Assembly (NCBI GenBank): GCA_019359545.1
Contig: JAHHHB010000002.1
Coordinates: forward strand, 62,001 to 126,000
Source of the DNA: Desmonostoc geniculatum HA4340-LM1
GTDB taxonomy: Bacteria; Cyanobacteriota; Cyanobacteriia; Cyanobacteriales; Nostocaceae
DNA: 64,000 bases
Direction of reading: 5' to 3'
Shown here piece after piece: positions 1 to 64,000 of the stretch. A program made the translations under genes and the position numbers. The notes below the pieces were generated by a model. It saw only the letters and a list, made by a program, of their open reading frames with translations. It ran no database searches and was not told the origin of the DNA. Within the stretch, counting starts at the first letter, position 1; every line of letters begins with the position of its first letter.

Positions 1-13
1 CAAATCGAAAAAT

Positions 14-40
14 GGCGTTCGCGTAGCGTCTCGCAGAAAA
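14..40. repeat. REP-like repeat
   Basis: Contains GCGTTCGCGTAGCGTCTCG, which recurs near 5823 and, rearranged, near 20880 and 47590. It is a dispersed Nostoc-type REP sequence outside genes. No function is visible. Confidence 0.6.
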
Positions 41-141
41 GGTATTGTCAAATATAACTTATTTTTTTGATTGATATATTCTTACTAAATTAATTCATTA
101 AATCAAATATTAATAACCTCAAGCTGCGCTTAACAATAAAA

Positions 142-193
142 TTTAAATGCAACTTAATTTTATATTTATCTATCGTTAAACTTATTTTAACCA
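142..193 (+). promoter_or_regulatory. Pho box upstream of pstS
   Basis: Five 8-bp units start at 142, 153, 164, 175 and 186 with 3-bp spacers: TTTAAATG, CTTAATTT, ATTTATCT, GTTAAACT, TTTAACCA. The TTAA (once TTTA) core recurs exactly every 11 bp. Cyanobacterial Pho boxes are CTTAACCT-like 8-mers with 3-bp spacers bound by the PhoB/SphR response regulator. The array ends 65 bp before the pstS start. Binding is inferred, not shown. Confidence 0.75.
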
Positions 194-258
194 TAAAAAA
201 TGTAGCTTAATTAAAGCTGTGATTACAGCAGAAAAATATTCCTTTCATCAGAGGTAAT

Positions 259-1302
259 ATGATTTTTTCGACCACCATCTTGAATCGTGTCGTTGCTACT
301 TCAGTGGTGACAACTTCTGTTGCACTTAGTCCAATGTTTGGCGCGATCGCACAAGCTCAAACCATCAACGGTGCAGGAGCAACTTTTCCGGCTCCACTTT
401 ACGAACGCTATGCTCGTGAAGTTAAGAAGAAACATCCAGACTTGAGAATTAACTACCAAGGAATTGGTAGTAGTGGCGGTATTCGTCAAGTAGTTGCTGG
501 AACCGTTGACTTTGGTGGTAGTGATGCTGCAATGAAAGATGATGAAATCGCTAAAGTCAAGAACGGTGTAATCTTAGTACCCACAGCAGGTGGTGCAGTT
601 TCCGTAGTTTATAACCTTCCAGGCGTTAATAATCTTAAATTGTCCCGCAGTACACTACCAGCAATTTTTGCAGGTCAAATTACCAATTGGAACGATGCAA
701 AAATTAAAGCTGATAATCCCGGTGTCAATCTACCAAATCAACCAATTAAATTTGTTGTTCGCGCCGATGGTAGCGGTACAACTTTTATTTTTACTAACCA
801 CTTGAGTACAATCAGCAGTTATTTTAAAGGCAGAGTTGGAGCCAATACTGCACCAAAATGGAATCTACCAAATGTCCTCAAAGGTAAAGGTAATCCCGGT
901 GTAGCTGCTTTAGTAGCTCGTACTCCTGGTTCTATTGGTTATGTTGAATATGCCTTCGCTCTGCAAAATAAACTCAAATCAGCAGAGATCCAAAATAAGA
1001 GAGGAGAATTTGTTGCTCCTTCTTTGCAATCTGCAAACGCAGCTTTGGCTAGTGTGAATTTCCCAAATAACTACCGCGTTTTTGTGGGAGATCCAGCACA
1101 AGGTTATCCCATTGTTGGTCTGACTTGGATGATGGTTTACAAACAGTATGCTAATGCTGCAAAATCTGATGCAATCAAGAAATGGATAAATTGGGTACTT
1201 CAAGACGGTCAACAATATAATGATGACCTCAACTACACTAGGATTCCATCTGATGTGGCAAATCGTGTACTTCAGACAGTGAATAGCTCTGTTAAGCCTT
1301 AA
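259..1302 (+). CDS. pstS: PstS phosphate-binding protein
   Basis: Periplasmic substrate-binding protein that captures phosphate and delivers it to the PstCA permease. A Sec signal peptide spans about residues 1-33 (hydrophobic stretch, then AIAQA before QTING). The mature part begins with GAGATFPAP and carries the phosphate-contact motifs YQGIGSSGG, GGSDAAM and VRADGSGTT typical of PstS. The length of 347 residues is normal. The start is supported by GAGGT at 251-255, four bases before the ATG. The gene heads the pst block and sits 65 bp behind a Pho box, so phosphate-starvation induction is expected. A perfect hairpin follows the stop. Confidence 0.96.
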   Translation: MIFSTTILNRVVATSVVTTSVALSPMFGAIAQAQTINGAGATFPAPLYERYAREVKKKHPDLRINYQGIGSSGGIRQVVAGTVDFGGSDAAMKDDEIAKVKNGVILVPTAGGAVSVVYNLPGVNNLKLSRSTLPAIFAGQITNWNDAKIKADNPGVNLPNQPIKFVVRADGSGTTFIFTNHLSTISSYFKGRVGANTAPKWNLPNVLKGKGNPGVAALVARTPGSIGYVEYAFALQNKLKSAEIQNKRGEFVAPSLQSANAALASVNFPNNYRVFVGDPAQGYPIVGLTWMMVYKQYANAAKSDAIKKWINWVLQDGQQYNDDLNYTRIPSDVANRVLQTVNSSVKP

Positions 1303-1311
1303 TTGCTAATC

Positions 1312-1333
1312 TGACGCCAGAATTCTGGCGTCA
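1312..1333 (+). terminator. Hairpin after pstS
   Basis: Perfect palindrome with arms TGACGCCAG and CTGGCGTCA around AATT, ten bases after the pstS stop. No T-run follows, so it may attenuate transcription or protect the pstS 3' end rather than terminate strictly. This fits the usual excess of pstS over the permease genes. Confidence 0.5.
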
Positions 1334-1650
1334 TAATTCAACACAGAAGTTACAACCGAGAGTTCCTCAGCTCTAACTTCTCCAGAATCACAATAGTTAA
1401 AGGCAAGGAGAAAAGTTGATGGGTGAATCTGCTCATCATACTAGAATTTTTATAAATTATGATTTCTGATTTTTGTGAATCTTGTTGTTAAATCACGTTT
1501 CTAGGTATAACCTGGAAATCCTTTTTATTAGAACGCTGCTGTTTTAACGAGAGTTTTAGTTAACCATGAGGCAAGATGTAAGAATTCAGAATCCAGAATC
1601 CAGAATCCAGAATTAAGCTTCCACGCAAAAATCTATCTTATTGATTTCTA
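1334..1650. other. pstS-pstC intergenic region
   Basis: About 317 bases without a gene. It holds a short run of AGAATCCAGA-type direct repeats at 1580-1613, the same family that appears after pstC, after pstA and elsewhere in the window. No promoter motif was recognised. Confidence 0.6.
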
Positions 1651-2652
1651 ATGGCAAATACATCAGAACCAGCCGACAAAAATTCATCACATCAGTCGAA
1701 TTTAGATGATGAAAGTTTGAATCTGACAGGTATCAGCGGCACAAATTTCTGGTTTGACCAAGGATTTACACGGCTAGTCTACCTTTTTGCCCTGGTTACT
1801 TTTGCAGTGTTATTTTTAATGAGTTGGGTAATTTACCAAGAAGCTCAACCAGCAATTAAACAGTTTGGAATCGAGTTTTTATGGGGTCAAGATTGGGATA
1901 CAGGTAATGAGATTTTTGGTGCATTGCCTTATATTTATGGAACTTTAGTAAGTAGTGCGATCGCTATTTTTTTAGCTGTACCAGTGGGAATAGCAGTCGC
2001 TTTAGTAACAAGTGAAAATTTCTTACCTGCATCGGTGCGAACAACCTTAGCATTTGTTGTGGAATTAATCGCAGCAATTCCCAGTGTAATTATTGGTTTA
2101 TGGGCTATTTTTGTGTTTATTCCAGTTTTGGAACCTATAGAAAAATGGCTAGGTAGCACTTTAAATGTGATACCACTATTTAATACACAAGACCCTGTTG
2201 GCACAAATATGTTGACTGCTGGAATTATTCTAGCCATCATGATTTTGCCAACAATGGCAGCAATTACTCGTGATGTATTACTCGCTATACCTAAAGAATT
2301 GCGTAGCGCATCTATGGCTTTAGGTGGTACTCGTTGGGAAACAATTTTTCGAGTCTTGCTACCAGCTGGATTTTCGGGAATAGTTAGTGCAGCAATGCTG
2401 GCTTTAGGGCGTGCTTTGGGTGAAACAATGGCTGTCACTATGGTAATTGGTAACTCTGCCCAAATTAGTGCTTCTTTGCTCGATCCAGCTTATACAATTC
2501 CCTCTGTATTAGCTAATGAATTTGCTGAAGCCGAGCCAGGATTACATATTGGTGCTTTGAGCTATTTGGGGTTAATTTTGTTTGGCTTGACTCTAGCTGT
2601 AAATATTGGCGCTGTCTTATTAGTCAGGTGGTTTGCCAGAAAAAATAATTGA
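1651..2652 (+). CDS. pstC: PstC phosphate permease subunit
   Basis: Inner-membrane permease half of the PstSCAB phosphate ABC transporter. It has a hydrophilic N-terminus of about 35 residues, then about six membrane segments (the first around residues 40-62). The cytoplasmic EAA loop (ALGGTRWETIFRVLLPAGF) contacts the ATPase, and ALGRALGETMAV is typical of PstC. The length of 333 residues is normal. No strong ribosome site precedes the ATG, and the start was chosen as the first Met of the family-like N-terminus. PstA follows after 114 bp of repeat-rich spacer. Confidence 0.95.
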   Translation: MANTSEPADKNSSHQSNLDDESLNLTGISGTNFWFDQGFTRLVYLFALVTFAVLFLMSWVIYQEAQPAIKQFGIEFLWGQDWDTGNEIFGALPYIYGTLVSSAIAIFLAVPVGIAVALVTSENFLPASVRTTLAFVVELIAAIPSVIIGLWAIFVFIPVLEPIEKWLGSTLNVIPLFNTQDPVGTNMLTAGIILAIMILPTMAAITRDVLLAIPKELRSASMALGGTRWETIFRVLLPAGFSGIVSAAMLALGRALGETMAVTMVIGNSAQISASLLDPAYTIPSVLANEFAEAEPGLHIGALSYLGLILFGLTLAVNIGAVLLVRWFARKNN

Positions 2653-2654
2653 AG

Positions 2655-2702
2655 AATTCAGAATCCAGAATTCAGAATTCAGAATGCAGAATTCAGAATC
2701 GA
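2655..2702. repeat. CAGAATTC-type tandem repeat
   Basis: Imperfect tandem copies of the AGAATTC/AGAATCC motif directly after the pstC stop. Related runs occur at 1580-1613, 3660-3745, 20396-20440, 35848-35870 and 47538-47570, always between genes or at gene ends. Confidence 0.7.
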
Positions 2703-2766
2703 TTTAGTTGTTATGGAGGATTCGTAATTTATATACTGTAAGCATTTTGTTAAACAACCAAAAATT

Positions 2767-3657
2767 GTGAGAAATATGAGTGATTATATCGAGCCGGAAA
2801 ATGATGAATCTATAACGACAGAATTATGCAGTCCTCTACCAAAAGAGCGAGTAATATTTACTTATTTCATGAATGCGATCGCCTTTGGTTTAACAGGTCT
2901 AGCACTCATTCCTTTATTATCAATTTTGTGGGAAATTTTTATCCGGGGAATATCTGGAATCAAATGGGAAGTTTTTGTAAAATCAGTCATTGATAATGGC
3001 TTCGGTAATGCCATTATAGGAACCATAATCATGGTAGCCATTGGTGCTTTTTTAAGCATCCCCACAGGCGTAATGACAGGAATTTTCTTGGCGGAATTTA
3101 GCCAAACTAATCCAATTGCTAATTTTGTTCGTTTTATTAGTAATATTCTGACAGGCGTGCCTTCAATTGTTGTAGGAATATTCGCTTACGGTATAATCGT
3201 TTTGGTAACTAAAGGATTTAGTGCGATCGCAGGTGGTTTCGCTTTGGCTGTGATTATGTTACCAGTGATTATATTAACAACAGAAGAATCCTTAAAACTT
3301 ATTCCCACATCTCAACGCCTCGCCTCTGCTGCTTTAGGCGGAACTCGCTTTCAAACTACCTTTCGCATCGTTGTCACTGCGGCAATTCCCGGAATCACTA
3401 CAGGCGTTTTATTAGCTGTAGCTCGTGCTGCTGGTGAAACAGCACCCTTAATTTTTACTGCATTATTTAGTCTAGATTGGTCAGAAAATTTGTTAAGTCC
3501 AACAGCTTCCTTACCAGTATTAATTTTTAACCTCTATAACGACCCAGACCCAGAAAAAAATCAATTAGTATGGACTACTTCGATAATTTTATTGGGTTTA
3601 ATCTTATGTGTCAGCATTATTTCTCGCTTAGTTATTAGCCAGAGAAGAATCAAATGA
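2767..3657 (+). CDS. pstA: PstA phosphate permease subunit
   Basis: Second permease half of the phosphate transporter, partner of PstC. About six membrane segments follow a hydrophilic N-terminus of some 35 residues. The EAA loop AALGGTRFQTTFRIV and the following ARAAGETAPLIFTALF are PstA hallmarks. The listed start is GTG at 2767. ATG at 2776 is in frame and equally plausible (293 residues). Neither has a clear ribosome site. It lies in order between pstC and pstB. Confidence 0.94.
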   Translation: MRNMSDYIEPENDESITTELCSPLPKERVIFTYFMNAIAFGLTGLALIPLLSILWEIFIRGISGIKWEVFVKSVIDNGFGNAIIGTIIMVAIGAFLSIPTGVMTGIFLAEFSQTNPIANFVRFISNILTGVPSIVVGIFAYGIIVLVTKGFSAIAGGFALAVIMLPVIILTTEESLKLIPTSQRLASAALGGTRFQTTFRIVVTAAIPGITTGVLLAVARAAGETAPLIFTALFSLDWSENLLSPTASLPVLIFNLYNDPDPEKNQLVWTTSIILLGLILCVSIISRLVISQRRIK

Positions 3658-3659
3658 AC

Positions 3660-3745
3660 AGAATTCTCCAGGTCAGAACTCAGAATTCAGGACTCAGAAT
3701 TCAGGAGTCAAGATTCAGAAATCAGAATTGATAAGTTAGAAGTCA
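3660..3745. repeat. CAGAATTCAGG-type repeat run
   Basis: Imperfect copies of CAGAATTCAG/GGAGTCA/GAAGTCAGAATT fill the spacer between pstA and pstB. Same family as after pstC. Confidence 0.65.
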
Positions 3746-3863
3746 GAATTAATTAGTAGAGAATTCACAACGCTAATAAATTCAAACCAGCATCAGTCCT
3801 ATAGCATTCATTCTGACTACTGAATTTTATTTTGATAATTTTTTATTTCGCAATCGGCAATTT

Positions 3864-4643
3864 ATGAATAATCTAATTCCAGCTATCAAAGTAAAAAATA
3901 TCAGTTTTTACTATGGCACAATCAAAGCGATAGAAAAGGTATCAATAGATATTTATCGCAATCAAGTAACAGCAATTATCGGCCCTAGTGGTTGCGGTAA
4001 ATCTACCTTCATCAAAATTCTGAATCGTATTAGTGAATTAGAAGGCCCTGTAAAAGTTGAAGGCGAGGTAGAATTTTTTGGTCAAAATATTTATGCTCCT
4101 CGTGTCAACATCAATCGATTACGCCGCCAAATTGGTATGGTGTTCCAAAAACCGAATCCTTTTCCCATCAGCATTTATGAAAATGTCGCCTATGGGATGA
4201 GAATAGCAGGTAGGTATCCAAAAGTAGAACTAGATGAAATTGTCGAGTCTGCGCTCAAAAGTGCTGCTCTTTGGGATGAAGTGAAAGATAAGCTAGATAA
4301 ATCGGCTTTAGGGCTTTCTGGCGGTCAGCAACAGAGATTATGTATTGCTCGCGCTTTAGCAGTCAAGCCGAAAGTTATGCTGATGGATGAGCCTTGCTCG
4401 GCTCTCGACCCTATCGCTACTATGAAAGTTGAGGAACTAATACATAGTTTGCAGTCTCAGTTGACGATTGCGATCGTTACCCACAACATGCAACAAGCTG
4501 CTCGTGTCTCTGATTTTACCGCTTTCTTCAGCACTGATGAAAGTCGAATTGGTCAAATGGTTGAATTTGGCGCCACAGAGCAAATTTTTAACAACCCACT
4601 CGACCCCCGCACCCGCGACTACATTTCAGGACGTTTTGGTTAA
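3864..4643 (+). CDS. pstB: PstB phosphate ABC ATPase
   Basis: Cytoplasmic ATPase that powers PstCA. All nucleotide-binding motifs are present: Walker [10 protein letters not shown] (about residues 37-45), Q-loop [10 protein letters not shown] with Gln95, signature LSGGQQQRL, Walker [14 protein letters not shown] and H-loop IVTHNMQQA. The C-terminal [11 protein letters not shown] is the normal PstB ending. It is 259 residues long. A near-duplicate follows at 4971. The stop codon is followed almost at once by a G/C-rich hairpin repeat. Confidence 0.96.
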
Positions 4644-4649
4644 TGTTCG

Positions 4650-4780
4650 TGGGGCGTGGGGCATGGGGCATTGGAAGAGGCAGAGGTGCAGAGGGGCAGA
4701 GGGGCAGAGGGGCAGAGGGGAAATACTGTTGTCACTTCTCCCCTGCTCCCCTGCTCCCCTGCTCCCCCTCATCTCCTTTT
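4650..4780. repeat. STRR-type hairpin repeat
   Basis: Tandem GGGGCAGA copies (about 4680-4722) are followed after a short loop by complementary CTCCCCTG copies (4736-4768), giving a long hairpin. The same element occurs inside ldpA at 16062-16190. The rest of the spacer up to pstB' (to 4970) is AT-rich with no recognised motif. Confidence 0.85.
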
Positions 4781-4970
4781 AAATTTTCTCAGCAATGATT
4801 TTTGCGACATAATTTAATACAAACATTTATTAACGGTATATTTGCTATATATCTACCGTATATTTACGTATTTTCCATGAATATCTCCTTTTAGGAGTAA
4901 CATAGTGAAACAGCACTGCTGATTTGTACTACCTTACTTAGTCAAGTTTTGTTTCACACGTTTTGGGAAT

Positions 4971-5750
4971 ATGAGTAAACTAATTCCAGCCATCAGAGTC
5001 AAAAACTTCAGCTTCTATTACGAGACTCAAAAGATAGTTGAAGGCGTTTCAATGGATATTTACCAAAACCAAGTCACGGCAATTATTGGTTCTAGTGGTT
5101 GTGGCAAGTCTACTTTTCTTAAATCGTTAAATCGCATGGGTGAATTAGAAGCAGAAGTGAGTGTTGAAGGAAGAGTAGAATTTTTTGGACAGAACATTTA
5201 TGAGCGCCGTGTCAATTTAAGTAGGCTACGTCGCCAAATTAGTATGGTTTTTCCCAAGCCAAATCTTTTTCCCATGAGCGTTTATGATAATGTTGCTTAT
5301 GGGGTGAAATTAGTGGGATGGCATCCGAAAGTAGAATTAGATGCGATCGTTGAGTCTGCCATCAAAGCAGCCGATCTTTGGGATGAACTGAAAAATAAGC
5401 TGCACAAATCTGCTTTAGAACTTTCCGGCGGACAACAACAAAGACTATGCATTGCTCGTGCTTTAGCAGTTAAACCAAAAGTTTTGCTGATGGATGAACC
5501 TTGTTCAGGCCTCGATCCTCTTGGTAGTATGCAAATTGAAAATTTGATTCATAACTTGCGCTCTGACTTGACAATTGTGATTGTTACCCACAACATGCAG
5601 CAAGTTACTAGATTATCTGATTTTACGGCTTTCTTTTACACTAATGAAAACCGTATTACTCAAATAGTTGAATTTGGTACTACAAATAAAATTTTTACTA
5701 ATCCCGTTGATTCCCGTACCCGCGATTATGTTTTTGCCCGCGTCAGTTAA
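4971..5750 (+). CDS. pstB: Second PstB-like ATPase, Q-loop altered
   Basis: Paralogue of the preceding PstB, of identical length and closely similar throughout. Walker A GSSGCGKST, signature LSGGQQQRL, Walker B VLLMDEPCSGLDP and H-loop IVTHNMQQ are intact. The Q-loop reads MVFPKPNLFP: residue 95 is Pro (codon CCC at 5253-5255) where the first copy has Gln (CAA). That Gln normally links ATP and Mg to the permease. Two pstB genes are common in cyanobacterial pst operons. This copy may have changed coupling or a regulatory role. It has its own 327-bp upstream spacer. Confidence 0.9.
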   Translation: MSKLIPAIRVKNFSFYYETQKIVEGVSMDIYQNQVTAIIGSSGCGKSTFLKSLNRMGELEAEVSVEGRVEFFGQNIYERRVNLSRLRRQISMVFPKPNLFPMSVYDNVAYGVKLVGWHPKVELDAIVESAIKAADLWDELKNKLHKSALELSGGQQQRLCIARALAVKPKVLLMDEPCSGLDPLGSMQIENLIHNLRSDLTIVIVTHNMQQVTRLSDFTAFFYTNENRITQIVEFGTTNKIFTNPVDSRTRDYVFARVS

Positions 5751-5819
5751 AATCTTTCTGACAGCAGAATTGGTGAATTCAAAAACCAGAATGGTCTACG
5801 CCCTGCTGCGCCTCTGCGT

Positions 5820-5856
5820 GTTAGCGTTCGCGTAGCGTCTCGTAGAGAAGCGGGGT
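5820..5856. repeat. REP-like repeat
   Basis: GCGTTCGCGTAGCGTCTCGT followed by AGAGAAGCGG, the same dispersed element as at 14-40, here between pstB' and the MITE-like element. Confidence 0.65.
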
Positions 5857-5940
5857 GTAGCCCGATAAATTATCCCGCAATTATGCAACACCAATTTAAT
5901 TTAGACGCCCTTCAAGCTTTTTTGTGTTGAGTAATACTAA

Positions 5941-6094
5941 TATAGGAATCATATTTGATTTCTGAAAAATTTAAGTATTTGTAGGGTGTGTTAGGCGTAA
6001 GCCGTAACGCACCAAAGCCTTAAGAATGGTGCCGTACTCTCGCCGATAACGCACGCTACCAAGTATCTTTTCCGAAACCAAATATGAGTCCTAT
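5941..6094. mobile_element. MITE-like element, copy 1
   Basis: About 154 bp with terminal inverted repeats of some 30 bp: left end TATAGGAATCATATTTGATT, right end complementary TATAGGACTCATATTTGGTT. The core carries GTAGGGTGTGTTAGGCGTAA and ends in the complementary CGCACGCTAC. There is no coding capacity. A core of about 80 bp is repeated almost identically at 35955-36040. It is probably mobilised in trans by a transposase not seen here. Confidence 0.75.
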
Positions 6095-6134
6095 ACTTAA
6101 GAAAAGTATCTACTTTAGACCACCTAAATAGAAA

Positions 6135-7421
6135 ATGAAATGTCCCCGGTGCAATTCTACTTCATATCGTAAAAATGGCCGTCGGAATGACAAGCAGAAT
6201 TACCTCTGCAAAAATTGTGGTAAACAATTCCTTGAGCCGACATTTTCTAGTTTGCTGGAAACTGATTTGATTGCGAACAGCAACGGGCACAGTCAACTAA
6301 CTACGACTGAAACTAGGCAACTTGCTTTAGCAAAAAAACTATCACCAGAAAATTTTACAGAAACAAATTTTAGCTCTTTTAGTTCCATATTAGCGGAAGA
6401 ATTACGGAAGATTTTATTATCACCTGATTGGCTACAATCTGATGCTTTCAATCAATTCATCCAAACATATCAGAACAAACAGGAAATTAAATATAACTTA
6501 AAAACAGGAATTTCGCTTTTACTTTTAGATGCAGAAAACCTAAAATTAGATATTAATTCCGAATTATTTTTAGGTAGTGTATGTGAATATCCTCTGGAAG
6601 TTAAATTAGCATTTGCTAACTGGAGAAACCCAAGTATTGGTAAGCAGGATATTGAACTATATAACCGTGGCTATCAACTTGTTCATGTACCCGGAGGTAA
6701 AGATAGTGCTGATGCAAAAATGATTGCATTTGGCGCTTCTGTCTTAAGGTCTTATCCAACAGTTAAAGAAATTTTAGTCTGTTCTGGCGATGGAATTTTA
6801 ATTCACCTGTGTAACGAACTCCAAAACCAGGGGTTGACTGTCTACTTAGTGCGTAGACAAGGACAAAGTTTGCATATAGAGAACCGGAACACTGGCGACT
6901 TGACTCATTATTCCATAACAATGGCCAGAGAAGTTCCATCCTTAGAACAAGTAGTTGAGCAAATTCAAGATTTAATTAAAAATGAACAAAACTCAATCAA
7001 TGCTCGATTACACAGTTTAGCAGCTATTGCCAATTTATTTGAAGAAAGATGCAATCTGAATACCAATCATAATCAAAAGCAGCCAGAAATTGAAGAAATA
7101 ATTTCTCTTCCAGATGAATCATCTGCGAAATCTATCAAAGAGCAAGAAGGAGAAATTTTTCCTCAATTTTTTGATAAAGAAACATTAGATAAATTTTTAT
7201 TAAAGATAATTCAAGATTTCCAAATAAGATATCCTAAAATTAAATTATCTGTGTCAAAACTAGGTACAGAGATACAGAAAATAACCGGAGAATCTCCTAA
7301 TTCAATTGTTAAAAAATTAAAGCTAGGTTCTAATTTTACAAAATATTTGCAATCATCCTCTGCATTTAAATTAAAAGCAAGTGGCAGGGAATATGAGGTC
7401 ATACCGCTATTCTTTGAGTAG
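6135..7421 (+). CDS. Zinc-ribbon/NYN/LOTUS-like fusion protein
   Basis: Unusual 428-residue fusion. Residues 1-32 form an IS1/InsA-type zinc ribbon (C3-x2-C6, C25-x2-C28, with KNG and KQNYLCKNCG). About residues 130-270 look like a NYN/PIN-type RNase domain: LLLLDAENLKLDI, then KDSADAKM and VCSGDGILIHL, supplying the spaced acidic residues of LabA/DUF88-like proteins. The C-terminus (about 350-428: IRYPKIKLSVSKLGTEIQ and on) resembles an OST-HTH/LOTUS RNA-binding winged helix. A role in RNA cleavage or binding is inferred. The transposase-type ribbon may be a domain capture. It stands alone, 40 bp after a MITE. The next gene is co-directional. Confidence 0.75.
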   Translation: MKCPRCNSTSYRKNGRRNDKQNYLCKNCGKQFLEPTFSSLLETDLIANSNGHSQLTTTETRQLALAKKLSPENFTETNFSSFSSILAEELRKILLSPDWLQSDAFNQFIQTYQNKQEIKYNLKTGISLLLLDAENLKLDINSELFLGSVCEYPLEVKLAFANWRNPSIGKQDIELYNRGYQLVHVPGGKDSADAKMIAFGASVLRSYPTVKEILVCSGDGILIHLCNELQNQGLTVYLVRRQGQSLHIENRNTGDLTHYSITMAREVPSLEQVVEQIQDLIKNEQNSINARLHSLAAIANLFEERCNLNTNHNQKQPEIEEIISLPDESSAKSIKEQEGEIFPQFFDKETLDKFLLKIIQDFQIRYPKIKLSVSKLGTEIQKITGESPNSIVKKLKLGSNFTKYLQSSSAFKLKASGREYEVIPLFFE

Positions 7422-7502
7422 AGAGTTTCTGAACATTTACCTAGAACTTGAGTCCATAATTCAGTATTATGTAAAATGATGTAAATAAATGTAAATATAA
7501 AA

Positions 7503-8207
7503 ATGCAGGATAAAGTCGTCGTTATTGTCGGTGCTACTGGTGGCATTGGTTCAGCCTTAACACACAAACTTGCGCCTACTGGAGTACGGTTAGTACTGGC
7601 TGCGAGAGATGCGGTGCGTTTAACCAAACTGGCTGCTGATTTACCAGGGCAAGTTTTGACTGTTACTACTGATATCACCAATCCTCAACAGGTAGATGCT
7701 TTGATCGAAAAAACTGTTGCTGAGTTTGGTCAAATCGATATTTTGGTGAATGCTGCTGGTGCTGGTATACTCAAGCCTTACAATAGCTTGGAGCCTGGTG
7801 ATTTAGACAAGATGCTGGATGTGAACTTAAAAGGCAGCTTTTACACTACTCAGGCGGCTGCCCAAGAGATGCAAAAGCGCAAATCTGGTCACATCTGTAA
7901 CGTGGTAGGAATTCTCGGCAAGCATTCGATGGGGATGGCGGCGGCTTATTCTGCTTCTAAGTTTGGTGTTGTGGGTTTCAGCAAGTGCATGGCAGAAGAA
8001 CTCAAGCGCTTTGGCATCAAGTTCACGCTATTCTACTTTGGTGGGGTAGATTCTCCTTTTTGGGATAACGTCAACCTAAAAGTAGACCGGAAAAAAATGC
8101 TTAGTCCTGAAACTGCGGCCAATGCAATTTTCTTTGCCCTTTCTGCCGAACCGCAAGCTGTACCAATGGAAATTAACATTCAACCTGATAGTCATCTGTT
8201 CTTTTAG
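7503..8207 (+). CDS. SDR family oxidoreductase
   Basis: Short-chain dehydrogenase/reductase of 234 residues with a Rossmann fold. The NAD(P)-binding glycine motif is VGATGGIGSAL (about residues 9-18), with DITNPQQVD for the adenine pocket and NAAGAG. The catalytic pair is in AAYSASKFG (Tyr-x3-Lys), preceded by the HICNVVGILGK strand. The C-terminus is short, as in classical SDRs. The substrate cannot be read from sequence. It lies about 100 bp before the 4-hydroxyphenylpyruvate dioxygenase gene on the same strand, but nothing ties it to tyrosine catabolism. Confidence 0.88.
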   Translation: MQDKVVVIVGATGGIGSALTHKLAPTGVRLVLAARDAVRLTKLAADLPGQVLTVTTDITNPQQVDALIEKTVAEFGQIDILVNAAGAGILKPYNSLEPGDLDKMLDVNLKGSFYTTQAAAQEMQKRKSGHICNVVGILGKHSMGMAAAYSASKFGVVGFSKCMAEELKRFGIKFTLFYFGGVDSPFWDNVNLKVDRKKMLSPETAANAIFFALSAEPQAVPMEINIQPDSHLFF

Positions 8208-8313
8208 AGTGGGAGTACGCCTAGATAATTCTTGCCTGGGAAAGACGTGAAAATCTAGCAAAAAAGGCAAAATTTAGAAATATATAAGCTGTTATGCTGG
8301 ATTTTCAGTATCT

Positions 8314-9390
8314 ATGAAAATTGATCACGTTCATTTCTATGTAGAAGACGCCAAAGTATGGCGGGATTGGTTTGTACACCATCTTGGTTTTCAAGCAGTA
8401 GCCGATCGCATTAATTCATTTCACACCTGCACGGAAGTAGTAAAAAGTGGTGCCGTCTGCTTTTTACTGTCTTCACCACTGTTACCCACAAGTCCAGTAG
8501 CTGAGTTTCTGCGTCAATATCCGCCTGGTGTCGCCGATATTGCTTTTGCGGTGGAAGACGTAGAAGCAGCGATCGCACATGCTCAAAAACACGGTGCCAC
8601 AGTCCTACAACCCATCCAGGAAGAGAACGTAGGCGCAACATCCCTCAAATGGAGCAAAATTGCCGCTTGGGGTGGACTGACTCATACGTTGATAGAAAGG
8701 TCATTAGTCAGTAGTCATCCGTCATTGGTTTTTGACAAAGGACAAATGATAAATGACAACACTTTTACCGCCATAGATCACATCGTACTCAACGTAGCAA
8801 TTGGTGATTTAGAACCTGCTGTTGCTTGGTATGAAAAGATCCTAGATTTTCAACCCCAGCAGGTGTTTAAAATTAAAACCGATCGTTCTGCTTTACACAG
8901 CCAAGTGATGGTTTCGCGCAAGGGCAGCGTACAATTGCCAATTAATGAACCAGCTTCTAAGAACTCCCAAATTCAAGAATTTTTAGATGTCAATCGGGGA
9001 CCAGGTATTCAACATATTGCTTTGCGGACGACAAATCTTGTAAGTGCGATCGCTAAATTTCGTGCCAGTGGTTTATCCTTACTCTCAGTTCCCCAAAGCT
9101 ATTACACGCAATTAAAACAGCGTCCAGGATTTCCATTATCAAATCTAGAAATTGAGGCGATCGCTCAACAAGAAATTCTCGTGGACTGGCAAGAATATAC
9201 TCCTTTAGAGGGAGGAAATCCCGCGCCTTTATTACTACAAATTTTTACCCAGCCAATATTTGAACAGCCGACATTTTTCTTTGAATTTATTGAGCGCCGT
9301 TTCCAAGCTCAAGGTTTTGGGGAAGGAAACTTTCGCGCTTTATTTGAAGCCATTGAAAGCGAACAAATCAAACGCGGTACTTTGCAATAA
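8314..9390 (+). CDS. hpd: 4-hydroxyphenylpyruvate dioxygenase
   Basis: Two-VOC-domain non-haem iron enzyme making homogentisate, the precursor of tocopherol in cyanobacteria. The iron triad is readable: His156 (AIDHIVLNV), His234 (GIQHIALRT) and Glu324 (FFFEFIERR). The C-terminal gate GFGEGNFRALFEAIE is diagnostic of HPPD. The N-terminal VOC domain (IDHVHFYVEDA) lacks metal ligands, as expected. Residues 130-149 are encoded by a palindromic GTCATTAGTCA/GACAAAGGACAA repeat inserted in frame between the two VOC domains. The length of 358 residues is otherwise normal. Confidence 0.88.
   Translation: MKIDHVHFYVEDAKVWRDWFVHHLGFQAVADRINSFHTCTEVVKSGAVCFLLSSPLLPTSPVAEFLRQYPPGVADIAFAVEDVEAAIAHAQKHGATVLQPIQEENVGATSLKWSKIAAWGGLTHTLIERSLVSSHPSLVFDKGQMINDNTFTAIDHIVLNVAIGDLEPAVAWYEKILDFQPQQVFKIKTDRSALHSQVMVSRKGSVQLPINEPASKNSQIQEFLDVNRGPGIQHIALRTTNLVSAIAKFRASGLSLLSVPQSYYTQLKQRPGFPLSNLEIEAIAQQEILVDWQEYTPLEGGNPAPLLLQIFTQPIFEQPTFFFEFIERRFQAQGFGEGNFRALFEAIESEQIKRGTLQ
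8699..8760. repeat. GTCATTAGTCA repeat inside hpd
   Basis: The left arm (GTCATTAGTCAGTAGTCAT) and right arm (GACAAAGGACAAATGATAA) are imperfectly complementary. They translate in frame into a linker between the VOC domains. The same family lies in mutS (40527-40608) and before wecB (47930-47998). Confidence 0.75.
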
Positions 9391-9563
9391 CTACTGATAA
9401 GCTGAAAAATATTCAATTTGCATAACCGAATTAAACATAACTCTTGTGGGTTGTCCTAATTATGCAAGTTATGCCAATTTAAAAAAAGAATGCGACAAAT
9501 ACACCATTTTGTAGAGACGCGATTCATCACGTCTTCACCTAAGCATGTGTTACTCTGCTATGG
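9391..9563. other. Intergenic region after hpd
   Basis: No gene seen. It contains a GTAGAGACGCGATT-type dispersed motif near 9511, also found near 20825. Confidence 0.5.
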
Positions 9564-9772
9564 TCATATTTGAAAATCTGAAATATTGTCAAGATAAATA
9601 TTGAAATTGTCTACGTTACTAAATTGATTTCCTGTAAATGTTACTTCTACTGTGTTGTTGCTATCGTCACCATTATTAACCGCATGGATACCGTTTCCAT
9701 CAATTACTGAGATAACATTTAGGAATCCTATTTGAGTTTTGATTGTCTGTAGTATTTTTTCAAACTGTCACT
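9564..9772 (-). pseudogene. C-terminal relic of an unrecognised protein
   Basis: Minus-strand frame open for about 68 codons from an in-frame stop near 9772 to TGA at 9564-9566, with no plausible start. The peptide is rich in Asn, Asp, Val and Phe (for example VIDGNGIHAVNNGDDS, then VEVTFTGNQF). This resembles the C-terminal end of a secreted beta-repeat protein. The family was not recognised. Typical amino-acid composition over the whole stretch suggests former coding rather than chance. Confidence 0.4.
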
Positions 9773-9900
9773 ATAGTTAAAGATGCTTAAAAAATCGAGG
9801 CTAGAGACTATGAATAATCATGGCTGTAATGACAAGACTAATTAACCCAGTTGATTGTCTGATTCTTCGCACTTATTCACAGCGCTAAATAAACATTCAC

Positions 9901-10335
9901 ATGCTTGAGTACAAAATATCAATTCAAATTCAGCCAGACTCCAAAGAAGTTGACTTTGTAGACAAGCAACTTCACGAATTCAATGTAGCCAAGATTGGTG
10001 ATTACCAATATACGCCGTTATTTTTACTGCTTCGTGATTCCGAAAAAAAGGTTGTGGGCGGCTTGGAGGGTTTTATCGGCTTGGGATGGTTTCATATCGC
10101 TACTCTCTGGATTGCACAAGAGTTAAGAGGTGATGGATATGGAAAAGCACTTCTTTTAGCCGCAGAACAAGAGGCTGTTAATCGTGGTTGCTTACACGCG
10201 TATGTTTTCACTTACAGCTTCCAAGCTCCTGGATTCTATCAGCACTTGGGTTATGAAGTGTTTGGAGAGTTGGAGGATTTTCCTCCAGGTCATCGTCGAT
10301 ACTTTCTGAAAAAGTCTTTACAAAAAAACACTTAG
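9901..10335 (+). CDS. GNAT family N-acetyltransferase
   Basis: 144-residue acetyltransferase with one GNAT fold. The central beta strand WFHIATLWIAQELR leads into the acetyl-CoA pyrophosphate loop RGDGYGKALL, then an alpha helix ending in GC, LHAYVFTYSFQAPGFYQHLGYE (the usual Phe-Tyr-x2-x-Gly-Tyr end) and a short C-terminal strand. The acceptor substrate is unknown. It is a free-standing gene, 83 bp before a HAD hydrolase on the same strand. Confidence 0.85.
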   Translation: MLEYKISIQIQPDSKEVDFVDKQLHEFNVAKIGDYQYTPLFLLLRDSEKKVVGGLEGFIGLGWFHIATLWIAQELRGDGYGKALLLAAEQEAVNRGCLHAYVFTYSFQAPGFYQHLGYEVFGELEDFPPGHRRYFLKKSLQKNT

Positions 10336-10417
10336 TTAAATTCAATAATGCAGATTTGCGATCGCAAAATAGCCACACAACTGCGATAATTTTAATAAAA
10401 ATTAACATTTTTCGGCA

Positions 10418-11110
10418 ATGCTAAGACTAATTACTGACTTCGACGGTCCAATTATTGATGTTTCCGAACGGTACTACCAAGTTTATCAATTTTGCTTGGA
10501 AAAAACCCGTCGCCCAGACCAAGCAGTGCAAGAACTTCCCAAAGCAGAGTTTTGGCGGTTAAAGCGTAAGCGTGTTCCGGAAAAACAAATCGCCTTAAAT
10601 TCTGGCTTAGACGAAGCCCAAGCACAAGAATTCTCCCAATTACGGCGACAAACAGTACATACACAACCTTACTTTGAGTATGACACTCTTGCGCCAGGTG
10701 CTGTGGATGCACTGTCAAAAGTTCAACAAGCTGGCATTGATTTGGCAGTTATGACCATGCGCCGAGTGCGGGAACTAGATTATGCCTTCCAAAAATACGA
10801 TTTAGGCAGATTTTTTCCAGAAAATCGTTGTTATTGCCTGAGTAACGACTACGTTAAAACTCGTGACATCGAAGATAAACCCTTGTTAATGGCCAGGGCA
10901 TTGGCAGAACTACCTGCCGCTGCTGATACCTGGATGGTGGGAGATACGGAAGCCGACATCACCGCTGGGAAAAACCACGGTATTAAGGTGATGGCTGTGG
11001 AATCTGGTATCCGCGATCGCACTCAGTTAGAACTTTACCATCCTGACTTAATCGTTAAAGACTTGAGCGCCGCTGTAGATTTAATCCTAGAGACTAAACA
11101 TTTTATCTAG
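10418..11110 (+). CDS. HAD family hydrolase
   Basis: Phosphatase-like HAD protein, 230 residues. Motif I is LITDFDGPIIDV (nucleophile Asp in DFD), followed by a helical cap at about residues 20-90. Motif II is LAVMTMRRV, and motif IV is WMVGDTEADITAGKNHGIK. The final strand contains VMAVESGIRD. The layout matches the phosphoglycolate phosphatase-like subfamily. The substrate is unknown. It overlaps no neighbour and has no visible operon partner beyond the acetyltransferase upstream. Confidence 0.85.
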   Translation: MLRLITDFDGPIIDVSERYYQVYQFCLEKTRRPDQAVQELPKAEFWRLKRKRVPEKQIALNSGLDEAQAQEFSQLRRQTVHTQPYFEYDTLAPGAVDALSKVQQAGIDLAVMTMRRVRELDYAFQKYDLGRFFPENRCYCLSNDYVKTRDIEDKPLLMARALAELPAAADTWMVGDTEADITAGKNHGIKVMAVESGIRDRTQLELYHPDLIVKDLSAAVDLILETKHFI

Positions 11111-11209
11111 ATTTGCGATGCCCAAAAACTGAGCCTAACACCTGAATTATCTAAATATTTTTACTGTGGTTTATCCGATATATTTTAGGTTAATGAAATA
11201 TTTAGATGA

Positions 11210-11260
11210 AGAAGCGATCGCACTTACACGATACGGCGAATAAGCTTGCGATCGCTTCAT
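11210..11260. repeat. Inverted repeat with HIP1 sites
   Basis: GAAGCGATCGCA and its complement TGCGATCGCTTC face each other across about 25 bp, forming a possible hairpin between the HAD gene and the decayed TIR gene. Confidence 0.5.
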
Positions 11261-11360
11261 GACTTCTTTACCAAGTGTAAATTTTGTCTTAAGTGCGTTC
11301 TGTTTTAACAGAACACATTTACTTATATGTAATTATTAAATAAAGTATTTCTGCTGTTGA

Positions 11361-11941
11361 GTGGATGTGGGCGGCAAAGTATTTACCAAGCCAGCACAGA
11401 ACTCAACTAAAGTTTGTCCTGCCAAATGCTATCTACATCAAAATTATCAAATGAACAGTGAAACCTCGGTGAACAAAATCCTGATTTTGGCAGCGAACCC
11501 GCAAGGCGTGAGTAAACTGCGCCTAGATGAGGAGTTGCGTGACATTGAGGTGTTATTAGTATTTGGCATGACGGCAAAATAAGAGCTGGCAGCAATATAA
11601 ATATTGAAGTTAATAAAAATCTGAAATCAGCCCGTATAATTCTCCTACTTATTAGTCGGCATTTTCTCAACTCTAAGTACCACCTCAACTTTGAAGTTAA
11701 ACAAGCAATGGAAAGACAAAATGCTGGACAAGCTCACATTATTCCTATACTTATCAGTCCAGTTGCTGGCTGGCAGAGTATAACGTTTGGTGATTTTCAG
11801 CTTGGCAACCTCCAGTATTTACCTAAAAATGGCAAATTTATAACTGACAGTAGGTTTTGGAAAAATCAAAATGAAGCATTCTTTCAGATTGCTGAAGAAT
11901 TTGCTGAAGCTGTCGAACAAATAGCTGCCGAATCATATTAA
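11361..11941 (+). pseudogene. Decayed TIR-domain gene
   Basis: Two frames carry pieces of one gene. The first ends at 11582 and contains NKILILAANPQGVSKLRLDE, an N-terminus seen in cyanobacterial TIR/CHAT-associated proteins. From 11549 a second frame, with no start, reads GVISIWHDGKIRAGSNINIE, then ILLLISRHFLNSKY and MERQNAGQAHIIPILISPVA, a TIR domain running to a stop at 11941. The two pieces join at about 11546-11582 by a deletion or frameshift. The TIR part parallels the intact neighbour at 11990 (MERHNAGKACVIPV). It probably represents a dead paralogue or donor. Confidence 0.75.
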
Positions 11942-11989
11942 ATACAGAACTTTAAAGTTTCCCGATAGAAGGTACGTAAATCGTAATTT

Positions 11990-13054
11990 ATGTCTTTTTT
12001 GCTGACATCTACCAAAACCATCAAACTTTTTTTTGCCCATTCTAACTCTCCCAAAGATAAAAAATTACGGAGAGACCTAGAACAGCACCTTAGCAGTTTG
12101 GAACCATTAGGAGTAAGGATAAACTGGCAAAAAAATCAAATGTTGCCCGGAAGAGACTGGAAGCAGGAAAGTTACCAACACCTGAATACATCTGAAGTGA
12201 TTGTACTCCTAGTTAGTCCAGACTTTATGACAGAAAATGATTGTAGGAAAATTACGAGGTGGGCGATGGAGCGGCACAACGCTGGAAAAGCCTGTGTAAT
12301 CCCTGTTAAACTCCGCCCAATTGATAACTGGCAAGCTACACCTTTCGGGCATCTACAGTGTTTACCTGACAATGGTGAACCTATAGCTAGTAGGTTTTGG
12401 CCAAACCAGGATCATGCATTTGTAAATATTGTTGAAAAAATTAGGGAAGAAGTTGAGAAAATACAAGAAGAGCAGCGACAACTACAACTGATTCGAGATC
12501 AACAAAAATCTGAAATTTTTGCATCTATCAACCGTTTCATTTCCAACCATTTTTTAAACAGAATTATTTTAGGTATAAATCTACGGATTATCTCAGTTGG
12601 TATTGCTGCTAGTATTATTGGAGTTGCAGTATTCTTAAGATTTTGTAGTTATTCGCCAGAGATACAAATCAATAATTTATTAACTCAGGGACAAGATAAG
12701 CTTGATAGACGAGATTATCAAGGAGCGTCTGAAGATTACACCCAGGTTATTCAAATTGCGCCTAAAAATGCTGTGGCATATATACAACGTGGTCATGCTC
12801 AATATTATATACAAAAATACCAGGCAGCAATTGACGACTACAACACAGCAATTCGACTTTCTCCTGACTCAGCCGATACCTATGAAGCTCTTGGTTTTGT
12901 TTATGATAAAAACTTACGCAATCAACAGCAAGCAATTAAAAATTATCAAAAGGCAGCGACTCTATACGAAAAACAAGGAGTAAAAGATAGAGTCAAAAGA
13001 ATGCGTTCTAGGCTCAAGAGGCTTCAGCAGAACCCCCCCCGATTTGCCAATTAA
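11990..13054 (+). CDS. TIR domain, transmembrane, TPR protein
   Basis: 354 residues in three parts. The TIR domain spans about 9-160: IKLFFAHSNSPKDKKLRRDL, then DWKQES with Glu60 at the position of the NADase catalytic glutamate, then EVIVLLVSPDFM. A short coiled linker is followed by one membrane helix at about 195-220 (GIAASIIGVAVFLRF). TPR repeats span about 230-330 (YQGASEDYTQVIQIAPKNAV and two more). TIR proteins of this kind act as NAD-cleaving effectors or scaffolds in immunity and signalling; either is possible here. The start ATG has no strong ribosome site. It sits 48 bp after the decayed TIR gene. Confidence 0.85.
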   Translation: MSFLLTSTKTIKLFFAHSNSPKDKKLRRDLEQHLSSLEPLGVRINWQKNQMLPGRDWKQESYQHLNTSEVIVLLVSPDFMTENDCRKITRWAMERHNAGKACVIPVKLRPIDNWQATPFGHLQCLPDNGEPIASRFWPNQDHAFVNIVEKIREEVEKIQEEQRQLQLIRDQQKSEIFASINRFISNHFLNRIILGINLRIISVGIAASIIGVAVFLRFCSYSPEIQINNLLTQGQDKLDRRDYQGASEDYTQVIQIAPKNAVAYIQRGHAQYYIQKYQAAIDDYNTAIRLSPDSADTYEALGFVYDKNLRNQQQAIKNYQKAATLYEKQGVKDRVKRMRSRLKRLQQNPPRFAN

Positions 13055-13258
13055 ATATATCTGAACTGTACTAAATTTAATAATGAGTAAAAATAACAAT
13101 TAACTTCGATTTATCACAATATCGGTAATGCGATCGCCTTCGATTAATTTCTCAATAAACTTCATCATGAGTGCCAATATCAATACGGCTTACTCATCAG
13201 CAGTGTTTGTAAGTTTTGATGATTTTATTTTATTCATTAAATCAGCCGAAACTCAAAC

Positions 13259-13870
13259 TTAAGTTGATTGTGACTGAATCATCCACACCAAAATACCTAA
13301 AATTTGCTCTACTGGCGGAATTAAATATTCATTTAAATCAATAGTTACAGTTCTGTCCTGCAATTTGAGGAATGTCCACAGATTACCACTGCTAACACTA
13401 CCGTAAATGGTGGCAATAGGTTTTTCGTTTTTGGCATTAAACTTTTGAGCAGCTATCATTTCTGCAATACACTGCCCCAAACCACCTTTGAGATTTTCCT
13501 TTTTGGCTTCTACAATCACCACTGCTGGGGCTTCAATAAATAACTGTTCTGGCGAAAGGCTAATCAGAAAATCACAAAATCCCGCTAGTCCAACTTCTGG
13601 TTCAACATTAAATTCTTCTCCCGAAAAAAAACTGATTTGTCTGTTGAGAATTTTTCGGACTTCAAACAATATTGGGCTAATAATCAATTCCGATCTAGCT
13701 TTTTCAGAACCCATTGCAATTGCTAACTGAATACTTTCTCCTAAAAATTCAGCCAGCAGAGGACTAGGTGAAATTGGTTCTATGGTGGGTAAAAATCGCC
13801 CACCTTCTACTAGGCTGAGATTAAAGTCTTGTTTTACTTTTCTCAGAGAAAACTCTCTATAAGACATCAA
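13259..13870 (-). CDS. Hypothetical protein, PD-(D/E)XK-like
   Basis: Conserved-type hypothetical protein of about 202 residues (Met2 is the likelier start, giving MSYREFSLRKV). The middle contains GFCDFLIS, then VVIVEAKKENLKGGLGQCIAEM, which matches the spaced Asp...Glu-x-Lys...Gln pattern of PD-(D/E)XK nuclease folds. The surrounding strands (SSGNLWTFLKL, TVTIDLNEYLI) fit that fold. Catalysis is inferred from motif spacing only. It lies 51 bp downstream of the R3H ATPase gene on the same strand, and the two stretches may be co-transcribed. Confidence 0.65.
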   Translation of the reverse strand: MMSYREFSLRKVKQDFNLSLVEGGRFLPTIEPISPSPLLAEFLGESIQLAIAMGSEKARSELIISPILFEVRKILNRQISFFSGEEFNVEPEVGLAGFCDFLISLSPEQLFIEAPAVVIVEAKKENLKGGLGQCIAEMIAAQKFNAKNEKPIATIYGSVSSGNLWTFLKLQDRTVTIDLNEYLIPPVEQILGILVWMIQSQST

Positions 13871-13921
13871 GTATCTTCCATTAAATCCCCTCTCCGTTTC
13901 GGAGAGGGGTTAGGGGTGAGG

Positions 13922-15652
13922 TTACGCCGGATAAATCCGCAAACGGCGATTTGGTTCTTCGCCAAAGCTGTGAGACTTGAGTCGATAGTGTTCTACCAAC
14001 TCATGTTGCATTTTGCGGACTTGGGGAGAACGAGGCAATAACTCTACTGGCTGTCCTTTGGGAATCACAATTTGCTCAACGGCAAGTCTAGCTTCTTCGA
14101 GGGCGTCCATCTCGTCATCGCTACCACTGTGCAAAAACAGTTCCAGTTCTCGATCGTCGGCCATTTCGGGGTCATCCATGTTCAGCAACCGCCGCAAGCC
14201 ACGGGTAATTTGCGGAATGGTGCTGGATTTAATCATGTGGATAGGCACATGACGGGCTTTAGCCATTTGGCGTAATTTGGCGTGGTTTTTGACGTGCGAT
14301 CGCAGTGCTAAAATTGCATCAGCACTATCTATGTCTTTTGTCAATACCACGGGTAAAGTTAACACGCTGATTACCTGTTCAAGTTGGTGGCGGCTAACGC
14401 CATAGGGGTAAACATGCAGCGGCAAATCTTCACCATTTGGTCCTGGCTGTCTGATAGCATCCAAATCAATGCTCTCAGAATAATTGAAGGATTCATCCAG
14501 CAAACGGTCAAATTCACTGCGCCCAGTTACCCGCTCTACAGGTAACGCTGGCAGTGCTACCATTTGTCCAGATGAACGCCAGCCGTTGGACTGTCGTCCC
14601 GAAGAGAAAGATTCCTCTCCGGTGGTCAGATGCCCACCGCGCCCGTTAACCACAGCTAACTGCCGTGTCATTGCAACTTTGCCCTGGTCATCAACGGTTC
14701 TCGTTTGTGGGCTAGGCTGGCGACCCCGCAACAGATTATCTACTGTGTCAGCAACGCTTTCGTGTACTACCCAGCGCTGCCGTTCCAACATTTCCACAGC
14801 AATCTCGAAGGTAGGGGGAGCTTTGCGTTCTAAAACAGTCTTTTGAGAACCTCGGCGTCTAGCTTCGTCGTCTCCCAGAGTCACAGCTTGGATGCCCCCA
14901 ATTAAATCAGCCAGGGTGGGGTTTTTGATCAGGTTTTCAATTTGATTACCGTGGGCAGTACCTACCAACTGTACACCCCGTTCGGCAATGGTACGAGCCG
15001 CTAAAGCTTCCAGCTCCGTACCAATTTCATCAATAACGATGACTTCTGGCATATGGTTTTCCACTGCTTCAATCATCACCTGATGCTGTTGATCTGGATG
15101 AGCTACTTGCATCCGCCGAGCGCGACCAATGGCGGGGTGAGCAACATCACCATCCCCAGCAATTTCATTGGATGTGTCAATAATCACAACTCGTTTGAGC
15201 AGGTCATCCGCTAAAACACGGGCGATTTCCCGTAAGGCAGTAGTTTTGCCCACACCTGGCCGCCCCAGCATGAGAATCGATTTACCAGTTTCTACCAAAT
15301 CGCGGATCATGCCGATGGTTCCGAACACCGCGCGACCAACCCGACAAGTCAAGCCAATAATCTTGCCGCTGCGGTTGCGGATGGCGCTGATCCGATGTAA
15401 AGTTTGCTCAATTCCTGCCCGATTATCTCCGCCAAAGATTCCAACTCGTTGAATGCAATCATCTATCTGTTCTTGAGTAACGGGTGTTTCGCTCAGATAC
15501 TCGGCTTGATTAGGAAAGCGAGCCTCTGGGCGACGACCCAAATCCAAGACCACTTCGACTAAACTATCTCGTTTAGGATGACTCTCTAGTACTTGTCGCA
15601 GGTCTTGGGGCAAAATGTCTAATAACTTTTGGAGATCGTCTGTAATCGTCAT
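13922..15652 (-). CDS. ycf45: R3H-domain AAA ATPase (Ycf45-like)
   Basis: 576-residue protein conserved in cyanobacteria and encoded as ycf45 in some plastids. The ATPase core resembles SpoIIIAA/RecA-type P-loop proteins: Walker A LGRPGVGKTT (about residue 130), RVVIIDTSNEIAGDGDVAHP, Walker B EVIVIDEIGTE, and AHGNQIENLIKNPTL as sensor. A less conserved linker follows. The C-terminus (VEHYRLKSHSFGEEPNRRLR) is an R3H-type single-stranded nucleic-acid-binding region. The cellular role is not established. The start is the first Met of the conserved MTITDDLQKLL. Confidence 0.88.
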   Translation of the reverse strand: MTITDDLQKLLDILPQDLRQVLESHPKRDSLVEVVLDLGRRPEARFPNQAEYLSETPVTQEQIDDCIQRVGIFGGDNRAGIEQTLHRISAIRNRSGKIIGLTCRVGRAVFGTIGMIRDLVETGKSILMLGRPGVGKTTALREIARVLADDLLKRVVIIDTSNEIAGDGDVAHPAIGRARRMQVAHPDQQHQVMIEAVENHMPEVIVIDEIGTELEALAARTIAERGVQLVGTAHGNQIENLIKNPTLADLIGGIQAVTLGDDEARRRGSQKTVLERKAPPTFEIAVEMLERQRWVVHESVADTVDNLLRGRQPSPQTRTVDDQGKVAMTRQLAVVNGRGGHLTTGEESFSSGRQSNGWRSSGQMVALPALPVERVTGRSEFDRLLDESFNYSESIDLDAIRQPGPNGEDLPLHVYPYGVSRHQLEQVISVLTLPVVLTKDIDSADAILALRSHVKNHAKLRQMAKARHVPIHMIKSSTIPQITRGLRRLLNMDDPEMADDRELELFLHSGSDDEMDALEEARLAVEQIVIPKGQPVELLPRSPQVRKMQHELVEHYRLKSHSFGEEPNRRLRIYPA

Positions 15653-15865
15653 GCTTTCTATGGTGACGGAAACAACGGTAAATCGATACTTTCAGCTTTT
15701 AATTGCTCTCAAGTGCTCATCTAATGCTCAAATACCCTACTTTCAGTATTTGAGTATGAATTATGGGTATATTTTCATGCTCAGCAACCATGCTCAAATT
15801 AATGCTCATTTTCTCTTCCCTGGTAACAGAATTGAGAAAGTAAACATACTTCTATCTTAGAGTGA

Positions 15866-17071
15866 TTAACGCTCCTGGTGTGATTTGATCTGCGAAACGA
15901 GAGAATGGGCTAACTCTACAGCTTGCCAAAGTAATACCTCTTCTTCTTCTAGGCGAACAGTTGCCCTAACAGTGGTGTTACTTACCTCCTTATTCTCTAA
16001 CTGTTCGAGAATCGGTGACAGCAGTACACGGGCGTAGCTACCGTAGGCAACCCCAGAAATCGAGGAGGGGGGGCAGAGGGGCAGAGGGGCAGAGGGGCAG
16101 AGGGGCAGAGGGGAAAAACTTACTGCAACTTCTCCCCTGCTCCCCTGCTCAAGAGCTCCCCTGCTCAAGAGCTCCTCTGCCTCTTTCAGTAGTCCCATTG
16201 CCTTTAATTTAGGAACGGTATGTCTATTTGTGCCGCCTGCTAACTGCACATATCCTGGTAACTTAGCTGCCAAAACTTTTTGTCCTAATTTCACTGCGGC
16301 TGTTGTGGTGCCATCGCCGATATCACCGCTCATGGGACGACCGTCGGTTTGCCAAATTAAAGTACTTTTGAGTGGTGTAATCAGATCATACAACGCTTTT
16401 AGGTAGTCAGTCATCCCCTCGCCATCGGGACAACTGATGGCTACTACCTTTAGTCGATCGGCCCACGGTGAAATTGCTTGCCACAATCGCTCAAATTCTG
16501 CCAACCGCCCGACTTTTGTATGGATTTCTACGGCATCTACTCCCGTTGACATTACCAATGGCGCGATCGCTCCCGGCGTTGACATATATGAATTTGTATC
16601 AATTATATCATATGGGCAAACTGGTATACAACGACCACAGCCATAGCATTTTTCAGCTACTACTCCTGAAAAGTCTTCTTTTATACTGTTAAACACGATT
16701 GCTTGTGCCGGACAAATCCTTTCACAGGGTCTAGGGCAGTCTGTAGGGCACTGAGTAGAATTAAATTCTGCTTTCCGAAAATGGGGGTCTTCTCCATCGT
16801 TCAGGCTAACCATTAAAAAGGGTGAGTTGCCTTTGTAGCCAAAGCCTCGCTCTTGGGCATCTCTAGACAAATCCTTGGCTACTTGTAGCGCTGCTTGGGC
16901 TGCTGCGATTACCGCCGGATCGGCAGCGACATCTATGCAGTCAGCGCCGGCCAAAGTGTAGGCTAACGTTAAACTTCTGACTGCTGGGAGATGCTGGAAA
17001 CTGGCTCCGCAGATGAGCTTGAACCAGCGACCAAGTTTTAGAGATTGTAAAGGGGCGAACAGATCAGTCAC
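15866..17071 (-). CDS. ldpA: LdpA, redox input to the circadian clock
   Basis: Iron-sulfur protein that modulates circadian period with light in Synechococcus by sensing quinone redox state. Two clusters are visible: CPTDCPRPCERICP (about residues 108-121) and CYGCGRCIPVCP (about 141-152). N-terminal (LAGADCIDVAADPAVI) and middle (STGVDAVEIHTKVGR) regions match the family. Residues about 294-336 (FSPLPLCPSAPLPLCPP) are encoded by an in-frame G/C-rich hairpin repeat, and normal sequence resumes with VAYGSYARVLLSPILEQLE. The length of 401 is slightly long because of this insert. Confidence 0.9.
   Translation of the reverse strand: MTDLFAPLQSLKLGRWFKLICGASFQHLPAVRSLTLAYTLAGADCIDVAADPAVIAAAQAALQVAKDLSRDAQERGFGYKGNSPFLMVSLNDGEDPHFRKAEFNSTQCPTDCPRPCERICPAQAIVFNSIKEDFSGVVAEKCYGCGRCIPVCPYDIIDTNSYMSTPGAIAPLVMSTGVDAVEIHTKVGRLAEFERLWQAISPWADRLKVVAISCPDGEGMTDYLKALYDLITPLKSTLIWQTDGRPMSGDIGDGTTTAAVKLGQKVLAAKLPGYVQLAGGTNRHTVPKLKAMGLLKEAEELLSRGALEQGSRGEVAVSFSPLPLCPSAPLPLCPPSSISGVAYGSYARVLLSPILEQLENKEVSNTTVRATVRLEEEEVLLWQAVELAHSLVSQIKSHQER
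16062..16190. repeat. STRR-type hairpin inside ldpA
   Basis: GGGGCAGA tandem copies (16070-16113) and complementary CTCCCCTG copies (16131-16150), then two CAAGAGCTCC blocks. The unit matches the element after pstB (4650-4780). The frame stays open and encodes a Pro/Leu/Cys-rich segment. Confidence 0.85.
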
Positions 17072-17154
17072 ATTTCTATTATGCGTTTATGCGACTAAAA
17101 ATAGTAGTGTGTCATAAATAAAAAGTCCGGATTTCCTGATTTGGGTCATTGGCA

Positions 17155-17218
17155 GGTGTGGGAAGCTTTTTTTTATCTCCCCACACTCCCCCACACTCCC
17201 CACTCCCTACTCCCCATA
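17155..17218. repeat. STRR-type hairpin repeat
   Basis: GTGTGGGAAGCTTTTTT followed by CCCCACACT and CCCACTCCC copies. It lies in the leader of the broken sensor gene, so frames extended upstream of 17242 are spurious. Confidence 0.75.
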
Positions 17219-17241
17219 TTTCAAGAAAGGTCGCGCCATAC

Positions 17242-18953
17242 ATGACAGCCGATTCAACTACTGTATTCTTTGTGGAAGACTCTGCCCAAGACAGAGCTTT
17301 ATATCGACGCTTGTTAGAGCAGGACGATCGCCACACCTACAATATTTACGAATTTGAGTCTGGGGAAGAGGCGCTGGAAGCTTGTCAAGGTACAACACCG
17401 GCTGTGGTTTTGTTGGACTATCAATTGCCAGATTTAGACGGGCTGGAATTTCTCACTGAGCTACAAAGGCAAACCCAAGGTAGCCAAATCTCAGTAATTA
17501 TGCTGACTGGACAGGGAGATGAAGCGATCGCAGTCCAAGCCATCAAGAGTGGAGCGCATGATTATTTGGTAAAGGGAAAATTGACTCGTGACAATTTGTG
17601 CCGAGCAATTCATGGGGCAATCAAGCAAATGCAGCTCATGCAGCAGCTACAACAGCAACAGGAACAACAACGCTTAGTTGGAGCGATCGCCATCCAACAA
17701 GCCCAACTATACCAAAATCTGCAAACCCTCAACGCTCAGTTGGAAGCTAAAGTCCAGGAACGCACTGCTGCACTAGAGGAAAGCGATCGCTTTTCCTATC
17801 TGAGTGGGGGAATCGAAAGACTGATGGAAGTCACGGTAGAAGATGCACTCAGAGATTCATCTTTACTTTATGGGCAGTTTATTCCAGAGGATATCCCCCG
17901 CCTACAGGCAGCCGTTGAAGAGTCCCGGTTGAATCTGTCTGTGTTTGATATCCAGCTGCGAATCCAAACCCCCAGGGGTCAACTCAAATGGTTGCATTTT
18001 CGTTCCAAACCACGTAAGTTAAAAGATGGGCGTATAACTTGGGATGGATTGGTGGTAGATGTCACCGACCTCAAGCGCACTGAAGAAACGCTACGCAAGA
18101 GTCAAGCTTTGCTAGAAGAATCCCAGCGAGTTGCTCGCCTTGGCAATTGGGAATATGAACTTGCCACTGGTAAAATTATCTGGTCGAAGGGACTTTTCGA
18201 CCTCTTCAATCGGGAACCCACACTTCTGGAACCGACTTATGAAGAAAATCTGCAATTGTATCACCCTGAAGATCGCCATAAATTACACCAAAGTGTTGAG
18301 CGAGCGAGCGCCACCGGTGAGTCCTACAAAGAAATTCTCCGCGTACCCCAGACAAATGGTTCTAATCGCTACTTCGAGGGCATTGGACATGCAGAATTCA
18401 ACGTCAATGGAGAGGTAATCCGGCTTTATGGCACTGCTCAAGATGTCACCGAACGGGAAGTTGCGCTGCGCGATCGCCAAACAGCTGAAGAACGTTGGCA
18501 ATTAGCGATCGCTGGTACTAATGAGGCAATTTGGGATTGTCTGCACAAAAGCTAGTGGGTAGGGTAGCGATCGACATCACAGAACGTAAAATTCTGGAGC
18601 GAGAACTAGCTCATCAGCAACAGTTATTAGATGCTTTCATTAGCAGCGCACCTGTTGGTTTAACTGTCCTCGATCGCCATTTGCATTTTACATTGGTTAA
18701 TCAAGCCTTAGCAGATATGAATGGAATTAAGGCAACAGCGCATATTGGCAAGACTGTGTGGGAAATTATCCCTGATTTGGCACCAGAGCTCGAACCGATC
18801 TTTCAACATGTTTTAACAAGAGGTGAACCGATTCTGGATTTGGAAATCGCTGGCGAAACTCCAAAACTTCCTGGTGTGAACCGGACGTGGTTAGTTTCCT
18901 GCTTTCCAATGAGCTTACCAATCGAGGTGTACCTAAACAAGATATTGTATTAG
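17242..18953 (+). pseudogene. Broken receiver-PAS sensor gene
   Basis: Starts MTADSTTVFFVEDS with a full receiver domain (Asp in VVLLDYQLPDLDG, then VIMLTGQGDEA, LVKGKL), a coiled coil (about 130-175) and at least two PAS domains with ITWDGLVVDVTDLKRTEE linkers. The frame closes at 18555 inside a further PAS (AIAGTNEAIWDCL). A different frame continues the gene with VAIDITERKILERELAHQQQ and another PAS to 18953. A deletion of the rest of the PAS caused the shift. No kinase domain follows: the next bases encode the end of xisI. Probably non-functional, though the receiver-PAS fragment could still be made. Confidence 0.8.
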
Positions 18954-19003
18954 CTTTTCATTCTCCCTTCAAACGACAATTTACCGAGTTCGCTGTTGGC
19001 TAA
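18908..19003 (+). pseudogene. C-terminal remnant of xisI
   Basis: The frame reads NELTNRGVPKQDIVLAFHSP, then FKRQFTEFAVG and TAA at 19001-19003. This is the characteristic C-terminus of XisI-type excision-controlling proteins, which are numerous in Nostocales beside xisH. It lacks the first three quarters of the gene and is fused out of frame to the broken PAS sensor, so it marks a deletion end-point. Confidence 0.75.
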
Positions 19004-19020
19004 TCATTTTAGAGTAGAAT

Positions 19021-20373
19021 TCAGGAGTCAGATTGTTCGATGGGAATTTCGATCGCAAATTCTGCTCCTTTTCCAACAGAGGAGGTGCAGGTAATCTCTC
19101 CTCGGTGTTTTTGGACAATAATTTGATAGCTAATAGACAATCCTAAGCCACTACCTTTGCCCACAGGTTTTGTGGTAAAAAACGGGTCAAATAAACGCGA
19201 TCGCAATGACTCTTGTATACCAACGCCATTATCGGCGATCGCAATTTTGACCATATTAGAGTTTGTCATCTCTGTGTAAATCCAAATTTGGGGCATTGGG
19301 CACGTGGGAGGGGTAGGGTGAAATTCTCTCCCCATCTCCCCATCTCCCTCATCTCCCCATTCCCCATTCCCTACTCCCTTTTCTAAAGCATCAATGGCAT
19401 TATTCAATAGATGCATAAATACTTGATTGAGTTCACTTGCATAACAGTTGACTGGAGGCAAATTGCCATAATTTTTAACTACAAAAATTGCGGGGCGATT
19501 TACTGTTTCCTTGAGTCGATGTTGTAACATCACTAAAGTATTTTCGATGCCTTCATGGATATTTACCCGTTTCATCTGAGATTCATCGTGTCGAGAAAAG
19601 TTTTGTAGTGCCAGTACTATTTCCCGGATGCGGTTAGAGCCTCTATACATTGCGTTTATGAGATTTTGCAAATCTTTAATCACAAAATTCAGGTCTATAT
19701 CTTGAGCTATTTGCTGAATTTTTTGCGTGGATTTTGGATATTCTTGTTGATAAACCTCAATCATATTTACTAGATATTGTACATATTGACCAGCATATTG
19801 GAGATTTCCATAAATAAAACTGATTGGATTATTAATTTCATGGGCAATTCCAGCTACTAACTGCCCCAAAGCTACCATTTTTTCGTTTTGAATTTGTTGA
19901 ACTTGTGCAGCTTTCAAGTTGTCAAGAGCTTCTTGGAGTAAAAAGTTTTTTTCTTGTAGTTTAACTTGGAGCAAACGTAAATTAATTTGATTTTCAATTC
20001 GCAACACAACCTCTGCTCCATGAAAAGGTTTGGCAATATAATCTACACCGCCAACATCAAAGGCTTTTGCCTTATCTACAACATCATCAAGGGCGCTAAT
20101 AAAAATCACTGGAATTTCGCAAGTTTTCTCGTCAGCTTTGAGCTGTTGACAAACTTGATAGCCATCCATACCTGGCATATTGATATCCAACAAAATCACA
20201 TCTGGCAAAACCATTTGACATGCAGTCAGTGCCATTTTGCCATTTAAGGCTTTGCGAACTTCAAAACCTTGTGCAGTCAACATTGCCGACAAAAGCCGCA
20301 AATTATCTGGGGTATCATCTACCACCAAAATATTTTTTTTATGATGGTTATTTTGACTTAAATGCATTATCAA
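19021..20373 (-). CDS. Receiver-histidine kinase
   Basis: 450 residues. An N-terminal receiver (ILVVDDTPDN, Asp in VILLDINMPGMDG, FISALDD, IAKPF) is followed by a coiled linker. The HisKA is EKMVALGQLVAGIAHEINNP, with the phospho-His in AHEINNP. The HATPase has N-box LLNNAIDALE, G1 IADNGVGIQ, F-box LFDPFFTTKPVGKGSGLGLS and a second Gly box. Residues about 331-357, between the N-box and the next beta strand, are encoded by an in-frame STRR repeat (GNGEWGDEGDGEMG). Typical cyanobacterial cytoplasmic hybrid kinase. The partner is unknown. Confidence 0.88.
   Translation of the reverse strand: MIMHLSQNNHHKKNILVVDDTPDNLRLLSAMLTAQGFEVRKALNGKMALTACQMVLPDVILLDINMPGMDGYQVCQQLKADEKTCEIPVIFISALDDVVDKAKAFDVGGVDYIAKPFHGAEVVLRIENQINLRLLQVKLQEKNFLLQEALDNLKAAQVQQIQNEKMVALGQLVAGIAHEINNPISFIYGNLQYAGQYVQYLVNMIEVYQQEYPKSTQKIQQIAQDIDLNFVIKDLQNLINAMYRGSNRIREIVLALQNFSRHDESQMKRVNIHEGIENTLVMLQHRLKETVNRPAIFVVKNYGNLPPVNCYASELNQVFMHLLNNAIDALEKGVGNGEWGDEGDGEMGREFHPTPPTCPMPQIWIYTEMTNSNMVKIAIADNGVGIQESLRSRLFDPFFTTKPVGKGSGLGLSISYQIIVQKHRGEITCTSSVGKGAEFAIEIPIEQSDS
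19298..19378. repeat. STRR-type repeat inside kinase gene
   Basis: GGGCATTGGGCACGTGGGAGG arm followed by CTCCCCATCTCCCCATCTCC copies, in frame in the HATPase of the 19021 kinase. The equivalent loop of the 32280 kinase carries a related element. Confidence 0.8.
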
Positions 20374-21036
20374 AAACTATGTTTATAAGGATTGAAGGCA
20401 GAATTCAGCACCCAGAACTCATAAGTCAGAATATAAAAGTAATTTAGTATGATTGGTATATTTATTCATCAGACTTTATCCCGATTTTTTAATTATTCTG
20501 ATTCTCTGTTAGCGTATTGTCCCGCTTTGAAGTTTCGAGCGTTGGCTTTTGGCATATCGAACTTCTGTGTTGAATTGTGAGTGCTGAATTTCTAGGATTT
20601 GAGGATAGTAAATGCTGATTTGAAATCACCCTGAAAATTTGGCTGAATTTCGCCTAAATAGTTATATTTATAGTTTAACTCCCACAGTGCTTGGAGAGTT
20701 TTACAGACAATTAAAAGTATTGGCCAGTTAGGAGCTTTGCGAAGCTAAAAGCCCGATTACATGGGATTCGTATTTGATGAAAAAATTCGCCCTCAGATGG
20801 AAAAGGCTGATTCCTTGCTCCCCCACAGACGCGATTAATCCCGTCTCTACCCACTCCCTACCTATCGTCCTTGCTTAGGCTGCGCTTCTCTACGAGAAGC
20901 GCAGCCAACGCCAACGCGCACCACATAACCTAAGTTCAAAAACCGAAGCTGATTACTATAGAAGTAAGTGGATAGCCCGCGCATATAAGCTAACCGAGGG
21001 TCAACAATGAAGTTTTTCTCAGGTGCTATTTGATGG
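20374..21036. other. Intergenic region with repeats
   Basis: About 660 bases without a convincing gene. It holds AGAATTCAGCACCCAGAACTC-type repeats at 20398-20440 and a GACGCGATTAATCCCGTCTC motif near 20827. A perfect 13-bp hairpin lies at 20878-20906 (arm GGCTGCGCTTCTC, loop TAC), related to the REP-like family. Confidence 0.6.
20878..20906. repeat. REP-like hairpin
   Basis: Arms GGCTGCGCTTCTC and GAGAAGCGCAGCC with a 3-base loop. Sequence relatives occur at 5840 and 47590. Confidence 0.7.
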
Positions 21037-22872
21037 CTACCATTGAGGTGCTGAGGCAAGTAACTTCAGAACCAATTGTTCTTCTATGGGTTTAGAGAAC
21101 AGATATCCTTGAGCAAAATTACAGTTTAAATTTCTCAGTTGGGCTAACTGTTCTTGTGTTTCGACACCTTCCGCGATCGCACTCATTCCCATTGAGTTGG
21201 CAATACCAATCATTGCTGGTACTAACCCCATATTTTCTTCGTTTTCCTGCATACGTTTGACAAAAGATTTGTCAATTTTCAGTGCATTTAAAGGAAAGCT
21301 ATGCAGATAGCTTAAAGAAGAATATCCTGTACCAAAGTCATCCATAATCAATTTAATTTTACGCTGTTTTAATTGCTCAAGTATAATTTTAATTGCATTA
21401 GTATTTTCCATAATTACACTTTCTGTAATTTCTAGTTGTAGGTGTTCGGGATTTATTTTATTTTCATGAATTATTCGGTCAATTTGATCTACTAAATTGG
21501 GTTGTGAAAATAATCTTGCACTCAAATTTACACTAATAGTTAAGGGTTTTGGCGTTATTGGATAATGTTGCCAGATGCTTAGTTGATGGCAAGCTGACTG
21601 TAATACCCAAGTATTGATGGCACTAATCAAACCTGTTTCTTCTGCTACAGGAATAAATTCTATGGGAGAAACCAAACCGCGAATCGGATGTCGCCAGCGT
21701 ACCAAGGCTTCAAATCCAGAAATTCTCCCTGTAATTAAGCAAACAATTGGCTGATAATAAACGAGAAATTCTTGTCTTTCAACAGCTCTCCGCAAGTCAT
21801 TTTCCAACTCTAAAAGCTGAATAGCTTCCTGATGCATTGCTGGATCGAAAACGTGATACTTTGCTCTTCCTTGAGCCTTGGCACGATACATTGCTGTATC
21901 AGCATCCCGTAGCAAATATTCTGGGCGGTCGTAATTTTTATTACCCCAACTAATACCAATACTGGCATTCATAAACACTTCATATCTTGACAGTTTAAAA
22001 GCTAGTGATAGCTGTTGTAAAATTCGTTCAGCAACTTGGATTGCAATATTAATATCTGCAAGATTTTCTAGAAGAATGCCAAATTCATCGCCGCCTAATC
22101 GTGCTAAAGTATCAATAGGTATCAGGCATGTTTGCAGGCGGCGGGCAATGGCTATGAGCAATTCATCTCCTACCAAATGGCCAAGAGAATCATTGATTAC
22201 TTTGAAGCGATCGCAATCTAAAAAAAGTACAGCAAACTGATAATTAGGCTCTTGCTTAGCACGATTCAGAGCATTTTTAAGTTGTCTGATAAACAAAACT
22301 CGGTTTGGTAACCCAGTCAGGGAATCATGGAGTGCTATATCTAGGATTTGACTTTGTAATTTCTGGCGAGAAATGATTTCATCGTGGAGTTTTTGCAGAG
22401 CGTTTTCTAGCTCCCAAGTACGCTGTTTTACCCGATGTTCCAGTTCCACATTGAGTTTCAATATCTCCAACTGCGCCGATCTCAATGCCAGTTGATTTTG
22501 CACACGCACTAAAACTTCTTGAAACTCAAAAGGTTTGGTGATGTAGTCTACACCACCTACCCTAAAAGCTTTAACTTTATCAAAAACATCATCTAAAGCA
22601 CTAATAAAAATTACTGGAATATCTGCTGTTAGCTCCCAAGCTTTAAAGGTTTGACAAATTTCATAGCCATCCACTTCCGGCATCATAATATCGAGCAAAA
22701 TTAGATCGGGTAATACTGTTTGAGTTGCTGTCAGTGCCATTTGCCAGTTCAAGGCTTTACGAACGTTGTACCCTTCCCTTGTCAATATTGAAGATAAAAC
22801 CCGCAGGTTATCTGGCATATCGTCAACGATCAAAATATCTTTTTTATAAGGGTCTAAATGCTCGTAATTCAT
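21037..22872 (-). CDS. Receiver-GGDEF-EAL protein
   Basis: 611-residue c-di-GMP enzyme with a response-regulator input. The receiver (DILIVDDMPDN, LILLDIMMPEVDG, ITKPF) is about residues 10-125, followed by a coiled coil. GGDEF is about 185-345 with an intact RLGGDEFGILLE active site. EAL is about 360-605 with FEALVRWRHP, ITESVIMEN, MDDFGTGYSSLSYL and IDKSFV, so both synthesis and hydrolysis motifs look complete. Its ATG overlaps the stop of the upstream hybrid kinase (ATGA at 22869-22872), indicating translational coupling and probably a shared phosphorelay. Confidence 0.92.
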   Translation of the reverse strand: MNYEHLDPYKKDILIVDDMPDNLRVLSSILTREGYNVRKALNWQMALTATQTVLPDLILLDIMMPEVDGYEICQTFKAWELTADIPVIFISALDDVFDKVKAFRVGGVDYITKPFEFQEVLVRVQNQLALRSAQLEILKLNVELEHRVKQRTWELENALQKLHDEIISRQKLQSQILDIALHDSLTGLPNRVLFIRQLKNALNRAKQEPNYQFAVLFLDCDRFKVINDSLGHLVGDELLIAIARRLQTCLIPIDTLARLGGDEFGILLENLADINIAIQVAERILQQLSLAFKLSRYEVFMNASIGISWGNKNYDRPEYLLRDADTAMYRAKAQGRAKYHVFDPAMHQEAIQLLELENDLRRAVERQEFLVYYQPIVCLITGRISGFEALVRWRHPIRGLVSPIEFIPVAEETGLISAINTWVLQSACHQLSIWQHYPITPKPLTISVNLSARLFSQPNLVDQIDRIIHENKINPEHLQLEITESVIMENTNAIKIILEQLKQRKIKLIMDDFGTGYSSLSYLHSFPLNALKIDKSFVKRMQENEENMGLVPAMIGIANSMGMSAIAEGVETQEQLAQLRNLNCNFAQGYLFSKPIEEQLVLKLLASAPQW

Positions 22873-25800
22873 TCTATGTTTGTTCTAGTCAATTCCATGA
22901 TTTTCTCAAACTGATAATTATTTGCTAAATCCCTGAAAACTTGGAAAACTTGACTTTTATCTGATGGAATTTCCTTGAGTAACTGTAAAATCAGGTCATC
23001 GCTACAGCTGGCTGCGCCATAGTATATCTGTTGGAGCCACTCAGGAGACATCTGTGACAAATGGCTTAGGAGTTCAGCAACACTGGTAAACATTTGTGTG
23101 GGTTGCTCGACAATTGCTGTATTTGTGGTTTGTATTTGGTTGGTATACTTTACGCCCAAATGTTCACTCAGTTTTTCTAATAATACTTCCTGGGTGAATG
23201 GCTTGCGAATAAAATCATCACACCCAATGGACAAAGTTCTCTGGCGTTCTTCTTCAAAGGCACTAGCAGTCAGGGCAATAATAATAGTGTGTTTATGAGA
23301 ATAGCCCTCGGTTGTTTCAGGGAAATCGCAACGTGGAGGTAGGGCTGCTAGCAAGTTTGAGTCACAAGAAGACGGATTTGCTGTTGCACAAGACTGACTC
23401 GCACTCAAGTGACTAGCAACTAGTGTTGTACTGTGAGAGTTCACATCACTTGGCACGACTTCTTCCCTATGCCCATTGCGCCATTCCCCATACCCCAATT
23501 CTTTAGATTTAATGATTCTTGTGGCTTCATAACCGTCCATGACAGGCATTCGCATATCCATGAAAATCAAGTGTGGTTGCCAAGACTCCCAATTAGTAAC
23601 AGCTTCCCTACCATCTGTAGCTTCCCTGACTTCAAAGCCCATAGATGTAAGAATTTTAACTAGCAATAGACGGCTTTCTTTGGAGTCGTCAACCACTAAG
23701 ATGCGATATGCTTTTTCAGTAGCAGCTAAAGCGAGAATTTCGTGTTTATTTGCGTTTGTCGGCATTTGTCTGGGACAAGCCAGAGCAATCTGAACATCAA
23801 AAGTAAATGTACTACCAATACCAGGAGTACTGCTGACAGTAATATCTCCCCCCATCAGTTCCACGTACTTGCGGCTAATAGCCAAGCCTAGTCCTGTTCC
23901 TTGTTGGCATTTTCTGCCGATTTCAGTTTGCTCAAAAGCCTCAAACAGCAAGTCAATTTCATCTGGAGCGATACCACAACCAGTGTCTTGTACCTCGAAG
24001 ATTAGAAATTGGGCGGACGAAGAAGACGCGGTGAAAGAACTCTCGGTATCTCCGTATCCCCCCATCCCCAGTCCCCAGTCCCCAGTCCCCAGCCTCACCC
24101 TTAACGTCACCCTGCCAATATCAGTAAATTTAATGGCGTTTCCCAAGAGGTTGAGCAAGACTTGAGACAATTTATTTTCATCTGTTTCTACGTATTGAGG
24201 CAGGTCTGGTGCATATTCAAATACTAATTCTAAGTTTTTCGAGGCGGCACGTAAGTGCAACATTTCTTCTAAGTTCTTCAACAGATGAATTAAGTCAAAA
24301 CTACTTAGATTTAATCTGATTCTACCAGCTTCAATTTTGGACATTTCTAGAATGTCGTTAATTAAATTTAGTAAATGTTCGCCAGCACGATTAATAATTG
24401 CTAAGTTTTTCTGATGTTCGCTAGATAATGAATAGTCTCGGCTCATGATTTGGGTAAAACCGAGAATGGCGTTGAGTGGGGTACGCAGTTCGTGGCTCAT
24501 GTTAGCGAGGAATTCGCTTTTGGCGAGGTTGGCGGCGGCGCTTCGTGCTGCTTCTCGAACGGCTACTTGTTTTTCTTGTGCGGCGATTTTTTGTGATTCA
24601 ATCAGTTCTTCTTGGGTGATTTGCAATTGCTTAATCACTTGCTGAAATTCATCAGTACGTTTTTTGACTTGAGCCTCTAAGATCAGATTGTATTCTGCTA
24701 ATAACTTTTCTGCTTGCTTGCGTTGACCGATCTCAAAAAATGTGGCGATCGCAAAAGCTAGATTCCCCGATTCATCATAGATTGGCTTTCCTAAAACTTC
24801 AATGGGAATAATCTTGTCATGACGGCGAATTTCCATATCATCAATCCTGGCATGTTCCCCTTGCAATGCTCTTAAAACCGGCAAGCGATCGCTAGGATAA
24901 AGTTGATTTGTACCAGCAAGATAAGCTTGATATACCTCTGACAATTTTAGTTCTCCCAACTCATCAGAACGCTGAATTTCTGGTGTTTGCTCCCATTCAC
25001 CTTTCGCAATTTTCTTAGCTGATGCGTTTAATTCTAAAATCGGCTTAATCACCCAGCGAGCAGTCAAAATCCCAATTCTTGTAGCTACTAAAAAAGCAAC
25101 TATACACAGTATGATGGTGGTACGGTTATTGGCATTAATTTGCTCCATAAATTCGCTTTCTGAGATGGCTGCTACAATTAGCCAATCCAAACCCAAATCG
25201 TCCTTCCAACTTTTTACCTGCACAAAATAATCTATTCCATCGGCGGTAAAAGTTAGCTGTTTTTTACCCACAACAAACTCAAGGCTGCCAAAGCGTTCAA
25301 TCAAGGACTGCGTTGTAAGTCTAATTAAAGAATTTTGGCTATCTAATGCTGATAGACGTTTTCCTTGACCATTAATGATGGTATATGGTGGCTCACTAGT
25401 AGAAGAAGCTACTATTAACCCAGAGCGCTCTAAAATAAAAGTTTTACCCGATTCTTTTATTTTTAATTTGCCTAAAAAGTTGCTGATTTGTGATAAAATT
25501 AAATCAACACTAATCACCCCGACAAAATTACGATTTTTATCGTAAACAGGATAGCTAGAAGATATAGATAAAATTTCTGGTTTATCTTCCCATTGATAAA
25601 TTTGACTCCAAACTCGTTTACCTGCTTTGACTGCATCTGTATACCAAGCCTCTAGGCGAGGATCGTAATTTTTGACTCCCTGTAAATAACTACGATTTCC
25701 TTGGTTGTCTGTAGTATAAACATGAAGTTTGCCCATACCATTCTTTTGGCTAACTTCATTAATCAAGAGCTTGCCATTATCTAGACGTTCAACACCGATA

Positions 25801-26189
25801 AACTCACCTTTGGGATTGGCAAAGCTGTTGTAGCCAATATTGAAAACCTGCATTTGTTTCCAAAAATATTTTCCGGTGGTTTTAAAGTCAGAAAGCTTCA
25901 GCAAATTTAGCTCAATTGCATCTAAATTAATTTGATTGATTTGCTTCGGAGTTGTTAAATAGCTATCCAGATGCTGTTCAATGCGATCGCAAATTTCATT
26001 TTCTAATTGAGCAGCAAGCTCTTTGACGGCTTTTTGTCCGTTTTCATAGGAAAGATAGCCCACAAGTCCTACTGCCCCACAAATTTGCAATATAAAGGGC
26101 ACAATCAGAACATACCTAAGGGGCATCTTGGCATACACTTTGCCAACTAAGCAATTGAGAGATTTGATGGACTGAAGTTTGGATAACAT
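22869..26189 (-). CDS. Membrane hybrid histidine kinase
   Basis: 1106 residues. TM helix 1 is at about 25-48, a periplasmic dCache-like sensor at about 50-345 (FILERSGLIVASSTSEPPYT), and TM helix 2 (ILCIVAFLVATRIGILTARW) leads into the start of HAMP. After RSDELGEL the sequence jumps to the second half of a PAS domain, so the end of HAMP and the PAS start appear deleted in frame. Then a coiled coil, HisKA (FLANMSHELRTPLNAILGF), HATPase (LLGNAIKFTD, TGCGIAPDE, GTGLGLAISRKY) and a receiver (VDDSKESR, MDMRMPVMDG). The receiver is interrupted by about 60 extra residues (about 900-963). Repeat-coded residues also lie in the HATPase (about 696-713). Coupled to the GGDEF-EAL gene downstream. Confidence 0.88.
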   Translation of the reverse strand: MLSKLQSIKSLNCLVGKVYAKMPLRYVLIVPFILQICGAVGLVGYLSYENGQKAVKELAAQLENEICDRIEQHLDSYLTTPKQINQINLDAIELNLLKLSDFKTTGKYFWKQMQVFNIGYNSFANPKGEFIGVERLDNGKLLINEVSQKNGMGKLHVYTTDNQGNRSYLQGVKNYDPRLEAWYTDAVKAGKRVWSQIYQWEDKPEILSISSSYPVYDKNRNFVGVISVDLILSQISNFLGKLKIKESGKTFILERSGLIVASSTSEPPYTIINGQGKRLSALDSQNSLIRLTTQSLIERFGSLEFVVGKKQLTFTADGIDYFVQVKSWKDDLGLDWLIVAAISESEFMEQINANNRTTIILCIVAFLVATRIGILTARWVIKPILELNASAKKIAKGEWEQTPEIQRSDELGELKLSEVYQAYLAGTNQLYPSDRLPVLRALQGEHARIDDMEIRRHDKIIPIEVLGKPIYDESGNLAFAIATFFEIGQRKQAEKLLAEYNLILEAQVKKRTDEFQQVIKQLQITQEELIESQKIAAQEKQVAVREAARSAAANLAKSEFLANMSHELRTPLNAILGFTQIMSRDYSLSSEHQKNLAIINRAGEHLLNLINDILEMSKIEAGRIRLNLSSFDLIHLLKNLEEMLHLRAASKNLELVFEYAPDLPQYVETDENKLSQVLLNLLGNAIKFTDIGRVTLRVRLGTGDWGLGMGGYGDTESSFTASSSSAQFLIFEVQDTGCGIAPDEIDLLFEAFEQTEIGRKCQQGTGLGLAISRKYVELMGGDITVSSTPGIGSTFTFDVQIALACPRQMPTNANKHEILALAATEKAYRILVVDDSKESRLLLVKILTSMGFEVREATDGREAVTNWESWQPHLIFMDMRMPVMDGYEATRIIKSKELGYGEWRNGHREEVVPSDVNSHSTTLVASHLSASQSCATANPSSCDSNLLAALPPRCDFPETTEGYSHKHTIIIALTASAFEEERQRTLSIGCDDFIRKPFTQEVLLEKLSEHLGVKYTNQIQTTNTAIVEQPTQMFTSVAELLSHLSQMSPEWLQQIYYGAASCSDDLILQLLKEIPSDKSQVFQVFRDLANNYQFEKIMELTRTNIE
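24045..24098. repeat. STRR (CCCCAGT) inside hybrid kinase
   Basis: Three to four direct CCCCAGT heptamers, the classical STRR unit of heterocystous cyanobacteria, in frame in the HATPase of the hybrid kinase. Confidence 0.85.
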
Positions 26190-26688
26190 TGTTTTTTGAT
26201 TTTTCCCCAGGAGTTGCTAGGGGCATTTATGCCATATTAGTTACATTTAATAACAGGATAACTACGGTGTACCATAGTTTCAACTTATGACATTTTTTAT
26301 ACTGCTGAGTATAAAAAAACACTAAACTTTAATTGATATACTCGTTTGACTGGCTGAGTTCCTCCAACATATAAATTTTCGGACTTGATAATTACACCTT
26401 AATTCGATCGGTTTTATCTGGCAATGTATCAACAGATTTTCTAAAACAGAAATTGAACCGAACAGCTACAGTATGCCATTCTAAAATTCAGGTTGCCATT
26501 AGCACCTAGTCCTAAATTTAATTTTGAATTGCTGATATCTTGATTTTCCGGTATTAAAACCTTTGGGTTGGTGCAAAAATCTAGATTGTAATCACAACAA
26601 TCTTTAAATTTTCATGTAAATACAGAGTAAGAATAAAAAAAATAAAAAAAATTTACTTTGTATTTTTGAGTTTTACGAAATGTTAATT
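26190..26688. other. Intergenic region upstream of hybrid kinase
   Basis: About 500 AT-rich bases. No gene, repeat family or regulatory motif could be supported. The promoter for the minus-strand kinase-GGDEF/EAL pair should lie here. Confidence 0.5.
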
Positions 26689-27020
26689 TTATTGTGGAAA
26701 TATCTCTATCTCAGCGCCAATTTGTAAAATTTTTCCGGCTGATAATGGCGGTAATTGTGTATTCACACTCAATCTGTAGAAGTGGTTAAAACGCGATGCA
26801 GCAACCCATTCTGGCAGGGTTGCTTGGCGACGGTTTGTAAAGATTTTTTGAAAGTTTGCATCAGCTTTTCCCAAGTAAGAGTCACGTGTTGGGACTATAC
26901 AACGCTGACAAGGTTTAACTCCAAAAAAATGCACATCTCCAACTCGAAATTAGCACTCTCAACTTCAACACCATCCAGTGACTTAACCGGATACAGCAAA
27001 ATGTTAGCTAGGTAAGGCAT
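26689..27020 (-). pseudogene. Internally deleted MOSC-domain gene
   Basis: From the ATG at 27018-27020 the frame reads MPYLANILLYPVKSLDGVEV, the N-terminal MOSC beta-barrel start. After about 28 codons, in a shifted frame, comes FFGVKPCQRCIVPTRDSYLG, then WVAASRFNHFYRLSVNTQLP, the end of a MOSC domain with its conserved Cys. Most of the middle (well over 100 residues) is missing. MOSC proteins are molybdenum-cofactor or sulfur-carrier related. This copy is dead. Confidence 0.75.
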
Positions 27021-27265
27021 CATAAAAGTAGCTTTTATTTCAGTAGCGATCGCCATTATCTTCAAGTTGATATATGCGTTAGTAAATGCGTGGACGCTTT
27101 ACGGCTTGCCGTCAGACATTGTAGCGTACCTGTCATTGGACATACCAAACACGACCGATGCAGCGCAATTACCTGCAACGTCAGATTGGCGATCGCATCA
27201 ATTCTTTTTTAGCTGACTGTGGATTTCACCTCCGAAAGCTGTATTCACCAATTCTGCATTCTTCT

Positions 27266-27721
27266 TTAATAAGCAGACCTAGCTAACCAATAAACGGTTA
27301 TACCCAAAGCCGATCCAGCTATTACCTGAACTGGTGTATGTCCAAGTAATTCCTTAAGACGGTCTTGGCTAAAGTCTGGTTTTTCATGAAATAATTCATC
27401 AATCATTTGATTGAGGATACGAGCTTGCTTGCCAGCCGCTTGGCGAACTCCGGCTGCATCGTACATGACGATGATGGCAAAAACCGTTGCTACTGCAAAA
27501 TCAGGAGATGCCCAGCCAAGTTTTTGCCCGACACCAGCAGCTAGAGCCGTAACTAAAGCTGAGTGGGCACTGGGCATACCTCCAGTTGTCACTAAAACAC
27601 GTATATTCAGCTTGCGATTTTTGACGATCTCGATTATGAGTTTTAATGCTTGAGCAATTAAACAAGCTACCAGAGCAACCAGCAGCACCCGATTGTCTAA
27701 AATGTTGCCTATGTCCTGCAT
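27266..27721 (-). CDS. Divergent PAP2 family membrane protein
   Basis: 151 residues, DUF212/YuiD-type 'divergent PAP2' protein. The first membrane helix is LLVALVACLIAQALKLIIEI, then GGMPSAHSALVTALAAGVG (the conserved phosphatase-like motif), AVATVFAIIVMYDAAGVRQAAG and a C-terminal hydrophobic segment IAGSALGITVYWLA. The KELLGHTPVQV motif is typical. Enzymatic activity is not established for the family. It lies downstream of crtE on the same strand, separated by 169 bp. Confidence 0.88.
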   Translation of the reverse strand: MQDIGNILDNRVLLVALVACLIAQALKLIIEIVKNRKLNIRVLVTTGGMPSAHSALVTALAAGVGQKLGWASPDFAVATVFAIIVMYDAAGVRQAAGKQARILNQMIDELFHEKPDFSQDRLKELLGHTPVQVIAGSALGITVYWLARSAY

Positions 27722-27890
27722 GGTATTGTGGTTAGGTTAGTAATATGAGTAGCAGTTGTTGGTTGAGGAAACATTTAGATTCAACCCAAAATCCCAAATT
27801 AACGCAGTACATCAGGTCGAAAGTAACCCGACGGTTAAAAATAGACAAAAAGTTGATGCTATGAGCATTTGTACCTTTTGCCTTTTTGTA

Positions 27891-28823
27891 CTAGTTATTG
27901 CGACTGATGATAAAATGAGCGATCGCTTGGAGTGGCACGGCTCTCTCCCCAAATGGTTCTAATTCCGCACAAGCTGCTTTAACTAGCTCTTGGGCTTTTA
28001 AGCGGGATTGCTCAAGTCCCCAAAGGCTGGGATAGGTAACTTTCATCGCTTTTTGGTCTTTGCCAGCTGTTTTGCCTAATTGCTCTTGGGTAGCAGTGAT
28101 ATCCAGAATATCATCTACGATCTGAAATGCTAGCCCAATATTTTGAGCATAACGGGTTAGTCGTTGCACATCTTCAGATGATGCCCCAGCTATGATCCCG
28201 CCACAAACTACACATGCTTCTAAAAGCGCGGCTGTTTTGTGTTCGTGAATGAAATTCAGCGTTTCTAGAGAAATATCTGATTTCCCTTCAGATTGTAAAT
28301 CCACAACTTGACCGCCGACTAAACCAGCAGCCCCCAAAGCCCGACCGAGACGGATAACTACCTGCAAGACTCGATCTTTGGGAACATTTTGAGGAGTTTG
28401 AAGGGCAACGTATTCAAAAGCCAGAGCCAACAAACCATCTCCAGCTAAAATTGCCACATCTTCGCCATAGACTTTATGATTTGTCAGCTTTCCACGACGG
28501 TAATCGTCATTATCCATTGACGGGAGGTCGTCATGAATCAAAGACATTGTGTGGATCATCTCCACCGCGCAAGCTGTTGGCATAGCCATTTCGATGGTGC
28601 CACCCATCATTTCACAGGTAGCAAGGCAGAGAATCGGGCGTACACGCTTACCTCCAGCTAATAAGGAGTAGCGCATCGACTCATAAATTGTTTCTGGATA
28701 AACGATGGGAATAGCCCGATCTAAAGCAGTATCACAAAGCTTTTGCCGTTCTTTGAGATAGCCTGCTAGGTTAAATTTGGCTTCCTCTGGTGGTGTCTTT
28801 TGAACGTTATCAGTTGCTACCAT
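27891..28823 (-). CDS. crtE: Geranylgeranyl diphosphate synthase
   Basis: Trans-isoprenyl diphosphate synthase that condenses isopentenyl diphosphate into C20 GGPP for carotenoids, phytol and quinones. The first Asp-rich motif is [12 protein letters not shown], the second is FQIVDDILD, with [26 protein letters not shown] and [13 protein letters not shown] between them. The length of 310 residues and IspA/CrtE-like features are normal for cyanobacteria. Chain length (C15 versus C20) cannot be proved from sequence, but cyanobacterial homologues in this context are GGPP synthases. folD lies upstream on the same strand. Confidence 0.92.
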
Positions 28824-28900
28824 TCTTCAATTCCTGACATTTTGTGATTTTCGTCTTATAAGTCACAATTTTAAGGTGCTGTGGGACTGAAAAAATGAAG

Positions 28901-28984
28901 AGTTGGAAGTTAGAAGTTAGGAGTTAGGAGTTAGGAGTTGGGAATGTAACTCATAACTCCTAACTCCTAACTCTTAACTCCTCA
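28901..28984. repeat. AGTTAGG heptamer hairpin after folD
   Basis: AGTTAGGAGTTAGGAGTT copies face complementary AACTCCTAACTCCTAACTC copies across a short loop, ending at the folD stop. It may act as a terminator-like hairpin. The same heptamer occurs at 55613-55672. Confidence 0.8.
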
Positions 28985-29860
28985 TTTTCTTACTGCCTTG
29001 GAATAGCTGGTAAATGTATTTTGCAACAATAAGGCGACAGTCATTGGTCCAACACCACCAGGAACTGGGGTGATAAATCCTGCTACGGCAGCAGTTGATT
29101 CCAAATCGACATCGCCAACGAGCCGACTGTTGCCACTGGCATCAGTGACCCGATTCATTCCCACATCTACCACAACAGCGCCTGGTTTTACCATATCAGC
29201 AGAGATCAATCCGGGACGACCCACTGCTGCAATCAGAATATCAGCATTTTGGGTGATAGTTTTGAGATCGTGCGATCGCGAATGAGCAATGGTGACTGTA
29301 GCATCAGCTTCTAATAGCATTAACGCCATTGGTTTACCCACTAAAATACTACGTCCTACCACTACTGCTTGTTTTCCTTGCAAAGGAATTTCATATTCTT
29401 CTAAAAGCCGCATGACGCCAGCAGGAGTGCAGCTACGTAAACCGATTTCTCCCCGTACTAGTCGCCCCAAGTTCACTGGGTGCAGTCCATCGGCATCTTT
29501 ATCGGGATCGATTTGATGTAACAAGCTAACAGCATCCAAATGGTTAGGTAAGGGTAGCTGCACGAGAATGCCATCCACACGTTCATCGTGGTTGAGTGTA
29601 GCAATAACCTCTTCTAATTCCCCTTGAGTAGTTTGCACAGGAAAATGCTTGCCAAAAGAGGCTATACCAACTCTAGCGCAGGCTTTTTCTTTATTGCGTA
29701 CATAAGCAGCTGAGGCTGGATTATCGCCAACCATCAGCACTGCTAAGCCAGGGGGTCGTCCAACTTTTGGTTGTAATTCGGTAATGGCAACAGAAAGTTC
29801 TTGCTGAATTTTTGCTGCTATTGCTTTTCCATCAAGGAGTTTGGCAGTTTGTGTTTTCAT
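28982..29860 (-). CDS. folD: FolD bifunctional folate enzyme
   Basis: Methylenetetrahydrofolate dehydrogenase/cyclohydrolase of one-carbon metabolism, 292 residues from the Met at 29860 ([19 protein letters not shown]). The frame is open for 37 more codons upstream, but these come from an STRR hairpin and are not family-like. Motifs: [14 protein letters not shown] with the catalytic Lys, [45 protein letters not shown] for NADP and [15 protein letters not shown] at the end. All are normal. It is followed by a heptamer hairpin. Confidence 0.95.
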
Positions 29861-29880
29861 GAAAATTATGTTCGTCTTGA

Positions 29881-29978
29881 AAAGGGGAGTGGGGAGTGGG
29901 GAGTGGGGAGTGGGGAGTAGGGGAGGCAGGGGAAGCAGGGGGAGAATATAAAAGCTTCCCAGACCTCCCACACTCCCA
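29881..29978. repeat. STRR-type hairpin upstream of folD
   Basis: GGGGAGT tandem heptamers (29884-29920), then AAGCTTCCCAGACCTCCCAC. It lies between the divergent folD and the lipoprotein gene. Confidence 0.8.
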
Positions 29979-29999
29979 ATTCAGAAGAAAGTATTATAG

Positions 30000-30488
30000 A
30001 TGGGAACTGACCCGATCGAAGTGGCGACAAAACAAGCAGTGAAGCAAAAATTTGCTCAATCGGTGGCTTTCATGCAACAAACGAGAAATTCCTCCCTTGG
30101 CTTCTTGTACAGACAAACTATTGTTATCTACCGTGTAGGGTTAGCTTTTTTCCTGGTAGCAGGACTTTCGAGTTGTAGTAATTTACCCTCCTCTGGCTTG
30201 AGTGGAACTGGCTTCAAATTTGGCGCCAATGTTACCCCAATTGGAGAAATTAAAGCAGAACAAAAGAATCAAGCTACAGTTTACATCCAAGGGAAGGTAG
30301 AAAAGCAAGCTCCCCTGATGAAGCAGTGGGCTTATCAAATAGATGACACAACAGGCAAAATTTGGGTTGTGACTAATCAAAAAAGTTTGCCAGAGGGATC
30401 GGAAGTAGTGTTCAAGGGTAAAGTTCGCTACAGAAGTATCCCTTTAGCTGGCAAAGAACTCGGGGAAATTTATTTAGAAGAAGAATAA
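30000..30488 (+). CDS. Putative lipoprotein with OB-like domain
   Basis: 162 residues as listed; Met25 (30072) is an alternative start. A hydrophobic helix ends in a lipobox-like GLSSC (Cys59), suggesting a lipoprotein. The soluble part (about 80-162) has the beta-rich pattern of an OB fold: ATVYIQGKVEKQAPLM, AYQIDDTTGKIWVVTN, SEVVFKGKVRYRSI. Similar stand-alone proteins are found in other cyanobacteria with no assigned function. Divergent from folD, and 22 bp before a Nudix gene on the same strand, so these two are probably one transcript. Confidence 0.7.
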   Translation: MGTDPIEVATKQAVKQKFAQSVAFMQQTRNSSLGFLYRQTIVIYRVGLAFFLVAGLSSCSNLPSSGLSGTGFKFGANVTPIGEIKAEQKNQATVYIQGKVEKQAPLMKQWAYQIDDTTGKIWVVTNQKSLPEGSEVVFKGKVRYRSIPLAGKELGEIYLEEE

Positions 30489-30510
30489 TTCAGCAATTAA
30501 AAATGAACAT

Positions 30511-30942
30511 ATGAACAATCAACCAGTACATGTAGCGATCGCTATTCTCTACCAAAAAAACAAATTTCTCATGCAACTACGGGACAATATCCCCACTATT
30601 CCTTATCCCGGTTACTGGGCACTATTCGGTGGTCATATCGAACCTGGTGAAACGCCAGATGTCGCAGTCAAACGAGAAATTTTAGAAGAAATCGGCTACA
30701 TACTACCACCGTTTGTTGAATTTGGGCGTTATCACGATGAAAAAGTTGTCCGTCATGTTTTTCATGCACCACTCTTGGTGGAGTTAAATGAATTGGTTTT
30801 GAATGAAGGCTGGGATATGGGATTATTGACTCCAGAAGATATTCACCAAGGTAATTGCTATTCAAAAAATGCCGGCGAAGTGCGACCATTAGGGGAAATG
30901 CATCAGCGAATTATGTTGGATTTTATTGAGAAGAATCAGTAG
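30511..30942 (+). CDS. Nudix hydrolase
   Basis: 143-residue Nudix protein. The Nudix box is complete: GHIEPGETPDVAVKREILEE followed by IGY, matching Gx5Ex7REUxEExGU. The N-terminal strand VHVAIAILYQKNKFLMQLRD and the PYPGYWALFGG lead are typical. Substrate unknown. The ATG follows the lipoprotein stop by 22 bases. A large STRR hairpin follows the stop. Confidence 0.9.
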   Translation: MNNQPVHVAIAILYQKNKFLMQLRDNIPTIPYPGYWALFGGHIEPGETPDVAVKREILEEIGYILPPFVEFGRYHDEKVVRHVFHAPLLVELNELVLNEGWDMGLLTPEDIHQGNCYSKNAGEVRPLGEMHQRIMLDFIEKNQ

Positions 30943-30948
30943 ATTAGG

Positions 30949-31118
30949 GAGTGGGGAGTAGGGAATGGGGAGTGTGGGAGGTGTGGGAGGTGTGGGAGGT
31001 GTGGGAAGCTTTTTTATATTCTCCCCCCACACTCCCCACACTCCCCACACTCCCCCATCCCCCCCATTCCCCTCATCCACCCACTCCCCACTCCCCACTC
31101 CCCACTCCCCACCAGCCA
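30949..31118. repeat. STRR-type hairpin repeat
   Basis: Four GTGTGGGAG copies, then AAGCTTTTTTATATTCTCC, then many CCCCACACT and ACTCCCC copies. It forms a long G/C hairpin between the Nudix and AI-2E genes and produces spurious Gly/Val and Pro/His-rich frames on both strands. Confidence 0.85.
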
Positions 31119-31155
31119 AAATCAAGTTAAAACTCTTGTGGAGTAGTCATCACTA

Positions 31156-32259
31156 ATGCAATCAGCAAACAAACTGCCGCGATGGTTAAGTATAGGATTG
31201 GCATTTCCCATTATTATTCTCAACGGCTGGCTGTTGCTCCAGGTTGTACAGTATTTTCAACCATTGGTGAGTGTTATTGCTGCCGCCATCCTACTGGCTT
31301 TTGTCTTGGACTATCCAATCCAGTTTCTTCAGCGACAAGGGGTCAAACGTGACTTGGCGATCGTGGGCGTGTTACTTTTGAGTGTGGTGATTATAGTGGG
31401 TTTAGGCATCACTTTGCTTCCCCTGATCATAGAACAGCTCAACGAGTTAGCTAATATTTTGCCTAGTTGGATTGATTCTGGCACTCAGCAGTTAGAAGCT
31501 TTCCAAGATTGGGCGTTAAGTCAACAGCACCTACCCATTAATTTAAGTGCTTTGGCTAGCGAAATTTTAGAAAGATTATCTAATCAACTCCAGTCGTTCA
31601 CCGGGAGAATTCTTAGTTTTGCTGTTGATACCATTGGTATTGTAGTGAACGTACTGCTGGCGGTGGTGCTGACTATCTACCTAATATTGAACGGCGAACG
31701 TCTTTGGGATGGGATTTTTCAGTGGTTTCCCCCTAATTTTGGATCAAAAATCCGGCAATTACTCCGAGAAGATTTCCACAATTATTTTATCGGTCAAGCT
31801 ACATTGGGTGCTGTACTGGGATTGACCATCACACTAGCATTTTGGATTTTGCAAGTTCCCTTGGCGCTACTTTTTGGCATCGGTATTGGCTTGTTTTCTT
31901 TGTTCCCCTTTGGTACAGGAATTGGTATTGCTATAGTCAGTCTTTTGGTGGCGTTGCAAAACTTTTGGCTAGGAGTGGAAGTCTTAGGTGTAGCTGTTGC
32001 CATCGACCAAGTTAATTCTAATTTTATTGCACCCCGAATTATCGGCAATTTAACTGGCTTAAATCCCGTGTGGGTGGTAATTTCTTTATTACTGGGGGCT
32101 AAATTAGGAGGCGTGCTGGGTTTGTTAATTGCAATTCCTGTTGCGAGTTTTATCAAGGATGCCGCAGATAGCTGGCGTGCTGGCGAGTTTAATAAAATTG
32201 ATGATATTGAGTTAGCAGCCCAGAATGTCACAAGTGAGGCAGCAGGAACTTATAGTTAG
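31156..32259 (+). CDS. AI-2E family transporter
   Basis: 367-residue polytopic membrane protein of the UPF0118/AI-2E exporter family (PerM/TqsA-like). About eight helices are predicted, starting with LSIGLAFPIIILNGWLLLQV. The family hallmarks FVLDYPIQFLQRQGVKRDLA, a hydrophilic region about 110-150, LREDFHNYFIGQATLGAVLG and IAPRIIGNLTGLNPVWVVISLLLGAKLGGVLGLL (read in two parts) are present. The transported substrate is unknown in cyanobacteria. A stop about 20 bp before the convergent kinase pseudogene ends it. Confidence 0.9.
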   Translation: MQSANKLPRWLSIGLAFPIIILNGWLLLQVVQYFQPLVSVIAAAILLAFVLDYPIQFLQRQGVKRDLAIVGVLLLSVVIIVGLGITLLPLIIEQLNELANILPSWIDSGTQQLEAFQDWALSQQHLPINLSALASEILERLSNQLQSFTGRILSFAVDTIGIVVNVLLAVVLTIYLILNGERLWDGIFQWFPPNFGSKIRQLLREDFHNYFIGQATLGAVLGLTITLAFWILQVPLALLFGIGIGLFSLFPFGTGIGIAIVSLLVALQNFWLGVEVLGVAVAIDQVNSNFIAPRIIGNLTGLNPVWVVISLLLGAKLGGVLGLLIAIPVASFIKDAADSWRAGEFNKIDDIELAAQNVTSEAAGTYS

Positions 32260-32279
32260 CATTTAATCGTTTAGATTAA

Positions 32280-33767
32280 CTAAAAACAGGAATTAAGTTG
32301 CACTGGAATTTTAATGATAAACTCACTTCCTTTGCCAAAAGCAGAGATACATTGCAATTGACCACCATGTTTTTCTACAATAATTTGATAACTGATAGAT
32401 AACCCTAATCCGGTGCCTTTACCAACAGGTTTAGTGGTGAAAAATGGATCGAATAATCGCTTTTGTAAACTTTCCGGAATTCCAGAACCATTATCACCAA
32501 TCCGAATAATTACTTCCCTATTATCAATAACTTCAGTACAAACGCGAATTTGGGGCATTGAGCATTGGGCATTGGAAGTCTGGGAAGCTTTTTTATAACC
32601 TCCCCACACTCCCCCTGCCTCCCCTGCCCCCTGCCCCCCACTCCCCACTTCCTCTTCTATAGCATCAATAGCATTTGCTAAAATATTCATAAATACCTGA
32701 TTGAGTAGCCCAGGGTAACACTCAACTAGGGGAAGATTTCCGTATTTTTTAATCAAGTTTATGGTTTTACCCGTTTGATGATTTTTGAAACGACTTTGTA
32801 AAATTAACAAAGTACTATCAATACCTTCGTGGATATCAACTAATTTTTTCTCAGATTCATCAAGGCGGGAAAAATTTCGCAAGGAAAGAATGATTTGCTC
32901 GATTCGTTTTGTACCTACCTCCATAGAGTTGAGAAGATTAGGAAGATCCTTGGTTAAAAAATCAAGTTCAATTTGAGCGATCGCATTTTTAATTTCTACT
33001 TCTGGTTCAGGATAACATTGTTGGTACAATCTAATTAAACTCAGCAAATTCTGACTATATTCGATGGCATGGACAAGATTACCAGCAATAAAGTTGACTG
33101 GGTTGTTAATTTCGTGGGCAATTCCAGCCACGAGTTGTCCCAAGGCAGCCATTTTTTCATTCTGGATTAATCTGGTATAATTTTATTGCAGATCCCGGAA
33201 CCCTGCTTTGGCAACTCTCGATTGTTCTTCTACCTGCTGTAATTGAACTAGTGTTAAGACATGAATTTGAGAGTAGGCTAAAAGTAATTGATGGAAATCA
33301 ACCAACCTATATTTTCCGGATGTACTTTTAACTAAAATCGGCTCATAGGCAATTTCGTGTGGTCGTTGCAAAGTTACCTCAGTAGCTTTGACAATGATTG
33401 TATCTTCAGAAAGTACTAATATATCTCTCTCGAAAAACTTGTAGAGAATTCCAATTGGCCTGAGAGAAAATAGTGATAAACTATAGGGATGGCTCATATG
33501 CTCAAAGAATTTCCGCCGTGAAATCATCCCCATATATTCTTGATTATTATTCAGAATAATTCCTGGCAGTAAAGGCTCTTGATTAAAAAGCGTAGCTAAA
33601 TCATTGCCGGGACGCTCTATTTCTATGTGAACCTGCCAAAAGGGTAATTCTTGTAAAGTTGACTCTAATCGCAAGTTCGGCTGATTAGCATTTTTTATGC
33701 CACCTGTAGCCATCATACTCTCAAGACTCGACTGTTGAGGTAATATTTGTGGTAACATTCTGAACAA
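32280..33767 (-). pseudogene. Histidine kinase split by one in-frame stop
   Basis: A single frame from ATG at 33767 to 32280 would encode 495 residues, but TAA at 33183-33185 interrupts it after AKAGFRDLQ. The N-terminal part is a CBS-like input (PEYMGMISRRKFFEHMS-type pattern, LVDFHQLLLAYSQ). Immediately after the stop, in the same frame, come NYTRLIQNEKMAALGQLVAG and AHEINNP (HisKA), then HATPase (ILANAIDAIEE, IGDNGSGIP, LFDPFFTTKPVGKG). A CAA-to-TAA change would explain it. A repeat-coded insert lies in the HATPase at the same loop as in the 19021 kinase. An internal start at 33152 lacks a ribosome site. Confidence 0.8.
32555..32655. repeat. STRR-type repeat inside kinase
   Basis: GGGCATTGAGCATTGGGCATT, AAGCTTTTTTATAACCTCCC and CCCCTGCC/CCCCACT copies, in frame within the HATPase region. 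Confidence 0.8.
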
Positions 33768-34160
33768 CTATCTCGCTAATTTTAAACTTCATCAATCGTT
33801 ACAAACCTATTTTTCCCAAATTCCTACCCAAAATTCACAGGGTAGATGTGGAAAAATTAAGTACGCCAAAGTAGCTATTATTGGTTTAACTGTATAATTT
33901 ATTACGACAAGATTAGATTTGCAGTACGAGGAAACAAAAGTTGGGCGATCGCTCTTTAGCTGTAACATCAAGTAAAGAACAAAAACATAACCAATCTGCC
34001 AAAAATTTTATTTCTGAAGAGGAAAAATCTAAATGAAGTCTGAATTGCTCATATTTCATTTATCTCGTACTTGAAACTCAGTTAACAAACCAATACGCTA
34101 AAGATAATCTTTTTAAACTTAAATTATATTAAATAAAATTACGAAAAATCAATATTTTTT
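33768..34160. other. Intergenic region before phoD
   Basis: No gene seen. AT-rich, with TTAA motifs near 34113-34132. The Pho-box-like repeats lie just downstream at 34162-34191. Confidence 0.5.
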
Positions 34161-34161
34161 T

Positions 34162-34191
34162 ATTAACCCTTCCATAACTCGATCTTTACTT
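34162..34191 (+). promoter_or_regulatory. Degenerate Pho box upstream of phoD
   Basis: Three 8-mers spaced 11 bp apart: ATTAACCC (34162), CATAACTC (34173) and CTTTACTT (34184), each matching most of CTTAACCT. They lie about 65 bp before the phoD start, the same distance as the pstS Pho box to pstS. Confidence 0.55.
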
Positions 34192-34256
34192 ATTGCCATA
34201 GGAAGATATGGTAAAGACTTATCGTGTAATACTTCTTAGGCTTGATATTATTTAAT

Positions 34257-35837
34257 ATGCTAAACCGTCGCCAGTTTTTGCTGCGTTCCGCTGTCACAGC
34301 AGGTGGAATTATCACCACGGATGTTGTATCAAAGTCACAAGTTTTTGCGGAAGCACCTGCAATTATCACCTCTGATAAAATGCGTCCTGGTATACCTTAT
34401 GGCGTAGCTAGCGGAGATATATCCAAGGATAGCATTGTGATTTGGAGTAAGAGCGATCGCCCTGCCAAAATGATCGTAGAATATTCCACTAGTGAGTCTT
34501 TTAAAAATGTGCAGCGAGTTCTGGGGCCAAATGCTTTAAAAGACAGTGACTTTACAGCACGACTTTTTTTGAGGAATTTACCACCAGACCAAAAAATATT
34601 TTATCGGGTGATTTTCCAAAATTTAGATTATAAAAATACCTATAGCGCAGCTGTCAAAGGCAGTTTCCGGACTCCCCCCAAATATAGAAGAGATATATTC
34701 TTTGTTTGGGGTGGCGACACCGCCGGTCAAGGATGGGGAATTAATCCTGAGTTTGGTGGAATGAAAATTTATGAAACCATGCGCCAACTTAATCCAGACT
34801 TTTTCATTCATTCTGGCGATAATATTTATGCTGATGGTCCAATTCAAGCACAAGTTACCTTAGATAATGGCACAATTTGGAAAAATATTACTACACCAGA
34901 AAAATCCAAAGTTGCAGAAACCCTGACAGAATTTCGTGGCAATTATATCTACAATTTACTAGATGAAAATATTAAGCGTTTTAACGCAGAAGTTCCCATG
35001 TTGGCACAGTGGGACGACCACGAAATCACAAATAACTGGTATCCTGGAGAAGTTCTTTTAAGCGACGATCGCTATAAAGTTAAAGATGTTAACTTGCTAG
35101 CCCAAAGGGGAAGGCAAGCATTTTTAGAATATATGCCTATTGGGTATGAAACAAACAATCTAGATAAAGCGAGAATTTATCGCTCCTTTAAGTATAGCCC
35201 ATTATTAGATATTTTCATGTTGGATGAGCGCACTTATCGAGGACCAAATACTTCTAATAATCAATCGATACCAAGTAAAGAAACGGAATTTTTAAGCAGA
35301 ACACAAATACAATGGTTAAAAAGGCAATTACTATCATCAAAAGCAACATGGAAAGTAATTGCTAGTGATATGCCTTTGGGATTGATAGTTAGAGACGGTA
35401 CCACAGATTTTGAAGCTTGGGCTAACGGAGACGGCCCGGCTTTAGGAAGAGAATTAGAACTTGCAGATTTACTAAGATTTATCAAAAACAAAAATATCCA
35501 GAATGTGGTTTGGTTAACTGCTGATGTACATTATGCAGCAGCTCACTATTACAACCCTGCAAAAGCACAGTTTACCGACTTTAAACCTTTTTGGGAATTC
35601 GTCGCCGGTCCTTTGAACTCTGGCACATTTGGCCCTAACCAATTGGAAAATACTTTTGGTCCACAATTGGTATTTCAAAGCCTTCCTGAAGGTACAAAAG
35701 CAAATCGACCACCAAGTGAAGGTTTACAATTCTTTGGAGGAGTCAAAATTAATGCAAATACAAAAGTCATGACAGTAACCCTGCGTAACTTGGAAGGGAA
35801 AATTGTTTACAGTGTAGATTTGCCACCAGAAAAGTAA
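34257..35837 (+). CDS. phoD: PhoD-type alkaline phosphatase
   Basis: Secreted calcium/iron-dependent phosphodi-/monoesterase of the PhoD family, about 526 residues from the Met at 34257. A Tat signal is visible at the start: MLNRRQFLLRSAVTAGG (twin Arg), cleaved near VFAEAPA. The N-terminal beta domain (about 45-145) precedes the catalytic core: FVWGGDTAGQG, FFIHSGDNIYADGP, AQWDDHEITNNWYPGE and WLTADVHYAAAHYYNP supply the metal-binding Asp, Asn and His residues. Expected to release phosphate outside the cytoplasmic membrane for uptake by the pst transporter. Confidence 0.93.
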   Translation: MLNRRQFLLRSAVTAGGIITTDVVSKSQVFAEAPAIITSDKMRPGIPYGVASGDISKDSIVIWSKSDRPAKMIVEYSTSESFKNVQRVLGPNALKDSDFTARLFLRNLPPDQKIFYRVIFQNLDYKNTYSAAVKGSFRTPPKYRRDIFFVWGGDTAGQGWGINPEFGGMKIYETMRQLNPDFFIHSGDNIYADGPIQAQVTLDNGTIWKNITTPEKSKVAETLTEFRGNYIYNLLDENIKRFNAEVPMLAQWDDHEITNNWYPGEVLLSDDRYKVKDVNLLAQRGRQAFLEYMPIGYETNNLDKARIYRSFKYSPLLDIFMLDERTYRGPNTSNNQSIPSKETEFLSRTQIQWLKRQLLSSKATWKVIASDMPLGLIVRDGTTDFEAWANGDGPALGRELELADLLRFIKNKNIQNVVWLTADVHYAAAHYYNPAKAQFTDFKPFWEFVAGPLNSGTFGPNQLENTFGPQLVFQSLPEGTKANRPPSEGLQFFGGVKINANTKVMTVTLRNLEGKIVYSVDLPPEK

Positions 35838-35847
35838 ATCTTAAGAA

Positions 35848-35872
35848 GAATTCAGGAGTCAGAATCGTAGTT
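35848..35872. repeat. GAATTCAGGAGTCAGAA repeat
   Basis: Single copy of the GAATTCAGGAGTCAGAAT motif after phoD, also at 3690, 19018 and 47540. Confidence 0.6.
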
Positions 35873-35949
35873 GGGTTGAAAAACGAAACCCAACTAGACA
35901 GCCTAAGGTTTTCGATGATAGGTATGTCGCCCAGTCCATCCATGCGGGA

Positions 35950-36073
35950 GCGAGTATTTGTAGGGTGTGTTAGGCGTAAGCCGTAACGCACCAAAGCCTT
36001 AAGAATGGTGCCGTACTCTCGCCGATAACGCACCCTACGTATCTTTTCAAAAATCAAATACTAGTCCTATATA
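35950..36073. mobile_element. MITE-like element, copy 2, left end lost
   Basis: A core of about 80 bp, identical to copy 1 (GTAGGGTGTGTTAGGCGTAA to the GATAACGCAC end), and a right terminal repeat ending AAATACTAGTCCTATA. The left terminal repeat is missing. It abuts the gene fragment that follows. Confidence 0.7.
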
Positions 36074-36424
36074 GAAACTGGGAATCACATTGCACAAGCT
36101 AATTCCAAGCGATATGAAATTGCTCAAGCTTTTGCTGATATTTTAGTGAAAGTAGCAGATGGAGTTATACCTTGGGGAATTTTTGAAACTCAAGTGGGTG
36201 AACTTTGGAATTCAGAACAATTGAAGCAGTTAGCTACTGAATGGCCGACTCTAGCATCTAGAAATATTTCTATTGGAGATGCAACAATTAAGACTGTGGC
36301 TGAATATTACGCCAAAACTAGTAGCACATTTCAAGTGGAAATTTTTACGGGCGATGGGGGACTCAAGGCTTATGAACCAGCTACCCCGCCACCTACGCGT
36401 CGAAGCAGTCGCAAAAAAGAGTAA
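36074..36424 (+). pseudogene. 5'-truncated gene next to MITE
   Basis: The frame starts without a start codon exactly at the MITE end: ETGNHIAQANSKRYEIAQAF, then VIPWGIFETQVGELWNSEQL, VEIFTGDGGLKAYEP and a basic tail TRRSSRKKE. About 116 codons. The ETGNHI segment and the late TGDGGLKAY acidic motif suggest the second half of a PIN-like domain, but this is a weak assignment. The N-terminus appears replaced by the MITE. A later Met at 36146 could serve as start, with no ribosome site seen. Confidence 0.5.
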
Positions 36425-36438
36425 AATATCCTTGAGCG
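36421..36438 (+). repeat. 18-bp direct repeat, left copy
   Basis: GTAAAATATCCTTGAGCG, identical to 38502-38519. The copies bracket the AAA ATPase/DUF4276 gene pair. The left copy overlaps the stop codon of the truncated gene. Confidence 0.8.
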
Positions 36439-36574
36439 TAGGCGTAGCCAAACCCAGGCATTGCCCTTTGCCTGTAAATCAGGTTACCATTAAATACTCT
36501 GGTAATTCTATCCATAATTACTAGCAACTATGACATTAATAAAATATAGATGATTAGCTAAATAGGAAAATATA

Positions 36575-37783
36575 ATGGAAGGTAAAAGATTTATCCATTC
36601 TATTCGGTTAAAAAATTTTCTTTCCTACGGAAATGAAGATGAAGAAATTGAACTGCAACCGCTTAATGTTTTAATTGGGGCTAACACTTCAGGTAAATCG
36701 AATTTAATTGAAGCAATTGGAATTTTAAAAGCAACACCAACAGACTTACCCGCTCCATTTCGGCAAGGTGGAGGCGTTAGTGAATTTCTGTGGAAGGGTG
36801 GGCAGGAAAATCTAGTAGCCAAAATAGAAGCTACTTTAGATTACCCTCAAAGACCCCAAAATTTACGTTATCAACTTAGTTTGACAGCGATTGGTCAAAG
36901 AAGACTACTAGAGCTAGTTGATGAAGCTATAGAGAATGAACGACCATATCCAGGATCAGATGATGTTTATTTTTACTATCGTTACCAAAGAGGTCGTCCG
37001 GTTTTAAATATTAATAAGTTAGACGATGACTTCAACATTCAACGTACTCGTACTCTTCAGCGAGAAGATTTAATTCCAGATCAGTCAGTCTTATCTCAGC
37101 GAACAGATCCAGATTTGTATCCAGAACTCTCTTATCTCAGCACTACATTTTCTAATATAGCTTTATATCGTGACTGGCAGATGGGGCGATATTCAGTACC
37201 AAGAAATGCTCAAAAGCCTGACTTACCCGAACATCCTCTACTAGAAGATGGTAGTAATCTAGGTCTATTTTTAAACAATTTAAAAAATAAAATAGGTCAT
37301 AGAAAAATTATTGAAAAGCTAAAAAAGTTTTATGAAGCAGCCGAAGAACTAGGTGTAATCATATCTGGCGGTACAGTACAGATAATTATTCGTGAAGAGG
37401 GTTTGATTGAACCAATTCCGGCAAATCGATTATCTGATGGTACACTTCGTTATTTATTTTTAATGGCTTTACTGCTTGACCCGACTCCACCACCACTTAT
37501 TTGTCTTGAAGAACCAGAGATTGGTTTACATCCAGATATTTTATCCACAATTGCAGAAATGCTAATCGACGCATCACAGAGAACACAATTAATAGTGACA
37601 ACTCATTCTGATGCTTTAGTTTCTGCTTTGAGTGAATATCCAGAATCAGTAATAGTTTGTGAGCGAGATAAAAAAGGTAGCCACTTCCATCGTCAGGAAC
37701 CTGAGAGATTGGAAAAATGGTTAGAAAAGTATACGCTTGGAGATCTCTGGCGGATGGGGCAAATTGGTGGAAATCGTTGGTAA
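36575..37783 (+). CDS. AAA_21-type ATPase (OLD/RecF-like)
   Basis: 402-residue SMC/RecF-like ABC ATPase of the AAA_21 group. RLKNFLSYGNEDEEIELQPL leads into Walker A LIGANTSGKSNLIEAIG (about residue 35). LSDGTLRYLFLMALLL is a degenerate signature. Walker B is PPLICLEEPEIGLHPD and the H-loop is QLIVTTHSDALVSAL. The central part (about 80-250) has no clear coiled coil. Single-domain ATPases like this form the sensor half of two-gene defence systems. The stop overlaps the ATG of the next gene (TAATG at 37781-37785), so the two products are translationally coupled. Confidence 0.85.
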   Translation: MEGKRFIHSIRLKNFLSYGNEDEEIELQPLNVLIGANTSGKSNLIEAIGILKATPTDLPAPFRQGGGVSEFLWKGGQENLVAKIEATLDYPQRPQNLRYQLSLTAIGQRRLLELVDEAIENERPYPGSDDVYFYYRYQRGRPVLNINKLDDDFNIQRTRTLQREDLIPDQSVLSQRTDPDLYPELSYLSTTFSNIALYRDWQMGRYSVPRNAQKPDLPEHPLLEDGSNLGLFLNNLKNKIGHRKIIEKLKKFYEAAEELGVIISGGTVQIIIREEGLIEPIPANRLSDGTLRYLFLMALLLDPTPPPLICLEEPEIGLHPDILSTIAEMLIDASQRTQLIVTTHSDALVSALSEYPESVIVCERDKKGSHFHRQEPERLEKWLEKYTLGDLWRMGQIGGNRW

Positions 37784-38490
37784 TGAACATATACATTTAT
37801 ATTGAGGGTGCTGGAGATGAAGATGATACTGAACTGCTACTCAAACCACGCCCAGGTTTTCGTAGTGGGATCAGGAGTGGAAAAGAAACCACAACTGGAC
37901 TACGCCCAGGTTTTATAAAATTTTTTCAAGAACTATATGATATTGCTGCTGAAAACATTAATATATTTATCGTTATGTGTGGATCAAGGCGTGATGCTTA
38001 TGAAAATTTTAAAACAGCTTTAGAATCTCAACCAGAAGCTTTCAATGTTTTATTAATTGATGCTGAATCTCCAGTTGATTCCACTGTTAGACCTTGGGAA
38101 CATCTCAGAAATAGAACACAAGATCAGCCTTGGATTTTAGATGCAGTTAATTTTGAAGACGATCGGTGTCACCTAATGGTGCAAACAATGGAAGCATGGT
38201 TTATTGCTGATATTGATGCTTTAACAGTATTTTATGGGGAGGGATTCAGGGAAGATGGAATCCTTCAAGGAATGGTACGCTATCATAGCGTAGAAACTGT
38301 TTCTAAAACTACTCTGAAAGTATGGCTTGAGACAGCTACTCGCCACACACAGAAGGGCAAGTATCATAAAACAAGACATGCTCCGAAGCTTTTAGCGTTG
38401 TTGAATGTAGCTAGGGTTCGTCAAGCTTCGCCGTACTGCGATCGCCTTTTCACTACACTAACTACAATCATGGCTGCATCAGCAAGCTAA
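37783..38490 (+). CDS. DUF4276-like protein, partner of ATPase
   Basis: 235 residues from ATG at 37783, one base inside the stop of the ATPase. MNIYIYIEGAGDEDDTELLL has the Glu-Gly-x-x-D/E start of DUF4276/TOPRIM-like proteins. Then come NIFIVMCGSRRDAYENF, LLIDAESPVD, CHLMVQTMEAWFIADIDAL and an HAPKLLALL C-terminal region typical of the family. TOPRIM-like partners of AAA ATPases act as nuclease effectors in PARIS and AbiL-type systems. The same role is inferred here. A direct repeat starts 11 bases after the stop. Confidence 0.78.
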   Translation: MNIYIYIEGAGDEDDTELLLKPRPGFRSGIRSGKETTTGLRPGFIKFFQELYDIAAENINIFIVMCGSRRDAYENFKTALESQPEAFNVLLIDAESPVDSTVRPWEHLRNRTQDQPWILDAVNFEDDRCHLMVQTMEAWFIADIDALTVFYGEGFREDGILQGMVRYHSVETVSKTTLKVWLETATRHTQKGKYHKTRHAPKLLALLNVARVRQASPYCDRLFTTLTTIMAASAS

Positions 38491-38501
38491 TATAACGAAG
38501 G

Positions 38502-38519
38502 GTAAAATATCCTTGAGCG
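38502..38519 (+). repeat. 18-bp direct repeat, right copy
   Basis: GTAAAATATCCTTGAGCG, identical to 36421-36438. It continues into GATCGCCCCTT, which is not shared with the left copy. Confidence 0.8.
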
Positions 38520-38570
38520 ATCGCCCCTTACCTCTAACATCACGTTATCATCGGATATTGTGGAATTTCC

Positions 38571-41231
38571 GTGCGTAACTCGATAGCATCTATGACTGCC
38601 TCTCACCCTGAAACTCCATCTACCAAACCCGATGCAAGTACTTTTATTTCTGACCATCAACAGGTGGATCGCAGTAAACTAAGTCAAATGTACCTGCACT
38701 ATGTCGAGACGAAGGATAAATATCCTCACGCGGTGTTGCTGTATCGAGTGGGAGATTTCTTTGAATGCTATTTCCAAGATGCTGTCAAACTAGCGCAAGA
38801 ATTGGAATTAGTCCTCACTAGTAAGCAAGCTGGCGAACAGGGACGAGTGGCTATGTCCGGTGTTCCGCATCACGCTTGGGAACGCTACGCGACGATGCTA
38901 GTCGAAAAAGGCTATGCAGTCGTAATTTGCGACCAAGTGGAAGATGCAGCCGAAGCTACTGGGAGATTAGTACGGCGGGAAGTAACGCGCATCCTCACTC
39001 CTGGCACTTTGCTAGAAGAAGGAATGCTCAAATCGAGTCGCAATAATTACCTGGCAGCAGTAGTAATTGCCGCAAATCATTGGGGTTTAGCTTATGCAGA
39101 CATCTCCACAGGAGAATTCCTCACCACTCAAGGCAGTGATTTAGAACATCTGACACAAGAATTAATGCGCTTGCAACCTTCGGAGGTGCTAGTTCCCACA
39201 AATGCACCGGATTTAGGTAGTTTGCTGCGTCCAGGAGAAACTTCGCCACATCTACCGGAGTGTTTGCCACCATCATTTTGTTATAGTTTGCGATCGCAAG
39301 TTCCCTTTTCCCAAGGTGAAGCTAGACCTAGATTATTGCAGAAATTTAAACTGCGATCGCTCGAAGGACTCGGTTGCGATCATCTTCCCCTCGCTGTCCG
39401 TGCAGCTGGTGGTCTTCTCGAATACCTAGAAGATACTCAAAAAGAAAACCCAATCTTCCTCCAAAGACTCCGGACTTACACAGTTACTGACTATTTAATT
39501 GTAGATAATCAAACTCGTCGTAACCTTGAAATTACTCAAACTGTCCGCGATGGCACATTTCATGGTTCCCTACTCTGGGCATTGGATAGAACGAGTACAG
39601 CAATGGGTGGGCGGGCTTTACGGCGGTGGTTATTACAACCACTAATCGATATTAAAGGCATTCGGGCGCGACAAGACACCATCGAAGAATTGATGGAAAA
39701 TACACCCCTACGTCAGGATTTGCGACAGTTGTTGCGGCAAATTTATGACTTGGAACGGCTGACGGGAAGGGCGGGTTCTGGTACTGCTAATGCCAGAGAT
39801 TTAGCAGCTTTGGCAGATTCCCTTTCACGCTTACCGGAATTATCCCACTTAGTTACTGATGCCCGTTCTCCATTCTTGAAAGCTTTACAAAAAGTGCCGT
39901 CTATTTTGTCAGAATTGGCACAAAAATTACACGCCCATCTTGTAGAGTCACCACCAATACATATAAAAGAAGGCGGATTGATTCGTCCTGGGGTGAATTC
40001 CCTGTTAGATGACAGGAAAGCGACTGTAAAAGCAGACGAACAATGGATTGCTAATTTAGAAGTTGACGAAAGAGCGAAGACGGGAATTCCCACATTAAAG
40101 GTAGGATTTAACAAAACCTTTGGTTACTATATCAGTATTTCCCGCGCCAAAGCTGATCAAGTACCCGCCAATTACATCCGCAAGCAAACCCTGACCAACG
40201 AAGAACGCTACATCACCCCAGATTTGAAGGAACGGGAAGCGCGAATTCTCACAGCGCGGGATGATTTAAATCAATTGGAATATGAAATTTTTACGGCATT
40301 GCGGGAAGAAGTTGCAGAACAGGCGGAAGTAATTCGCAATCTTTCCCGCGCAGTGGCGGCGGCGGATGTGTTGTGTGCTTTAGCTGAATTGGCGGTGCAG
40401 CAAGGTTACTGTCGTCCAGAAATGTTGTCAGGAAGAGAAATTAACATTGTTGATGGTCGTCACTCGGTGGTAGAACAGTCTTTACCTGCGGGGTTCTTTG
40501 TGCCGAATTCGACGCAATTGGGAAGAGAGTCATTAGTCATTAGTCATTTGTCATTAGCAGATGATCAAGAACAAATGACCAAGGACAAAGGACAAATAAC
40601 AAATGACAATCCCGATTTAATTATCCTCACCGGACCAAACGCCAGCGGCAAAAGTTGTTATTTGCGTCAGGTGGGATTGATTCAGTTAATGGCGCAAATT
40701 GGTAGTTTTGTACCAGCTAGATTTGCCAGATTGGGAATATGCGATCGCATTTTTACTCGTGTTGGTGCTGTGGACGATCTGGCAACTGGTCAATCTACAT
40801 TTATGGTGGAAATGAATGAAACGGCAAATATTCTCAATCATGCCACATCTCGGTCGCTGGTATTGTTAGATGAAATTGGCCGGGGAACGGCAACATTTGA
40901 TGGTCTTTCTATTGCTTGGGCGGTAGCAGAATATATCGCAATGGAAATTCGGGCGCGAACGATTTTTGCCACTCATTACCATGAGTTAAATGAACTAGCC
41001 AGCATTTTGCCGAATGTGGCTAACTATCAAGTGACAGTTAAAGAATTACCCGACCAAATTATCTTTTTGCACCAAGTCCAACCAGGAGGCGCTGATAAAT
41101 CTTACGGAATTGAAGCGGGAAGATTGGCGGGTTTACCAGCGGTAGTAATTCAACGAGCAAAACAAGTAATGGGGCAAATTGAGAAACACAGTAAGATTGC
41201 GATGGGGTTGCAAAATTTGGATATCGATTGA
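38571..41231 (+). CDS. mutS: MutS mismatch-repair protein
   Basis: DNA mismatch recognition ATPase, 886 residues. The N-terminal mismatch-binding domain has [11 protein letters not shown] (Phe-x-Glu motif) and [20 protein letters not shown]. The core and clamp follow ([32 protein letters not shown]). The ATPase has Walker [16 protein letters not shown], Walker [26 protein letters not shown] and [10 protein letters not shown]. Start GTG at 38571 or ATG at 38592 ([11 protein letters not shown]). Residues about 653-680, directly before Walker A, are encoded by an in-frame GTCATTAGTCA repeat. Confidence 0.95.
40527..40608. repeat. GTCATTAGTCA hairpin inside mutS
   Basis: GTCATTAGTCATTTGTCATT faces complementary AATGACCAAGGACAAAGGAC and AAATAACAAATGAC, an imperfect hairpin of 80 bp in frame. 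Same family as in hpd and before wecB. Confidence 0.8.
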
Positions 41232-41542
41232 TGTTGATTGACTAAATTATTTGTCCGCGTTGACAGATTAATTAGCACAATTATTTGACAATAACAGTCG
41301 GGTACTTGCCCTTTTGTCGTCAAGTTTCAAACTCAGGATGTTGGGCTACCTGAACTACTGCTTTAACAACGCGCATATTGTGTGTTTTATGTCAACTACT
41401 TCTAGTTGACCAGAAATCATTCAAAAGCTTGGGCATCTTTTGTTAGTCTTCCCATAGCCAATTGAAAAATTACTTAGTGTTTGGCTTAAAGTCACCGTCT
41501 CAGGTATTATCCTTAGATCTAGCGATCGGGTATAACATTATA

Positions 41543-41954
41543 ATGTCAAACCAAAATACAGAGCTAGAGCAATCTCTTGTACGCCTTCATGATTTATTAG
41601 AAAGTCGTTGGTTATCTCCTGCAAAAGTTTTTAGTGCTGCTGACGAAAATGGAGATGGACATATTACTTCCGATGAATTCATGCTCTTTTTGTCCACTTT
41701 AGGCATATCAGCATGGTCTGAACAAGAAAATAGAGCAATTTTCGACAATTTTGATGAATATTGAAGCACTCACGCGTTTATGCGATGTTCATCAAATTCC
41801 TTATGCCACCAATCGAGCTAGTGCAATTGGTCTACTTATGGCACTCAAAGAATTTGGGCTTAACTGGCAAATGGAGTCAGATGAAAATTCAATTATTAAT
41901 AAGTATAAGCAAGGGCAGTCTCAAGTGATTGCTGCCGTAGGACAAAAGAAGTAG
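41543..41954 (+). pseudogene. EF-hand protein, probably frameshifted
   Basis: The first frame (ATG 41543 to TGA 41764, 73 residues) holds one canonical EF-hand, FSAADENGDGHITSDEFMLF (Asp/Asn/Asp at positions 1, 3, 5 and Glu at 12). It ends IFDNFDEY. A second frame begins at ATG 41754, overlapping by 11 bp (NIEALTRLCDVHQIPYATNR to 41954). A one-base shift near 41757 would fuse them into one 135-residue protein, which the continuous helical pattern favours. Two overlapping genes remain possible. No close family recognised beyond EF-hand. Confidence 0.55.
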
Positions 41955-42269
41955 TTAATCTGTAATTAACCTTTAAAAGTCCTTCTGTGCCCTCTGCGTC
42001 TGGAGCGGTTAAAGACGCAGAGAACACAGAGAGAAGAGAAATTATTTTCACAAAATTTTACCAACCTTGAAAAGGCTAGTACCGCCGTGAAGTCAAAAGT
42101 CAAAAGTCAAAAGTCAAAAGTCAAAAGAATTGTATTCCAAGCTCTTGCGCTATTTGAAATGATATGTTTATTTCCGCCGTGCTGTACTAGTCCTACGCTT
42201 TCCGCTATCAGTAAAAACCCAATGCAACTATCTGAATGCAGATTCTTCCAATTTATTTTGCTCAATTAG
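41955..42269. other. Intergenic region with heptamer repeat
   Basis: Holds an inverted repeat around 41990-42032 (CTCTGCGTCT ... AGACGCAGAG) and five direct GTCAAAA heptamers at 42090-42127. No gene seen. Confidence 0.7.
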
Positions 42270-42620
42270 TTAGAACATATCTGCGGTGGTTAATAACAAC
42301 GTAGCCTGAGCGTCTCGGACGATCGCTTGCAATCGAGATAGTTTTTGATTGCGTTTCGGTGGATAGGTAGGTACAGCAATGATTCCGGCATAGAGACGGG
42401 CGAAAAAACTTGCGATAAAGTCTAATGCAGGCGGGTAAAGTAGCAAAGCTCCATCTCCTTGCGAGCAGAGACATTGGAGATAAACTGCGATCGGCTGTAC
42501 TTGATACTCCAACTCTTGATAAGTTAGACGCTTAGTTTCGATTCCACCATCTTGAACAAATATATAAGCTTCTTCGTCACCGATTTGTGAGTCAGCTTGG
42601 TCACACGCTGAAATTATGAG
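42270..42620 (-). pseudogene. Fragment of fatty-acyl-AMP ligase gene
   Basis: Minus-strand frame from about 42620 (in-frame stop just upstream) to TAG near 42270. It reads EEAYIFVQDGG, RLTYQELEYQVQPIAVYLQ, GDGALLLYPPALDFIASFFA and GIIAVPTYPPKRNQKLSRLQ, the N-terminal segment of FAAL/acyl-CoA synthetase-type adenylating enzymes that start lipopeptide and polyketide assembly. About 115 of some 580 residues remain, so it cannot be active. It lies 13 kb from the NRPS genes of this window. A link is unproven. Confidence 0.78.
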
Positions 42621-42828
42621 TCACTAAATTCCTGGCTTCAACCAGAAGATCGTTACTTTACCCTAAAATCTTATTAATTCTGACTTATGGATTCTGAATT
42701 CTTAACAATTTAAAATCTCAAATTAAATCACAAAGCTACTTTAGGCTGACCACAAAGTAGCACACATAAAGCCTTGTCACTGTCAAGTTTAAGCTAGTGT
42801 ATTATAAAACCACAAAAATGTACTACAA

Positions 42829-43764
42829 GTGGATATGGACATGATGAAACATAAATTTTGGGCAAGTTATCTACTTGCGGCTTTAGCATTTCTACCCGTA
42901 GAACCTCTAGGCATAACTCAGGTTTTAGCTACAGAGTCAGTTTACCAACTGGCACAATCTAGAGCCGCTTATACCCAATATATGCAGCTTGGTTATAATG
43001 AAACCAAACGAAGAAATTATCGAAAAGCTTTAGGATATTTTCAGCAAGCAGAGCGCATACGTCCTGGAGATAAATATGCTACTGCTGCAATTAGAAATGT
43101 TACAGGTTATATTCAACGTGGCAGTGGCAGAAATCGTATTGCCTTTGTCCCTGGTAAACCTGGTAGAGTCAGGTCAGCAGGAACACGGGGAAGTTGTTTT
43201 GAAACTGGACAATCTATCATTCCTCTGACACCCACAGATAAAGAAGCTCAACGAACTACAGCAGAACATCCTACATTCTATTTCTATATTCCTCAAACCT
43301 CTACAAAAGTAGAAGCATTAGAATTTGTTTTGCAGGATGATGAGAGCATTGACCCATTGTATAAAGAAACTTTCAAACCGATTGGACAGAATGGTATTGT
43401 TAGTGTCACTGTACCTGCTGATAAATCATCTCTACTAATAGGCAAAGAATATAGTTGGACTTTTTCAATGATTTGCGATCTTCGCAACCTGGATAAAGCT
43501 TCATATGCACTAGGAAAAATAGTGCGATCGCAAGATGAAAATCTAGCCCTTCAACTCAAACAACCAAACACAGACTTGGATCGTGCAGTTTTGTTTGCCA
43601 CAGCTGGATTTTGGGAAGACTCTCTCAGAACTTTAGCTAATTTACGCCGCCAGCGTCCTAACGATCCCGAAGTCCAGAAATATTGGGAAGACTTGTTAAA
43701 TTCTGTAGACATTAAAGAAGTTGTAAACAAGCCTCTATTACCCTGTTGTACTGCCCAGAAATAA
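42829..43764 (+). CDS. DUF928 protein with TPR-like N-terminus
   Basis: 311 residues. A signal peptide (about 5-35, LLAALAFLPVEPLGITQVLA) is followed by a TPR-like helical pair (YTQYMQLGYNETKRRNYRKA, YFQQAERIRPGD). The body matches DUF928: AEHPTFYFYIPQTSTKVEAL, FVLQDDESIDPLYKETF, LLIGKEYSWTFSMICD, AVLFATAGFWEDSLRTLANL. It is a cyanobacterial secreted or periplasmic protein family of unknown function. A strong rho-independent terminator follows the stop. Upstream about 200 bp is AT-rich with no recognised operator. Confidence 0.85.
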   Translation: MDMDMMKHKFWASYLLAALAFLPVEPLGITQVLATESVYQLAQSRAAYTQYMQLGYNETKRRNYRKALGYFQQAERIRPGDKYATAAIRNVTGYIQRGSGRNRIAFVPGKPGRVRSAGTRGSCFETGQSIIPLTPTDKEAQRTTAEHPTFYFYIPQTSTKVEALEFVLQDDESIDPLYKETFKPIGQNGIVSVTVPADKSSLLIGKEYSWTFSMICDLRNLDKASYALGKIVRSQDENLALQLKQPNTDLDRAVLFATAGFWEDSLRTLANLRRQRPNDPEVQKYWEDLLNSVDIKEVVNKPLLPCCTAQK

Positions 43765-43780
43765 ATTAACAATTACCTAA

Positions 43781-43811
43781 AAACCCGGTTTTGATCAACC
43801 GGGTTTTTAAT
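43781..43811 (+). terminator. Rho-independent terminator
   Basis: Stem AAACCCGGTT / AACCGGGTTT around loop TTGATC, followed by TTTTT. It lies 17 bases after the DUF928 gene. Confidence 0.88.
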
Positions 43812-43970
43812 GAAAATTCTAGCTCCAAAAGACGGCAATTTATGGCGTCTTTGTAATAACCTTGTTTTGTCAATTTCGGAAAACAATAATCGAAGCAAGA
43901 TTCTGAAATTTTTATTTCCTAACAGTAACTAAAATTTATATAGCGTTTCCCAGTCTAGTGAAGTACGCCC

Positions 43971-43999
43971 GTAGGGGCACGGCAGTGCCGTGCCCTTAC
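43971..43999. repeat. GTAGGGGCACGGCA palindrome
   Basis: Near-perfect palindrome with centre GGCAGTGCC, a dispersed motif common in cyanobacterial intergenic DNA. The rest of 43812-44061 shows no gene. Confidence 0.7.
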
Positions 44000-44061
44000 A
44001 CCTTGCCATATAATTTTGTACCGCATCTGAATGAGAACCGCTATAGCCCTGTTAATAAAAC

Positions 44062-44829
44062 TTAAAATGTTTCCTTAGTAGCTAACATCTGTAAAATTTT
44101 CTCCACACGATCCAACTCTCCAACGATTCGGCGAATTGGGTGAGGCCAAACCTTAACAAGAGTAGGAGTAGCAGAAACCTGATTAATTTCTGCTTGTTCT
44201 GGATGAGTTAAAACATCAATCACCTTTAAAGTATAAGGGTGTCCGAGCGATCGCTCTAAGAATTCGTGTAGATTTTGCAGGATGCGTTCGGTAGTTGAGC
44301 TATGTCCGGCAACAAACAGGCGGAGGACATAGCCTTGTGTTGTTAATTGGTCTTTTTGTGCTATTACTGGTTTGTGATATTTCGGCACAGGTTCAGAAAG
44401 GTCTAAACGTACAATTAAGTCGTGATCTTCCCAAAGTTGCGGGAATGAGGAATGATAAGTTGTTAAGACCATGCGATCGCACAATCCGTCCTGCCAAGGA
44501 GCTGCTTGCCACACAAGCTCCCCTGTACCAAAAATGGCATTCAGCAAAGATTGATATTTAATTACAGCCGGATAAGCTTCAGCAAAAGTTCGCACTTGTT
44601 GACTACGCGGATCTAACCAGTGGTCAATAGTCGCAGTATAACAAGGCACTAAAAAATGTGGTGGCTCTGGTAAATCTAGAATTTCCTGCAAAGCAGAACA
44701 CAAATGCAAATGCCATCGACCTTGTTTACTAGGGTCGATGCAGTAAATTAAATCTCCTCCAGGTGTAAATAGCGCAATGCCTTTGAACAACTGGGGCGTA
44801 GATAGTTTGTTTGTCGTCAAGTTATTCAC
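44062..44829 (-). CDS. Protein with C-terminal KaiB-fold domain
   Basis: 255 residues. The N-terminal region of about 155 residues starts LFKGIALFTPGGDLIYCIDP and has no recognised domain. The C-terminus (about 165-250) is a KaiB/SasA-type thioredoxin-like fold: GYVLRLFVAGHSSTTERILQ, LGHPYTLKVIDVLTHPEQAE, then VSATPTLVKVWPHPIRRIVG. It resembles the KaiB-related proteins encoded next to pilT in several cyanobacteria. It could couple clock components to twitching motility, which is inference. It is on the same strand as pilT, separated by an STRR hairpin of about 150 bp. Confidence 0.75.
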   Translation of the reverse strand: MNNLTTNKLSTPQLFKGIALFTPGGDLIYCIDPSKQGRWHLHLCSALQEILDLPEPPHFLVPCYTATIDHWLDPRSQQVRTFAEAYPAVIKYQSLLNAIFGTGELVWQAAPWQDGLCDRMVLTTYHSSFPQLWEDHDLIVRLDLSEPVPKYHKPVIAQKDQLTTQGYVLRLFVAGHSSTTERILQNLHEFLERSLGHPYTLKVIDVLTHPEQAEINQVSATPTLVKVWPHPIRRIVGELDRVEKILQMLATKETF

Positions 44830-44920
44830 AGGAAGCTAAGGAACTAAAAAGTAAAAAACTTTCTCTTTTACCTTTTACCTTAGCGATAACCGCAACCAGG
44901 AAGACGAAGATATTTGGGAT

Positions 44921-45070
44921 TGGGGGGTGTGGGAGGTGTGGGAGGTGTGGGAGGTGTGGGAGGTGTGGGAGGTGTGGGAGGTGTGGGAGGTCAGGAAGGT
45001 CAGGAAGCTTTTTTCTAATCCCCCCACACTCCCCCATCCCCCCACACTCCCCCATCCCCACTCCCCACTC
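44921..45070. repeat. Long STRR-type hairpin repeat
   Basis: Eight or so GTGTGGGAG copies, then AGGAAGCTTTTTTCTAATCC, then CCCCCACACT and ACTCCCC copies. It lies between pilT and the KaiB-like gene, which it could separate transcriptionally. It explains the Val-Trp-Glu and Leu-Pro-His repeats in spurious frames here. Confidence 0.88.
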
Positions 45071-46363
45071 CTAAACCCGACCTCGGAGAAACTGCGCCAT
45101 TTCGTTAGGAGTTGGTGACATTTCTAAGGCAGTTTCTTCAGTAATGCGACCGTCTTGATAGAGATTCAGCAACGACTGATTCATAGTAATCATGCCGTCA
45201 AAGCTGGCTTGTTTCATCAGTTCACCAATTTCATCATATTTGCCATCTTTGATCCATTCTTTGATTGCCTCAGTGTTAATCAGCACATCGTGGAAAGCAG
45301 CTCGCTTCCCGTCTGTTGTCCGGCACAAACCTTGGGCAATGATTGCGACTAAAGACTCAGAAATTGCCACCCGCATCGCATCCTGTTCTTCACCAGAGTA
45401 GAGGTTGAGTATCCGCTCAATGGTTTTGACAGCGCTATTGGTGTGCAAGGTTCCCATTACCAAGTGACCAGTTTGAGCAGCTTTTAGGGCGGTGTTTACT
45501 GTTTCTTTATCCCGCATTTCCCCCACCAGAATCAAATCTGGGTCTTCCCGTAAGGCTGCTTTCAAAGCGTTGTCAAATTTTCGGGTGTGCATTCCCACTT
45601 CCCGCTGTTTGACTAAGGACTTACGGCTTTGGTGGACGAATTCTATGGGATCTTCAATGGTGATGATATGCTTAGCCATCTCTTTATTGATGTAGTCAAT
45701 CATCGCCGCCATTGTTGTGGACTTACCGGAACCAGTCGGCCCGGTCACCAAAATTAAGCCTTTATGGTGATGACAAATATCCCGAAAAATTGGAGGTAAT
45801 CTCAACTGTTCCATAGTTAAGATTTTCAACGGAATCAACCGCAATACCATTGCAGGGCCTTTCAGGGAGCCAAAGACGTTAATCCGCACACGAGCAAATT
45901 CGTACTGAGTTGCTCCATCAAATTCTAAGTGTTCTTCAAAGCGTTGAATTTCTGCCTCAGTCATCACCTCCCTCAACCAACTCATCAAACTCTCTTTATC
46001 CGTTTCTGGATAATCTGTTGGTTGAATTTCTCCTCGGTTGCGGAAACGGGGTACTTCACCTACACCCAAGTGAATATCAGAATATCCTTGATCGTAAGCT
46101 TCCCTGATAATCTGCCCTAAAGTCAGTGCTGGAGGGCTATTTTTCGGGCGAGCTGAACTAGGTATTGGCGGTGGTGTACCTGGACGATGACCTGCAACAG
46201 GCGCAGAGTTAACAGCAGGAGAGTTGGCACTCATATCCAATGTTTGTGTCATCTGACGCTGGGTACTCATTCCTGGTGGTGGCGGTGGTGGGGCTGGTGG
46301 CGCTGGTGGCAGGTTACGTCCGGCAGCAGAGTTAGAACTTAATGGAGACTGTGATTCTGTCAT
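45071..46363 (-). CDS. pilT: PilT twitching-motility ATPase
   Basis: Hexameric ATPase that retracts type IV pili, 430 residues. The N-terminal 70 residues are Pro-rich (PPAPPAPPPPPPGM) and low-complexity. The conserved core follows: Walker A VTGPTGSGKSTTMAAMIDYI, ITIEDPIEFVH (Asp box), LILVGEMRDKETV (Walker B), HLVMGTLHTNSAVKTIERIL (His box) and the C-terminal MNQSLLNLYQDGRITEETAL. The ending APTNEMAQFLRG type is normal. It is expected in the cytoplasm at the pilus base. Confidence 0.94.
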   Translation of the reverse strand: MTESQSPLSSNSAAGRNLPPAPPAPPPPPPGMSTQRQMTQTLDMSANSPAVNSAPVAGHRPGTPPPIPSSARPKNSPPALTLGQIIREAYDQGYSDIHLGVGEVPRFRNRGEIQPTDYPETDKESLMSWLREVMTEAEIQRFEEHLEFDGATQYEFARVRINVFGSLKGPAMVLRLIPLKILTMEQLRLPPIFRDICHHHKGLILVTGPTGSGKSTTMAAMIDYINKEMAKHIITIEDPIEFVHQSRKSLVKQREVGMHTRKFDNALKAALREDPDLILVGEMRDKETVNTALKAAQTGHLVMGTLHTNSAVKTIERILNLYSGEEQDAMRVAISESLVAIIAQGLCRTTDGKRAAFHDVLINTEAIKEWIKDGKYDEIGELMKQASFDGMITMNQSLLNLYQDGRITEETALEMSPTPNEMAQFLRGRV

Positions 46364-47093
46364 ATATCTTCACATTTGGCAGTTAAGAAATTGAATTAGC
46401 GAGAAGTCAAGTCGCTTTCTGAGAGGAATTCTGAAAGGCGCTGGGGTGCAAGCCCTAACGGTAATGCAAGGCGATTGAAATTCTAAAACCACTGTCAATA
46501 CACTTCATCCACCTCGGCTTGTATATTTTTTTTCGGCAATTTGACTACTCAGAAGTTTTATAAAAACTATTTAGCCTCTATAACCTGGTTTAACACATCG
46601 AACTCCACAGGTTACCTCAGTAAATATTCCATAATCAACAGTTTTATATAAGACTAGAAACTATAAAGTAAATATTCTAATTCTATTAAATGAGAAATTT
46701 ATTGCAGCTATGGAGTTTAATTGCTAGCAATTAGCAACACAAATATTAGCAGTTCATGAATTCAGCGGATATCTGAATTATGAGAAGAAGTGCGGATTGT
46801 TATAAGAAATGTTAAGCTGACTCGGAATCATACGCTGGGGATCAAGCTTGAAAGCTTATGTCTTTTAGCTTCTATGCCTTAAGACTGATGTAGGAAGCAA
46901 GCTTTTTGAATAAAACGCAACTTGACTTTACATCCATAATTACAAAAAATTAACTGTAAAGTTTAGTAAAAAAATGCTCATTTTCCTGATTAGGTTTTAT
47001 ATACTGAACTTCACTAAAACATTCAGTTTATTCGCAAAAAGCGAAAAAAAGCTGAAAATTAAAACTTGCTGTGTATTTTTGGGAGGAAAAGTC
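46364..47093. other. Long intergenic region, pilT to small membrane gene
   Basis: About 730 bases between divergent genes with no convincing gene. Weak inverted repeats (TAACCTG ... CAGGTTA near 46583, AAGCTTGAAAGCTT near 46848). It probably carries both divergent promoters, but no consensus was recognised. The frame continuing upstream of 47094 is AT-rich and not gene-like. Confidence 0.55.
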
Positions 47094-47468
47094 ATGGTTT
47101 CGGCTCAGAGCTCTAATCTAGGAAAGACCTACTCCTTGATGATGATTAAAAGCTTTTTAATATGGACTTTCACATTGGCAGTATGCTTGCTGGTTGTCGG
47201 TTTTCCACTAGTTGTTTTGATGGCTACGGTCGGATGTCTGTTGTCGATTGTTTTGCAATCTGTAATGCCTGTTAGTGCTGTTTTGCTGGTTGCAGGCGGT
47301 TTAGTGATGTTCAATGTCATGGCAGTTGTATTTGCTGCGGGTGTGCTAACTCTTAAAGGAGTTCATCCTAGCGAAATTAAGTGGTTAAGCTGGCTGCATG
47401 GAGAGGCAGACCAAACGCAGACTACTGTATACGCTGCTTGCCCTTTAACTTGTGAGATTAAAATGTAG
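47094..47468 (+). CDS. Small membrane protein
   Basis: 124 residues from ATG 47094, chosen because GGGAGGAAA lies seven bases upstream. Earlier Met codons in the same frame give a non-family-like, AT-rich extension. Two or three hydrophobic segments (FLIWTFTLAVCLLVVGFPLV, then VLLVAGGLVMFNVMAVVFAA) follow a hydrophilic start MVSAQSSNLGKTYSLM. The C-terminus is polar with a late Cys pair (AACPLTCEIKM). No family recognised. A rho-independent terminator follows at once. Confidence 0.65.
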   Translation: MVSAQSSNLGKTYSLMMIKSFLIWTFTLAVCLLVVGFPLVVLMATVGCLLSIVLQSVMPVSAVLLVAGGLVMFNVMAVVFAAGVLTLKGVHPSEIKWLSWLHGEADQTQTTVYAACPLTCEIKM

Positions 47469-47499
47469 TCTTTACAATTAAATTCGACAAACAGTGCGT

Positions 47500-47526
47500 C
47501 TGCCCGGTTAAGCCGGGTTTTTTCAT
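47500..47526 (+). terminator. Rho-independent terminator, copy 1
   Basis: GCCCGGTTAAGCCGGGTTTTTT, stem CCCGG/CCGGG with a T-run, after the small membrane gene. A second near-identical copy lies at 47852-47877. Confidence 0.85.
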
Positions 47527-47537
47527 GTTTTATCGAA

Positions 47538-47815
47538 CAGAATTCAGGAGTCAGGAGTCAGAATTCTGTTGGGTATTCTGACCGAAAAAGCGGTGCTTCT
47601 CTACGAGACGCTCCGCGAACGCAGCGTAAAGCCTTCTCTTCTCCTTCTCCTGTCCTGTGGTAGCCGCTGCGCGTTGGAGAGGCAACGCCTTCTCTTTCAG
47701 AGACGCGAACGCGAACGGCATAGCAACGCTATGAGCGAGTCATCTCCCAAAGGGAGACGCTTTAGCGCAACGAGCGTCAACATTGCTGAATTCTGAATTC
47801 TGCATTCTTCTTCAA
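47538..47815. repeat. Nested REP/GAATTCAG repeat block
   Basis: GAATTCAGGAGTCAGGAGTC-type repeats at 47540-47570 face complementary GAATTCTGAATTCTGCATTC at 47793-47815. Between them is a patchwork of REP-like sequence (CTTCTCTACGAGACGCTCCG and relatives). The whole looks like repeats inserted into repeats. Frames here are spurious. Confidence 0.7.
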
Positions 47816-47851
47816 TGATTTTACGGTGAGATCAAAATCTAGCTATTGCAT

Positions 47852-47877
47852 TTGCCCGGTTAAGCCGGGTTTTTTGA
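47852..47877 (+). terminator. Rho-independent terminator, copy 2
   Basis: GCCCGGTTAAGCCGGGTTTTTT again, as if the original terminator had been duplicated around the repeat block at 47538-47815. Confidence 0.75.
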
Positions 47878-47929
47878 TGTTTTGTATGATTTATACTTTG
47901 ATATTTATGGTTTTTGTGATGATTGGCCA

Positions 47930-47998
47930 TTAACTATTGACTATTGAGCGTAGACCATTGACCATAGCCTTTGACAAATTACAACCGACAAATGACTA
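47930..47998. repeat. GACCATTGACC/GACAAATGAC repeat
   Basis: Short direct and inverted copies related to the GTCATTAGTCA family, running into the 5' end of wecB. Confidence 0.6.
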
Positions 47999-49104
47999 AT
48001 AAAAAGCAGGTTTGCATTATTTTGGGTACTCGTCCGGAAGCGATTAAACTAGCTCCGGTAATTCAGGTCTTCCAAAAATGTTCAGATTTTGAGTCGCAAG
48101 TAATTTTAACTGGACAGCATCGTGAAATGGTTGAGCAAGTGATGCAACTGTTTAATATCAAGCCAGATTACGACTTGGAAATTATGCAGACTCAGCAATC
48201 TTTAAATGATATTACCTGTCGCAGTTTACAAGGGTTAGAAGCATTATTCCAGCAAAAAAAGCCAGATTTAGTTGTGGTTCAGGGAGATACTACCACGGCT
48301 TTTGCCGCAGCTTTGGCAGCTTTTTATCAAAAAATTCCTGTTGGTCATGTAGAAGCAGGGTTAAGAACTGATGATATATTCAATCCTTACCCAGAAGAAG
48401 CTAATCGGCGGTTAATTTCTCAAATTACTCAGTTGCACTTTGCGCCAACTCCTTGGGCTGTAGAAAATTTGCAACGTTCTGGTGTTTTAGGTGAAATTCA
48501 CTTGACTGGTAACACAGTAATTGATGCATTATTGAATGTGGCTGCAACCAAAGTTAGCTGTAATGTAGCAGGTTTAGATTGGGATTCATATCGCGTTTTG
48601 TTAGCAACAGTGCATCGTCGGGAAAATTGGGGAGAACCACTCGAAGCGATCGCTGCTGGCTTTTTACAAATCTTAGACAAGTTTCCTGATACGGCTTTGC
48701 TCTTACCATTACACCGCAATCCGACAGTGCGAGTACCATTGCAGCAACTTTTAGGAAATCATCCCCGAATTTTCTTGACAGAACCTCTCGATTATGGTGA
48801 ATTGGTGGGAGCAATTGGGCGATCGCATCTTTTACTTACTGACTCTGGTGGATTGCAGGAAGAAGCGCCCAGCTTGGGAAAACCAGTACTAGTTTTAAGA
48901 GACACCACAGAAAGACCAGAAGCTGTAACAGCCGGTACCGCCAAACTTGTAGGAACTGAAAGTGAAAATATTTTTGCAGCTGCTAGCGAGTTACTCAGTA
49001 ACCAAGCCGCCTATGAAGCAATGGCAAATGCCATTAATCCTTTTGGAGATGGTCATGCAGCAGAGCGCATTTTGCAGATTGTCAAAAATTACTTGGGTCT
49101 TTAA
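47992..49104 (+). CDS. wecB: UDP-GlcNAc 2-epimerase (non-hydrolysing)
   Basis: Makes UDP-N-acetylmannosamine for cell-surface polysaccharide. About 370 residues from ATG 47992 (MTNKKQVCIILGTRPEAIKL). A TTG at 47971 is in frame but its codons derive from a repeat. Hallmarks: GTRPEAIKLAPVI, LTGQHREM, VVQGDTTTAFAAALAAFY, VGHVEAGLRTDD, NPYPEEANRRLI, TVHRRENWG, LLTDSGGLQEEAPSLGKPVL with the substrate-binding Ser/Gly/Gln, and RDTTERPEAVTAGT. No neighbouring polysaccharide gene is present. Confidence 0.94.
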   Translation: MTNKKQVCIILGTRPEAIKLAPVIQVFQKCSDFESQVILTGQHREMVEQVMQLFNIKPDYDLEIMQTQQSLNDITCRSLQGLEALFQQKKPDLVVVQGDTTTAFAAALAAFYQKIPVGHVEAGLRTDDIFNPYPEEANRRLISQITQLHFAPTPWAVENLQRSGVLGEIHLTGNTVIDALLNVAATKVSCNVAGLDWDSYRVLLATVHRRENWGEPLEAIAAGFLQILDKFPDTALLLPLHRNPTVRVPLQQLLGNHPRIFLTEPLDYGELVGAIGRSHLLLTDSGGLQEEAPSLGKPVLVLRDTTERPEAVTAGTAKLVGTESENIFAAASELLSNQAAYEAMANAINPFGDGHAAERILQIVKNYLGL

Positions 49105-49733
49105 TTACTAACATCAATTTAGGAACCTAAATTAAACAAAATCCCCAGTTTTTGTTTATTAGGGTGCATTCTTCGACACCGTAAGGCAATGAAAGCACTC
49201 TCGTATAGTGCGTTACCTTCATAACGCACTATACGAGAGTTCTAATTTATGCGGACATGATATCAGTTGCATTCATAAACAGGACTTACGCACAGGTAAG
49301 GGAAAATAATGCTCGTACTACCACTTATGAATATTTATTAAGACTTAATTTTAGAAGAATCTTAAGAATTTCTGATATACTACTATAAGCAGATTGATTT
49401 ACCGTAGTCTCTCTAGAGGCTTAAAAAGTCCATCCGACAAAAATTTAATCAAAGCAAGTATTTTGTATTAAATTTTTGGATTTTTTGTTGCTCCAAGTTA
49501 GCTTACTTATCTGATTAATCTATGCAATAATGAACAGCTATGCCGCTTTACACGTATAAAATATAAATTTACCGTAGTTTATCAAATAAAGAATTATTCT
49601 TTATATTAATCTATCATTAATCGAAAAAATGGTGCGCCAAATCTATATTAAAAAGGGAATAGCTATGGAATAATTTTTTGTAATCAATTATCTAAAATCT
49701 CCCTTCTGTTGAACTTAAGACTAATACAAGAAT
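49105..49733. other. Intergenic region with perfect hairpin
   Basis: About 630 bases without a gene. Contains a 19-bp perfect hairpin at 49197-49240. The motif TTACCGTAGT occurs twice (near 49401 and 49572). Otherwise AT-rich. The promoter of the aldo/keto reductase should lie near the end. Confidence 0.6.
49197..49240. repeat. Perfect 19-bp hairpin
   Basis: Arms ACTCTCGTATAGTGCGTTA and TAACGCACTATACGAGAGT, loop CCTTCA, no T-run. Arms this long and perfect suggest a small repeat element or an RNA-processing structure, not a classical terminator. Confidence 0.8.
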
Positions 49734-50771
49734 ATGAAATATAACCAACTTGGTAACAGTGACTTAAAAGTTTCTGAAATTTGTCTCGGCACTATGACCT
49801 ATGGACAGCAAAATACCATTGAAGAAGCCCACCAACAGCTAGATTATTCTATTGCCGAAGGAGTCAATTTTATTGATGCGGCTGAAATGTATCCAGTACC
49901 TACAAGCGGCGAAACATATGGATTAACTGAAACTTACATCGGCGAATGGTTAAAGCATCAACAAAGAGATAAAGTTATTATCGCTACTAAAATTGCTGGA
50001 CCAGGTAGAGGCTTTAAATGGGTACGTGGTGGAGCCAAAGCAATTGACCGTGATAATATTAAACAAGCTGTAGATGATAGTCTCAAAAGACTACAAACAG
50101 ACTATATCGATCTGTACCAAATTCACTGGCCCGATCGCTACGTGCCACGATTTGGACAAACGGTGTTCGATCCGACTCAAGTAGGCGAAACAGTTCCTAT
50201 AGCTGAACAGCTAGAAGTTTTTGCCGATGTCATCAAAGCAGGCAAAATTCGCTATATCGGTTTGAGTAATGAAACTCCTTGGGGAGTCACCCAGTTTAGT
50301 AACATTGCTAAACAGTTAGGATTGCCCAAAGTTGTTTCCATTCAAAATGCCTACAACTTACTCAATCGAATATTTGATGGAGCCTTAGCAGAAGCAGTTT
50401 ATTACGAAGAAATTGGGTTACTAGCTTATAGTCCTTTGGCGTTTGGCTTCTTAACTGGCAAATATTTAAATGGCAAACCAGAGAAAGCAAGAGTCAGTTT
50501 GTTTGAAAATTTTGGTCAGCGATATCTCAAACCAAAAGTCAGCGAAGCAGTGAAAGCTTATGTGGAAATTGCCAAGCGCTATCAACTCAGTCCAGCACAT
50601 CTAGCTTTGGCATTTGTGCGGAGTCGTTGGTTTGTGGCTAGCACAATTATTGGTGCTACAACACTCGAACAACTCAAAGAAAACCTAGAAAGTGTCAATG
50701 TGGTTATCGACAAAGACATTTTGGAAGAGTTGGATACGGCTCATGCTCAGTTACCGAACCCAGCGCCGTGA
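49734..50771 (+). CDS. Aldo/keto reductase (Tas-like)
   Basis: 345-residue NADPH-dependent reductase with a TIM barrel. MKYNQLGNSDLKVSEICLGT is followed by the catalytic tetrad: Asp in NFIDAAEMYPVP with Tyr, Lys in VIIATKIAGPG and His in YQIHWPDRYVPRFG. The cofactor region is near WFVASTIIGATTLEQLKENL. The Tas/YghZ-like subfamily fits the YPVP and PDR features. Substrate unknown. It is free-standing, with an STRR run after the stop. Confidence 0.9.
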   Translation: MKYNQLGNSDLKVSEICLGTMTYGQQNTIEEAHQQLDYSIAEGVNFIDAAEMYPVPTSGETYGLTETYIGEWLKHQQRDKVIIATKIAGPGRGFKWVRGGAKAIDRDNIKQAVDDSLKRLQTDYIDLYQIHWPDRYVPRFGQTVFDPTQVGETVPIAEQLEVFADVIKAGKIRYIGLSNETPWGVTQFSNIAKQLGLPKVVSIQNAYNLLNRIFDGALAEAVYYEEIGLLAYSPLAFGFLTGKYLNGKPEKARVSLFENFGQRYLKPKVSEAVKAYVEIAKRYQLSPAHLALAFVRSRWFVASTIIGATTLEQLKENLESVNVVIDKDILEELDTAHAQLPNPAP

Positions 50772-50850
50772 GAGTGGGGGGATGGGGAGATGAGGGGTAT
50801 TTGGGTATTGGGTTAGGAAACCTCTTTCCCAGTCCCCAGTCCCTCTTTAA
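50770..50850. repeat. STRR-type repeats
   Basis: GGGGGGATGGGGAGATGAGGG and then CCCAGTCCCCAGTCCCTC, a short hairpin-capable STRR after the aldo/keto reductase gene. Confidence 0.7.
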
Positions 50851-51013
50851 GATTTGGGATGTTGGATGAAAATTCAATTCTCAATACTGTTCAATAGACT
50901 TCTTGCAAAAGTCCTTCTTTGCGTTCTCTCTCTGCGCCTCTCTTGCCTTGTGCGTGAGACAAAAAATATTTATGCAAGAGGTCTAATAAGTCCGATTTAC
51001 AAAGGAACTTCAA

Positions 51014-51343
51014 ATGGCTGAAATCAAACTATACAGTGCTGTTGTTTGTCCTTATGCTCACCGTACCCGCTTGGTACTACAAGAGAAAGGCATTGACTTC
51101 GATTTGATTGAGATTGATTTGCAGAATCCACCGGAGAACTTTAGGAAGATTTCTCCCTATGGTAAAGTTCCAGCAATCACTCATAATAATGAGCGAGTTT
51201 GGGAGTCAGCAATCATTAACGAGTATCTAGATGAGGTATTTCCTAATCCACCTCTGTTACCCAGTAATCCTACTCCAAAGAATTTTACATCGAGCGATAT
51301 GCTAAATTCGCCGCACCTACTCCTGTTGCTGTTTAATCAATAG
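51014..51343 (+). pseudogene. Truncated glutathione S-transferase gene
   Basis: 109 codons. The first 80 form a GST thioredoxin-like N-domain: IKLYSAVVCPYAHRTRLVLQ, GKVPAITHNNERVWESAIIN, EYLDEVFP. After PPLLPSNPTPK the sequence turns into low-complexity NFTSSDMLNSPHLLLLLF and stops. A neighbouring frame reads YIERYAKFAAPTPVAV before its own stop, possibly the original C-terminus, so the helical C-domain (over 100 residues) was deleted. Glutathione conjugation is unlikely. A ribosome site (AAAGGA) precedes the ATG. Confidence 0.75.
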
Positions 51344-51357
51344 GCTTTCGCAGTGTT

Positions 51358-51392
51358 CAGATCCCCGACTTCTTTAACAAGTCGGGGATCTG
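51358..51392 (+). terminator. Hairpin with 14-bp arms
   Basis: CAGATCCCCGACTT and AAGTCGGGGATCTG around CTTTAAC, between the convergent GST remnant and the small minus-strand gene. No T-run follows. It may be a bidirectional end signal or a common cyanobacterial repeat. Confidence 0.65.
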
Positions 51393-51408
51393 ATAGCATA
51401 TTATGTAC

Positions 51409-51825
51409 TCAATAACCTTTTATTTTCGTGCCAATAATTGATTGATCCTTATCCCTGATTGTAAATTTAGAACTATTAATTTCAATGACTTCATACTTTT
51501 CTGTAATGAATATAGAACCTAAAGTAGCTATTACATCTGCAATAGAAATTTTAAAGGCTAGTGGTATCTGTAAATTTAAAAATGATTTAGGAATAGTTTT
51601 CAGATTTAAATACAATCTTCTGTCAGTTACATACCATACACCAGTAAATTTGTTGCCTGTTAGGATTTCTCTAGGTTTATGAAAAATAAATGTTTGAATC
51701 TTGGTTTGCTCATAGGTCATATCATCTTTAAATATAATAGTGATTTTTTCCCAAGACGTATTAAAGCGCCATTTTCCATAAAATAAAATTTCTATGTCTA
51801 TATCAGAAAGATTAGTATTACTCAT
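51409..51825 (-). CDS. Hypothetical protein
   Basis: 138 residues, no family recognised. The beta-rich pattern (WRFNTSWEKITIIFKDDMTY, FTGVWYVTDRRLYLNLKT, KYEVIEINSSKFTIRDKDQS) resembles a small beta-barrel of lipocalin type, one strand per 8-10 residues. No signal peptide. It lies 33 bp downstream of the GUN4-domain gene on the same strand and may end that operon. The ATG is preceded by AGGGGAAAA on the minus strand, a reasonable ribosome site. Confidence 0.65.
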   Translation of the reverse strand: MSNTNLSDIDIEILFYGKWRFNTSWEKITIIFKDDMTYEQTKIQTFIFHKPREILTGNKFTGVWYVTDRRLYLNLKTIPKSFLNLQIPLAFKISIADVIATLGSIFITEKYEVIEINSSKFTIRDKDQSIIGTKIKGY

Positions 51826-51858
51826 ATTTTTCCCCTCAAATTAGTTGTAAATTTAATT

Positions 51859-53550
51859 TTATTTATTATTAACAAATTTGCTATCAGTGCATAAGTAACT
51901 CTCGTTACAAATTTTTACACGAGACAGAAATAAGTGCATTTGCCAAACTAACCAAGAGCCGACGCGCCACGCTCCCATTGAAAGGTGTTCCGCAGATGAT
52001 GGATATAAATTAAAGGTATCTTGGTGATAATGTAACCATTGCGCTGGTAAATGTCCTATGGGTGTTGTGGGGGATAATTCAAAAGTTAGTTGATCGTAGT
52101 TTAGCCAATTTCCTTGTTTTCGCCAACCAAGGCGATCGCCAAGTTTCTTTTCTGTTTCATAATCTACTTGACCACCCATTTCGCTCCAAATACTTTGCTG
52201 AACACTAAAGCCAAAATAACCATGACTGTATTCTTCCCAAAGTTGATTAATAGCCTGGAAGTCTTTGCAAGAAAAGTTCTCAATATCTTCTTGATAAACT
52301 TCATTCCAATAACTTTTACCGATGACTTTTAGCATTACTTTAGTGGTTTCAATGTCAGCTTCTTTCCATTTCTGCTGACTGAGAAGATCCCGCAGTTGGG
52401 TATAATCAATATTCTTTTTAGTTTTTTTTGTTAATTTAGCATCTTTATTAGTCAGTTCGATGGGGTCAGTTTTTTGAACAAGAGAGATAGGTGTTATACC
52501 TATTTCTTTTCTTTGTTCGACAAGTTTGTTGGAGATATAGTTAGATATTGAATCAATTTCTTTTTCTAAAGAAAAATGACTATTGGTTAATTCAAAATCA
52601 TGGATTTGCCAATCTAATAAGTTACATTGAATAAAAGCATCTTTTAACCTTTCTTTTTTTTCATAACTGGATACCATAAAATCTAAAAAAGTTTCAGAAA
52701 TACCCTCAGTTTCTTTGGTAATTAATAAATTTGACTCAGACTTGAAAATATTATCCGCTAAATTTTTAATATCCCCGACAGTTGAGTAAAAGTCCTCATC
52801 TACTTTTACTACTTCATCTATTAACGATTGAAAAGGACTAAAGTAATCTTGTAAATAATTTTCAAAATTAATTGCAGTCTCAGCGATTTCTACTATTTCT
52901 TGGCGAACTTTCTGAGCTTTTCTTTGATACTCGTAAATTTCTTGATAAACTTGCAAATCTTTAGCGACTTGCTGGACAATTTGTTTTTGATTTTTGGTAT
53001 CTTCTGCTAGCGTTTTTAGCCCTTCGCTAAGTAGTTTTATTTTTTCTAACATCAAAAAGCACGCATTACTCAAAAGTAAAACTGCTTGACAATTTTCTTG
53101 TTTTTCCCGTTTTAATTCTTCCAGGATTTGGGGATTTTGAGAATTTTTAACTTCTAGTGTTTTTCTTTCACGATCTAAGCTTTTTATTGCTAGGTATTTT
53201 TGGGTAAACAATTTTTTTAAATCATCAGTCAGCTTTAGCAAAAACTTTTGATAAGTATCCTTATAATTTTCTAGAAAATCAATAAGGTGAGTGTAATCTT
53301 TTATTAGTAATTGGCTTTCTTCAAGAATTTTCTCCTTACCTACTTCTTGTTTGAGCTTAATTATTCCCCAAAGCTGATGATATCGAACGCCTTCTTTAAT
53401 TAACCTTCGACGTTCTTTAATTTTTTTTTGAACAGCTTTTAATTTGGTATTTTTGAGAACGGGTAATTTGTAGGTTCGTTCATAAATTGTAATCTTTTTG
53501 TAAGTAATTAGTTGTCTTTGCTGTTTAGTAAGCATTACCCTGATTCTCAA
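51859..53550 (-). CDS. Coiled-coil protein with GUN4 domain
   Basis: 563 residues. The N-terminal 370 or so are highly helical with long Lys/Glu/Gln-rich coiled coils (for example LKAVQKKIKERRRLIKEGVR, LEVKNSQNPQILEELKREKQ). The C-terminal part (about 385-520) is a GUN4 domain: DYTQLRDLLSQQKWKEADIE, the conserved YGHFGFSVQQ-like YFGFSVQQSIW, and DRLGWRKQGNW, then LPAQWLHYH. GUN4 binds tetrapyrroles and stimulates Mg-chelatase, but domain fusions like this are of unknown role. Only 15 bp from the ABC transporter gene, so co-transcribed with an NRPS-associated exporter. Confidence 0.8.
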   Translation of the reverse strand: MRIRVMLTKQQRQLITYKKITIYERTYKLPVLKNTKLKAVQKKIKERRRLIKEGVRYHQLWGIIKLKQEVGKEKILEESQLLIKDYTHLIDFLENYKDTYQKFLLKLTDDLKKLFTQKYLAIKSLDRERKTLEVKNSQNPQILEELKREKQENCQAVLLLSNACFLMLEKIKLLSEGLKTLAEDTKNQKQIVQQVAKDLQVYQEIYEYQRKAQKVRQEIVEIAETAINFENYLQDYFSPFQSLIDEVVKVDEDFYSTVGDIKNLADNIFKSESNLLITKETEGISETFLDFMVSSYEKKERLKDAFIQCNLLDWQIHDFELTNSHFSLEKEIDSISNYISNKLVEQRKEIGITPISLVQKTDPIELTNKDAKLTKKTKKNIDYTQLRDLLSQQKWKEADIETTKVMLKVIGKSYWNEVYQEDIENFSCKDFQAINQLWEEYSHGYFGFSVQQSIWSEMGGQVDYETEKKLGDRLGWRKQGNWLNYDQLTFELSPTTPIGHLPAQWLHYHQDTFNLYPSSAEHLSMGAWRVGSWLVWQMHLFLSRVKICNESYLCTDSKFVNNK

Positions 53551-53565
53551 AAGTATGAGTAGCGT

Positions 53566-55581
53566 CTAAACTCTCACCCATTTCAATACATTGGGGTCTT
53601 TGTCATAGCGGTAGGTCACACCATCTTTAGTAGTGATAGCCTTGCCAAGGCTGGCCTTGCTTCTGATAGTATTAATGGAAGAGTCTGTTAATCTCTGCAT
53701 TTGCTGATGAGAAAGTCTGGCGATCGCGTCTATCTCTGGTTGACCTTGAGATTGATTATTGGCTGAAGCATCTACAGTGATTTGATTAGCTTCAGGGGAA
53801 TTACTGGCGATTTCTTTTGCTTTTTTCAGCCGATAATCTTGCACAGTTATGAGTTGCCAACTAGAATCTTGTAACAGTTCTAGAACCCATTGATGATAAT
53901 TAAACAAACTCTCCCGATGTCCAACACTGATAAATGTTGTTTTATTTTCTTGCAATTGTCGATATAAATTCGCTTCATTGTTTAAATCCAAAGCGCTTGT
54001 TGCTTCATCTAAAATAGTGAAGTTAGGCTGATTCACTAATATTCGTGCAAAAGCAAGGCGTTGTTGTTCTCCCAATGATAATATATTTTCCCAAGGAACT
54101 TCTATATCCAAATCATCGACTCGACTAAATAAATTTTGCAGATTAACTTGTTGCAAAACTGCTTCAATTTCTTGGTCAGTCATTTGGCGATTTGTTTGAG
54201 GATAAAGTAACTGTTCGCGCAAAGTTCCCAAAATTATGTAAGGACGTTGGGGTAAAAATAAGACATCTTTTAAGGGAGGTCGCACCAGAAGACCAGTTCC
54301 TGCATTCCACAACCCAGCGATCGCTCTCAGTAGTGAACTTTTACCTCGACCACTGGGGCCAACAATCAATAAACCTTCCCCTGGTTGAACAGACACTGAC
54401 AAATCTTCGACAATCACCTGTTCATAATCCGGCGTTTGTAAGGTGACATGCTCAAAAGCAAGACGGTTTTCTTCTCTTGCTTTAATGGTACTGACATTCA
54501 CTGGTTCTTTAATAACAGCTTCTAAAGCATTCGACAACTCATTTAAGCGATCGACGTAACTAGAAAATCGTCCGGAAGTCGCAAATTCTCTGATTAATTC
54601 TGCCATAGCACCGGCGAACAGATTACAAGCTAAACTGGCTTGACCAACTTCTCCATAGTCAACTTCACCATTAATATATAAAGGTCCGAGAACTAAAAAT
54701 GGAAATATTTGGATAACAGCCTGATATCCTCTGTTAAAAATATCCTGACTTCTTTCCCAATTAATCCTGCGTTTAGTATATTTAATAATATTATTAAATC
54801 GGCGTTCAATAATATTTAATTCTTGGTTTTCTCCCTGAAAAAAAGCTACGGATTCAGCATGATTACGAACATGAGTCACACTGTAATTGTGGTCAGCTTC
54901 AGCTTCGAGTTCTTGTTGATTAATCTTATTCAATTCTTGAGCCAAGTAAACAGCAATCAAGTTGCCTATAACCGTATAAACAACCAAAGCAATTGCAATA
55001 GGTTGAGAAATTGACCAGAGAATTACTAAAAAAGTCGTCATTTCCAGCACTTTTTCTAGGGTAGTAGCTGAAAAACTCAGAGCAGTCCTGGCAATGGGTT
55101 CGATTTCTTGGGATAGACGTTGATCTGGATTATCAATATCGGATTGAAAGTTTATTTTATAGTAGGCACGGTTGCTCAAATATTTTTTTAAAATGTGATT
55201 ACTCAGCCATTGATACCAATCAAGAGCTATTCGTTTTCTGATAAATCTTGAAAATCCTACTAAGAGTGTTACCAAAATCAGGGCAACACCGTAAACTATT
55301 AATGTATCAACAAACTTAGAAGAATTTTTTTCTTCGACGATGACATCAACTAAATAACGACTAACAAAGCTATTAAAGGCAGTTATACCCACAAGGGCGA
55401 TAATTAATAAAATCAAGAGGAAGAGCATTGCCCATGCGCGAATTACATCGGAAAATGCTCTCTCATCTGAGTCTGTTGGATACCAGTATGGCGCAGCGAT
55501 CGCTTTGACATTATCCCAAAATTTATTAATATTTGAAAACGTATTTTTGAATGGTTGAAAAAGAAAAAATTGAGTTTGCAT
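53566..55581 (-). CDS. ABC transporter, SbmA/BacA-like
   Basis: 671-residue half-transporter with fused membrane and ATPase parts (ABC_membrane_2 type). Six membrane helices lie at about 45-350. The nucleotide-binding domain is about 400-590: Walker A VGPSGRGKSSLLRAIAGLW, Q-loop FLPQRPYI, signature LSLGEQQRLAFARIL, Walker B NFTILDEATSALD and HRESLFNYHQ. A C-terminal tail of about 80 residues (ANNQSQGQPEIDAI) is extra. Cyanobacterial peptide clusters often carry such an exporter (compare McyH and ApnE). Its position 3' of a thioesterase-ending NRPS supports peptide export, by inference. Confidence 0.85.
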   Translation of the reverse strand: MQTQFFLFQPFKNTFSNINKFWDNVKAIAAPYWYPTDSDERAFSDVIRAWAMLFLLILLIIALVGITAFNSFVSRYLVDVIVEEKNSSKFVDTLIVYGVALILVTLLVGFSRFIRKRIALDWYQWLSNHILKKYLSNRAYYKINFQSDIDNPDQRLSQEIEPIARTALSFSATTLEKVLEMTTFLVILWSISQPIAIALVVYTVIGNLIAVYLAQELNKINQQELEAEADHNYSVTHVRNHAESVAFFQGENQELNIIERRFNNIIKYTKRRINWERSQDIFNRGYQAVIQIFPFLVLGPLYINGEVDYGEVGQASLACNLFAGAMAELIREFATSGRFSSYVDRLNELSNALEAVIKEPVNVSTIKAREENRLAFEHVTLQTPDYEQVIVEDLSVSVQPGEGLLIVGPSGRGKSSLLRAIAGLWNAGTGLLVRPPLKDVLFLPQRPYIILGTLREQLLYPQTNRQMTDQEIEAVLQQVNLQNLFSRVDDLDIEVPWENILSLGEQQRLAFARILVNQPNFTILDEATSALDLNNEANLYRQLQENKTTFISVGHRESLFNYHQWVLELLQDSSWQLITVQDYRLKKAKEIASNSPEANQITVDASANNQSQGQPEIDAIARLSHQQMQRLTDSSINTIRSKASLGKAITTKDGVTYRYDKDPNVLKWVRV

Positions 55582-55610
55582 ATTTGATAAATAAATTGAA
55601 CATATTTTGG

Positions 55611-55735
55611 GGAGTAGGAGTTAGGAGTTAGGAGTTAGGAGTTAGGAGTTAGGAGTTAGGAGTTAGGAGTTATTCTCCCCCTGCCTCCCCTGCCTCCCCT
55701 GCCCCCTCATCTCCCTCATCTCCCTCATCTTTCCA
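55611..55735. repeat. GGAGTTA heptamer and C-rich repeat
   Basis: At least seven direct GGAGTTA heptamers (55613-55672), then CCTGCCTCCC and CTCATCTCC repeats. Lies between the NRPS stop and the transporter start; a possible transcriptional break or terminator. Confidence 0.85.
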
Positions 55736-55737
55736 CA

Positions 55738-58700
55738 CTATGTATAACTCTCCAAACCGATCAAATTCTGTAATTCTGCGGCTAATATTTTGACATTGGG
55801 TTCATACAGCATTGCACCGTGGTTTCCAGGTACTGAAATTACTTTGATAGACTTTTGAGTAAAGGTTTGCCATCCCCAATCGGGCAGATTGTAATCAGAA
55901 CTAGCTTGTAGTTCTTGCACAACAATCTCCTTGACTTCTTGAGCGCGAAATAAAACAATAGGAGCAGAAATACAATAATTGGGCTGATAATTTGCGTAAT
56001 TGAGCGTCAACACTTGCATCACTTGTAGATTGTTTTTCAGTAGAGAAAGGGTTGAGTGTTCTGGTAAGACATTGTATCGGTATAGATACTCAGCCGCAAG
56101 ATCCCAACGGGCTTGGTCATCAGGACTTGCAGCTAAATCATCATATTCCAAACCTAAATAAATTCCCTTTATGGCTTCAATTCGTTGAATTGATTGCCAA
56201 ATCCAATCAAGGTCTGTTCTATTAGTTAAATACTCAGGTCTAGAAACCAGTCCTGCGTCCAATATCGCTAGGAAACCCACTGTTTCACCTTGCTGTTCGA
56301 GTTGAGCAGCCATTTCAAAAGCAACGGCACAACCTGAAGAGTATCCTATCAGTACGTATGGACTTTTTGTTTGCTTTTGGCGTAATAATTCAATCAGTTG
56401 ACTTGCATGGGCTGGTACTGAATCAGGAAGTGGGCTAAGTCCATCTCGGCCTGGAGTTTCTAGTCCATACACTGGATTTTCAGTGCCTAAATTGATTGCT
56501 AAATCTCGAAAATAAAAGCCGTGTCCGTTTGCACCAGGAAGAAAAAATAGAGGGGTTGCGTTTCCTAAAGGTTGGAGTGAAAGTAAATCAGGATGAGACT
56601 GTTGAACCTCTGTATCACAAAGTTGTTGTGCTAGTTGAGCAATAGTAGGATTCTGAAATAAACTGCTTAGAGAAAGTTGTTGTCCAAATATCTGTTGAAT
56701 ATTATTGAGCAATTTCATCGCCAATAAAGAATGACCGCCCAAGTCGAAAAAGTTATCATGAATTCCAATTTCTTGACGTTCAAGTACAGCAGACCATACT
56801 TTAGCTAGTTGTTGTTCAACTTCGTTGCGTGGTGCTTCATATAAACCTTCAATTCTACTGTCAGGAGCAGGTAAAGCTTTACGGTCAATTTTGCCATTGG
56901 GAGTTAAAGGTAATTCATCCAATACCACAATGTCAGCAGGTACCATGTAATCGGGTAGACGAGATTTGAGATTATTTTTTAATTGGGTAGATAAATCAGT
57001 TGTAATTTCTCCCGTTACATAGGCAACTAAACTCTGGTTGCTTTCAGTTTTATATAAAATGACAATTGCTTCTTTAACTAATGGATGTTGCAATAATAGC
57101 GATTCAATTTCACCTAATTCGATGCGGAAGCCCCGTAATTTAATTTGATCGTCAATACGGCCTAGATATTCCAGGTTGCCATCATCTCTCCATTTTGCTA
57201 AGTCGCCAGTTTTATAAATTCGCTCAATTTTACCGAATAATTCAACTTCAATAAATTTTTCGGCGGTAGTTTCAGGACGATTCAGATAGCCTCTTGCTAA
57301 ACCTACGCCAGCGATGCACAATTCTCCAGGTATTCCTGGGGGTAATGGTTGATTGTGACCATCTAAAATGTAGATGCGGATATTGGCTAAGGGACTTCCA
57401 ATAGGGGGTTTTTTGCCATTAGGTTGGCAAAGAGCTACACTTGCACAAACTGTAGATTCCGTCGGCCCGTAGCCATTAAAAAAACGCCGTCCCTTTGCCC
57501 ATCGGGTAACTAATTCTGTTGGGCAGGCTTCACCAGCAGTAACTACGACTTGCCAATCAGGTAAGGCTGCTTGCGGTAACAGAGATAAGACTGAAGGAGG
57601 TAAGGTGATATGGGAAATTTGGCGATCGCCTAAAAACTTCACTAAGTCTTGACTTGGTAGCAGGGTTTCTTTTTTAGCAAGATATAAACAAGCGCCCGCA
57701 GTCAGGGCAGTGGCAATTTCCCAAATTGAGGCATCGAAGCTGAAAGAAGCAAACTGAAGCAAACGGCTTTGAGGTTGAATTTGCAAAACTTGAGCGATCG
57801 CCAAAGTCATATTTATTAGTCCTCGATGCTCAATCATCACTCCTTTGGGTCTTCCCGTGGAACCAGAAGTATAAATTACATAAGCTAAATTATCAGGTTT
57901 ACTTTTTGGACTGGGATTTTCTATTAACTCTTCGGTAAAAGTTTCTTCATCCAAACAAATTACTTGAGGAGAATTTTCTAGTTCAGCCAGAGGTAATTTT
58001 TCTAGTATAAAACTTTGGGTTAGTAAGACCGATATTCCCGAATCTTCTAACATCAACCCAATCCGTTCTTGTGGATAATTGGGGTCAATGGGTACATAAG
58101 CACCACCAGCTTTGAGGACAGCTAGTACACCAATAATCATTTCTAAAGAACGGTCAACGCAGACACCAATTAAAGTGTCTGGTTGAATTTGGTGATTTGG
58201 AATTAAATAATGAGCGAGTTGGTTGGCTTTTTGATTTAGTTGCTGATAAGTTAAGCTTTGGGATTCAAACACCAAAGCGATATGATGAGGATTTTTTTTA
58301 ACTTGTTGTTCAAATAAATCAACTAAAGTTTTATCTTCAGGATATTCGGTTTGAGTTTGATTCCAGCATTGTAGTTGCAGAAGTTCAGCCGCTGTCATCA
58401 AAGGCAGAGTCTTGATAGGTTGGTTCGCGTTATTAATAATTCCCTGAAGTAAAACTTCAAACTGTTCCGCCATCCGTTGGATAGTACTTTTCTCAAACAA
58501 ATCGGTAGCGTATTCCCAAGACAAATTTAATTGGTTGTCAGATTCTACAGCCATTAATGCTAAGTCAAACTTAGCAAAGGGACAAGTTACTCCAAGCCAT
58601 TCAATCTCTAGTTCTGGTAAACTCAAGTCGGCATTTTCATTATTTTCTAGTGCTAACATCACCTGGAATAAAGGGTTATGACTCATGCTGCGTTCTGGTT

Positions 58701-60063
58701 GTAATTTTTCTACCAGAAACTCAAAGGGGATGTCTTGATGAGAGTATGCATCTAAACAAGTTTGGCGAGTTTGTTGCAGGAACTCGATAAAGTTTTGCTC
58801 AGGTTTGATTTGGTTACGCAGCACCAATGTATTGACAAAAAAGCCGATTAATGATTCTGTTTGGCTATGGGTGCGGTTGGCAATGGGAGAACCAATACAG
58901 AGATCGTTTTGGCGACTGTAACGAGAAAGCAGAATACTCAAAGCCGCCAACAAGGTCATAAAAAGACTTGTGCCTTGTTGTTGATTGAGGGTTTTAATAG
59001 CAAGAGTTAATTCCGGACTTAGGGAGTAGAGATGGCGTGCGCCTTGGTAGCTTTGCTGTGCTGGACGGGGATAATCGGTGGGTAACTCCAGCAATGGGGA
59101 AGCATCCTTGAGTTGATGTTTCCAATAGTTGATTTGGTTTTCTAATACTTCCCCTTGTAACCAGTTTCGTTGCCAAGCTGCATAGTCGCTGTATTGAATG
59201 GCCAGAGGGGTAAGGTTTGGAATCTCACCTTTGATAAAAGCGGTGTAAGCTTGCCGTAACTCACGAACAAAGACACCCATTGACCAGCCATCACTAATAA
59301 TGTGATGCATGTTAATGAGCAATACATATTTTTGCCCTCCGAGTTGCAGCAGTTTGGCTTTAAACAAAGGCCCAGTATTTAAGTCAAACAGTTCTTGAGC
59401 ATGAGCATCGATTAAATTTTGGATAGTTGGGCATTGGGCATTGGGCATTGGGCATTGGGCATTGGGCATTGGAAGTGTGGGAGGTGTGGGAGGATGGGGA
59501 AGAAATCTTTCCCCCCTCTCTCCCCACACTCCCCCATCTCCCTCATCTCCCTCATCTTCCCCATCTCCCCAGTCCCCAGTCCCCAGTCGCTGGTAGGTTA
59601 AAACTTCGATGTCCTCTAAATTTTGGATTGCAACTTGGGGTTGTCCTGCTACTGTGGGAAAATACATTCGCAGGGTGGTATGGCGGTTCAGCAGATAAGC
59701 CAAACTAGAATGCAGGGCATGGATATTTAGGTTGCCGTCGAGTTGTAAAGCGATCGGCATATTGTAACTAGCTGATCGCCCTTGAAGTTGGGCTAACAGC
59801 CAGAGGCGTTGTTGGGCAAAGGAAAGGGGGTTCGGAGCATCAGCTCTTAAAATGGGAATTTCTTCTGCTATTACAGCTTGGGTTTTGGCAGAATTTAAGA
59901 ATGCTAAGATATCTGCTTTGTTGGTTTGAATTTCCTGCTTGAGTTCAGAGGTTAAGGCGTTTTTGCTAGTACGAATTCGTAACTTATCATCTTCAGCCCA
60001 AATTCGGCAGCCTATATTCTGCAAACGCTGCATTAAAGAAACCACTTGCTGATTTTTTGTCAT
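55738..60063 (-). CDS. NRPS module: TubC-C-A-PCP-TE
   Basis: 1441 residues. TubC-type docking domain about 1-60 (QRLQNIGCRIWAEDDKLRIR). Condensation domain about 75-560 with HHIISDG near 251. Adenylation domain about 590-1065 ([39 protein letters not shown]). PCP with Ser in GGHSLLAM near 1109. Type I thioesterase with GYSSG, ILDAG and GNHGAML, the Ser, Asp and His. The A-domain pocket reads DAWTVAGVCK, close to GrsA (DAWTIAAICK), so Phe or a similar aromatic residue is likely. Residues about 158-212 in the C domain derive from STRR repeats. This is the final elongation and release module. Confidence 0.93.
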   Translation of the reverse strand: MTKNQQVVSLMQRLQNIGCRIWAEDDKLRIRTSKNALTSELKQEIQTNKADILAFLNSAKTQAVIAEEIPILRADAPNPLSFAQQRLWLLAQLQGRSASYNMPIALQLDGNLNIHALHSSLAYLLNRHTTLRMYFPTVAGQPQVAIQNLEDIEVLTYQRLGTGDWGDGEDEGDEGDGGVWGERGERFLPHPPTPPTLPMPNAQCPMPNAQCPTIQNLIDAHAQELFDLNTGPLFKAKLLQLGGQKYVLLINMHHIISDGWSMGVFVRELRQAYTAFIKGEIPNLTPLAIQYSDYAAWQRNWLQGEVLENQINYWKHQLKDASPLLELPTDYPRPAQQSYQGARHLYSLSPELTLAIKTLNQQQGTSLFMTLLAALSILLSRYSRQNDLCIGSPIANRTHSQTESLIGFFVNTLVLRNQIKPEQNFIEFLQQTRQTCLDAYSHQDIPFEFLVEKLQPERSMSHNPLFQVMLALENNENADLSLPELEIEWLGVTCPFAKFDLALMAVESDNQLNLSWEYATDLFEKSTIQRMAEQFEVLLQGIINNANQPIKTLPLMTAAELLQLQCWNQTQTEYPEDKTLVDLFEQQVKKNPHHIALVFESQSLTYQQLNQKANQLAHYLIPNHQIQPDTLIGVCVDRSLEMIIGVLAVLKAGGAYVPIDPNYPQERIGLMLEDSGISVLLTQSFILEKLPLAELENSPQVICLDEETFTEELIENPSPKSKPDNLAYVIYTSGSTGRPKGVMIEHRGLINMTLAIAQVLQIQPQSRLLQFASFSFDASIWEIATALTAGACLYLAKKETLLPSQDLVKFLGDRQISHITLPPSVLSLLPQAALPDWQVVVTAGEACPTELVTRWAKGRRFFNGYGPTESTVCASVALCQPNGKKPPIGSPLANIRIYILDGHNQPLPPGIPGELCIAGVGLARGYLNRPETTAEKFIEVELFGKIERIYKTGDLAKWRDDGNLEYLGRIDDQIKLRGFRIELGEIESLLLQHPLVKEAIVILYKTESNQSLVAYVTGEITTDLSTQLKNNLKSRLPDYMVPADIVVLDELPLTPNGKIDRKALPAPDSRIEGLYEAPRNEVEQQLAKVWSAVLERQEIGIHDNFFDLGGHSLLAMKLLNNIQQIFGQQLSLSSLFQNPTIAQLAQQLCDTEVQQSHPDLLSLQPLGNATPLFFLPGANGHGFYFRDLAINLGTENPVYGLETPGRDGLSPLPDSVPAHASQLIELLRQKQTKSPYVLIGYSSGCAVAFEMAAQLEQQGETVGFLAILDAGLVSRPEYLTNRTDLDWIWQSIQRIEAIKGIYLGLEYDDLAASPDDQARWDLAAEYLYRYNVLPEHSTLSLLKNNLQVMQVLTLNYANYQPNYCISAPIVLFRAQEVKEIVVQELQASSDYNLPDWGWQTFTQKSIKVISVPGNHGAMLYEPNVKILAAELQNLIGLESYT
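59425..59592. repeat. STRR-type repeat inside NRPS C domain
   Basis: GGGCATTGGGCATTGGGCAT direct copies, a GTGTGGGAG pair, then CTCCCTCATCTCCCTCATCT and CCCCAGT copies. It stays in frame for about 55 residues between the strands of the C domain. Confidence 0.88.
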
Positions 60064-60153
60064 AATATTTAGCTGGGCACAATCAAAATTGACTGTCGAT
60101 ATAAGTCAGGAATTATTAACAGTAAATAGTAAGTTGGAGAGTTTTTACAATTT

Positions 60154-60750
60154 TTAACTCAGTTCTGGTTTCTGGGCGAACGCTTCCAATTCTACATCCT
60201 GGTAAAGGTCGGTAAAAGGCGCGGTTAGATTAATGCTTCGGAGTTCAAAAATTTGGTCATCAGGTGTATAAGTTTGCAGCACCCATAGTCCTTGGTCATT
60301 ACGGCGAAATGTTTCAACTCTTTGGTGTTTGCTATTAAGTAAAACGTATTCTTCTAGGCTGTCAAGGGTTTGATAGTCGTTGAATTTATCACCTCTGTCA
60401 AAGGCTTCGGTGGACTTGGACAGGACTTCGATAATAAGTTTGGGAAAGCGTTTATAGGTGGAAGTTTCTCGGTCTTTGGGGTCGCAGGTGACGATGATAT
60501 CGGGGTAATAAAAGCAGTTACGTTTTTCAATCTGGGCTTTAATATCGGCAAAGTAAACTCGACATTCTGACCCTCTAAAGTGGTTACGAATCAATAAAGC
60601 AAGGTTTAAACCGATGGTGTTGTGGGTGTCAGTTGTTCCCGCCATTGCGTAAACTTCGCCATCAATATATTCGTGCTTGATATCGCTTTTTTCTTCTAGT
60701 TGGAGGTAGGCTTCGGGAGTGAGAAAAATGGAATCAGATAGGGCAATCAT
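60154..60750 (-). CDS. Uma2 family protein (PD-(D/E)XK fold)
   Basis: 198 residues, DUF820/Uma2 family, very common in cyanobacteria. FLTPEAYLQLEEKSDIKHEY and IDGEVYAMAG are followed by the nuclease-like core FYYPDIIVTCDP (Pro-Asp), LIIEVLSKSTEAFDRGDKF (Glu-x-Leu with Ser/Lys) and LEEYVLLNSKHQRVETFRRN. The biological role is not established. It sits between two NRPS genes on the same strand, 90 bp from the TubC-starting gene, which is an unusual position. Confidence 0.85.
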   Translation of the reverse strand: MIALSDSIFLTPEAYLQLEEKSDIKHEYIDGEVYAMAGTTDTHNTIGLNLALLIRNHFRGSECRVYFADIKAQIEKRNCFYYPDIIVTCDPKDRETSTYKRFPKLIIEVLSKSTEAFDRGDKFNDYQTLDSLEEYVLLNSKHQRVETFRRNDQGLWVLQTYTPDDQIFELRSINLTAPFTDLYQDVELEAFAQKPELS

Positions 60751-60829
60751 AGGTTAAGTTTCTATTAAAAGATCGATTTTACTTGAGAGGTTGTTTGAAA
60801 AGTAATATGTTGTGATTTTAATCGAATTA

Positions 60830-60962
60830 TTACCCCCCTTAGTCCCCCCTTATAAAGGGGGGAAACAAGAAAATCCGGTTCCCTCACGCCACTTGCTTCA
60901 AGCCGGGGAACCCGTCCAACGCAGTGGCTCCCCTTTATAAGGGGAGGGTTAGGGTGGGGTAA
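60830..60962. mobile_element. MITE-like element near NRPS genes
   Basis: 133 bp with inverted ends of about 33 bp: TTACCCCCCTTAGTCCCCCC at the left, complementary to GGGTTAGGGTGGGGTAA at the right, both running into CTTATAAAGGGG. No coding capacity. It lies between the A-NMT-PCP gene and the Uma2 gene. Confidence 0.8.
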
Positions 60963-61031
60963 AAAAATATTTGATACATCAATCATGACTTTTAAAACAT
61001 CCTCTGAGGACGTGTTTTCAGTTGTAGTAAT

Positions 61032-64000
61032 TTATATTTCAATTTCCTCTTCGTCTGAGTTTAAAGGTTGCATACTTTCGTCAGTAGAATTAACCCAAAT
61101 GCAGGTATCTAGGTAATTCGCTAATTCACTGAGAGTGGGGAATTCAAATATCTTCCGCAGAGGTAATTCCACTTTGAATTTATCACGGATACGGGCAATT
61201 AGTTGGGTTGCTAATAAAGAATGTCCCCCCAAATTGAAGAAGTTGTCTTGTCGGGCGATGGGTTCATATTTAAGCAGCTTTGCCCACAATTCGGCAAGCA
61301 ATTTTTCTGTGGAGGTGACGGGCAATTCAATGTCTGTTGATGAAACTGCTGTATGTGGCGCGGGTAAAGCTTTACGGTCTACTTTACCATTCGGTGTTAG
61401 TGGCAGTTTTTCTAAGACAGTGAAATGACTAGGAATCATATAATCAGGCACATTTTTAGCCAGAAAATCCCGCCATTCGACTAATATTGCTGGATCGACT
61501 TGATTGGTGCGATATTGCAATGGTTGATTTGCGTAATTTTGCCAATTACTGAGTTGTAAATTATGCTTTTGCGTAAAACGTGTTAGTGTCAGTTCATCAT
61601 TAATATTCCTTTGAAAAACAACATCGTAACCAGTAAATTCTGTGGGATTATATTGTATAAAAGGTGTATAAGCCAAATTTTGTACTAAAGTTCGGAACGC
61701 TTCAGGTTCTACCCCCAATTTGGCTTGGGCTACTGCCACTTTTAAGTCCCAAACAGTACCATCTAATTGACCAATTGTTTCTAACAGCGCCATTTCTGAG
61801 GTCAGACGAGCATTGGGAATATTCTGAATGCCTAGCAAATCTGGTTGCTGAGTTGTTAAAATTTTCTCGATTGTTTCCAGATTCAATTGCTGGGTTTGCC
61901 AATCTAACCATTGAGGTTCGGCAACAGGAATATCTTTTCGATCCAAATGTAAAACAACGTCATAACGAAAACGACTCATTTCTGTGTGAGCATAACCCCG
62001 TTGCAATTGAATTTGTACATGACTAATGCGAGGAATTCGTTGTTTGAGGGCGATAAAGAAATCGGGGTCAATTAATAATTCGGCTTCATTGCGGATGCTT
62101 TTTTGAATCTGTTGACGCAAGTCTTTAATTGATAATTCATCGGGGGCGCGATGAAATTCAAGTGCGGTATGAAAAGCCTCTAGTAAATGGAGATTTCGCA
62201 CATCGCCAATAAAGATTGCTCCTTGAGTTGCCACAGCTTTTACAGCCCCTTCCAGCACTTCCAATAAGTAATCCAAAGATGGAAAATACTGGATGACAGA
62301 ATTGATGATTACCAAATCATAAGCATTTGTTTCAATGCCATCAAATTGGTTAGCTGCACTAGCTTTTAAGGTAACTTTTTCATTGAGAGATTGCTGTTTA
62401 AGATGTTGTTCAATATACTGCAATGCATCAGGTGAAAAATCTGTACCTAAATAATGCTGACAATGGGGCGCAATTTTAAACAGTAGTAACCCTGTTCCAC
62501 AACCGATTTCCCAAATTCGTTGTCCTTGGAGTGACAAAATTTGGGCAACTGTTGTATCTCGCCATTCCTGCATGGCCGCTTGGGGAATGGCTTCTCCTGT
62601 GTAGCTATCATTCCAACCTGCTAGATTCAGGGTTGGATCGTCGGTTAGGATTTGTTGTTGGGAGTAGCTATCGTTAAAAACTTGTTGCCACGACTCGATT
62701 TGTTCAGAGGTTGCTTGGAACGTCTCTACATTTGTTGGCGTAGGTACAATATAAGCCAGCAAGCGTTGAGCGATCGCATTTTCTCCTTCCATAATCACAA
62801 CTGTTTGCTGAATTTTCGGGTGTTTGGCTAATAAAGCTTCAATTTCACCCAATTCGATGCGAAAACCCCGCAGTTTTATTTGGTTGTCAATCCTTCCCAG
62901 ATATTCTAAGTTACCCTCTGGCAACCATCTGGCTAAATCTCCGGTTTTGTAGACTCGTTCTCGTTCCCCTAACAATTCAATTTCGATGAATTTTTCGGCT
63001 GTGAGTTCGGGACGGTTGAGATAGGCACGCGCTAAACCAGCACCAGCAATACAAAGTTCCCCAGGTATGCCAGGAGGTAGCAGTTGATTTTGGTTGTCTA
63101 AGATGTAAATACGGGCATTGGCAATTGGCTGTCCGATTAATAAATCGCCAACCAGATCCATTTTTTTGGTTGCTTCGTAGACACAACACCCCACAACTGC
63201 TTCTGTCGGCCCATATTCGTTAATCAGTCTGGTATCTGGTGCATGAGTCAGCCACGGCATTATTTGGTTCGCGTGTAATGCCTCACCGCCTAAAACAAAG
63301 GCATTAACTCGATTCGGCATCACATCAGGATCGAGTTGCTGATTGAGTATTTCCAGATGGGAAGGCGTGATTTTAACTAGGGAAAGATGATTGTTGTGTT
63401 TGACGATATTTGCTAATGCTTCAATTTCTTGTTTTTCTCTTACCAAGGTGGTGGTACGCCCACAAATTAAAGGTAGGTACAGAGAGGTAATGGTGGCATC
63501 AAAGCTAAGGGAAGACTGTACGGGTGTACCTTGCCCTTGGGCTACTGCATAGAAATCTTTTGCCCAGTGTAAATAGTTACTTAAACCCCGGTGCGTTAGT
63601 TGTACGCCTTTGGGTCGGCCAGTAGAACCTGATGTGTAGATGACATAAACTAAATCATCAGGTTGACTGTAGCAATTTGGGTTATTTAGAGATTGGTTGG
63701 CAAAGTTATCTTTATCCAAACATAATACCTGCCGGGAGTGGGAAAGAGTTTCTTTATCCCCACTCCCCACTCCCCACTCCCCACTCCCCAATTTGAGTTG
63801 ACTATGGGTGAGCAAAACTCTTGCCCCACAGTCTTCGAGCATAAAATTAATTCGTTCTTGGGGATAATTCGGATCGATTGGCACATAAGCCCCGCCTGCT
63901 TTGAGGATACCAAATAAGCCAATGACCATAAAAAGCGATCGCTCTACACAAATCGCTATCAATGGATTATCTGGCAATTGTTGTTCTTTTTTCAGTTGCA
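61032..64000 (-). CDS. NRPS module A-NMT-PCP, partial at right edge
   Basis: At least 989 residues, 5' end beyond the window. Adenylation domain: [40 protein letters not shown]; pocket DATKVGEVGK, near the Asn code DLTKLGEVGK. An N-methyltransferase is inserted between the A-domain core motifs ([25 protein letters not shown]), then [13 protein letters not shown] with Ser in [10 protein letters not shown] and an acidic C-terminal tail, SDEEEIEI. About residues 61-81 of the visible part derive from STRR repeats. No TE, so the chain passes to the TubC-starting NRPS, whose docking domain could bind the acidic tail. Confidence 0.9.
63735..63792. repeat. STRR repeat inside NRPS A domain
   Basis: Four direct CCCCACT heptamers (63759-63788) in frame, encoding Gly/Ser/Glu/Trp residues in a loop before the core A3 region. 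Confidence 0.85.

Follow-up and report, generated by a model that had tools for sequence, protein, structure and literature searches.

HEC-01, a candidate defence gene pair, between two copies of the mutS leader in Desmonostoc geniculatum and other Nostocaceae

The gene pair and the duplicated leader

The stretch of DNA analysed here, hereafter the window, comprises 64,000 nt of Desmonostoc geniculatum HA4340-LM1 (contig JAHHHB010000002.1, 62,001-126,000, forward strand), and window positions are used throughout. Upstream of mutS it carries two plus-strand genes. The first (36575..37783) encodes a 402-aa ABC/OLD-type AAA ATPase, which matched the PADLOC model PDLC04177 over model positions 3-393 of 393 (E 8.7e-185) and Pfam AAA_21 (7.4e-36). 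The second (37783..38490) encodes a 235-aa DUF4276 protein, a predicted stand-alone TOPRIM-type nuclease domain, which matched PDLC04201 over positions 1-200 of 202 (E 8e-71). Both matches are near full-length and follow the order of PADLOC HEC-01, and by its profile matches the pair is HEC-01, a catalogued candidate defence system. HEC-01A and HEC-01B share a single base in the sequence TAATG, and no other plus-strand ORF of notable size lies between the two repeat copies described below, as an earlier sequence-only reading of this DNA had noticed.

That reading had also recognised an SMC-like ATPase with a TOPRIM-like partner, and this description agrees with the features of both proteins. 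HEC-01A has the Walker A motif GANTSGKSN and E312 and E313 in the Walker B region; G35, S39-N43, E312 and E313 were invariant in 20 aligned proteins. Judged from these motifs it carries a Walker A/B ATPase of the OLD/SMC type, and its dN/dS of 0.10-0.23 in five comparisons indicates purifying selection. For HEC-01B, the best solved-structure matches of the predicted model were the C-terminal regions of OLD nucleases. The acidic residues which the reading had proposed to look for in DUF4276 were found: all 20 proteins of the alignment have E8, D93 and E95, and D12 is conserved to at least 90%. The model predicts a TOPRIM fold with conserved acidic residues. HEC-01B comes as two types, the window protein being 50-58% identical to the second type. 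In the window allele type, the DUF4276 gene has an internal repeat with 54-bp spacing (37845-37914), by which the protein gains about 20 residues; confidence of the model is low in this part (residues 12-38).

The sequence-only reading had placed the pair with the PARIS and AbiL abortive-infection systems. They share the ATPase-plus-TOPRIM plan, and HEC-01A does match the AriA (4.1e-36) and AbiLi (1.3e-22) models, although far below its HEC-01A score. The PADLOC matches of HEC-01B, taken up to E 0.1, were HEC-01B models in 13 of 13 cases, with no AriB or AbiLii model among them, and in Pfam only DUF4276 was above the cut-off, next to one sub-threshold match. Membership in PARIS or AbiL is therefore scarcely credible.

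An 18-bp repeat, GTAAAATATCCTTGAGCG, occurs in exact copies at 36421-36438 and 38502-38519, perfect as first described. The window has no third site at up to 3 mismatches, two matches were obtained in none of 100 shuffles, and a whole-genome search with up to 2 mismatches returned the two exact copies and one 2-mismatch site. Leftwards the repeat extends to 22 bp with one mismatch (36417-36438 versus 38498-38519), and it is the best-kept part of a longer duplication, 36417-36534 versus 38498-38596, with 76 of 96 aligned bases identical (79%). The latter alignment scored 81.5, whereas 500 shuffles averaged 24 and reached 40 at most. The shuffle tests on the 18-mer and on the longer alignment rule out a chance repeat, which the sequence-only reading had also thought improbable. 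A dispersed genomic repeat is disfavoured by the mere three genome sites of the 18-mer.

The right copy (38498..38596, plus strand), containing the 22-bp element that is found near mutS in relatives, directly precedes mutS as had been said, and reaches into its likely start codon (ATG 38592, in CTATGAC). The mutS gene itself (38592..41231, plus strand) was recognised as an ORF with matches to solved MutS chains, and the ORF is open from GTG 38571. On these comparisons the repeat is a duplicated mutS leader of about 97 bp, and the 18-bp mobility repeat that had been proposed is not supported. A target site duplication of a transposon is ruled out, since the repeat is a leader of this length and its interior is without a transposase. 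The left, orphan copy (36417..36534, plus strand) now occupies the leader position of HEC-01A; it terminates in CTATGAC, as at the mutS start, 40 bases before the start of the ATPase gene. It is interrupted by a 21-bp insert (36439..36459, plus strand) directly after GAGCG, at the position of a HIP1 octamer. At the HIP1 octamer GCGATCGC of the leader, short inserts of the form TAGGCGTAGCC..GGC were seen in the window and in G004, G006, G017, G022, G024, G027, G029 and G032, with a roughly common insert point. A scan for promoters and terminators gave sites no more numerous than in shuffles. A search for the leader across the genus returned no further copy, which is weak evidence against a dispersed repeat as the same search also missed the left copy itself.

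On the left, the unit borders on a remnant of another system. The truncated gene at 36065..36424 (plus strand) is what is left of PDC-M07B, which in relatives has 174 residues; of these, the window retains 56-173 (tblastn, 92%), in keeping with the truncation noted before. Full-length relatives matched PADLOC PDC-M07A/B (in G005 with 2.6e-182 and 7.2e-52), a second two-gene ATPase system which in many strains lies between PhoD and mutS. The MITE reported behind the truncated gene is real; it lies at the break of the PDC-M07 pair (35953..36050, given without strand) and has 62 matches in its own genome, a count that includes both strands of single near-palindromic copies. Further left is a PhoD-like phosphatase gene (34242..35837, plus strand; Pfam PhoD 5.9e-95), the frequent left neighbour of this slot and located upstream in many relatives.

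Some further observations concern the occupants of the slot. The PDC-M07 pair, the commonest recognised occupant in the genus, is directly upstream of mutS in L065 (G005), L075 (G014) and others. Its 174-aa PDC-M07B protein is PIN-like by eye and gave no Pfam match. A separate leader copy before PDC-M07 was not accepted; the sites resembling the 22-mer in G014 and G019 are weak (17/22). On the minus strand of the window, at 32280-33767, a histidine-kinase-like gene is split into ORFs of 290 and 194 aa, whereas its counterparts in relatives are single ORFs of about 480-507 aa, and its kin are found in the mutS slot of G006, G015, G018 and G029 and, by eye, of G067.

Orphan mutS starts in other loci

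The leader duplication was looked for in 29 other HEC-01-mutS loci, which represent 24 distinct genomes. The stretch before HEC-01A resembled the mutS leader better than all 300 shuffles in 15 loci (12 genomes). The same test did not detect the duplication in 14 loci (12 genomes), among them L107, yet the genome of L107 passed with other stretches.

The coding start of mutS, too, is present in the left copy of L188 (genus g149), L191 (g125) and Anabaena sp. 4-3 (L108, identical with L189). Tested alone, the orphan coding part scored above every one of 500 shuffles in four of 30 loci, from three genomes. In the window, where the left copy stops at ATGAC, 340 of 500 shuffles were as good, so that a position inside mutS rests on three of the 24 other genomes. 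By eye, the clear identity in L188 and L191 ends at ..AGTAAGCT, codons S-K-L, at L31 of MutS, while the local alignments continue with many gaps to mutS nucleotides 124-142. L31 corresponds to L30 of the window MutS, a point that the short left copy of the window does not reach. With this L30 begins the stretch that aligns to HTPMMQQ in the E. coli protein; in this placement M33 is aligned to the first M of MMQQ, and HTP, just outside the alignment, was placed by spelling.

Within single genomes of Komarekiella, Nodularia, Chrysosporum, g149 and g125, identity between the left and right copies was 0.81-0.87, in most cases above that of the same copy compared across these genera, and indels such as ATCTATCTATGAC in g149 are common to both leader copies. 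Such lineage-specific variants held in common would be the product of conversion between the copies or of repeated duplication.

A tandem duplication of the mutS 5′-end might have come first, with HEC-01 landing in it later by illegitimate recombination and no integrative element ever involved. No integrase was found between the leader copies, where HEC-01A and HEC-01B are the only ORFs, and the duplication spans the whole leader instead of a short core, as this order of events would have it. The end of the orphan mutS at the position equivalent to HTPMMQQ would then be a coincidence, and we hold this course of events to be possible but the less probable one.

Occupancy and history of the site in the genus and the family

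The site was followed in 53 genomes of the genus and 217 genomes of the family Nostocaceae. All 53 genomes of the genus have the mutS leader, and each has a 22-bp site, allowing up to 4 mismatches, a short way upstream of mutS. HEC-01 is complete in nine (G000, G008, G009, G012, G021, G023, G066, G069 and G072; G023 is counted here although a contig break divides the pair) and decayed or scarred in seven (G004, G013, G017, G018, G027, G033 and G075), the ATPase of G027 being without residues 1-231 although the contig runs on. At least 16 of the 53 show a clean junction in which a single leader directly follows the end of PDC-M07B and the pair is absent; some of these have a broken PDC-M07. The remaining 21 have other content at the junction or a contig end nearby. 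The sequence-only reading had proposed to compare empty sites, expecting one repeat copy there and a pair that some relatives do not have. The empty sites do hold a single leader copy, not zero or two, and with nine complete pairs in 53 genomes HEC-01 is far from universal.

Loss was seen in three forms, namely a single leader, a deletion between GCGATCGC octamers of the leader and of the DUF4276 gene (G013), and decay (G004, G018, G027, G033 and G075). Judged from the single-leader state, both genes can be lost together. The earlier proposal that the cassette had arrived, or could leave, as a unit holds in this latter part, given the single-leader genomes; a recent arrival is not supported, in view of the constancy of the site. 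The DUF4276 type of the window was matched in 14 genomes of the genus, on the mutS contig in each, and stands immediately upstream of mutS in 13 of these; in G013 there is only a weak trace, at a distance of 2 kb. G065 and G076 have DUF4276 genes of other types, away from mutS. In the family, the HEC-01B profile matched 54 of the 217 genomes, remnants included. Among the best 30 loci, mutS follows downstream on the same strand in 22, from 10 genus codes (in one, L192, at a distance of 697 bp); PhoD is downstream in L184, as in Goleter, and seven have neither mutS nor PhoD within 1.5 kb.

The slot before mutS also showed other arrangements. In Nodularia, Chrysosporum and Nostoc sp. WHI, PDC-M07 and HEC-01 stand in tandem before mutS, with mutS on a second contig in WHI and a stop within the PDC-M07A reading of Chrysosporum. 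In G070 (L146, about 4880-8000) HEC-01 is absent and a CRISPR array with Cas3g lies between the same repeats; the array has five 37-bp repeats by eye, GCTTCAATGGAGCC..GTGTAAC, and Cas3g is a 615-aa protein on the minus strand (match 7.3e-217). A 151-159-aa protein with an acidic tail is the nearest ORF upstream of mutS in G002, G003, G010, G020 and G028; its version in G003 bears a weak resemblance to DUF2267/TerB that falls short of the Pfam cut-offs. Mutual exclusion of PDC-M07 and HEC-01 is not claimed, as G023 has both, the counts are small and the genomes are related.

The adjacency to mutS might also mean that the pair works with it, as an accessory nuclease of mismatch repair or in mutation-rate control, with the same leader driving both. 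The same-strand position before mutS in 22 of the best 30 loci, a leader common to both in half of the tested genomes and the chemical plausibility of an SMC-like ATPase with a TOPRIM nuclease in repair would fit such a role. It is difficult to reconcile with a profile match in just a quarter or so of the family (remnants included), with decay or absence in most of the genus, with relatives that have no adjoining mutS (L117, L124, L099, L100 and L102; L119, L120 and L122 end too soon to judge), and with a slot in which alleles swap and which can hold PDC-M07 or CRISPR/Cas3g instead. A function in mutS-dependent repair is very improbable on this balance.

Trees of mutS, HEC-01A and HEC-01B from 15 genomes agree in Nodularia with Chrysosporum, Komarekiella with Nostoc B(2019), and an Anabaena group, some of the agreeing branches having weak support below the star threshold; this agreement favours an old residence. 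Between the window and ATCC 43529, dS was 0.29 for mutS, 0.35 for PhoD, 0.20 for HEC-01B and 1.12 for HEC-01A, and between the window and JL33 it was 0.57 for mutS, 0.29 for HEC-01A and 0.24 for HEC-01B; we read these values as exchange of HEC-01 alleles within Nostoc. HEC-01A had a lower dS than mutS in 67 of 91 pairs and HEC-01B in 41 of 91, which makes it unlikely that all parts descended strictly vertically. A quick tree was built from 505 mutS bases in 61 rows, and on it complete HEC-01 against the rest took 9 changes; 10 or fewer were needed by 1 of 200 random label sets, with a mean of 15. The early branches in the Nostoc part of the mutS tree are mostly HEC-01 or remnant rows, few of these branches being strong. 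One clade (SH-aLRT 92, not starred) contains the intact pair in G009 and G069, the decayed pair in G004 and the replaced one in G070.

A truly mobile minimal cassette, which a recombinase acting in trans repeatedly inserts at the mutS leader, duplicating the leader, and still excises, would account for the likeness of left and right copies within a genome and for indels such as that of g149, for the clean empty junctions, for the CRISPR array and Cas3g gene that fill the repeat-bounded slot of G070 and for the low dS of the pair relative to mutS between the window and JL33. The unit itself has no recombinase gene, the window type of DUF4276 is found in the genus only at mutS, with other types elsewhere (G065, G076), and the HEC-01A and HEC-01B trees pair the genomes as the mutS tree does, partly with weak support. 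We regard such continued mobility as unlikely. No excised form of the unit was seen in the genomes compared. HEC-01B had no match in 50,697 phage records, and a phage origin was set aside on this ground; 222 plasmid records matched the ATPase, at about 29% identity or less among the matches listed.

Interpretation and comparison with known systems

The HEC-01 unit is best read as an old, losable insertion at mutS that persists by inheritance and allele exchange and carries a split candidate defence system of the OLD type, and we give this reading a probability of roughly 0.7. It builds on the observed sequences, duplication, conservation of the site, loss states and fold; the defence role would follow by analogy.

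The origin and fate of the unit may be depicted as follows. An insertion would have lodged the unit in the 5′-end of mutS, leaving an orphan leader, and in some genera the start of the mutS gene, on its left, and a second leader with the intact mutS on its right. To judge from this anatomy, the left leader would serve HEC-01 as promoter, and recombination between the two leader copies would remove the unit while mutS stays intact. Persistence would be due to inheritance and allele exchange among relatives, and loss to leader-leader recombination, to deletion between HIP1 octamers or to decay. HEC-01 would in effect be an OLD-family nuclease split into two proteins. General knowledge of OLD, Gabija and PARIS provides the scheme of sensing, gating and cutting: HEC-01A, the SMC/OLD-type ATPase, would sense infection and hold or gate HEC-01B, the stand-alone TOPRIM nuclease would cut nucleic acid once released, and the outcome would be abortive.

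A wider and rather improbable extension may be put forward. The mutS 5′-end would be an attachment site across phyla, and the integrase-less HEC-01 unit would excise at a low rate via its leaders, each loss swapping the leader that drives mutS; phage defence and mutation rate would thereby be coupled at one switchable locus that also takes PDC-M07 and CRISPR/Cas3g.

Literature searches returned no report of HEC-01 at mutS or of a flanking leader duplication, and nothing on DUF4276 or PDC-M07; a search on a mutS hotspot with defence and cyanobacteria gave nothing related, judged by title or the start of the abstract. One paper lists HEC-01 among the systems of Desulfovibrio piger. Several Hma-embedded candidates (HECs), including HEC-06, have assay support; most PDCs are without it. 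A catalogued candidate system, uncharacterised in the literature searched, is thus placed at a recurrent site across the family, the start of mutS. Gain and loss of a defence unit may be linked to the control of mutS, and intact, scarred, empty and replaced sites offer natural pairs with and without the unit.

The OLD-family nucleases (OLD, GajA and the effector of retron Eco8) are the nearest in plan, but the single polypeptide of OLD corresponds to two proteins in HEC-01. PARIS (AriA/AriB) has the two-gene plan of ATPase and TOPRIM in common with HEC-01, whereas its partner belongs to the AriB family, DUF4435, and that of HEC-01 to DUF4276. With regard to the site, the mutS-rpoS variable region of E. 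coli is located on the opposite side of mutS, and its genes differ from those of the HEC-01 locus. The neighbourhood of mutS is likewise mosaic there (PMC4209514).

Closer in anatomy are elements that reside within mutS in Beta- and Gammaproteobacteria. According to PMC5296598, those examined sit in the HTPMMQQ motif, leave an orphan start of the host mutS upstream and supply a new promoter and start; they include that of Vibrio splendidus 12B01, have sizes between 4 and more than 150 kb and were identified through their integrase. Measured against that account, the HEC-01 loci with a duplicated leader likewise have an orphan mutS leader on the left, which in three genomes extends into the mutS N-terminus, and a second leader and start for an intact mutS on the right, with the proposed junction of L188 and L191 at the position equivalent to HTPMMQQ. 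The HEC-01 unit differs in being 2.1 kb long and without an integrase, in having two leaders that are alike and of the same family, and in occurring at one site across many genera of Nostocaceae. The comparison suggests that cyanobacteria, too, have the anatomy of an element inside mutS known from proteobacteria, and that the insertion point in MutS is the same.
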